IMG/VR virus record: IMGVR_UViG_3300047550_003625
Span: 1-28,470 of that record
From: a virus
Length of the DNA: 28,470 bases
Strand: one strand, 5' to 3'
Shown: one piece after another, positions 1 to 28,470 of the stretch
Layout of the letters: each line of letters opens with the position of its first letter
Position numbering within the stretch: the first letter of the stretch is position 1
Made by a program: the position numbers and the translations under genes
Notes under the pieces: model-generated
Told to the model about the DNA's origin: nothing
Seen by the model: the letters and a program-made list of their open reading frames with translations, nothing else
Databases searched by the model: none

Positions 1-45
1 CGCTGCCACTTCTGGACTCAGCTGCATTGCCTCATTCCATTCCAT
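1..45 (-). CDS. 5' end of an unidentified minus-strand gene (partial)
   Basis: An ATG with a good ribosome-binding site (AAGGGGG, about five bases before the start) opens a frame that runs off the left edge of the window. Only 15 codons are visible, beginning MEWNEAMQLS. This is too little to assign a family. It lies beyond the minus-strand terminator at 68-88, so it probably belongs to a separate transcription unit or is fed by read-through. The call rests on the start codon, the ribosome-binding site and the shared direction with its upstream neighbour. Confidence 0.5.
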   Translation of the reverse strand, partial: MEWNEAMQLSPEVAA

Positions 46-67
46 CACAACCCCCTTTAAACGCGTT

Positions 68-88
68 AAAAAGGGCCTTAGAGGCCCT
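68..88 (-). terminator. Rho-independent terminator after the winged-helix gene
   Basis: Read on the minus strand, a GC-rich stem (AGGGCC pairing with GGCCCT, loop of five bases) is followed at once by five T residues. The arms are at 72-77 and 83-88 and the T-run is the complement of 68-72. It sits downstream of the minus-strand gene ending at 151 and upstream of the partial gene at 1-45. The GGCCCT arm has the same core as the 8-bp tandem repeat next to it. Confidence 0.8.
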
Positions 89-120
89 CTTGTACCTTCC
101 TTGTATCCTACTGCCCCCTC

Positions 121-168
121 AGGCCCTTAGGCCCTTAGGCCCTTAGGCCCTTAGGCCCTTAGGCCCTC
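121..168. repeat. 8-bp tandem repeat AGGCCCTT, six units
   Basis: Five perfect copies of AGGCCCTT are followed by one AGGCCCTC. The array covers the last codons and stop of the minus-strand gene at 151-492 and continues past it toward the terminator. The last unit plus flank (AGGCCCTCTTGTACC, 161-175) is repeated exactly at 82-96, next to the terminator stem. This suggests the array grew by slippage or duplication from the terminator arm. Confidence 0.95.
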
Positions 169-492
169 TTGTACCATGTTAAACGGATCATGGAACTTAA
201 ACTTAATTCTGTCTATCTTTTCAGATTTAGGTTTCAAGTCCACAGCGCTATAGGCATACGCCGCCCCTATTTTCTTTGAGACTGCTGATTGTCGTTGAAT
301 CCTCTTACGTGTGATCTTGCCTTCATCAAGCAGCGGGTCAAGTGAGTTTTTGATTGAGCGTGTGGTCATCTTCAGCTTGTCTGCCAACTCTTTGAGCGTG
401 ATCGGTGTGGCCCGACCCTGCATGTACTTAAGACACGCTTCGCCTCTGTTGATACGGGCTTGTTTTTGTAACTGTGCTGCACTCATTGCCAT
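151..492 (-). CDS. Winged-helix DNA-binding protein, probable phage regulator
   Basis: This 113-residue basic protein has a predicted winged-helix or helix-turn-helix region at about residues 20-68. The helices LKELADKLKM and TRSIKNSLDPLL are followed by a short basic wing (GKITRKRI). Such proteins bind DNA and regulate transcription; the target here is unknown. The gene faces the plus-strand metallophosphoesterase gene across a 71-bp divergent gap that contains a sigma70-like promoter, so it could control that gap. AAGGA lies about ten bases before the ATG, a slightly long spacing. The last five residues (EGLRA) and the stop codon come from the 8-bp tandem repeat, so the original C terminus may have been replaced. 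The wHTH call is from sequence pattern only. Confidence 0.7.
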   Translation of the reverse strand: MAMSAAQLQKQARINRGEACLKYMQGRATPITLKELADKLKMTTRSIKNSLDPLLDEGKITRKRIQRQSAVSKKIGAAYAYSAVDLKPKSEKIDRIKFKFHDPFNMVQEGLRA

Positions 493-505
493 AATGTGTA
501 TGTCC

Positions 506-533
506 TTGACTTGTTAAATATATGTGTTATAAG
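506..533 (+). promoter_or_regulatory. Sigma70-like promoter for the metallophosphoesterase operon
   Basis: TTGACT (506-511) and TATAAG (528-533) are separated by 16 bases. Each differs from the consensus hexamers by one or two positions. The element lies in the divergent gap between the winged-helix gene and the plus-strand gene starting at 564, about 30 bases upstream of that start codon. The spacer is AT-rich. This implies that the host RNA polymerase transcribes the operon. Confidence 0.6.
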
Positions 534-563
534 CCGCGTGTCTCTACAAATGTTGGAGCGGTC

Positions 564-1517
564 ATGCCTAAGCAAATAGTCACTGATGAGGACTTTATCG
601 CAGCGTGGAATGAGCTAGGTTCTGCAACCCTTGTGTCTCGAAAACTCGGCCTGACCGAACGCACTGTCATGCACCGGCGCAGCTTAATTGAATCAAAACT
701 AAACATAAGCTTGCACGCTCATAATGACCAGCGGTTCAACCGACACATTATGCATTCAGAGAACAAGATCCGTTCTATTGCAGATGTTAAAGGGGCCGTT
801 GTTGTGTTTTCTGATGCACACTTCATGCCCAACGAAACCTCCACTGCTTTCAATGCTCTGATTAAAGTTATAAAAAAGGTAAGACCACAGATCGTGATTG
901 CGAATGGTGACATTTTAGATGGCGGTCAGATAAGTAAATACGGGCCGGAAGGCTGGCAAGCTAAGCCCACCTTGAAACAAGAGTTGGAAAGTGTCCAATG
1001 GCACATGGATCAAATCCATAAAGCTTGCAAGGGGCTTGGAACAATACTTCATAGAACAATTGGTAACCATGATATAAGATTTGATAAAAGGTTGGCGGGT
1101 GTTGTTCCTGAATACCGCGACATCAGCGGCACTAAACTATCAGACCACATACCCGAATGGACGGTAAGCTGGTCAGTCATGGTTAACAACAATACCATGA
1201 TAAAACATAGAATGCAGCATTCTGGAATTCATAGCGGTTACAACAATGTTTTGAAGTCGGGCATAAGTTCTGTAACGGGTCATACGCATTTGTTAGAAGT
1301 AAGGCCGTGGGGCGACTATAGAGGACGTAGATACGGCGTATCTACAGGGATGCTTGCTGATCCAAAGAGTCAGGCATTTGACTATACCGAGGACAATCCT
1401 TTGCCCTGGTGTAGTGGATTTGCAATCCTTTCATATCATAATGACGGTCGATTGCTTCCACCTGAGTTGTGTGAGGTAATCGAAGGGACGGCCTATTTTC
1501 GTGGTGCTGCAATCTGA
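564..1517 (+). CDS. HTH-containing calcineurin-like metallophosphoesterase
   Basis: This 317-residue protein carries the motif set of the calcineurin-like phosphoesterase superfamily: SDAH (D84, H86), GDILDGG (D116), GNHD (N168, H169), a mid-region histidine (H215 or H219) and GHTH (H240, H242). These residues normally bind two metal ions and hydrolyse phosphoesters. A helix-turn-helix-like segment at about residues 10-42 (LVSRKLGLTERTV) precedes the enzyme domain, suggesting DNA or RNA as target. I chose the ATG at 564, not an in-frame one 42 bases upstream, because GGAG sits six bases before it. A promoter lies upstream, and a small acidic gene and a terminator follow, forming a two-gene operon opposite to most of the phage. 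Substrate is unknown; a nuclease or cyclic-nucleotide phosphodiesterase are both possible. Confidence 0.88.
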   Translation: MPKQIVTDEDFIAAWNELGSATLVSRKLGLTERTVMHRRSLIESKLNISLHAHNDQRFNRHIMHSENKIRSIADVKGAVVVFSDAHFMPNETSTAFNALIKVIKKVRPQIVIANGDILDGGQISKYGPEGWQAKPTLKQELESVQWHMDQIHKACKGLGTILHRTIGNHDIRFDKRLAGVVPEYRDISGTKLSDHIPEWTVSWSVMVNNNTMIKHRMQHSGIHSGYNNVLKSGISSVTGHTHLLEVRPWGDYRGRRYGVSTGMLADPKSQAFDYTEDNPLPWCSGFAILSYHNDGRLLPPELCEVIEGTAYFRGAAI

Positions 1518-1528
1518 AAGGATGAATC

Positions 1529-1696
1529 ATGAATGAGATCTTTGTAAGCGTCGATTTGACCGAATTTGAATATGATGAGCTGCTTGAGTGGCTTGGTGAG
1601 CAGGAAATTTCTTCCGGTTTGAGCGATCTGTACAACAAACTGCTGGCGGCTGTTGAAGCACGTGATGCAGATGAAGAGGTAGAAGACGAAGAGTAA
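1529..1696 (+). CDS. Small acidic protein of unknown function
   Basis: This frame encodes 55 residues starting MNEIFVSVDL. An AAAGGA ribosome-binding site lies six bases before the ATG. It begins 11 bases after the metallophosphoesterase stop and ends 26 bases before a strong terminator, so it is the second gene of a two-gene operon. The protein is probably helical (DELLEWLGEQE, LYNKLLAAVEA) with a strongly acidic tail (DADEEVEDEE). Small acidic phage proteins sometimes mimic DNA or inhibit host proteins, but nothing here shows that. I do not recognise the family. Confidence 0.75.
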   Translation: MNEIFVSVDLTEFEYDELLEWLGEQEISSGLSDLYNKLLAAVEARDADEEVEDEE

Positions 1697-1722
1697 GGCA
1701 ATTGCATTACTTCAAAGTCAGG

Positions 1723-1750
1723 CCCCCCGACTAACCCTCGGGGGGTTTTT
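1723..1750 (+). terminator. Strong intrinsic terminator of the plus-strand operon
   Basis: CCCCCCGA (1723-1730) pairs with TCGGGGGG (1738-1745) around a seven-base loop. TTTTT, one C and TTTT follow, a near-ideal rho-independent terminator for plus-strand transcripts. On the minus strand there is no T-run after the stem, so it should work in one direction only. The stem and loop also encode the last codons and stop of the minus-strand gene at 1731-1886. Confidence 0.93.
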
Positions 1751-1886
1751 CTTTTCCAAGTACCTTGACAAAAACCTGTTGAATAAACACTACGACCGCA
1801 CCGATTGCCATTACTGGCAATACAAACAGCAATAGCAATCCAACTGCTAAACAACTATCAAGAAATCCACCAATTCGCTCAAACAT
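1731..1886 (-). CDS. 51-residue single-span membrane protein
   Basis: The frame starts MFERIGGFLD and contains a long hydrophobic stretch (about residues 12-37, including AVGLLLLFVLPVMAIGAVVV), followed by a basic stretch (VKVLGKEK) and PPEG. One transmembrane helix is likely, with the basic end probably in the cytoplasm. The ATG is eight bases after the stop of the upstream gene (1895-2290), which suggests translational coupling; its own ribosome-binding site is weak. The final codons and TAG lie inside the terminator of the opposite operon. Size and topology fit a small phage membrane protein such as a pinholin, antiholin or superinfection factor, but no family is recognisable. Confidence 0.65.
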   Translation of the reverse strand: MFERIGGFLDSCLAVGLLLLFVLPVMAIGAVVVFIQQVFVKVLGKEKPPEG

Positions 1887-1894
1887 AACCAACT

Positions 1895-2290
1895 TTATTT
1901 GGGTTCCTGTTTTGGCATTTCCATCTCGTCAGATATGCCTACCCATCCACGCTTTTTAGCCTCTTCGTATGCCTGCATTCCCCGTTCTCCTATGCCTACG
2001 CCGGTCTGTGTAAGTGTAAAGTGGCCGTAACAAACCCGCGCCACCGGCTCCTGCTTCTCTGCTTGCTCACGAATCTGCCAATCAAGTTCTGTCAGCAGGT
2101 CTGCCGTGGAGTCTCCGTGGCCCGTGGCGTAACCACGCCCCATCATCCACCGGGCCACCTTCTCACGCTCGGCTGCGGCAACAAGGGCGGCAAAGCGTTC
2201 AAGTTCTTTCAGATACAACACGCGCCCGGTGTCGTACTCGTACGGCAATTTAGCCTTTTTCGCCATCTTGATAATGTCGTCTCGTGTCAT
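1895..2290 (-). CDS. Conserved phage protein with ERFAALVAAAEREK motif
   Basis: This 131-residue protein begins MTRDDIIKMA and contains ERFAALVAAAEREK near residue 31. I recognise that segment from small hypothetical proteins common in phages and prophages of Burkholderiales and relatives. In those proteins a Cys-containing segment often follows the helix; here it is replaced by a region with GRGYATGHG. No catalytic motif is evident. The ATG overlaps the upstream stop by four bases (ATGA) and AAGGGG precedes it by six bases, so it belongs to the small-gene operon. Function is unknown. Confidence 0.75.
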   Translation of the reverse strand: MTRDDIIKMAKKAKLPYEYDTGRVLYLKELERFAALVAAAEREKVARWMMGRGYATGHGDSTADLLTELDWQIREQAEKQEPVARVCYGHFTLTQTGVGIGERGMQAYEEAKKRGWVGISDEMEMPKQEPK

Positions 2291-2526
2291 TGCTCACCCC
2301 TTGCCTTTTCCACTTTCTTCAACAGCTTGAGAACAGCTTTGGCCGTTGTCGGCCCAAAAGTGCCTTCAAGCCACCCTTTGTACGCACTGGCTTCGGTCTT
2401 GTACCCAACAAAGAAGCAATTAGGATGGTCAACCGTATGCCATTGGTACTGGCCGCCCCATCCTCGCGGGTCTTCGTTCATGCTGACCACACAGCCAGCT
2501 TGCTTCGCGAATTGTTCGAGTGTCAT
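2287..2526 (-). CDS. Hypothetical phage protein, 79 residues
   Basis: I start this protein at MTLEQFAKQA, not at a codon 78 bases upstream, because AAAGGAG is correctly placed before this ATG. The ATG also forms a four-base ATGA overlap with the upstream stop. The sequence has aromatic-rich segments (RGWGGQYQWH, NCFFVGYKTE) and a basic helical end (AVLKLLKKVEKARGE), suggesting a small alpha/beta fold. I do not recognise a family. Its stop overlaps the next start by four bases, so it is co-translated with its neighbours. Confidence 0.7.
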   Translation of the reverse strand: MTLEQFAKQAGCVVSMNEDPRGWGGQYQWHTVDHPNCFFVGYKTEASAYKGWLEGTFGPTTAKAVLKLLKKVEKARGEQ

Positions 2527-3191
2527 GTGTTCTTCTCCTTTAATTGATAGTCTTTGAAAACCACCCCTTTGCTTGCGTCTCCCTTCCAGCATTCGCTTAC
2601 CCATCCACGCTTTCCTGATTTATAGGTGCGCCAATGTCCACGAACCTGATGTCGGCGTGGCGTTGCGTGTGTGCCACCTTGTGGGTCATTTTTTTGTTTT
2701 GGCGGCTCTACCATCACGGTATGCCAATCAAATGTCAATGCAGGCTTGCCTTTGGACTGCCTTTTCTGATTTATGAAAGTTCGCCGTGGCGTTGGTCTGT
2801 ACCCTTCGGTCTTCATAGCCAACTTAATCATCACGGCAAGGACCATGCGATGCACTGGCTTGATGTCCTCCAATGTAATCTCTTCGCCTTTGCGGTAAAT
2901 CTTGAACCCATTACCGTCCAGCATGTATGCGAACGGTGGAAAGTATTTCCCGCCGTGCCACATCGAACAGCCACCAACAGTGACTGATCCATCGCCCTGC
3001 AAAAGCCACATTGCAAAGTCTTTGCCTTGCGTATCCAAACCAACGATGCCTGTGCGTTTTGATGGCAGATGCATCAAAAACTCGGCAGGAACCTTTCTGG
3101 CTTGCGTGGCTTCCATTTGACCAACATCAAACCAAAGTGCTGTTTCTGGTTCCGGCGCAAACTTGACGGCTTTGCGAACTAAAGGGGTCAT
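2523..3191 (-). CDS. Hypothetical phage protein, 222 residues, basic C-terminal domain
   Basis: The N-terminal half contains beta-like segments (TGIVGLDTQGKDFAMWLLQG) and a helical part (HRMVLAVMIKLAM). The C-terminal third is basic and contains RRHQVRGHWRTYKSGKRGWV, a pattern I associate with phage proteins of unknown function. The start is the ATG at 3191, in an ATGA overlap with the upstream stop and preceded by AAGGAG. The protein ends LKEKNT, exactly as the upstream protein does, and the same 19-base junction follows each. No enzyme motif is clear. Function is unknown. Confidence 0.75.
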   Translation of the reverse strand: MTPLVRKAVKFAPEPETALWFDVGQMEATQARKVPAEFLMHLPSKRTGIVGLDTQGKDFAMWLLQGDGSVTVGGCSMWHGGKYFPPFAYMLDGNGFKIYRKGEEITLEDIKPVHRMVLAVMIKLAMKTEGYRPTPRRTFINQKRQSKGKPALTFDWHTVMVEPPKQKNDPQGGTHATPRRHQVRGHWRTYKSGKRGWVSECWKGDASKGVVFKDYQLKEKNT

Positions 3192-3637
3192 GTGTTCTTC
3201 TCCTTCAGCTTGGCTTCGATTGCACGGGCAAACTCTCGAATACCACTCTCGCTCAACGACAGGCGACTCCCACTACCCCAAATCTCCTCATCAGTCAGCC
3301 CAACCCATTCTCTCGGTGCGCGGTACAGGGCCATGCCAGCAGGCAAAACAACAGCGGGGTCGGTTGGTTGTATGACGCAATAACCGCCATAAAACCCCGA
3401 TACATATCCCACAGGTTTTTGTTCTGGTGTGTTGGCTCGCGCTTGCGCCTCGTCCCAAGACTTTTCAAGCCAATCCTTCCATTCATCTCTCGTCATTGGT
3501 TTGTTTTTCGGCGGTTCCCAACTCTCACACTCACAGACGTAGCGGTCAGCGTTGTGCGAGGCGTTGCGGTCAAATCCGTGCGGCGCGTCGGGGTGCGGGT
3601 TGCACTTCACGCTTGATCGTTCGTCTGTGTTTTCCAT
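3188..3637 (-). CDS. Hypothetical phage protein with WVGLTDEEI motif
   Basis: This 149-residue protein has a Cys/His-bearing N-terminal part (KCNPHPDAPHGF, YVCECESWEPP). A central segment includes VLPAGMALYRAP. Its C-terminal part (WVGLTDEEIWGSG to FARAIEAKLKEKNT) resembles a recurring tail of small phage proteins from Burkholderiales-type hosts. AAGGAGAA precedes the ATG, and the start overlaps the upstream DUF3310 gene by 31 bases. The N-terminal Cys and His residues could bind zinc, but spacing alone does not prove it. Function is unknown. Confidence 0.75.
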   Translation of the reverse strand: MENTDERSSVKCNPHPDAPHGFDRNASHNADRYVCECESWEPPKNKPMTRDEWKDWLEKSWDEAQARANTPEQKPVGYVSGFYGGYCVIQPTDPAVVLPAGMALYRAPREWVGLTDEEIWGSGSRLSLSESGIREFARAIEAKLKEKNT

Positions 3638-3882
3638 ACATCATTCTCCTTAATCCGTTCATGGACCTTAACTTCTCTTTTGCCTACCAATCTCGCAATC
3701 TCACGGTCGATGTACCATCTTGCTTTGCGCAAGTCCTCAACCTCTTTACCTTTCAACGAAGCTCTCCAAATGTATTTCACAGCGTTGCCAAGGTTAAAGC
3801 ACATGTGCTCTGTTATTTCAATACACTCCACACCACTTGGGTGTGAGGTGTAATGTCTAGGGTTGTTTACTGAGTCGCTCAT
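3607..3882 (-). CDS. DUF3310 family protein (T7 gp1.7-like)
   Basis: This 91-residue protein matches the DUF3310 pattern: VNNPRHY near the start, ECIEITEHMCFNLGNAVKYIW in the middle and DLRKARWYIDREI after it. Phage T7 gp1.7, a nucleotide kinase that affects dideoxynucleotide sensitivity, contains a comparable segment, so a nucleotide-metabolism role is possible. This protein is much shorter than gp1.7 and lacks its N-terminal part, so kinase activity should not be assumed. I start at MSDSVNNPRH, three bases after the upstream stop; a GAGGAAG sequence lies about ten bases before it. A longer frame opens 36 bases upstream but would overlap the upstream gene. Confidence 0.87.
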   Translation of the reverse strand: MSDSVNNPRHYTSHPSGVECIEITEHMCFNLGNAVKYIWRASLKGKEVEDLRKARWYIDREIARLVGKREVKVHERIKENDVWKTQTNDQA

Positions 3883-3884
3883 GC

Positions 3885-4094
3885 TTAGGTCACTTCCTCT
3901 GTCCAGCTCCGTGGCCAAAGATGCTCGGTCCTTTTTTCGGCATTCAATTCCACAAGCTGCGTGGTGGTGTAGACGTACTCAAAGCCTGGGCTTACCCAGG
4001 TGTGCTTCTTTGAGTAATGCGGTAAGAACATGACCCCATCGAGGTCAAAAACAGGCTGTGGCACGGTCAAAGCCATTGCGCTTGGCTTAAGCAT
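3885..4094 (-). CDS. Hypothetical protein, 69 residues
   Basis: This small protein begins MLKPSAMALT and is rich in aromatic residues, with a probable beta core (PVFDLDGVMFLPHYS, FEYVYTTTQLVEL). The ATG overlaps the end of the upstream gene by eight bases, and GGAG lies seven bases before it. A second in-frame ATG six codons in (MALTVPQ) is an alternative start. No family is recognised. Confidence 0.65.
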   Translation of the reverse strand: MLKPSAMALTVPQPVFDLDGVMFLPHYSKKHTWVSPGFEYVYTTTQLVELNAEKRTEHLWPRSWTEEVT

Positions 4095-4287
4095 TGTTTT
4101 GCTCCGATAAGAGGACGTAGGCGTGCTTCATGCGCTCGGCAATGCGATCCAGGTCTAGATCGGCAATGCGTTGACGCTCAGCCAAGACCTTGGGGTCCTT
4201 CCAAGGCGGCAGTTGACCTAAGCGTTCCCACTCAAGAATAAACGTTCCTAAAACGTTGGTTGCTTCAGCATTTGTTTTGACTTTCAC
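4087..4287 (-). CDS. Hypothetical protein, 66 residues, GTG start
   Basis: The frame opens with GTG after the leader GAAAGGAGAAATGCA, a strong ribosome-binding site seven bases upstream. The ATG inside that leader is in another frame and stops after two codons (ATG CAG TGA), its stop overlapping the GTG. The product begins VKVKTNAEAT and looks mainly helical (VLAERQRIADLDLDRIAER). No family is recognised. It follows the 56-residue gene at 4306-4476 and overlaps the next gene by eight bases. Confidence 0.65.
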   Translation of the reverse strand: MKVKTNAEATNVLGTFILEWERLGQLPPWKDPKVLAERQRIADLDLDRIAERMKHAYVLLSEQNNA

Positions 4288-4305
4288 TGCATTTCTCCTT
4301 TCTAA

Positions 4306-4476
4306 TTAAAACGGTGCTGGCTCCATGTTTTCCAGCTCTTTGACTTTATCACGCTTTCTTTGTTTTTTAACCCAGGCAATGATCTTTTTTTGTTCCTCGG
4401 GCGTCCTGAACGGCCACTTCATTTGTTCAGGACTGAGGGGGAAATCATCAATCCCCTTTTTCTTTTCTGTATGCAT
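4306..4476 (-). CDS. Small basic protein, 56 residues
   Basis: This short frame begins MHTEKKKGID and fills what would otherwise be a 160-base gap in the operon. AGGGA lies five bases before the ATG, and the start overlaps the upstream gene by 29 bases. The product is strongly basic and helical in the middle (KKIIAWVKKQRKRDKVKELE), with short flanks (FPLSPEQMKWPF, MEPAPF). A nucleic-acid-binding or host-takeover peptide would fit, but there is no direct evidence. Confidence 0.65.
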   Translation of the reverse strand: MHTEKKKGIDDFPLSPEQMKWPFRTPEEQKKIIAWVKKQRKRDKVKELENMEPAPF

Positions 4477-4663
4477 TGTATTCCCTCAATAGTTTGTCGT
4501 GCATGGCTTGGAGCTTGTGCAGCCGGTCATCTACCTCGGCCCAACGCAGCTTCCAAGTTCTGGCAGCTTCGATGTGGTTAACGGCGTACATGATTGTGCG
4601 GGCATCTTCCCTGTCTTCCATGTACTCAGCCATCAGCCGTAGTCGATCAGTTAGATGTTGCAC
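4448..4663 (-). CDS. Coiled-coil small protein, 71 residues, GTG start
   Basis: I start at the GTG at 4663, five bases after GGAGGA, not at an upstream ATG with no ribosome-binding site that would overlap the previous gene more deeply. The product (first residues VQHLTDRLRL) is almost all helix, with heptad-like leucines and charged residues (WAEVDDRLHKLQAMHDKLLR), so a coiled coil or helical bundle is likely. It overlaps the upstream stop by 17 bases and the downstream start by 29 bases. Function is unknown. Confidence 0.65.
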   Translation of the reverse strand: MQHLTDRLRLMAEYMEDREDARTIMYAVNHIEAARTWKLRWAEVDDRLHKLQAMHDKLLREYNAYRKEKGD

Positions 4664-4910
4664 GATATTCCTCCTTATAAACTTCTTTGACGTTGTCTCT
4701 GAATTTCTCAACAACGTCGTGGAAATTGTTCAGCCTGCGTTCTGTCTTGAAGTGTCCAAGCCTATCGGCCATGACAAGAGCAAACATCGCTGCTGCTTTG
4801 AGTCTTAGGCACTCATCCTCCTTCAGTAATCTATCAATGATCCTAGCAACTTCAAACGACTTCTGAAGCGTGAAGTTGTGGGCATCGTCATCCAGGTGAT
4901 CCGGGTCCAT
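4647..4910 (-). CDS. Helical small protein, 87 residues
   Basis: The leader GAAAGGAGAAATGACGATG offers two ATGs. I chose the second (4910) because the first is only two bases from AGGAG. The protein begins MDPDHLDDDA and is mainly helical (FEVARIIDRLLKEDECLRLK, VVEKFRDNVKEVYKEEY). It is acidic at the N terminus. No family is recognised. It is followed at its 3' end by the overlapping GTG-start gene and belongs to the same operon. Confidence 0.65.
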   Translation of the reverse strand: MDPDHLDDDAHNFTLQKSFEVARIIDRLLKEDECLRLKAAAMFALVMADRLGHFKTERRLNNFHDVVEKFRDNVKEVYKEEYRATSN

Positions 4911-4933
4911 CGTCATTTCTCCTTTCTGGGGGG

Positions 4934-5296
4934 TTAGTCAATGAGTACTTCGATAAGTTCAATAGGTACTGGTTGTGTGCTGTTTCCATCTCCTGCCGTA
5001 ACCGATCCCGGCAATTCTTGTAGTACAGCAGATTTGCGAGCAGGCTTTCTTGGGTTAGTTTTTCGGTGTTCAAGGATCTCATCCTCCAGGTTGATGATGG
5101 TGCCTTCGTCCAAAGCATGGAGGATGTTGACGCGTGAACGCTTTTTGCGAAGCGCTTCTGGCCCGTGGTCCAAGTCCAGCCAGACGTGGGTAATGTCTAT
5201 TTGTTCTGGTAAGCCAATCAAGGACCGTGGTTCAAGGACCTCGTAGAACACACAGACATCAACTGCTGGGAGCGTTAGATACAAACCGCTGCGCAT
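4934..5296 (-). CDS. Hypothetical phage protein, 120 residues
   Basis: GGAG lies eight bases before the ATG, and the start overlaps the upstream RHH-like gene by 38 bases. The central part (QIDITHVWLDLDHGPEALRK, INLEDEILEHRK) resembles a small phage family in which a beta strand precedes a helix ending in LEDEI. The last 45 residues are basic and proline-rich. A second minus-strand frame (4888-5118) is open across this tail, but it has no usable ribosome-binding site and would overlap the next gene. The stop here lies just before the next gene's GAAAGGAG leader, which supports this frame. Function is unknown. Confidence 0.6.
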   Translation of the reverse strand: MRSGLYLTLPAVDVCVFYEVLEPRSLIGLPEQIDITHVWLDLDHGPEALRKKRSRVNILHALDEGTIINLEDEILEHRKTNPRKPARKSAVLQELPGSVTAGDGNSTQPVPIELIEVLID

Positions 5297-5552
5297 AAAC
5301 TTTCTCCATTTCTAAGGCTTTCTCGGGGTCAATCGTGTTAAGTGTACGTATAAATTCAGCATAGATCAAGCGCTGAACGATAGAAGTTCGTGTTGTTTGA
5401 TGAAAATCTGACATCTCCGAGAGCATAGAGTAGATGTCCAACGGCAGGGTGACGGTATTCCAAGGTTTGTTTTGCCTACGCGAGGGGGAGTCTTTTTTGC
5501 TTTTGATCCGATACCAGACGCGAGGACGACCTTTTTTAGATTTTTTGCGCAT
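5259..5552 (-). CDS. Basic protein with ribbon-helix-helix-like core
   Basis: This 97-residue protein starts MRKKSKKGRP, with GGGAG before the ATG. The first 30 residues are very basic. The region from about residue 32 reads TVTLPLDIYSMLSEMSD and then a longer helix (TSIVQRLIYAEFIRTL), the strand-helix-helix order of Arc/MetJ-type DNA-binding proteins. If so, it would bind DNA as a dimer and could regulate the early operon. A longer frame to 5612 would run through the terminator hairpin, so I reject that start. It is the first gene downstream of the post-polymerase terminator. Confidence 0.65.
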   Translation of the reverse strand: MRKKSKKGRPRVWYRIKSKKDSPSRRQNKPWNTVTLPLDIYSMLSEMSDFHQTTRTSIVQRLIYAEFIRTLNTIDPEKALEMEKVYAQRFVSNAPSS

Positions 5553-5562
5553 GTTAGCTCCC

Positions 5563-5589
5563 AAAAAAAGGGCCCGTGGAGCACGGGCC
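5563..5589 (-). terminator. Intrinsic terminator after the DNA polymerase gene
   Basis: On the minus strand, GGCCCGTG and CACGGGCC form an eight-base GC-rich stem with a three-base loop. A C and seven T residues follow (complement of 5563-5570). The arms are at 5571-5578 and 5582-5589. It lies between the polymerase stop at 5637 and the next gene at 5552, so it separates the replication block from the small-gene block. Each arm is a copy of the octamer over-represented in this window. Confidence 0.92.
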
Positions 5590-5593
5590 AAAT

Positions 5594-5609
5594 AGCGTTG
5601 GGAAACGCT
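5594..5609. repeat. Small hairpin beside the post-polymerase terminator
   Basis: AGCGTT and AACGCT form a six-base stem around GGGA, five bases from the terminator stem. It has no T-run of its own. It may stabilise the 3' end of the polymerase transcript or help termination; this is inferred from position. Confidence 0.5.
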
Positions 5610-5636
5610 CAAGGAGACTTACACGAACAGCCCTCA

Positions 5637-7499
5637 TCATACCGCTTCTCCCCAGGAAGGTCCAGTCTCTACATCGACAATTGAGGGGACTGCCAGATCA
5701 ACGGCGGTTGCCATGACGTGGGCGGCTTCTCTTGCCTCATCGACTGAGTTAACGGATAGTGCAATTTCATCATGGACTTGTAAAAGCAGCGTAAAGCCTG
5801 CTTGATCGAGTTTGATTAGGGCACGTTTGGTTTGATCGGCAGCAGATCCCTGAATTAAGCGATTCAACCCCTTATAGGTCATCGCACGCTTGATGCGCTG
5901 GCCGTACTTTGCAGCCGCTTCTTCATAAGGAAGGGCCTTGTGAACGCCCCACTCGGTCGGTTCCCACAGCGGAAAGCGGCATTTGCGGCCAAGCAGGGTA
6001 CGGATAGCGCCGCCCGAGGCGCGGTTCTCGATCCGACGCATCACGGCATCCACCGTGCCACGCAGAAAAGGTACGTTTTGATGGAAGTTGCGGATGAGAT
6101 CTTCTGCTTCATCGATCGGCAGATCAAGGCTATTGGCAAGCTTTTGTTTACCCATGCCGTACATCAACCCTAAACCTATAGTCTTAGCAGCTTTGCGTTT
6201 AATGTTGGCCATATCTGCGACCATCTGATGGAAGTCGGTTCGGGGGTTGGCGTGGTAAGCGCTGACCATGCTGTCTGCGCCAGGAAGATCCAAGAGGCTT
6301 GCATAATGAACAAGTAAACGTGGTTCTTGAGACGAGAAATCGCATGCAGCCCACGTCTGCCCTTCTTCGGGGAGGAACAAACCCCTTACCATCGGGCCGA
6401 TCACCTCGTGGCGGGCCGGAACCTGTTGAAGGTTGGGGTTGGACATGGAAAGTCTACCGGTGACCGTACCACCATCATCGGATCGTATCTGATTAATATG
6501 CGGGTGGATACGCCCGTCGTGCTCAGAGAAGTCTAAGTAAGGCTGTAGGAACGTGCCGTGGGTCTTGTTCAGTTCGCGGGCTTCGATGATCTGCTTGCAG
6601 ATCGGATGATAATGCGATTCAAGGAACGACTTCGTAAAGCTTGGCGCGCCGTTCGTGGTCCGTTGGTATTGAATACCGAGATTGTCAAATCCTGTAGCGA
6701 TGCTGGCTGCGGCCCAGATGTCCACGGGTGACCTACATGCCTTACGAATCTCTTTGACTAAGGCCTGCTCACGCTCGCGCATTTGGTCGATGAGCTGCTG
6801 CGCCTTGTCGCGGTTAAACCGAATACCACGGCGGGTGATATTGACCAGCACCGGCAACAAGTCCGACTCCAGCTCAAAGATTGATTCAACTTCCTCGTTG
6901 CGTAGGATGATCTTGAAATGCTGCCAAAGCTTGAGCGTCAATGCAGCGTCTTGCTCGGCGTACTCGCCCACATACATCGCGGGGAGCTTCCAGAGTTCCT
7001 TCTTGGCGTGGACGTTGAAGTCCTGCGCTGCTTCCTTCAGTCCCTGTTCTGACTTAACCTCTTTGAGGTAATCGAAACCGAGGGCGTTAAGGGTGTAGCT
7101 GAATCGGTTTTCATCGATGCAAGCAGCGGCGACCATGGTGTCAATGATTCGACCCCGCACATTAAATCCAGAGGCGAGAAGCCATCCAAGGTCATAGGCG
7201 GCGTTGTGCATAATCTTGGGAGCGGGAAGCTCAAGCACACGTCGAATGAATCGCTCAACGATCCCACGGTCAAGGTTACCTCCACCTTCATGAGCAACTG
7301 GGAAATAGCCTCGCCATCCTTCAACAGCAACGGCGTAACCGACAATGTAGCCGTCGTTTCTTGGCCATCCTGGGCCAAACCGTTCCATGTTTGGGTCACG
7401 TGTTTCCAGGTCAATTGCAATCTCCTTGGCGTCTGACAGATCCGGGAACGAGGCTGGAGGCACCCACTCCGAGGCCCGTGGGAAAAGGGGCATGGTCAC
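5637..7499 (-). CDS. polA: Family A DNA polymerase with 3'-5' exonuclease
   Basis: This 620-residue enzyme should replicate the phage genome. The proofreading domain is intact: Exo I AIDLET (D30, E32), Exo II HNAAYDL (D103), Exo III YAEQDAALT (Y180, D184). The polymerase domain has TVTGRLSMSNPNLQQVP (345-361), motif A ACDFSSQEPRLL (D387), motif B RKAAKTIGLGLMYG (R435, K439, Y447) and motif C QVHDEI (H576, D577, E578). No 5'-3' exonuclease domain is present, as in T7-type phage enzymes. The residue aligned with E. coli Phe762 is Leu443. The GTG at 7499 overlaps the helicase stop by four bases (GTGA) and has AGGA eight bases upstream; an ATG two codons later is an alternative. It is the last gene of the replication block. 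Confidence 0.97.
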   Translation of the reverse strand: MTMPLFPRASEWVPPASFPDLSDAKEIAIDLETRDPNMERFGPGWPRNDGYIVGYAVAVEGWRGYFPVAHEGGGNLDRGIVERFIRRVLELPAPKIMHNAAYDLGWLLASGFNVRGRIIDTMVAAACIDENRFSYTLNALGFDYLKEVKSEQGLKEAAQDFNVHAKKELWKLPAMYVGEYAEQDAALTLKLWQHFKIILRNEEVESIFELESDLLPVLVNITRRGIRFNRDKAQQLIDQMREREQALVKEIRKACRSPVDIWAAASIATGFDNLGIQYQRTTNGAPSFTKSFLESHYHPICKQIIEARELNKTHGTFLQPYLDFSEHDGRIHPHINQIRSDDGGTVTGRLSMSNPNLQQVPARHEVIGPMVRGLFLPEEGQTWAACDFSSQEPRLLVHYASLLDLPGADSMVSAYHANPRTDFHQMVADMANIKRKAAKTIGLGLMYGMGKQKLANSLDLPIDEAEDLIRNFHQNVPFLRGTVDAVMRRIENRASGGAIRTLLGRKCRFPLWEPTEWGVHKALPYEEAAAKYGQRIKRAMTYKGLNRLIQGSAADQTKRALIKLDQAGFTLLLQVHDEIALSVNSVDEAREAAHVMATAVDLAVPSIVDVETGPSWGEAV

Positions 7500-9004
7500 A
7501 ATCGGAATCCTTTGTTTGAATTGTTGGGTAACACTAGATGCAGCGCTTTGCGTGTGCGTGTGACGCCGACATACAGTAGCCGGTTAATGTCATCGGGGTT
7601 TGTGTCATAGGCCTTAGCGAATTTTGTGGAGAGATCTGTTAAAAGTAAAACGTTATCAGCTTCTCCGCCTTTTGCGCCGTGGATCGTGGACAGTTTTATC
7701 TTTGGCATCGTATTAAGTTTTACACCACGTCGCAATAAGGCAATGATGTACTCACGTTGCTCAAGGCTGATCTTGGTCAGTACCTCATGCCAGATGCCGT
7801 CTGTGAGTAGCCCCCACTTGTTGTGCAATAACTGTAGGTTATAGAACTGGTCTTCTGGCGCGTTAGGAAGCTTCTTGAATCCTTTGGCAACGAGCCCCGA
7901 GTCAAGATAAGCGTAAATTGTTTGAACAGTCGATAGCGGCACTTCGCCGCCCTTGCGCAGCATCTCCCAGCCGTAGACGGCAGTGAGCACTTTTTCGCTG
8001 ATGCTCCGATGGCCAAATCTTTCATAAAGTAGCCCCTGGCTCTTGAGCCAATTAGGCATCTCATCGAGCATGTAGTTGGCTGCGGCCATCACGAGCCAAT
8101 CCCCCTGAGTCATATCGACGTAAGAAAAATGGCTATAGGTTTGGATGCTGCCTTCTTCATCTTTTGAAGACCATTGCTTAGGTTGACGCTTGGAGATGCG
8201 GTTGACCACACGTTCTGCCAGCTCATGGACCTTGGCAGGGATGCGGTAGGATTTGTCCAATACTTTAACTTCGCCTGGATAGGCCAAAAACGAATCCACA
8301 TCGGCTCCGGCCCAGTTATAGATTGCCTGATCATCATCGCCTGCCAAGAAGACGCGGTCTGAGCGCTTAGCGAGGTCCTTGACAAGCATCCATTGCAAGC
8401 GGGATAGATCTTGTGACTCGTCAATGATTAATGCATCGAGCTTTGGCAACAGATTGGGTTGTTCAACAATCATCTCCAAGAGATCGGTGAAGTCCAAGAG
8501 CCCTTGTTCTGTTTTGTAGTGCCGATAAGCACGCTCCACGTACTCGAAATGAAACCATTCGATCTGGAGATTGGACTGGTTGTAGTGGGTCTTTAGATCC
8601 AGGCCCTTGATGCGTGCAAGGTTGATCTCGTTAAGGATTGCGTTATCCGCGCGTGAGATGAACCCCTCGCCTTCGTTTTCGGTGCGGATTTCTAAACCAC
8701 AGGTTTTTCCAAACTCCCGATAGTGCTCATCTTGCATCATCTCCTTGGCACTCACCCCCAGGCACCGAAACGCTAGGCTGTGCAGCGTTCTGAACCAGGG
8801 AAAGTCGATGGTTGGGTTGAGGTGCGGGAATTTTGCTATGGCTCGGTCCCGTGCCTCGTTGGCTGCCTTTCTTGTAAACGCGAAGTACCCGATCTTGTTC
8901 GACGGGGTGTCGTTCGCCAGCTCTGTCTGGACCACGTTTAGCAGGTATGTTGTTTTCCCGGTCCCAGGGGGCCCAAAAACCTTCTGTGTATTCACGGATT
9001 TCAT
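7496..9004 (-). CDS. UvrD/Rep-like superfamily 1 DNA helicase
   Basis: This protein of about 502 residues carries SF1A helicase motifs in order: Walker A GPPGTGKTT (11-19), motif Ia YFAFTRKAANEA (40-51), motif II DESQDL (195-200), motif III AGDDDQAIYNWAGA (221-234), motif V STIHGAKGGEADNVLLL (439-455) and motif VI LLYVGVTRTRKAL (476-488). It is an ATP-driven translocase, probably unwinding DNA during replication or repair. AAGGAGG abuts the ATG at 9004, which is too close; a GTG nine bases further (8995) is a good alternative start. The protein is shorter than E. coli UvrD, as expected for a phage version. It sits between the primase-side gene and polA, and its 5' end overlaps another frame by about 270 bases. 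Confidence 0.94.
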   Translation of the reverse strand: MKSVNTQKVFGPPGTGKTTYLLNVVQTELANDTPSNKIGYFAFTRKAANEARDRAIAKFPHLNPTIDFPWFRTLHSLAFRCLGVSAKEMMQDEHYREFGKTCGLEIRTENEGEGFISRADNAILNEINLARIKGLDLKTHYNQSNLQIEWFHFEYVERAYRHYKTEQGLLDFTDLLEMIVEQPNLLPKLDALIIDESQDLSRLQWMLVKDLAKRSDRVFLAGDDDQAIYNWAGADVDSFLAYPGEVKVLDKSYRIPAKVHELAERVVNRISKRQPKQWSSKDEEGSIQTYSHFSYVDMTQGDWLVMAAANYMLDEMPNWLKSQGLLYERFGHRSISEKVLTAVYGWEMLRKGGEVPLSTVQTIYAYLDSGLVAKGFKKLPNAPEDQFYNLQLLHNKWGLLTDGIWHEVLTKISLEQREYIIALLRRGVKLNTMPKIKLSTIHGAKGGEADNVLLLTDLSTKFAKAYDTNPDDINRLLYVGVTRTRKALHLVLPNNSNKGFRL

Positions 9005-9245
9005 CCTCCTTACACACCCAGACCAGCACAGGCGTGGAGGGCCCAAGGTATGCGTCGATAATGTTGAAGTCTATATATTCATAAGCTTCTTGCGGCGTCA
9101 TGTCATGGTCCTCGATCAAGATATCAAGGATGACGTTAGCGTCATACACAATGCGCTCAACAAGACTATTGCCATGCCACGTTGTCGTGATGCCCATGAT
9201 GGCTAGATCAAAGCCATTGAGCTTTATCAGCGGTTCATAAGTCAA
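8727..9245 (-). CDS. Conserved small phage protein with an unusual overlapping C-terminal extension
   Basis: This 172-residue frame starts with TTG, six bases after GGGGAG, and overlaps the primase stop by four bases (TTGA). The first 80 residues look like a small phage family of about that size: a strand region near DLAIMGIT, then RIVYDANVILDILIEDHDMT, EEA-like helix (PQEAYEYIDFNI), and AYLGPSTPVLVW at the usual end. After that the frame stays open for about 90 codons inside the UvrD-like helicase gene. The extension is Pro, Gly and Arg rich and looks like out-of-frame helicase sequence, so it probably arose by loss of the original stop. The family's function is unknown. Confidence 0.7.
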   Translation of the reverse strand: MTYEPLIKLNGFDLAIMGITTTWHGNSLVERIVYDANVILDILIEDHDMTPQEAYEYIDFNIIDAYLGPSTPVLVWVCKEDEIREYTEGFWAPWDRENNIPAKRGPDRAGERHPVEQDRVLRVYKKGSQRGTGPSHSKIPAPQPNHRLSLVQNAAQPSVSVPGGECQGDDAR

Positions 9246-10771
9246 AACGGGCTCCCCTTTTTCATGGTAGGTGTTTCAAAAGGTGCCTCTTGTTTCGGGA
9301 AGCACGGTACACGCCACACGCGTGTGGTGCGTCCTTTAAGGAACAAGGGCAGTGGTTCACCGCCCAAATCCCGCAAACGCTGCGCCATCTTAGGAGCGGT
9401 TAGGCCTTTGAAATTGTTGCGGTTCAAATGGTCTTCTAGATCCTTAATGCGGAAGTAAACGCGTTGTTCTTCTTCATCCACCCAGGGTCTGCCCATGAGG
9501 ATTTCATCACGATCCATGGCTTGTTGAATGTGGGTAGTGAACTCTTCAACGAGCGCCGTAAAGCGGCCAGTTATGGTTGTGTCTTCGGAAGCCTCTTGGA
9601 TTTGCTCAAGCTCGACCATTTCTTGCAAGAGGCCGTTGAGTACCTGTTCCCAATCTTGTTTACGTAAGGTTGGCGGAAGGAGGTTGACCTTTTCCATGCA
9701 CGACTTTTGGAACGCCGTCTGGTTGTGGAGACTCTCTGTGTCGAGTTCAACGCGCCTTCCGTTGATATCCAAGAACCATAGTGGAGGCTCACTGTTGTAC
9801 TTGGAGAGGGCAGACATTTTAGGAGAATCAGGGCCATCGGCACCAATGCCAAACTTACGAGTACGACAAAGACCAGCATTACAAAATGAATTAATCGGTG
9901 CATCTTTACACTTGTATTTGTAATCTTTCTTAGTCAGTTGCTTGACGATGACTTGAAGCTCAGTTAAGCCCAAGGGCGGTCCGAAATACTTTTGATTGTG
10001 CTCAGCGAGTTTGTCTTCCCAGCTTGTCGTTCCGGTTTTTTTGAGGTAAATCCCTATGTTGAAAAGACCATTGTTCCTTGTGCCTTCCGGAAAGCCCTGG
10101 TTGCACAGCGTCTGAAGACAGGGGGGACCGTCCTTGATGGGCTGCTCGGGCTTTGCTGGTGTTTCGGGAGGCGTGAGCGGTGGGCCTTGGACCGCGTTGT
10201 CATACAAACGATAAAACTCTTCAATCGTTGCGGCGTTGCCATCTTCTTTAATGGCGTATCTAAGGGTTTCATCGCCCCCAAAATAAGGAAGATTTAAGAA
10301 GTTTCCCGTGTCGCCGCGATCAACAAGGATTTCGCTTTGCTTAGGGAAGATCTCCCTGCCTGATTCCCCGAGGATCGCAGCGCACGCCGTGAGATAGGCA
10401 CGCATATCAGCGGCAGGGATGGGTTCTTTAGTAAAACAAAAAACATGAGCGCCGCCTGACTTGCTTCGGCAAACAACAAGTGGGAGATTTAACGCTTGTA
10501 TGCGTTCCACAAGTCCTTTGTGATCGAGGGGATACTGATCAATGTCAATACAACCCCATATACAAGAATTATCAGAGCGGATAGGGATAATGCCAAGAGA
10601 AGGCTCAGCGCCTTGAAGGTGTTTAACCCATAAATCTTTAACTGGCGGCTGTCTAACCACCACGGCTTTTCCTGCTTGTTTTCCATCTCCTCGTGCCTTC
10701 TCAATTTTATAGGTGCCATAGGCAATATCGAGCCCTTCAAAAATTGCCATGAAACGTGCGATATCAATCAT
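9242..10771 (-). CDS. AEP-type DNA primase (TOTE-like primase domain) with cysteine cluster
   Basis: This 509-residue protein should make primers for phage replication. The N-terminal domain resembles archaeo-eukaryotic primases of the TOTE-associated type: WGCIDIDQY (metal-binding D76 and D78), RSKSGGAHVFCF (S105 to H109), EIFPKQ (140-145) and GNFLNLPYF (156-164). A second region has PPCLQTLCNQG (C218), GTRNNGLFNIGIYLKK and then C288, C297 and C302. That order recalls the iron-sulphur region of primase large subunits, so a metal cluster is possible. The C-terminal 180 residues are helical and less clear. GAGAA lies before the ATG. The gene lies between the SSB-like gene and the helicase gene, which fits replication. 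The AEP assignment is firm; the cluster is inference. Confidence 0.85.
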   Translation of the reverse strand: MIDIARFMAIFEGLDIAYGTYKIEKARGDGKQAGKAVVVRQPPVKDLWVKHLQGAEPSLGIIPIRSDNSCIWGCIDIDQYPLDHKGLVERIQALNLPLVVCRSKSGGAHVFCFTKEPIPAADMRAYLTACAAILGESGREIFPKQSEILVDRGDTGNFLNLPYFGGDETLRYAIKEDGNAATIEEFYRLYDNAVQGPPLTPPETPAKPEQPIKDGPPCLQTLCNQGFPEGTRNNGLFNIGIYLKKTGTTSWEDKLAEHNQKYFGPPLGLTELQVIVKQLTKKDYKYKCKDAPINSFCNAGLCRTRKFGIGADGPDSPKMSALSKYNSEPPLWFLDINGRRVELDTESLHNQTAFQKSCMEKVNLLPPTLRKQDWEQVLNGLLQEMVELEQIQEASEDTTITGRFTALVEEFTTHIQQAMDRDEILMGRPWVDEEEQRVYFRIKDLEDHLNRNNFKGLTAPKMAQRLRDLGGEPLPLFLKGRTTRVWRVPCFPKQEAPFETPTMKKGSPF

Positions 10772-10799
10772 TTCTGCTTTCTCAGAATGGGGTACTTAC

Positions 10800-10819
10800 C
10801 GCTGGGCTTTCCCCCAGCG
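10800..10819. repeat. Hairpin between the ssb-like and primase genes
   Basis: CGCTGGG (10800-10806) pairs with CCCAGCG (10813-10819) around six bases. On the minus strand it begins just after the ssb-like stop, and no T-run follows, so it is not a classical terminator. It could protect the 3' end of the upstream mRNA or reduce read-through to the primase gene. It occupies most of a 50-base gap. Confidence 0.6.
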
Positions 10820-10821
10820 CA

Positions 10822-11610
10822 TCAGAAGGGGATTTTTCCGTCAATCGAGTCGCTAAGCTCCGACTCGTGTTTGATTTTCACTTCCCCACGGCTCACGGAC
10901 TCTGCAAATTGCTTTGCAGGCATGTAAACCGAGGCAATTTGTTCAGAAGGAATAGAGCCAATACGCTCAACCTCCCAACCGTACCACTTGCCTTTATCAT
11001 TGCTTTCCTGCAAGGTCGTCAGCCGATACATCTGGCTATATATCGGTGGTGTATACGGGCCGTTCTTGCCCATCAACTTCACCGACATCATCATTGAATT
11101 CCACTTCCTGGACTTCTTCAGTTGTGTGGACTTCATGACGATCAACGCAGGGGTCGGGATGCCATCTTCACTTACCACCATCACGTAATGATTAGCGGTG
11201 TTTTCGATGTAGTTCCCGTTGTCCAAATAGTCCTTGTTGTCACCCGATATGCGGTGGGTGCGGCTAAGGATATCGGACGTTGCTGAGTAGATCTGCACAG
11301 GCGCGCCCGATGAACCGCTGCCACGCGGTGCCCACTCAATGTACTGCCGTACGTAGGCGGTCGGAACGACGACCAAGCCTTTCTTGCCATCGAAAAGCTC
11401 TTGGGTCACTGTGTTGAAGATCATCCCAGGCATCGCACCTTCAACAACACCGATTTCATCGGAATTGTTGGTCAGTGCTTTTAAAAACGGAAGAGCAAAA
11501 TCGCTCTTATCCATTTGCTCAAGACCTGCGCCTGCATCCGCCTCGAAGGCTTCGACGATTGCGATTGCAGTTGTCGTGGGTTTTACTGTTGCTACTTCAC
11601 CTTTTGCCAT
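10822..11610 (-). CDS. Probable phage single-stranded DNA-binding protein
   Basis: This 262-residue protein matches a conserved family found in replication modules of aquatic podoviruses. Shared segments include KSDFALPFLKALTNNS, GMIFNTVTQELFDGKKGLVV, YIEWAPRGSG, VMKSTQLKKSRKWNSMMM and MYRLTTLQESNDKGKWYGW. I believe the family is often treated as ssDNA-binding, but I recall this without checking. The strongest local evidence is the C terminus: an acidic stretch and then IDGKIPF, like the IPF tip of bacterial SSB, which contacts partner proteins. The start is an ATG with AAGGA eight or so bases upstream. The gene lies next to primase, helicase and polymerase genes, as expected for a replication SSB. 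Confidence 0.65.
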   Translation of the reverse strand: MAKGEVATVKPTTTAIAIVEAFEADAGAGLEQMDKSDFALPFLKALTNNSDEIGVVEGAMPGMIFNTVTQELFDGKKGLVVVPTAYVRQYIEWAPRGSGSSGAPVQIYSATSDILSRTHRISGDNKDYLDNGNYIENTANHYVMVVSEDGIPTPALIVMKSTQLKKSRKWNSMMMSVKLMGKNGPYTPPIYSQMYRLTTLQESNDKGKWYGWEVERIGSIPSEQIASVYMPAKQFAESVSRGEVKIKHESELSDSIDGKIPF

Positions 11611-11633
11611 GATTCAATTTCCTTGGTTCGTGA

Positions 11634-12182
11634 CTACGTTGACTTAATGCTTGCTTTGTTGCCAATGTACACGCCGAATAATTCGGTTGGTACTTCATGC
11701 CCCTTGGTCAGCATTTCTTTGACCCAGGCCTTTAAGGTCTGGGGTTCTATCTTCTCGTTTTGCTCAGCGGGAAAGCCTTGCGTAGCGAGGAGACCCAGTA
11801 GACGAGCACAAAGCTCGTCTTCGCGACGGCCAAACCGCACCGTCACAGTGTTTTTGATGATGTCATCGTAGCCATGCTCACGCAGCCACGCATAGGCTTC
11901 AGCCTGCCGAGCCTTGCTGATGGTTGCGCTGTAAAACTGCTTGACTTCGATCTTGCTGCCATCATCCATTGCAAAAGACTTGAGCCCCAACTCTGCGAAA
12001 GCCTCGGGCAGTGATTCTTCCGTCAGCTTTCGGTAGTTGTCTTGCTTTTCTGAGAGTGAAGACTCAAGTTCTTCGATCTCTCTTTCAAGCATTTTGGCAC
12101 GCTTGGCGAGCTGGGCAATGCCAGCAAGCTTGTCGTCTGCCACTTGCAGGGCACCAGCGTCTTGTTCAAAAACTTCACTCAT
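11634..12182 (-). CDS. Conserved phage early protein with N-terminal coiled coil
   Basis: I start at MSEVFEQDAG, which has the leader GAAAGGAGAAATTT; a longer frame to 12239 lacks one. This gives 182 residues. Residues 20-55 form a likely coiled coil (AKRAKMLEREIEELESSLSE). The following part (LPEAFAELGLKSFAMDDGSK, AYAWLREHGYDDIIKNTV, TLKAWVKEMLTKGHEVP) is a pattern I associate with phage replication neighbourhoods; some relatives are loosely labelled Gam-like. No enzyme motif is visible. It lies between the TTG-start gene and the ssb-like gene. A role in protecting DNA ends or modulating recombination is possible but not shown. Confidence 0.7.
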   Translation of the reverse strand: MSEVFEQDAGALQVADDKLAGIAQLAKRAKMLEREIEELESSLSEKQDNYRKLTEESLPEAFAELGLKSFAMDDGSKIEVKQFYSATISKARQAEAYAWLREHGYDDIIKNTVTVRFGRREDELCARLLGLLATQGFPAEQNEKIEPQTLKAWVKEMLTKGHEVPTELFGVYIGNKASIKST

Positions 12183-12507
12183 AAATTTCTCCTTTCTGTG
12201 GAAACAAATCAACCTGGATCGGAATGTACCGACGCTCAAGCTTATCCCATTTCAGGCACTTATACCTTCCATGGTTTCGGCTTGCCGCCACGGCGCTCAC
12301 AATGCTAATTGCCGTGGGATCCCCGATGAAGAGCAGGTAGTCATCATCGGTGAATTTTTCCAACCGTCGTTGCACGCGTGCTACGGTGGGGGCCACCGAA
12401 AAGGACACTTGCACGTTGTTGGGTAAAAGCACTTCAACTTCGCCGAAGTCCAAAGCGGAAGAGATATTGTGCTGACCGGTCTCGGTCACAGCGTAAACTT
12501 TTGGCAA
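12175..12507 (-). CDS. Conserved phage protein, TTG start, first gene of the replication operon
   Basis: The frame opens with TTG seven bases after AAGGAG (leader GAAAGGAGAAAGACG) and codes for 110 residues. It has beta-rich segments (DFGEVEVLLPNNVQVSF, DDYLLFIGDPTAI) and ends in an extended C terminus with aromatic residues. I think similar proteins occur beside exonuclease and SSB genes in phages, but function is unknown. Its start faces the SNF2-like helicase gene across a 79-base divergent gap with a perfect 12-bp palindrome, so it probably heads the minus-strand replication transcript. It overlaps the next gene by eight bases. Confidence 0.65.
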   Translation of the reverse strand: MPKVYAVTETGQHNISSALDFGEVEVLLPNNVQVSFSVAPTVARVQRRLEKFTDDDYLLFIGDPTAISIVSAVAASRNHGRYKCLKWDKLERRYIPIQVDLFPQKGEIYE

Positions 12508-12536
12508 CGTCTTTCTCCTTTCTCAAAACGTCAATG

Positions 12537-12548
12537 CAGTGTACACTG
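12537..12548. promoter_or_regulatory. Perfect palindrome, candidate operator between divergent replication units
   Basis: CAGTGTACACTG is a perfect 12-bp palindrome in the only gap between the two divergent replication transcripts (starts at 12507 and 12587). A dimeric repressor or activator at this position could control both directions. I see only weak sigma70 matches: on the minus strand TTGCAT and TACACT are separated by 17 bases, the second lying inside the palindrome. The binding protein is unknown. Confidence 0.5.
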
Positions 12549-12554
12549 TGGTTT

Positions 12555-12571
12555 CGGACGATGCAAGTCCG
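12555..12571 (+). promoter_or_regulatory. Leader hairpin upstream of the SNF2-like helicase gene
   Basis: CGGAC (12555-12559) and GTCCG (12567-12571) form a five-base stem with a seven-base loop. It ends four bases before the GAAAGGAGAAA ribosome-binding site of the helicase gene. It could affect translation initiation or mRNA stability, but the stem is short and this is inference from position. Confidence 0.35.
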
Positions 12572-12586
12572 CTAGAAAGGAGAAAC

Positions 12587-14041
12587 ATGGAAGAGCAATA
12601 TCTGGCGAATTATCCCTACCGCAACAAGCCCTATGCGCACCAAAAAGCATATCTTGAACGCTTTTGGCGCAAGCCTTTAGCAGCGCTTTTTGCTGATATG
12701 GGAACAGGCAAAAGTTATATGTTAATCAATAACTTAGCCATGCTTTACGACAACGGGGAAGTCAATGCTGCGGTGATTGTGGCACCCAAGGGGGTGTATA
12801 GAAACTGGCTCGACATCGAGATCCCAAAGCACATGCCAGCGCATGTACTTTATCGCGCGGCACTATGGACGCCCTCTCCACGCAAAGCTGAAAAGGCGGC
12901 ATTGGATTCCATTTTTGAGGTCACTGAAGACCTGAAGATTTTGGTCATGAATGTTGAAGCGTTCTCAACGGACAAGGGCAAACAGTTTGCACATCGCTTT
13001 GTATTGTCACACACAGTGATGATGGTGGTTGATGAAAGCACAACCATCAAAACGCATACCGCTGCAAGGACCAAGAACATTCTAAAAGTTGGAAGACTTG
13101 CACGATTCAGACGCATCATGACAGGATCGCCTGTTACAAAAACGCCTATGGATCTTTTTTCACAGTGCAACTTCTTATCCTCGGATTGCTTGGGTACGGA
13201 TAGTTTTTACGCCTTCCAATCACGCTTTGCTGTAGTGATCGAGCGTCGCCTAGCTTCGCATTCATTCAAACAGGTCGTAGGATTTCAACGTCTTAACGAG
13301 CTGCAAATGTTGATAAGCCGATTCAGTTTTCGAGTGACCAAAGAAGAATGCTTAGATCTTCCTGAAAAGGTTTTTGTGCGCCGCGACGTAGAACTCACCG
13401 ATGAGCAACAGGCTGCATACAACCAGATGAAAGCCATGGCGCTTGCACAGTTCTCTACCGGAACCGTGTCCACGGTCAATGCGCTTACGCAATTGATGCG
13501 TTTGCACCAGATTGTGTGCGGGTTCGTGAAGCTTGATGATGGCCAGATCCAGGAGCTGCCTAACAACCGCATTCAGGAATTGCTTAATACGATTGAAGAG
13601 ACCTCAGGCAAGGTCATTATTTGGGCGACTTATAGGCATGACATTGAAGCGATTCATCTTGCCTTACAGAAAGCTTACGGCATGGACTCCGTAGGTGTGT
13701 ATTACGGCGACACCAAGCTTGATGAGCGGCAGCGTGTGATCGAGCAGTTCCAAGATCCGGGGTCCTCGATGCGATTTTTCGTAGGCAACCCACAGACGGG
13801 GGGCTACGGGATCACGCTCACAGCGGCAAGTGACGTTATCTATTACAGCAACAGTTTTGATCTAGAAAAGCGATTGCAGTCCGAGGACCGTGCTCACCGG
13901 ATCGGGCAAACGAACAGGGTGACATACGTTGACTTAATTGCGCCCAAAACGGTAGATGAAAAGATCGTGAAAGCTTTGCGCGATAAGATCAACATCGCAA
14001 CGCAAGTTCTTGGTGAGGAGATTAAGCAATGGTTGATTTGA
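12587..14041 (+). CDS. SNF2-family (SF2) helicase/translocase
   Basis: This 484-residue ATPase has the SF2/SNF2 motif series: Walker A DMGTGKSYM (37-45, K42), motif II DEST (149-152) in place of DEAH/DEGH, motif III TGSP (179-182), motif IV region KVIIWATYR (342-350), motif V GGYGITLTAAS (405-415) and motif VI QSEDRAHRIGQ (431-441). The last is diagnostic of SNF2-like proteins. Such phage enzymes translocate on dsDNA and may aid replication restart, recombination or transcription takeover. I start at MEEQYLANYP because of the GAAAGGAGAAAC leader; an in-frame ATG 48 bases upstream lies inside the palindrome region. The gene overlaps the following exonuclease gene by 13 bases, forming a two-gene plus-strand operon. 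Confidence 0.94.
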   Translation: MEEQYLANYPYRNKPYAHQKAYLERFWRKPLAALFADMGTGKSYMLINNLAMLYDNGEVNAAVIVAPKGVYRNWLDIEIPKHMPAHVLYRAALWTPSPRKAEKAALDSIFEVTEDLKILVMNVEAFSTDKGKQFAHRFVLSHTVMMVVDESTTIKTHTAARTKNILKVGRLARFRRIMTGSPVTKTPMDLFSQCNFLSSDCLGTDSFYAFQSRFAVVIERRLASHSFKQVVGFQRLNELQMLISRFSFRVTKEECLDLPEKVFVRRDVELTDEQQAAYNQMKAMALAQFSTGTVSTVNALTQLMRLHQIVCGFVKLDDGQIQELPNNRIQELLNTIEETSGKVIIWATYRHDIEAIHLALQKAYGMDSVGVYYGDTKLDERQRVIEQFQDPGSSMRFFVGNPQTGGYGITLTAASDVIYYSNSFDLEKRLQSEDRAHRIGQTNRVTYVDLIAPKTVDEKIVKALRDKINIATQVLGEEIKQWLI

Positions 14042-14724
14042 TTCCGATTCGCCCGTTATACAGGTATGAGGTGCTCACTCGGTATGACGGGGCTGAGGGC
14101 CGCACTTATGGTGATCAAAAGTTGCCTAGCGTGACGCGCATTCTGGATGAAACCAAGGACAAGGCAAAATTAGAGGAATGGAAACAACGCGTTGGGGAAG
14201 AGGAAGCGGAGCGCATCAAAAACAATGCAGGTGCCGTTGGAACATATATGCATAGTGTGATTGAGCGGATGGTTGCTTTCCGAGACCTGGGTCGGCCCAC
14301 AAACTGGGAGATGATCAAAGGCTACGAAATGGGCTATCGCTTGATCAATGAGCAGTTTAAAGACATTGATGAGATCTGGGGCTCGGAAGTCACCCTGTTC
14401 ATCCCGAATCGCTATGCCGGGACCACGGACATGGTGGGGAAGTACAAAGGCAAGTCAGCGATTATTGACTTTAAGCAATCTAATAAGCCTAAACGCCATG
14501 AATGGATCACGGATTACTTTCACCAGCTCTCGGCCTATGCGCTTGCGCATGACTATCAGTTTGGCACGGAAATTGAGATGGGTGTGGTGATGATGGCGAT
14601 GCAATCCGGTGGTACGCAGGTCTTTACGACCACCGGACGGGAGTTTAACCAATATAAGACCGGCTGGCTTGAGCGCGTGGAGAAGTACTACCGCAACACG
14701 GCATCAAACGGGAAAAGCTTCTGA
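14029..14724 (+). CDS. PD-(D/E)XK exonuclease, Cas4/RecB-like
   Basis: This 231-residue protein has the RecB/Cas4-type nuclease pattern: GTYMHSVIERM with H75, SEV (E120), YAGTTDMVGKY with D134, AIIDFKQS with D147 and K149, and YFHQLSAYAL with Q166. This layout fits a metal-dependent exonuclease core; no cysteine cluster typical of many Cas4 proteins is present. In phages such enzymes often degrade one strand for recombination or process DNA ends. It is translationally coupled to the SNF2-like helicase (13-base overlap), suggesting the two act together. Its 3' end overlaps, on the opposite strand, the last 37 bases of the large virion gene at 14688-18005. No terminator is seen after it. Confidence 0.9.
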   Translation: MVDLIPIRPLYRYEVLTRYDGAEGRTYGDQKLPSVTRILDETKDKAKLEEWKQRVGEEEAERIKNNAGAVGTYMHSVIERMVAFRDLGRPTNWEMIKGYEMGYRLINEQFKDIDEIWGSEVTLFIPNRYAGTTDMVGKYKGKSAIIDFKQSNKPKRHEWITDYFHQLSAYALAHDYQFGTEIEMGVVMMAMQSGGTQVFTTTGREFNQYKTGWLERVEKYYRNTASNGKSF

Positions 14725-17700
14725 AGCATTTCCCGCGCCTGGGGCTGCGGTTGACCTTGGGCCTGGGGGCGTCCTGGTTGAGGGCGCTGCGCGAAACTGC
14801 CTAACAAACCACGTGATGGGGGTGCAGCGGGCAGTTTACGTTGTAAACGTTCAGCCGCTGCTTGGGCCATGGTCGGTGGTGCGGGCTGCTCGGGCTCTTG
14901 TTCACCGGCGGTAAGGCCCGTGTTAATCAAATAGCCATCAAGCGTTCTTGCAAACCTAATCTTGTCCTGCTCTGAGCGACCTTTTCGGAGCAACTGAACC
15001 ATAAAGCTCGGGTCTTGGGCAGCACGTTCTAACAACTGACGCACGCTTTCGTTAGGCATCCGATCAAGCATATCCCGCATCATGCGTGATCCGGCAGATG
15101 CAGCCAGTAGTGTTGATCCACCTTCAGCAAGCCCTGCACCCATACGAGCCCCGACCACACGAAGCACAAGATCTTCAACAAGATCGGAGTTTTCAAGTAC
15201 CTGATCAAGAACTTGTTTGTTACCCATTACCGACTGAACGCGTGACATCTCACCAAGAAGCTTTTTGACATTGGCAAGTTCACCACGTTGCATGACGCCT
15301 GTGTCGATGAGTATGTCGCCCATGGAGGGTCGTCCCGTGGACGTGGGCTTAAAGAAAGCATCGTAATACTGCTGGAAGTCCAACTTATCTGCGCCGCCCG
15401 CTTTCATGTAGGCGTAGTCGTAGATGCCTGACTTAAGCGCATCGACAAGATCTTGATTGACCTGCGTGCTTACCTCAACGCCACTGGCTTTAAGGCGTGC
15501 GATCTCTTCTGGGCTTTTCATGCCCGTGCGTGCAGCCTGCACAAGACGGCGGAAGTTTTCTGCTGGGTTTTTGCTATTCAAAGCATCCGACACAACACGT
15601 GCTGGATTCTCGTCAAAGAACTTAGTAAAGGTTGCTTGTTTCTTAAGCTTAGTTTCAATAGCGCTGTTTTGCTTTTGGATTAGATCCAATGCGTTTTGCG
15701 CGCGCGTGGCATTCTCAAGATCTTGACGTAACCCAGGGATGCTGTTCACCAGGACTTCGTTTTCGTTCAACCAACGTGACAGCCGCGCCGTATTGAGTTT
15801 TCCCGTTGCGGGATCGATGGCACTAGCGGCGGCAAGACGTGTGCCACGTTCAACAGCATCGGCTGTTGACACGACACGCTCGCCCGAGCGGTTGACGGCA
15901 TCTTCAAGGATCCTGGCCCGTGGGTCATTAGGTCCGAAGTCTGCAACGTATTGATTGTGCAAACGAGGCAGCATATTAACCGCGTTTTGGATTTGCTCCA
16001 TGCGGGCGTTGATGACATCGGCGTTGCCGCTAAAGGCCCGTGAGACAAGGATCTCGGGGATAATACGATCCGCTCCAGTGCGCGTCACACCACGCATGTC
16101 TCCCGCAAAGGTGCGGGTAAAGCTGTCGTTGAGTTCCTTGGAAAAGGCCCGCGCTGCATCGTAGGCAGGATTGCGAACCTGATCCATGTCATCGAGCAAT
16201 GCTTCAGAGAACTTGGAGTAGAAGGCGTAGTTAGCGCGCTCGCCTCTCGCTTCTGCGTCCATGGCCAAACGAAGCATGTCGCGACGTGCATTGACCAAAT
16301 CGCCTACGTTGATCGCGCCACGACGGACAAAGTCTTTGCCTGCTTCAATAAGCTCTTTCTTTGTGTCTTCGACCTGTCCTTTCATGCCCGCATAAGACAG
16401 GTCTTTCCTTGTGATGGTTGAAAACTGGCGTTGAAGCGTTTGATAAGCGTCGTACAAATCAGGGTTGGACTCTTGACCAAACTTCAACAACTGGTCAGGT
16501 GTGAGATTTTTGACATTCTGTGCTTTAGAAAGACGTCCGTAGATGTCTTTGACGATTGCAGGAAACTCCCGGTTATAGTACTCGGGGGACATCTCCGATC
16601 GGATCGCCTCAAATTGCCTACTGAAGTTGCTTGCAACAACTGCCTGCCCATCGGTTAGGCGCGCAACCGCAGCACGGATTTGGTCTTCGCTCGCCCCCTG
16701 CTTTTTCATGCGGGTGACAGTCTCGTCAATCTGAGCGCGGATTGCCTTGGGCACGTCGGTCCAAAGCGTGTGCTCCACTTCGCGAGCGTCTTTGAGTGCC
16801 CCATCAACATTTTCGCGAATGATGCGACCGATTTGCATGCGATTAGCTGGCGAATCTTTCGTGATACCGGCAATGGCAACCGCTGACCGTGCATCGGCAT
16901 TAGCCAAACGGCTGTCAAGAAGTTCCTTGAAGTAATCAGCACGCAAACGAGCAGCGTCTTGCAAAGCGGTGGGATCACCCGATCGATTCAAGAGGTTGAT
17001 CATCTCAACGATTGCCTCTTGCGCTTTCTTGCCCTGCTCAGCAACCTTGGGCCCGAAGACGTCATTTTGCCTAGCCAGTGATGTTTCAAGAATCGTTAAA
17101 GGTAAATCGCCAGTCTTTTGAGCAGCGGTCATTCCAGGCACGATCCCTGGGGCGCGCAAACTTTGGATTAACTGAGGGAGATAGTTGTTATTGAATTCAT
17201 CTGCCCAGCGCTCTGGATCTGATTGTCGCAGCTCCGGTTTGTACTGCTCTTGCATGATTGCCATGAGGCGATTAGCCGCCCGGTTTTCTCTCTCCCCCGC
17301 AGAAAACCGAGAGACGCCTCGTCGAACCAGATCGGCAACGGGCATGGTTGCCATGGTGACAAGTTTGGTTGGATTAAGCAGTCCGCCTACCACCTCTCCA
17401 GTTACTCGAGATATCGTTTCTCCAGGCGCTAAAGTTTCTGCTGCGCCTGCGCCAACACCTGATCCAAAAGAAGCCTGTGTTTCAAGAGCCCCATAAAGAA
17501 TCGGGTGTTGCTTAGCAAACCCACCTACTTTATTCAAAAAGTCTAAAACGCGAACACCTGTGGATGGGTTGATGGTGTAGCCCAAAGGCAAAAAGGCAAG
17601 ACCGCCGCCCGTAGTCTTTCCAGCTTCACGAAAAGGCTTTAAGTCTGGGTCGGTCTGCTCGTCAAAGAGGCGCTTAGTGGTCTCTTCACCAATCTGTCCG

Positions 17701-18005
17701 CCACCAATGAGTCCTGCTCCAGCGCCAAGCAAAGTGCCAGCCACTGTTGTATAAGGTTGTCCAAAAGGAATTCTTGAGCTTGCTGCAAAGCCTGTGCGTG
17801 CGCCACCGTAAGCGCCGAGCGCCGCAGGCGACTGGCCAACAAGGCCTTCAACTAAGCCTCTAGCGTATTCCGAGGCGACATCACCAATTCCAGGCTGGAC
17901 GCTCGCATCACGAGAAAAACCGCTTATGTCCTCAACAGGAGTTCCTGTTTCCGTAGCGCCAGCAGGACGCGAAATGTCATCGATACTAAGCGGTTTATCT
18001 GCCAT
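14688..18005 (-). CDS. Large internal virion (ejection-type) protein, 1105 residues
   Basis: This is the largest protein of the window and the last gene of the virion block. Residues about 60-110 are Gly/Ala-rich and hydrophobic (TVAGTLLGAGAGLIGGGQIG), which may let the protein enter a membrane. The middle 700 residues are long helices with many charged residues, and the last 70 residues are Pro/Gln-rich (PQPGRPQAQGQPQPQ). This layout and position resemble podovirus ejection proteins that leave the capsid with the DNA. I see no lytic transglycosylase motif, so cell-wall activity should not be assumed. AGGG precedes the ATG, nine bases from the upstream stop. It could alternatively be a polymerase-like or scaffold fusion, but nothing supports that. 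Confidence 0.6.
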   Translation of the reverse strand: MADKPLSIDDISRPAGATETGTPVEDISGFSRDASVQPGIGDVASEYARGLVEGLVGQSPAALGAYGGARTGFAASSRIPFGQPYTTVAGTLLGAGAGLIGGGQIGEETTKRLFDEQTDPDLKPFREAGKTTGGGLAFLPLGYTINPSTGVRVLDFLNKVGGFAKQHPILYGALETQASFGSGVGAGAAETLAPGETISRVTGEVVGGLLNPTKLVTMATMPVADLVRRGVSRFSAGERENRAANRLMAIMQEQYKPELRQSDPERWADEFNNNYLPQLIQSLRAPGIVPGMTAAQKTGDLPLTILETSLARQNDVFGPKVAEQGKKAQEAIVEMINLLNRSGDPTALQDAARLRADYFKELLDSRLANADARSAVAIAGITKDSPANRMQIGRIIRENVDGALKDAREVEHTLWTDVPKAIRAQIDETVTRMKKQGASEDQIRAAVARLTDGQAVVASNFSRQFEAIRSEMSPEYYNREFPAIVKDIYGRLSKAQNVKNLTPDQLLKFGQESNPDLYDAYQTLQRQFSTITRKDLSYAGMKGQVEDTKKELIEAGKDFVRRGAINVGDLVNARRDMLRLAMDAEARGERANYAFYSKFSEALLDDMDQVRNPAYDAARAFSKELNDSFTRTFAGDMRGVTRTGADRIIPEILVSRAFSGNADVINARMEQIQNAVNMLPRLHNQYVADFGPNDPRARILEDAVNRSGERVVSTADAVERGTRLAAASAIDPATGKLNTARLSRWLNENEVLVNSIPGLRQDLENATRAQNALDLIQKQNSAIETKLKKQATFTKFFDENPARVVSDALNSKNPAENFRRLVQAARTGMKSPEEIARLKASGVEVSTQVNQDLVDALKSGIYDYAYMKAGGADKLDFQQYYDAFFKPTSTGRPSMGDILIDTGVMQRGELANVKKLLGEMSRVQSVMGNKQVLDQVLENSDLVEDLVLRVVGARMGAGLAEGGSTLLAASAGSRMMRDMLDRMPNESVRQLLERAAQDPSFMVQLLRKGRSEQDKIRFARTLDGYLINTGLTAGEQEPEQPAPPTMAQAAAERLQRKLPAAPPSRGLLGSFAQRPQPGRPQAQGQPQPQAREMLQKLFPFDAVLR

Positions 18006-18013
18006 GACAATCC

Positions 18014-20023
18014 CTAATTGCGGACTTTAAATTTGTTTTCTGGAACATACAAAAATTCTGTTCCAGAAGGAAGCGCTCTTGCTTGTTCGACGGTATAAAC
18101 GCGCACAGGAATCCCAATCATTTGTCGAATTCTCCTGACCTCGCTGATTTTCTGTTCAGCTTCTTGCCTTTTAGTAGCGCCTATGTTTGCCTCACCTGAT
18201 CTTGAAACAGCGCCCTGTTCAATTCCTGCAATGACATTGTCCAAAGCAATCAACCTGTTTTGGAAGGCTTCCGGTCGATCAATAAATCGAGGCAACACGC
18301 TCAAGTCTTTTAAAATGTCTTCTCGTTCTGCGTTTGAAAGACGAGTAGTCTCTTGAAGTCCTTTGACCATTTGAGCAACAGAGTTCTCGATCTCAGTTTT
18401 CGACTGTTCATACTTTGGATCAACAACACCGCCTACGATAGGAATCCTTGAAATGCCTGCGCGAAGCATATTCAAAGGTCCGGTGCCCGTTGAAGCAAGT
18501 CGATAAAGATTCGTCGGAACAACCTGTCCAGGCTGAGGAGCAGGAGCTCCTTGAGCCGTGGGCACTGGCGCAGCAGCCGTTGAAGCTGCTGCGGGAGCGG
18601 CACCTGGGGCTGTGGATGCAGCAGGGGCAGCAGCCGCTGGCGCGGTAGCCGTGGGCCTTGATCCAAGGGCCTTGGCCCGTGCGATGACAGCGTTTTGTAG
18701 AAAATCAGGCAGCGTGTTTTGGGTAGTAAAAGGCCTTTCTTTTTGCGTTTGCGGGTCGTACATCATTACCGTTTTCGGTTGGGTGTAGTCCCTAATCGCA
18801 AACTCAAGCTGCGTAGTCTGAGGCGTGTCTTCTCCAGCAGCAAAAGCCTCAACCAAAGGTTTGTTTGACATCAGCTCATTCATCTTGGCGGCTGTCAAAC
18901 CCGTACTGGGCTTCGGCGCATTAGCCCTTATGCGTGCAGTCTCTTCTTGCGTTTCACCACGAAGAATGCCTAGACCAAGCTGCTGCAACATGCCTTCACG
19001 TTTTAACAAAGCGGCACGCTCCGACTCGCGCTCTTTCTCTGCGGCCTGGATGCCTAAGAGCTTGATCTGTTGCGCCATCTTCTCTGCTTCCGAAGCACGC
19101 GCACCAATTTGCGCCGGAAGCTGGCTAGCAGCGCCCGCAAGACGAGCAGCGAAAGAGCCTCTCAAAGGCTGGCCTGTCCGTGGATCCACATTTCCGGCCA
19201 ATGCAAGGCCTGCTCCTGCAATATCAAAGAGCATTTGAGCCTGGATCAGGCCCTTGTCTTGCCCAAGCAACTTTTGATACATCTGCGTCGCATCAGCTAC
19301 GCGAGACTCCATGGTCTTTGTACTGGCGGTAGCCGGAGCAAAGACATTAAACAGGGCCTTTTTAGCTGCCTCACGTTGTTCAGGAGTCAACAGGCGAGAG
19401 GCAATGCCTGTGTCCGCCACTGCCCTCGAAGATGGCTGATTATCCTGGGCTTCGACGCCATCTTCATCGGAGCCATCACTAAAATTTTGGACATACCCTC
19501 CCCGAGCCATACCCATCGGGGGCTGTGGTCCTTGGGCCATGGGCAATGAACCAATGCCCCCTGGCGGCATGGGTGGTGGACCCGGAGGCATTCCCGGAGG
19601 CATTCCCGGAGGCATTCCCGGAGGCATTCCCGGAGGCATTCCCGGAGGCATTCCCGGAGGCATTCCCGGAGGCATTCCCGGAGGCATTCCCGGAGGCATT
19701 CCCGGAGGCATGGGCTGTTGGCCTGCAAGCACGGGCTGTAGCAACGCAAGTACTTCAGGAGGGGTTTGCTGCGCAGCGTTGTAGCCTACCATGTCAGCAA
19801 GCTCCTCGAACCGCGCATCAACCGAGCGAACATCGCCTCGTAAGTTATTCATGAGGATCTCAGGCGAATCAGGGCGTCTGTCCATGAGCTTGGCTATGTC
19901 AGACTCATCCCCCTCGTCCTCCATATCATCATCTTCACCCATCAAAATAGACATGATCCCGACTTCATCGGGATCCATTTTTCCGCCCTTGAACAAGGGC
20001 CGATCTAACACTTTTGACTTCAT
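18014..20023 (-). CDS. Virion-associated protein with PPGM tandem repeat
   Basis: This 669-residue protein begins [11 protein letters not shown] chose this ATG because AAGGA lies six bases upstream, while a closer ATG abuts it. An acidic segment ([14 protein letters not shown], about 29-42) is followed by a helix. Then comes an uninterrupted (PPGM)10 stretch at residues 106-145 and the motif PMGMARGG at 169-176. The rest is helical, with Ala/Pro-rich low complexity around residues 460-520. Order and style match large virion proteins of podovirus-like phages, but no catalytic domain is apparent. The Pro/Gly tract may be a flexible linker. The gene lies between two other large virion genes, separated by short gaps. 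Confidence 0.6.
19581..19710. repeat. 12-bp tandem repeat encoding PPGM, ten full copies
   Basis: CCCGGAGGCATT (plus-strand phase) is repeated ten times without a mismatch (19581-19700), followed by a partial copy. Because the unit is four codons, copy changes keep the reading frame. Perfect identity at the DNA level points to recent slippage or unequal exchange, or possibly assembly compression or expansion. Confidence 0.97.
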
Positions 20024-20033
20024 TGTCATTCCT

Positions 20034-22664
20034 TTATCCAACAAGCCCTGTTCTCGCCGTTCCTGTTCCTGCACTTGATAAACGGCTCATGCCAGCAAGG
20101 GTACCAAGCCCCGCAATACCAAGCCCTGCGGCAGTCTGGAAGGGGCTTGCAGAGGGCATGCTACTTGCAATCAAGGAGCTTTGCGTGCTGGGTGCGCCGC
20201 GATAAATATCAGAAACAAAACCTAACTGCTGGAACGGAGCCATCGTATCCATCATGGATGTTGCTCGGATGGCATCAAGCTGCGCCTGTCGATTAGCCTG
20301 TTCCATCGCTCCAATACCCATCATCGCACTTACATCGGCTTGACCCAGCTGTGTTGCTGCTTGGCCCAAGGCTCCTTGCTGAACGCCCAACTGCCCAATG
20401 CCCTGGCCCATTTGGCCCAACGTACCTGCACGCTGAAGGTCGATGCCTGCACGTTGCGCGGCTAATCCTCCAAGGCTCTGGCCCAGAGTCCCGTAAAGCC
20501 CTGCACGTTGCGCATCAATAGCCGCCTGCGATTGAGCAATTTGAGAAGGTAGCATGCCCCCCAATTGAGCCTCTTGTCCAGACAACGCGCCGTAGAGTTG
20601 CGCGCCTGCTTGTCCTAATTGGGTTTGTTGCAAGGCTTGTTGACCATACAGGCTTCCCAGCCCCTGTAATACCCCTGCCTGTTGAAGCCCCTGGGCTTGT
20701 TGCGTCTGTTCCAGTTGCGCCATTTGCATGGCCGTGTTCGCATCAAAACCCGCTTGCTGGAAACGCTGCGCAGCGGCTTGAAGTCCAAGGCCTGCTTGAG
20801 TTCCAGCAGCGCTTAATTGCCCTTGCCCAAGGGCTTGACGAAGGCCCGCTGCCTGTTGGGCGAGTTGAGCCCCTTGAAGACCATACTGTCCCTGCAAAGC
20901 TTGATTGGCTAACGCAGCTTGTTGTTGAAACTGAGCATTTTGCAATGCTTGGTTGTAGCCTGTTTGCTGGTTTGCCAAAGCGGCTTGAAGGGCAGATTGT
21001 TGGTTCATGCCCGCCGCTTGCAAACGATTTGCTTCAGATTGAATGCGAGCTTGTTGCTCGTTTGTCAAATTAGCTAAAGCAGTTTGAAGGCCTGCTTGAG
21101 TGCCTAATTCTTGGACACCTAATTTAGCAGCGAGGTTTTGTTGATTAACCGTAACGTCTCGCTGCTGGTTAGCAAGCGCAGTTTGCATTGCAGCTTGCTG
21201 GTTCATACCCGCTGCTTGTAAACGATTTGCTTCAGATTGAATGCGAGCTTGTTGCTCGTTGGATAAGTTGGCTAATGATGTTTGTAATCCAATCTGCCCC
21301 GCGCCTAATTGCTGCACCCCAAGCTGAGCAGCTAAGTTTTGTTGCCCAACGGTTAGACCTGCCGCTTGATTGGCTTGCTGTGCAGCAAGGCGAGCCTGTT
21401 GTTCTGTATTGAATTGCTGTTGTGCCTGTTGGTAAGCTTGTTGCAGCCCTTGCGCTTGAATATCGCCAAGCTGCGTTGCAAGATTTCTTTGCGCCTCTGC
21501 TTCAACGACGCCTTCTCTTGTTCCACCAAAGGCCCCTGCACGAATTGCCTGAGCAGCACGGCCCTGCCTTGCAATATCTGCTTGACGCTGTGCTTCACGT
21601 TGTTGAATCGCAACCACGTTCTGCATGTAGGGCGACATCATGCCTTCTGCGGTTCCTGGTGCGCCAAAAGACTGCGTCGTTACTTGCTGTGCAGGGCCCA
21701 TTTGAAATGTTTGTAGCTGAGGGGCATAGCTTGTTTGAGCTGCGGACAACCCCCCTACGCCTACCCGTTCTGGTGCAGCAACGTCCCTAACAGACCCCAT
21801 TTGAAACGACTCTAAGTTAGGCTTAAACCCCGTCTGTGCCGCACTAATGTCCCCCTGTCCTACACGCTCTGCACCAACTCGATCAATGCTAGCTATCGAT
21901 GCTGCTGTAGCGGTTGGCGCTTGTCCAAGTTTTGCAGCCGCCTGAGCCTGATCCGCCGCTTGTTGTAAAGAAGCAATGCCTTGTGCAAACTCGGGCCTTG
22001 AGGCCGCAGCCGCTGCTTCCCTTGAGGCTAAAGCCGCCGTGCCTTGTGCTCCTGTTAAGAATCCCCTTTCTTCCGTAAAATTTGAAGGAACTGCCGCAGA
22101 CGCAGTAGTTGCTGCTTCATTCTGGTATTTATTTGCTTGGCTTAAATCTGCCTGAAGATAGTTAGGCAGGATTTGCCGAGCGTATTGCAGACCACCAATC
22201 CCGGAACGAACTTCATCAAGACCTCCACCTGCGGTGGTGCTGTAGCCCGCCATCAAGTCAGCCGCACCAAGACCTCGACTAACCGCTTCTTGAGCGCTTA
22301 AGTATTCAGGCGCAACATTAAGATTTCCGGCAAGATTTGCCGCTTGTTGTGAAAGCGTTTGTCCTTGAGTAAGAGCCTCCGACCCAGCTTGTAAATAAGG
22401 CTCGTAGGCTCCAATGCCTTGCCTTGCCAAATCTGCTGCTTGGATCTGGCCTCTTGATTCTCCTGCTACCTCATAGGCAGGGAGATCCAGGGGCATGTTG
22501 TAGAGCTGACGCGCCTCTTCAATCAAGCCCATCCGATAGGCCGCGACCCTTGGATCTTCTGCGGTGTAGCCTACTTGATATTGGACATTAGGCCCTGCCG
22601 GAAGCCCTGTCAGAGGCCCTGTAAGCTCTCCGGGTCTTGCCGATAACCCTGTTGACGTGCTCAT
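20034..22664 (-). CDS. Gln/Ala-rich repetitive virion protein, 876 residues
   Basis: The protein is dominated by Gln, Ala, Leu and Gly and is likely helical or coiled-coil for much of its length. The segment SPYMQNVVAIQQREAQRQAD, with RAGAFGGTREGVVEAEAQR after it, is a pattern I associate with structural proteins of uncultured aquatic phages. A 66-67 residue unit (starting VGQQNLAAQLG and VNQQNLAAKLG) occurs twice in tandem. The C-terminal part contains shorter imperfect units with LGQ and QRAG. AAGGTG precedes the ATG, three bases from the upstream stop. Likely an internal virion or tail-associated protein; function is inferred from context only. Confidence 0.6.
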   Translation of the reverse strand: MSTSTGLSARPGELTGPLTGLPAGPNVQYQVGYTAEDPRVAAYRMGLIEEARQLYNMPLDLPAYEVAGESRGQIQAADLARQGIGAYEPYLQAGSEALTQGQTLSQQAANLAGNLNVAPEYLSAQEAVSRGLGAADLMAGYSTTAGGGLDEVRSGIGGLQYARQILPNYLQADLSQANKYQNEAATTASAAVPSNFTEERGFLTGAQGTAALASREAAAAASRPEFAQGIASLQQAADQAQAAAKLGQAPTATAASIASIDRVGAERVGQGDISAAQTGFKPNLESFQMGSVRDVAAPERVGVGGLSAAQTSYAPQLQTFQMGPAQQVTTQSFGAPGTAEGMMSPYMQNVVAIQQREAQRQADIARQGRAAQAIRAGAFGGTREGVVEAEAQRNLATQLGDIQAQGLQQAYQQAQQQFNTEQQARLAAQQANQAAGLTVGQQNLAAQLGVQQLGAGQIGLQTSLANLSNEQQARIQSEANRLQAAGMNQQAAMQTALANQQRDVTVNQQNLAAKLGVQELGTQAGLQTALANLTNEQQARIQSEANRLQAAGMNQQSALQAALANQQTGYNQALQNAQFQQQAALANQALQGQYGLQGAQLAQQAAGLRQALGQGQLSAAGTQAGLGLQAAAQRFQQAGFDANTAMQMAQLEQTQQAQGLQQAGVLQGLGSLYGQQALQQTQLGQAGAQLYGALSGQEAQLGGMLPSQIAQSQAAIDAQRAGLYGTLGQSLGGLAAQRAGIDLQRAGTLGQMGQGIGQLGVQQGALGQAATQLGQADVSAMMGIGAMEQANRQAQLDAIRATSMMDTMAPFQQLGFVSDIYRGAPSTQSSLIASSMPSASPFQTAAGLGIAGLGTLAGMSRLSSAGTGTARTGLVG
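20952..21350. repeat. Tandem direct repeat of about 200 bp in the Gln-rich virion gene
   Basis: Two copies of a unit of 201 and 198 bases (about 21150-21350 and 20952-21149) encode 67 and 66 residues. The core QQARIQSEANRLQAAGMNQQ is identical in both, and flanking parts differ by several substitutions and one codon indel. Substitutions show the duplication is older than the perfect PPGM repeat. Confidence 0.8.
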
Positions 22665-22667
22665 GGA

Positions 22668-24773
22668 TTACACCTTACGTTCTTCAAGCATTTTCATCAT
22701 GGAATAAAGGCGTTTTGCGCCTTTTTTCCGAGATCCGTTACCGAGATTTCTTACTGCCTTAGCGGTAAACACAAATTCCCCATCAGACAACAAAGCCGGA
22801 ATCGAGTCCGAGGTCCCTGTTCCAGGGCCATTGATGTGTCCTTGCTTGCGCGGGTAGGTTGTTCCACCCATCTCTAAAGCCATGATACCGCCCTGTGCGT
22901 AGCCTGGAGGACGTCGAGGCGCATAGCCCCTGGATCCTTGCAACCCGCCAAAGGTCAAGGGTTTTGCATAAGCTGGATTTGCAAAATCAAACGCGGCCAT
23001 GTTGGGCGCAGCGGCGGGGGTTTCTTTGAATCCTCCTCCCAAAGCCATTGCACCAAGGCCAAGTGCCGCAGCAGGACCATAGGTGGAGAGAATCCCCGGT
23101 GTCCCTGCTTTTATAACAGCATCGTAGGCCTGTCTAGCAAGGAAAGGACTTTTACTGCTTGCCATTTCTGCGTTGAACGCGGCCTTGGCTTCTTCGATGA
23201 CTTTTGCCGGAACTGCACCTCGACTGCCGCCAAGGGCCTCGGGCATGTATTTGTCATAAAGTCCAGCGGCTTTGTCATAAAGCCCCGAGGCTTGGTCCAT
23301 CAACGAAGGTGGGGGCGGAGGAGCGCTACCACGACCATACCCAATTGATTCAAACTCCATGCCTTGACCGAGTTGCGCAGGAACCGATTGCGCAGGAACC
23401 GGCACTTTGTAGGCATCTGGGTTAGCGATGCTCACACGCCTAGCTATGGGATCGCTTAACTCAGGCGCTGGACCTGCTGACATGGGAGGCGGGGGTCCCA
23501 TGCCAGGGCCTTGCATGGCAAATTGTCCAAGATCCCCGGTTCCTGGAGCAGCAAAACGGCCTACTCCAGAATCATTCGCTAAGGCCTCATTTAACACATT
23601 AAGTCTTGTTTGATGGGTGCTTCCAACGGGGTACCCCCTGTTTAGCGTCGTCGGATCTATCTCACCAATAGAGGCTTGATAATCGCCTATAACTTTTTGA
23701 TATTGATCAATAGGGGAAAAGGTATTGCCTGCCATTGGCACACGAGCGGCATCAAACTCCATGCCTGGAACACGTGGAGCTAGAGGGGCCCCAACGACAG
23801 TGTCAGCCGCAGGAGTTTGAGCAGCGGAATCAAGAGAAGGCAGCGCAGCAGGAGCCGTATCAACGGGGGAAACCAGGGTTTCTGCCCCCGCAGCGGAAAT
23901 TGGCGCAGGGGCTTGAGCAGATGCAAAAGCATCTGCTCCGCCCATAATACCGGCAGTTGCACCTGCGGTAACACCCCCTATGGCTCCTGCTTTTATGGCC
24001 TCTCCGATATTTTTACCCTGCAATATTGCAGTCCCTGCACCTCCTACAAACCCACTAACAGCAGCAATTCCTGCGGTGGAGGTAACTCCCATAAACCCAG
24101 CTGCTGCGGGGCCTATGAAAAACCCAAGCGCGATGGGCAGGACAATCCTGCCTATACTACTTTGAGCAAACTTTTTAACCGCATTGCCGATAGATTTAAA
24201 AAGCTTGCCTAAGAAAAACTCAGGCAATCCTGTTACAGGATTGATCGTGCCGCTTCCTCCACGGGCCTTGAGCAATGCGGCTTCCTCAGGGGTGATGTGT
24301 GCAAGCATCGTGTCGCCAAAACGACCATACTGCGCCAGATCTGCAATGCCGCCACGCGCCATGCCCATCGGAGCAGGTTGCTCAACGGTCAAATAATCAA
24401 GCGCCATGTTCAACGCGACAAAGAACATCGGATCAAACTGCGCAGGCAGGATGTCCTCAGGAATACCCTGCTGCATATACTGACGACGAATTCTTTGATA
24501 ATCCTGAGGCGTGTACAGGATTTCATCAACCATCTTATTAAGCAACATGAGCATGTCCATGGGGATGGACTGTGCACGCAACTCATCCACAAATTCCTTA
24601 ACGGCCTGTGGATCGGCCTGCATCGCCCCACTGAGCAACTCATCGCTAAATTGCTTAGGAGGAACTTGCTCACGAAGCTGTTCAAATAACGCCTCTTCCT
24701 GGGGGTTGGCCCGTGGTTGAGGTGCTGCACCTCCTATTTGAGGGAGCGACATAATGCCTTGCATTTCTTCCAT
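22668..24773 (-). CDS. Virion structural protein with conserved GPGTGTSD C-terminal motif
   Basis: This 701-residue protein ends with a segment seen in many phage structural proteins: KQGHINGPGTGTSDSIPALL, then SDGEFVFTAKAVRNLGNG. Residues 135-142 are PMGMARGG. Residues about 209-250 are hydrophobic and Gly/Ala-rich (PIALGFFIGPAAAGFMG), followed by GEAIKAGAIGGVTAGATAG, which suggests a membrane-inserting region. The middle is Pro-rich low complexity (GPPPPMSAG, APPPPPSL). AGGAAAGG lies upstream of the ATG. Position between small tail-type genes and ejection-type genes fits a virion or DNA-delivery role. The conserved C-terminal motif has no function I can name. Confidence 0.65.
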   Translation of the reverse strand: MEEMQGIMSLPQIGGAAPQPRANPQEEALFEQLREQVPPKQFSDELLSGAMQADPQAVKEFVDELRAQSIPMDMLMLLNKMVDEILYTPQDYQRIRRQYMQQGIPEDILPAQFDPMFFVALNMALDYLTVEQPAPMGMARGGIADLAQYGRFGDTMLAHITPEEAALLKARGGSGTINPVTGLPEFFLGKLFKSIGNAVKKFAQSSIGRIVLPIALGFFIGPAAAGFMGVTSTAGIAAVSGFVGGAGTAILQGKNIGEAIKAGAIGGVTAGATAGIMGGADAFASAQAPAPISAAGAETLVSPVDTAPAALPSLDSAAQTPAADTVVGAPLAPRVPGMEFDAARVPMAGNTFSPIDQYQKVIGDYQASIGEIDPTTLNRGYPVGSTHQTRLNVLNEALANDSGVGRFAAPGTGDLGQFAMQGPGMGPPPPMSAGPAPELSDPIARRVSIANPDAYKVPVPAQSVPAQLGQGMEFESIGYGRGSAPPPPPSLMDQASGLYDKAAGLYDKYMPEALGGSRGAVPAKVIEEAKAAFNAEMASSKSPFLARQAYDAVIKAGTPGILSTYGPAAALGLGAMALGGGFKETPAAAPNMAAFDFANPAYAKPLTFGGLQGSRGYAPRRPPGYAQGGIMALEMGGTTYPRKQGHINGPGTGTSDSIPALLSDGEFVFTAKAVRNLGNGSRKKGAKRLYSMMKMLEERKV

Positions 24774-24798
24774 GTTAGTGCCTTTCCTGTTGAGCCAT

Positions 24799-24830
24799 GG
24801 TCCTTGGACCGCGCGTCGGGAAAGGACGCG
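24799..24830. repeat. Two adjacent hairpins in an 85-base intergenic gap
   Basis: GGTCC/GGACC (24799-24803 and 24806-24810, two-base centre) lies beside CGCGTC/GACGCG (24812-24817 and 24825-24830, seven-base loop). They occupy most of the gap between the small protein gene at 24859 and the structural gene at 24773. No T-run follows on the minus strand, so they are not simple terminators. RNase III-type processing, mRNA stabilisation or an operator are possible. Confidence 0.55.
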
Positions 24831-24858
24831 AAAGATGGCGTAATTATGCTCGATTTGC

Positions 24859-25191
24859 CTAGTTTCTGTCCATCTCTAAGTAGGAGATGACAAAGTCAAC
24901 GGTAGTTACACTTGATTCAACTTTAAGCTCGTCAGTCTCTTCCATGTTCAACGGCACGCCGCTGAACACGTCCATCGTGGCGTTGGTAGGCAGCACGTAC
25001 GATTTAAGCAGTGAATAACCCGTAGCACCGCCTGCTGGATAAAGCTTTACATTTAAGGTGGCGCTGCTTGCATTGCGGTTTGTGACACGTAAAGACGCTA
25101 CTGTCGCAGCATTGGCCGCAGGTACTGTGTAAAGAGCCGATTCTGTATTAGCAGCGGGCGTCAAAACGTCTCGAAAATATTTATTGGCCAT
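24859..25191 (-). CDS. Small beta-rich virion protein
   Basis: This 110-residue protein (MANKYFRDVLTPAANTESAL) alternates hydrophobic and polar residues as in a beta-sandwich: ATVASLRVTNRNASSATLNV, SYVLPTNATMDVFSGVPLNM and VDFVISYLEM. I associate such proteins with virion decoration or tail components in podovirus-type gene orders. Its ATG is one base after the stop of the C1q-like gene, with no clear ribosome-binding site, so it is probably translated by coupling. No enzymatic motif is present. Confidence 0.65.
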   Translation of the reverse strand: MANKYFRDVLTPAANTESALYTVPAANAATVASLRVTNRNASSATLNVKLYPAGGATGYSLLKSYVLPTNATMDVFSGVPLNMEETDELKVESSVTTVDFVISYLEMDRN

Positions 25192-25192
25192 G

Positions 25193-25900
25193 TCAAAAAG
25201 CCGAAACGAAGTTGATGGTTAAAATGACCGAAGGGATCTCTGGCCGAGTGGGCGAAGTTCCTGCTGCATAGTGCTCTAAATACACATCAAGGCTATCGGA
25301 CCACCATGCAACCTCAAGATATTCGGTTGCCGGATTGTTAATGGTAAAAATACCTGTGATTGCCGGAACAATATGCGTCCAAATATTGGCACTTTTACGT
25401 GCGGCAATGTCAAAACGCGTGTTGCTTAGGGCAATATTACTTCCGGTGTTTTTAAACCACACTTCAAACTCTGCGGCACTTGTACCACGATTGGTTACTT
25501 GAAGGGTAAAAGTAACAAGATAGTTCCCGGCACAAGGTACTTTAATACGACTATTACTAGTTACGCTGATGCCATTGGCAGGAGAAACACTATCGTAGGT
25601 TATAAGGTTTTCTGCGGTTATGCTTCCATTTGTCTGATCCGTTTCAGAAACAATCATTGCATAAGGTAATGCAATCCCATTACTAATTTGGGCTCCACGG
25701 ATTCCGGCAGAAAACCCCGATCCTCCGGGCGTAGGGCCAAACCAATTAAGCGCTGCTGCTTGGTTTTGATCCAGCACGGAACCGTAGGTGTTATTAAGCT
25801 GAAGAACAACTTGTTCAAGCGATCGAATGAGCTGGTTGAATTGCTCTGGGCTGTATTGTTGAGAGGCGTTTGGAAGCCTGACGTTAAATATCTTGCTCAT
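25193..25900 (-). CDS. C1q/jelly-roll-like tail or fibre protein
   Basis: The first 40 residues (NVRLPNASQQYSPEQFNQLI, then a helix with LEQVVLQLNN) are typical of phage tail proteins that attach through an N-terminal helix. The C-terminal 120 residues resemble C1q/TNF-type jelly-roll domains: IKVPCAGNYLVTFTLQVTNR, EVWFKNTGSNIALSNTRF, EYLEVAWWSDSLDVYLE and SVILTINFVSAF at the end. Such domains form trimers and can bind receptors. The ATG overlaps the previous stop by four bases (ATGA). It probably acts at the virion surface; the exact ligand cannot be inferred. Confidence 0.75.
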   Translation of the reverse strand: MSKIFNVRLPNASQQYSPEQFNQLIRSLEQVVLQLNNTYGSVLDQNQAAALNWFGPTPGGSGFSAGIRGAQISNGIALPYAMIVSETDQTNGSITAENLITYDSVSPANGISVTSNSRIKVPCAGNYLVTFTLQVTNRGTSAAEFEVWFKNTGSNIALSNTRFDIAARKSANIWTHIVPAITGIFTINNPATEYLEVAWWSDSLDVYLEHYAAGTSPTRPEIPSVILTINFVSAF

Positions 25901-27774
25901 CGCAACCCATCAGGCTGAATGTCCACCCGCATCGTGCCGTAGCGCCAGTTGGTGTCTACCGCATCACTCTCGATGGTCAAGCTAATCTGCCTGCCCCGTG
26001 CCCGAGTGTCAATTTTTTGTGTAGTAGGAGTTACCGTATAAGGATCCAAGGTACTTGGCACAGCCGTCGCCTGTGGATAGGCACGCAATCTCAATCGCAC
26101 CGTGAGATCACCCAATTGATTTTTGAAGTCAGGAATAAATCTGCTCATGAACATCATTTGATCGCCGTCCCCGATATCAAAATACCCTGAGACGATGTAG
26201 GAAAGAATCGCTGCACCGTTGCCGTTATAGCCGTCTTCCTGGTTAAAAAGTTGAGCACGCCCAGCAGTTAACCCATAAATCGTGGTCAAGGTGGACTCAG
26301 TCCCATTGGGGTCGTAATTCGTTGCAAGCGGCTTGTCAAAAGTGCCAATGTCTGCCCACGCGGTCCGAGACAAACTGCCCACGGACCAGACGTTTTCAAG
26401 ATAGTTGTACGTTACAAAGCGATCAATATACTCTTCTCCCGCCGTGCAATACCACCACGTCACTTCGTTAAATTGCGCATTAACACCTGCATGAACCTTT
26501 GTAGCCTGTATAAAGTCTAAATCTTTAAATACAAAATCTTGTACAGTACAAGGCAGCTTTTTGACCGTGCCGTCAAAGACATAAAAAGCTTCCGTGCTCA
26601 TCCAATAGGCAACACCATTGACGTCCACAGCAGCATGTGGACCAATGCACCCGCAGTTAGCCCCTAGCTGTTGAAAGCCGAATGTGTAAGGAGGCCCAAC
26701 ATACTGTTGACCATGAATGGATGTATCAGTCCAAATTAAAATCTGGCCCCGTGATCGTGTTGCAGTAACAATAAAACTTCCGTCTGTTAAACGTTGGCCT
26801 CCCGCCGTGTTTGTTGCACTTTCTACAAACTGATTGCGGTCCTCTTGGTTTGAAAAGCGAACAAGCATGGGGTCTTGGGTCGAGGGTGTTCCTACCGTAG
26901 CCTCTGTTCCAAAGCAGACCAAATGCCGATCCGGCGTAGAGACCAAAGCGTATTTGCTCTTTGTAGGTGCGCCAGAAATAGCGGAGGCCCGTGTTCCAGT
27001 GCCCACAGAAGGGCTCCACTCGTAAATGCCTCCATCAACAAGCTGTGCAATCAACAGCTCCCCAAAAACATCAAACTGCCAGACACGAGAAAACAACGTA
27101 AGCCCTGCGGATGCTGAACGCGGCGTTCCCCAAGTGCTCAAGCCCCAAGTGCCTGTGCCCCAACCAAAATCGTTATAGCTTACGTCAGAGCCTACATTAA
27201 TCTGGTATTGCCCAACGACTGAAGCGCCTCCATTGCCTACATCGGATGCGTTTGCATTGACGGGTGCCGTGATGGTGTAACTGTTTCCAGTGAGCACTTC
27301 AGTGATTTCAAACTCAGACTGTAAGATTGCCTGGGTAATATTGCCTCCTGCTCCAAGGCCGTTGGCGTTAACACCACTAAAGGTAACAAAATCCCCGGTG
27401 ATTGCGCCATGACTTGCGTCTGTGACTGTAATGATGGGAGAACCCGTGGTCGCGGCGAAGGTCACATCGCCTGCGGAAGTCGTAGCTCGTATGGGCGTTA
27501 AATCAAACCAAGCCCCACCGTAAAAAACATAAAGCTTTCGGTTTGTGCCTAATGCTGCATAGGGTGCCCCATCCAGGTCATTCCAGGTAAAAACCTCACT
27601 TACTGCCCCCACAAAATAAGGAGAGGTGACATTAAATTGAGTCCATCCGCCTAATTTTTCCGGCAGGCCATAACGAAAGCGGATATAGTCGCCATCGATC
27701 CACCCGCCTTCAGCGCCGTATTCTGTGTTTTGTTTGTCAATCCCTGGTTTCAGGAACAATCGCATTAAAGGCAC
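25897..27774 (-). CDS. Phage stabilization/tail hub protein, P22 gp10-like
   Basis: This 625-residue beta-rich protein starts with FLKPGIDKQNTEYGAEGGW and IRFRYGLPEKLGGW. Repeated Trp/Gly/Tyr blades follow (WGTGTWGLSTWGTP, DRHLVCFGTEA, GQILIWTDTS, VNGVAYWMSTEAFYVFDG), suggesting a beta-propeller. That architecture matches P22 gp10-type packaged DNA stabilization proteins, which seal the portal and carry the tail; direct sequence identity to P22 gp10 looks low. An inserted domain at about residues 95-175 (VTFAATTGSPIITVTDASHG) resembles Ig-like modules. The start is GTG, six bases after GAGG and three bases past the lysozyme stop; an ATG at codon 4 is an alternative. Confidence 0.65.
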   Translation of the reverse strand: MPLMRLFLKPGIDKQNTEYGAEGGWIDGDYIRFRYGLPEKLGGWTQFNVTSPYFVGAVSEVFTWNDLDGAPYAALGTNRKLYVFYGGAWFDLTPIRATTSAGDVTFAATTGSPIITVTDASHGAITGDFVTFSGVNANGLGAGGNITQAILQSEFEITEVLTGNSYTITAPVNANASDVGNGGASVVGQYQINVGSDVSYNDFGWGTGTWGLSTWGTPRSASAGLTLFSRVWQFDVFGELLIAQLVDGGIYEWSPSVGTGTRASAISGAPTKSKYALVSTPDRHLVCFGTEATVGTPSTQDPMLVRFSNQEDRNQFVESATNTAGGQRLTDGSFIVTATRSRGQILIWTDTSIHGQQYVGPPYTFGFQQLGANCGCIGPHAAVDVNGVAYWMSTEAFYVFDGTVKKLPCTVQDFVFKDLDFIQATKVHAGVNAQFNEVTWWYCTAGEEYIDRFVTYNYLENVWSVGSLSRTAWADIGTFDKPLATNYDPNGTESTLTTIYGLTAGRAQLFNQEDGYNGNGAAILSYIVSGYFDIGDGDQMMFMSRFIPDFKNQLGDLTVRLRLRAYPQATAVPSTLDPYTVTPTTQKIDTRARGRQISLTIESDAVDTNWRYGTMRVDIQPDGLR

Positions 27775-27777
27775 GGT

Positions 27778-28248
27778 TTACCTCATCAATGCAGCTTCAG
27801 CCGCACGGCGGCGGGTAAGTCCGGGGAGTATGCGACCAGCAGCCCTGTTCCATTTAAGGCACTCATTTGCTGCATCACCCCAATCTCCCGCGTCAATACG
27901 TTTTTTGAACGTGGAAATCCTGTAATTTCCTAGGCCACAATTGTACGCCCAGCTTACTGTTGCAGCAATGCGTCGTGGGGAGGCACTTGGAAACGTCGGA
28001 CTAAGTTTGCAAAGTCCTACATAAAAGTAATTGATGTGATGGTCTAAAGCGTCCTCACACTGAGCCATCGTCCAAATGGTTCCCGGCTGAATATCAGGGC
28101 CGGTAGCTCCCCAACCTATGGTCCAAGGATGTCCTTTGGTTCCGGGGTCGGGATAGGAGGTTACGGTTCCGTCAGGCAGAAGCCTAGCTAGCCCTTCAAA
28201 AGGCTTGATGAGTACATCTCTTGCTAGCTTCTTTGCCTCTTCATTCAC
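27778..28248 (-). CDS. Endolysin, GH24-type lysozyme
   Basis: This 156-residue protein has the phage lysozyme layout: FEG near the N terminus (catalytic E18), then YPDPGTKGHPWTIGWGATG with D34 and T43, then WAYNCGLGNYRISTFKKRI and RAAGRILPGLTRRRAAEAAL. GH24 enzymes cut peptidoglycan between N-acetylmuramic acid and N-acetylglucosamine. I chose the GTG at 28248 because it overlaps the upstream holin-like stop as GTGA; a longer GTG frame to 28299 would run into that gene. No signal peptide or SAR-type anchor is visible, so export should depend on a holin. The upstream gene is a good holin candidate. Confidence 0.9.
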   Translation of the reverse strand: MNEEAKKLARDVLIKPFEGLARLLPDGTVTSYPDPGTKGHPWTIGWGATGPDIQPGTIWTMAQCEDALDHHINYFYVGLCKLSPTFPSASPRRIAATVSWAYNCGLGNYRISTFKKRIDAGDWGDAANECLKWNRAAGRILPGLTRRRAAEAALMR

Positions 28249-28469
28249 GACTTTTGGTATTTTTCTATGCTGCGACCAACAAACCAGAATGTGAGGCACA
28301 TGGTAAATACTCCAAAATCGTCCTCATCCCAGACTTGAGTTACGACTTCTGTCCAGTTCGCGCCTGTTTTAAACGCCAGTACAAGCGCTGCTGCCTTGAC
28401 CGTCGCGTACATGAAAAATAAACACCAAGTGATGCCGGGACGTACAAGAGCAGATATTCCAGCCACAAA
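28245..28469 (-). CDS. Holin-like membrane protein, 5' end cut by the window
   Basis: At least 74 residues are visible. GITWCLFFMYATVKAAALVL and, after an acidic segment (VWDEDDFG), FTMCLTFWFVGRSI are likely membrane helices. The pattern RPGITW followed by a C-terminal FWFVGRSIEK resembles the 3-TM holin family known from phages and gene-transfer agents, in which case one helix would lie beyond the right edge. The frame stays open to the edge, and a GTG at 28466 has no clear ribosome-binding site, so I treat the gene as truncated. It overlaps the lysozyme start by four bases, the usual holin-endolysin arrangement. Confidence 0.7.
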   Translation of the reverse strand, partial: FVAGISALVRPGITWCLFFMYATVKAAALVLAFKTGANWTEVVTQVWDEDDFGVFTMCLTFWFVGRSIEKYQKS

Positions 28470-28470
28470 C

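What the first reader, a model, noticed from the sequence alone, without database searches (positions are those of the whole stretch)
18014..24773. Identical octapeptide PMGMARGG in two unrelated virion proteins
The motif occurs at residues 169-176 of the PPGM protein and 135-142 of the GPGTGTSD protein, each after an N-terminal helical part and before a different body. A related YAQGGIMA sequence occurs near the end of the second. The DNA encoding the two copies differs, so this is not a recent copy. It may be a shared docking or proteolytic maturation signal for proteins packed into the capsid.
Basis: partly seen in the sequence, partly recalled or inferred. Interest (0 to 1): 0.5.

Follow-up and report, generated by a model that had tools for sequence, protein, structure and literature searches.

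The report
Shared tag in phage injection proteins
Two otherwise unrelated proteins that this bacterial virus probably carries inside its particle share a short, strictly conserved peptide that also turns up in other proteins thought to be injected into the host, so it may be a tag for loading or anchoring such proteins.

Summary
The octapeptide is real and at the stated residues. It is an exact match around a shorter conserved core, roughly [MF]A-x-GG. The core is held in 18 of 18 aligned P0002 rows and 11 of 12 P0001 rows, while x, the codons and the flanks vary. In P0002 relatives it precedes an invariant block (GDTMLAHITPEEA...GGSGTINP) at spacings that look like whole helix turns. A second copy precedes the GPGTGTSDSIPA element of tape-measure proteins, where the JBD30 authors predict an anchoring 'hook'. 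Across 11 phage record sets the motif concentrates in P0001 and P0002 relatives and in proteins encoded near portal and terminase (37 seen, 3.8 expected), not elsewhere (2 seen, 5.9 expected). Seven fresh records repeated the enrichment (24 vs 2.1) but not the depletion (7 vs 4.5). Several portal-side carriers are polyvalent-type (ART-PolyVal, PcfJ), a class predicted to be packaged and injected. I read it as a docking motif of capsid-internal, ejected proteins; a purely structural cap is the main rival, and cleavage is less likely. Presence in the virion, binding and cleavage are all unshown.

The parts
18014..20023 (-). P0001, first motif-bearing protein (669 aa from the ATG at 20023; the GTG at 20074 gives 686 aa)
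   Evidence: all 12 aligned homologues begin MKS[KR]V
19715..20023 (-). P0001 residues 1-103, conserved N-terminal part (about 78-99% identity in BLAST segments that cover all of it)
19577..19711 (-). P0001 (PPGM)n Pro-rich linker, variable among homologues
19496..19519 (-). PMGMARGG copy 1 (P0001 residues 169-176); family form GMAxGG[PYL]-V-(V)Q-x-F-xxG
20034..22664 (-). P0003, neighbouring Gln/Ala-rich protein without the motif; weak match to phrog_4287 'DNA ejection protein'
22668..24773 (-). P0002, second motif-bearing protein (701 aa); relative annotated 'tail tape measure protein' in DSL-LC04
24348..24371 (-). PMGMARGG copy 2 (P0002 residues 135-142)
24219..24362 (-). N-module of P0002 (residues 138-185): MAxGG[ILV]A.., short spacer, GRxGDTMLAHITPEEAxxL...GGSGTINPxTGLPE
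   Evidence: invariant columns
22878..22901 (-). YAQGGIMA (P0002 residues 625-632), further A-x-GG copy
22731..22841 (-). GHINGPGTGTSDSIPALLSDGEFVFTAKAVR... tape-measure-type C-terminal element (residues 645-681)
   Evidence: PHROG tape-measure matches; JBD30 and Douge tape-measure chains
14688..18005 (-). P0004, next protein of the cassette, no motif; relative annotated 'DNA transfer protein' in DSL-LC04

Best explanation
PMGMARGG is two instances of a conserved short motif, about [MF]-A-x-G-G followed by I, L, V, P, Y or an acidic residue, reused in proteins that phages of this group probably load into the head and eject with the DNA. In P0002 it opens a compact module (motif, a short helix whose length changes in whole turns, then GDTMLAHITPEEA...GGSGTINP), and a further copy opens the tape-measure-type GPGTGTSDSIPA 'hook' at the C-end. 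In P0001 it sits between a variable Pro-rich linker and a VQxFxxG continuation. In portal/terminase-side proteins, some of them polyvalent (ART-PolyVal, PcfJ), it lies at protein ends and domain borders. The mechanism I think most likely is docking: an exposed peptide is bound by a common partner inside the procapsid or portal/tail, which loads these proteins or holds them until ejection. Shown: conservation, gene-class concentration, module context. Inferred: that the proteins are in the virion, that a partner exists, and that it is a capsid, portal or core protein.
For: Core invariant in 18/18 P0002 rows (M138, A139, G141, G142); G175 and G176 in 12/12 and GMA in 11/12 P0001 rows, with x variable and wobble bases free. 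The motif-containing query gave 64 of 64 (14 duplicates, 2 unmatched dropped). Spacing to the D of GDTMLAH is 11, 15 or 18 in 64 of 64 and 53 of 55. Class pattern, seen/expected: P0001 relatives 8/0.74, P0002 relatives 15/1.50, portal/terminase neighbours 14/1.52, portal 0/0.22, TerL 1/0.06, all other 368 proteins 2/5.86, one of the 2 an ART-PolyVal protein. Repeat on 7 new records: 6/0.24, 9/0.90, 9/1.00, 0/0.44, 0/0.06, other 282 proteins 7/4.52. Carriers with PF18760 ART-PolyVal (E 2.4e-14, 4.1e-14, 2.1e-38) and PF14284 PcfJ (5.2e-9, 6.3e-8). In six of 16 distinct ART loci A-x-GG follows the ART domain directly ([DV]IT[MK]A[KN]GG), and all six records hold a DSL-LC04-type portal gene. Marine relatives HTVC027P and 023Pt_psg01 hold GGR[VI]G-type motifs in the same three gene classes. 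Iyer et al. 2017 (PMC5512222, passages) predict that phage polyvalent proteins are packaged and injected.
Against: P0003 and P0004, encoded between and beside them, lack the motif. Many ART-PolyVal proteins lack it after the ART domain: 10 of 16 distinct loci, some cut off by the contig end, and four of the records concerned (G018, G020, G024, G028) also hold the portal gene. More distant relatives lack the class pattern: HTVC023P, HTVC104P and CRP-902 are at or below chance and Venkman's copies are scattered. The portal-neighbour class was noticed in the same data that scores; only one search is a fresh test, and there 'other' proteins were not depleted. Some P0001 relatives have MKDGG or MYKGG, so Ala is not strict, and one has lost the motif. 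No binding partner was identified, and AF2 places both motifs in low-confidence stretches, which fits a linear motif but shows nothing.
Confidence: 0.45

Rival explanations
1. Structural cap only. A-x-GG is the flexible, strand- or helix-starting cap of small modules (the GDTMLAH module and the SDSIPA hook) that were reused among phage proteins by domain shuffling; it binds nothing itself.
For: Spacings of 11/15/18 look like whole helical turns after GG. In JBD30 the FASGG lies, by my count on the alignment, at 1019-1023, and the authors' predicted hook begins at 1022. In GB2A MARGG abuts GPGTGRSDSI. The GDTxLA...GGxGTxNPxTGL part alone occurs in a terminase-side protein of G036 and in Venkman.
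Against: P0001 and the ART-type proteins carry the motif without either module, and a mere cap would not be expected to be so concentrated by gene class.
Confidence: 0.27
2. Processing site. A phage or host protease cuts at or near GG during head maturation or after injection, separating domains of P0001, P0002 and the polyvalent proteins, as GG-specific proteases of some animal viruses do (recalled).
For: The motif lies between domains and next to protein ends; a variable third residue with fixed A and GG resembles a protease site. P1 DdrB is reported processed before packaging (PMC5512222, passage).
Against: Pro follows GG in 5 of 8 distinct P0001 motif DNAs, which most proteases reject at P1' (general knowledge). 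No maturation protease was recognised among the 25 of 49 Pfam families displayed for 58 of the 85 annotated DSL-LC04 proteins (the other 24 families were not shown). An HslV-like protein of DSL-LC04 gave no match in 12 records. Conserved helical spacing after GG is unexplained.
Confidence: 0.15
3. Low-complexity coincidence: Pro/Gly/Ala/Met-rich linkers produced the same eight residues by chance, with local convergence in this phage.
For: In the survey both proteins carry exactly the same GMARGG only in the window phage and its near relatives L020/L003 and L023; elsewhere the two proteins differ at x or in the flanks.
Against: The five-residue core is conserved over relatives of both families, and the 8-mer is above local-composition shuffles (2 of 200 reach it).
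Confidence: 0.08

Closest known systems
Tape-measure-protein C-terminal 'hook' (JBD30 gp46, PDB 8rk3; PHROG 23013, 6090 and others)
   Same: A-x-GG followed by GxIxGPGTGTSDSIPAxLSxxEF; authors predict residues 1022-1066 form a hook that anchors the protein in the baseplate after C-terminal cleavage (PMC11445458, section 16 read).
   Different: P0002 is encoded in a podovirus-type ejection cassette with no long-tail genes in view, has another module from residue 138, and shares the motif with an unrelated neighbour.
Phage T4 internal proteins with a capsid-targeting sequence cut by the prohead protease (recalled, no paper read)
   Same: A short shared peptide on several unrelated head-internal, injected proteins.
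   Different: The T4 signal is N-terminal and cleaved; here the motif is mostly internal or C-terminal, and no protease or cleavage is known.
Polyvalent proteins (Iyer et al. 2017, PMC5512222; abstract and passages seen)
   Same: Several portal/terminase-side carriers have ART-PolyVal or PcfJ domains.
   Different: P0001 and P0002 have no such domains; in the main text 'GG motif', 'glycine', 'linker' and 'short motif' do not occur.
P22 ejection cassette gp7-gp20-gp16 (recalled), with a P22 gp10-type stabilization protein upstream
   Same: Gene order: stabilization protein, then P0002, P0003, P0001, P0004; relatives annotated 'stabilization protein' and 'DNA transfer protein'.
   Different: No sequence match of P0001 or P0002 to such ejection-protein families was found in Pfam, PHROGs or NCBIfam.
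Phage DSL-LC04 (OR003939, proposed 'Dishuiviridae', PMC10611076 passages)
   Same: Closest named genome: relatives of P0001, P0002 and P0004 and of the stabilization protein (68.7%), same order, same motif core in both proteins.
   Different: A metagenome-assembled genome; no protein data.

Membership tests
Tape-measure proteins with SDSIPA hook | C-terminal GPGTGTSDSIPA element | tested here: met
   Six PHROG tape-measure profiles match within residues 622-680, E 7.9e-9 to 5.2e-5; JBD30 6.7e-7, Douge 1e-4
Tape-measure proteins with SDSIPA hook | Encoded in a long-tail gene set and setting tail length | not testable with these tools
   The 28-kb window lacks the head and other tail genes; the neighbour is a podovirus-type stabilization protein, which argues against it
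T4-type capsid-targeting sequence | Located at the N-terminus | tested here: not met
   Residues 169-176 and 135-142
T4-type capsid-targeting sequence | Cleaved by a prohead protease | tested here: inconclusive
   No protease recognised among the families displayed for DSL-LC04 (25 of 49 shown, 58 of 85 proteins scanned); cleavage itself not testable
T4-type capsid-targeting sequence | Shared by several unrelated head-internal proteins | tested here: inconclusive
   Shared by P0001, P0002 and portal-side proteins; head location unproven
Polyvalent proteins | Recognised polyvalent domains (ART-PolyVal, PcfJ and the like) in P0001 and P0002 | tested here: not met
Polyvalent proteins | Same domains in other motif carriers | tested here: met
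   PF18760 in G009, L257 and L258; PF14284 in DSL-LC04 and G007. Not found in the carriers of G004, G006, G033 or G039, and below the cut-off in G001
P22-type ejection proteins | Sequence relationship to gp7, gp16 or gp20 | tested here: inconclusive
   No clear match; P0003 weakly to phrog_4287 'DNA ejection protein' (4e-4)

The most novel reading that the evidence does not exclude
A-x-GG is a general cargo tag of a large freshwater and marine group of podovirus-like phages. One receptor in the procapsid (portal, core or scaffold) recognises it, so any protein that acquires it, structural or effector (ART, PcfJ), is packed and injected. It would be a modular loading code that lets these phages swap injected effectors.
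Probability: 0.28. Interest if true: 0.8.

Novelty: new variant of a known kind. Interest (0 to 1): 0.5.

Why it matters
How podophages choose which proteins enter the head with the DNA is poorly known outside T4-like and giant phages (recalled). A short motif that can be read from sequence and that links structural ejection proteins with predicted injected effectors would let one predict injected proteins in uncultured phages, and would make the loading question testable with a few residue changes. Even if it is only a structural cap, it defines a reused element shared by podovirus ejection proteins and siphovirus tape-measure hooks. I saw no mention of such a motif in the passages of the three papers looked at for it. 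Searches for peptide strings (883 papers, 30 listed, unrelated words as far as listed) and for packaging-signal terms (1 paper, unrelated) found none; that is a thin basis for 'not in print'.

Tried and rejected
Exact octapeptide as the unit: rejected, because x and the flanks vary independently in the two families. Duplication of one module inside P0002 (N-module against C-module): hhalign found only the A-x-GG stretch, probability 4.9, pairwise E 0.008, so I do not claim it. P0001 motif against P0002 N-module by hhalign: probability 89.6, pairwise E 1.9e-6 over 12 columns. AlphaFold models: mean pLDDT 49.8 and 52.8, motifs in low-confidence parts; fold searches gave nothing at E 0.001 or better. 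Solved structures: P0001 nothing credible; for P0002 only tape-measure chains, and in those papers the element itself is not among the resolved residues (Douge 1658-1699; JBD30 last 33 residues). A looser [MFY]xxGG count over named phages is near chance in most of them, so that pattern is not useful. Plasmid ART-PolyVal relatives (8 records) were listed but their motif content was not read. Of the C-module loci, 39 of 80 did not match my regular expression and were not judged; 34 of the 41 distinct rest have A-x-GG within 50 residues upstream.
Full report
The observation. P0001 (window 18014-20023, minus) and P0002 (22668-24773, minus) both contain PMGMARGG, at residues 169-176 and 135-142, encoded by different codons. 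It is the only 8-mer shared by any two of the 28 non-overlapping window ORFs; block shuffling that keeps local composition gives 0.01 on average and 2 of 200 shuffles reach one. The related YAQGGIMA is at P0002 625-632.

Where it lies. On the minus strand the order is: P22 gp10-type stabilization protein (25897-27774; phrog_3287 'virion structural protein', E 2.1e-86; relatives annotated 'stabilization protein'), two small proteins, P0002, P0003, P0001, P0004. The closest named genome is Phage DSL-LC04 (OR003939). Its stabilization protein is 68.7% identical, and its P0002, P0001 and P0004 counterparts are annotated 'tail tape measure protein', 'hypothetical protein' and 'DNA transfer protein'. 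The paper that describes it proposes a family 'Dishuiviridae' (PMC10611076, passages). The cassette looks like one for internal or ejected virion proteins; that is inference from neighbourhood, with no proteomics.

Conservation. In 18 aligned P0002 relatives M138, A139, G141 and G142 are invariant while residue 140 is R, G, M, Q or K. In 12 P0001 relatives both glycines are invariant and GMA is present in 11; L008 has a short deletion. In the first survey 22 of 22 P0002 rows and 14 of 15 P0001 rows, some from the same contigs, hold MAxGG. Synonymous positions vary: among the 13 distinct P0002 motif DNAs the second glycine uses all four codons. More distant P0001 relatives keep MA[RK]GG[LY]VQ (G003, G004, G008, G009) or the looser MKDGG / MYKGG followed by [YL]VQ[RH]F (G035, G036, G006). 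One (G005) has diverged.

The module in P0002. Residues 149-185 are the most conserved part of the protein. A viral-contig scan with a query that contained the motif gave 64 distinct modules in 80 loci (14 duplicates and 2 without the regular expression dropped), all 64 with [MF]A-x-GG[LIV] upstream. A second scan whose query excluded the motif gave 56 distinct modules in 80 loci (22 duplicates, 2 unmatched); 55 have A-x-GG and one has SEGG. The distance from GG to the aspartate of GDTMLAH is 11, 15 or 18 residues in all 64 and in 53 of 55; steps of 4 and 7 suggest a helix lengthened by whole turns (inference). The later half of the module also starts a terminase-side protein in G036 and occurs near the start of a Venkman protein.

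The C-terminal copy. P0002 ends in the GPGTGTSDSIPA element found in tape-measure profiles and in the tape-measure chains of phages JBD30 and Douge. In JBD30 the sequence reads FASGGHIKGPGTGTSDSIP. Its authors predict residues 930-1021 unstructured and 1022-1066 a hook of two helices and a hairpin, and speculate about cleavage at 1066 and anchoring in the baseplate (PMC11445458, section 16 read). By my count the GG is 1022-1023. GB2A has MARGG directly before its GPGTGRSDSI. Among 41 distinct C-elements in 80 fetched loci, 34 have A-x-GG within 50 residues upstream and 7 another GG; 39 loci did not match my expression and were not judged.

Gene-class pattern. With the expression [MFY]A[^G]GG[^G] over 568 ORFs of eleven record sets (the window; DSL-LC04; G001-G004, G006 and G008; parts of G005, G007 and G009): P0001 relatives 8 seen/0.74 expected by shuffling (8 of 10 proteins), P0002 relatives 15/1.50 (9 of 9), proteins within 6 kb of portal or TerL 14/1.52 (8 of 167), portal 0/0.22, TerL 1/0.06, other 2/5.86 (2 of 368). 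Because I had already seen the portal-side cases, I repeated the same test on seven records whose whole sequence had not been read before: P0001 6/0.24 (5 of 7), P0002 9/0.90 (7 of 8; the eighth is the G036 terminase-side protein), neighbours 9/1.00 (6 of 113), portal 0/0.44, TerL 0/0.06, other 7/4.52 (7 of 282). The P0002 fragments of those records had served to find them, so the P0002 figure is not independent; P0001 and the neighbours are. The enrichment repeats; the depletion elsewhere does not. P0003 and P0004 of the window have no copy.

What the portal-side carriers are. Pfam finds PcfJ in the DSL-LC04 carrier (5.2e-9), whose first 60 residues hold three copies, and in G007 (6.3e-8). 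It finds ART-PolyVal in G009 (2.4e-14; the protein ends MAKGGEVRKPK just after that domain), L257 (4.1e-14) and L258 (2.1e-38), and only a sub-threshold match in G001. The carriers of G004, G006, G033 and G039 have no such domain. An ART scan gave 22 loci, 16 distinct. In six of these (L344, L346, L348, L258, L350, L364) A-x-GG follows the ART domain directly, and all six records hold a DSL-LC04-type portal gene; four records in which it does not follow also hold that gene (G018, G020, G024, G028, the last with the protein cut off). Overall 45 A-x-GG were seen against 20 expected, in 12 of 16 loci. Iyer et al. describe polyvalent proteins as predicted to be injected with the DNA and, in phages, likely packaged (PMC5512222, abstract and passages). 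Marine relatives HTVC027P and 023Pt_psg01 show GGR[VI]G motifs in the same three gene classes, with 9 seen/2.81 expected and 15/5.43 over all ORFs for a wider expression; HTVC023P, HTVC104P, Pag-Yong1, GB2A and CRP-902 are below expectation, and Venkman has 6/2.42 scattered over other genes.

Mechanism. The simplest account that covers P0001 (no module), P0002 (two modules) and the portal-side proteins (ends and domain borders) is an exposed docking peptide for capsid-internal, ejected proteins. A structural cap explains the P0002 modules equally well but not the gene-class pattern. Cleavage at GG|X explains the borders but not Pro after GG in 5 of 8 distinct P0001 motif DNAs or the helical spacing. 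No protease stood out: for 58 of the 85 annotated DSL-LC04 proteins only 25 of 49 Pfam families were displayed, and an HslV-like protein had no match in 12 records. AF2 leaves both motifs in low-confidence stretches, which fits a linear motif without proving it. Nothing here shows a binding partner, presence in the virion, or absence of cleavage.

Verdict.

Noticed in passing
window 19577-19711: (PPGM)n run in P0001 is peculiar to this phage among the 12 aligned rows; homologues have other Pro/Gly/Ala-rich linkers.
   Followed up: partly
window 20023 and 20074: The GTG at 20074 gives a 686-aa P0001, but all 12 aligned homologues begin MKS[KR]V, so the ATG at 20023 is the likelier start.
   Followed up: yes
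window 20034-22664: P0003 is Gln/Ala-rich with an internal near-repeat (residues about 504-553 also align before residue 490) and relatives of very different length.
   Followed up: no
L257 2368-6558 and L258 1-3303: Large portal-side proteins with ART-PolyVal domains whose domain borders carry A-x-GG repeats; L258 has two ART stretches.
   Followed up: partly
L377 1-1554 (G036), minus strand: A terminase-side protein begins with a GDTELAFLSASARDLLKKLGGAGTKNPKTGLREY stretch like the P0002 N-module.
   Followed up: partly
L029 6531-6980: DSL-LC04 encodes a 150-aa HslV-family-like protein (phrog_1040, 1.8e-27) annotated ATP-dependent protease; no match in 12 related records.
   Followed up: partly
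L234 13939-18885: 1649-aa terminase-side protein of G001 with repeated MLQRFADGG and other F/Y-xx-GG motifs and sub-threshold RTX-like and ART-PolyVal matches.
   Followed up: partly
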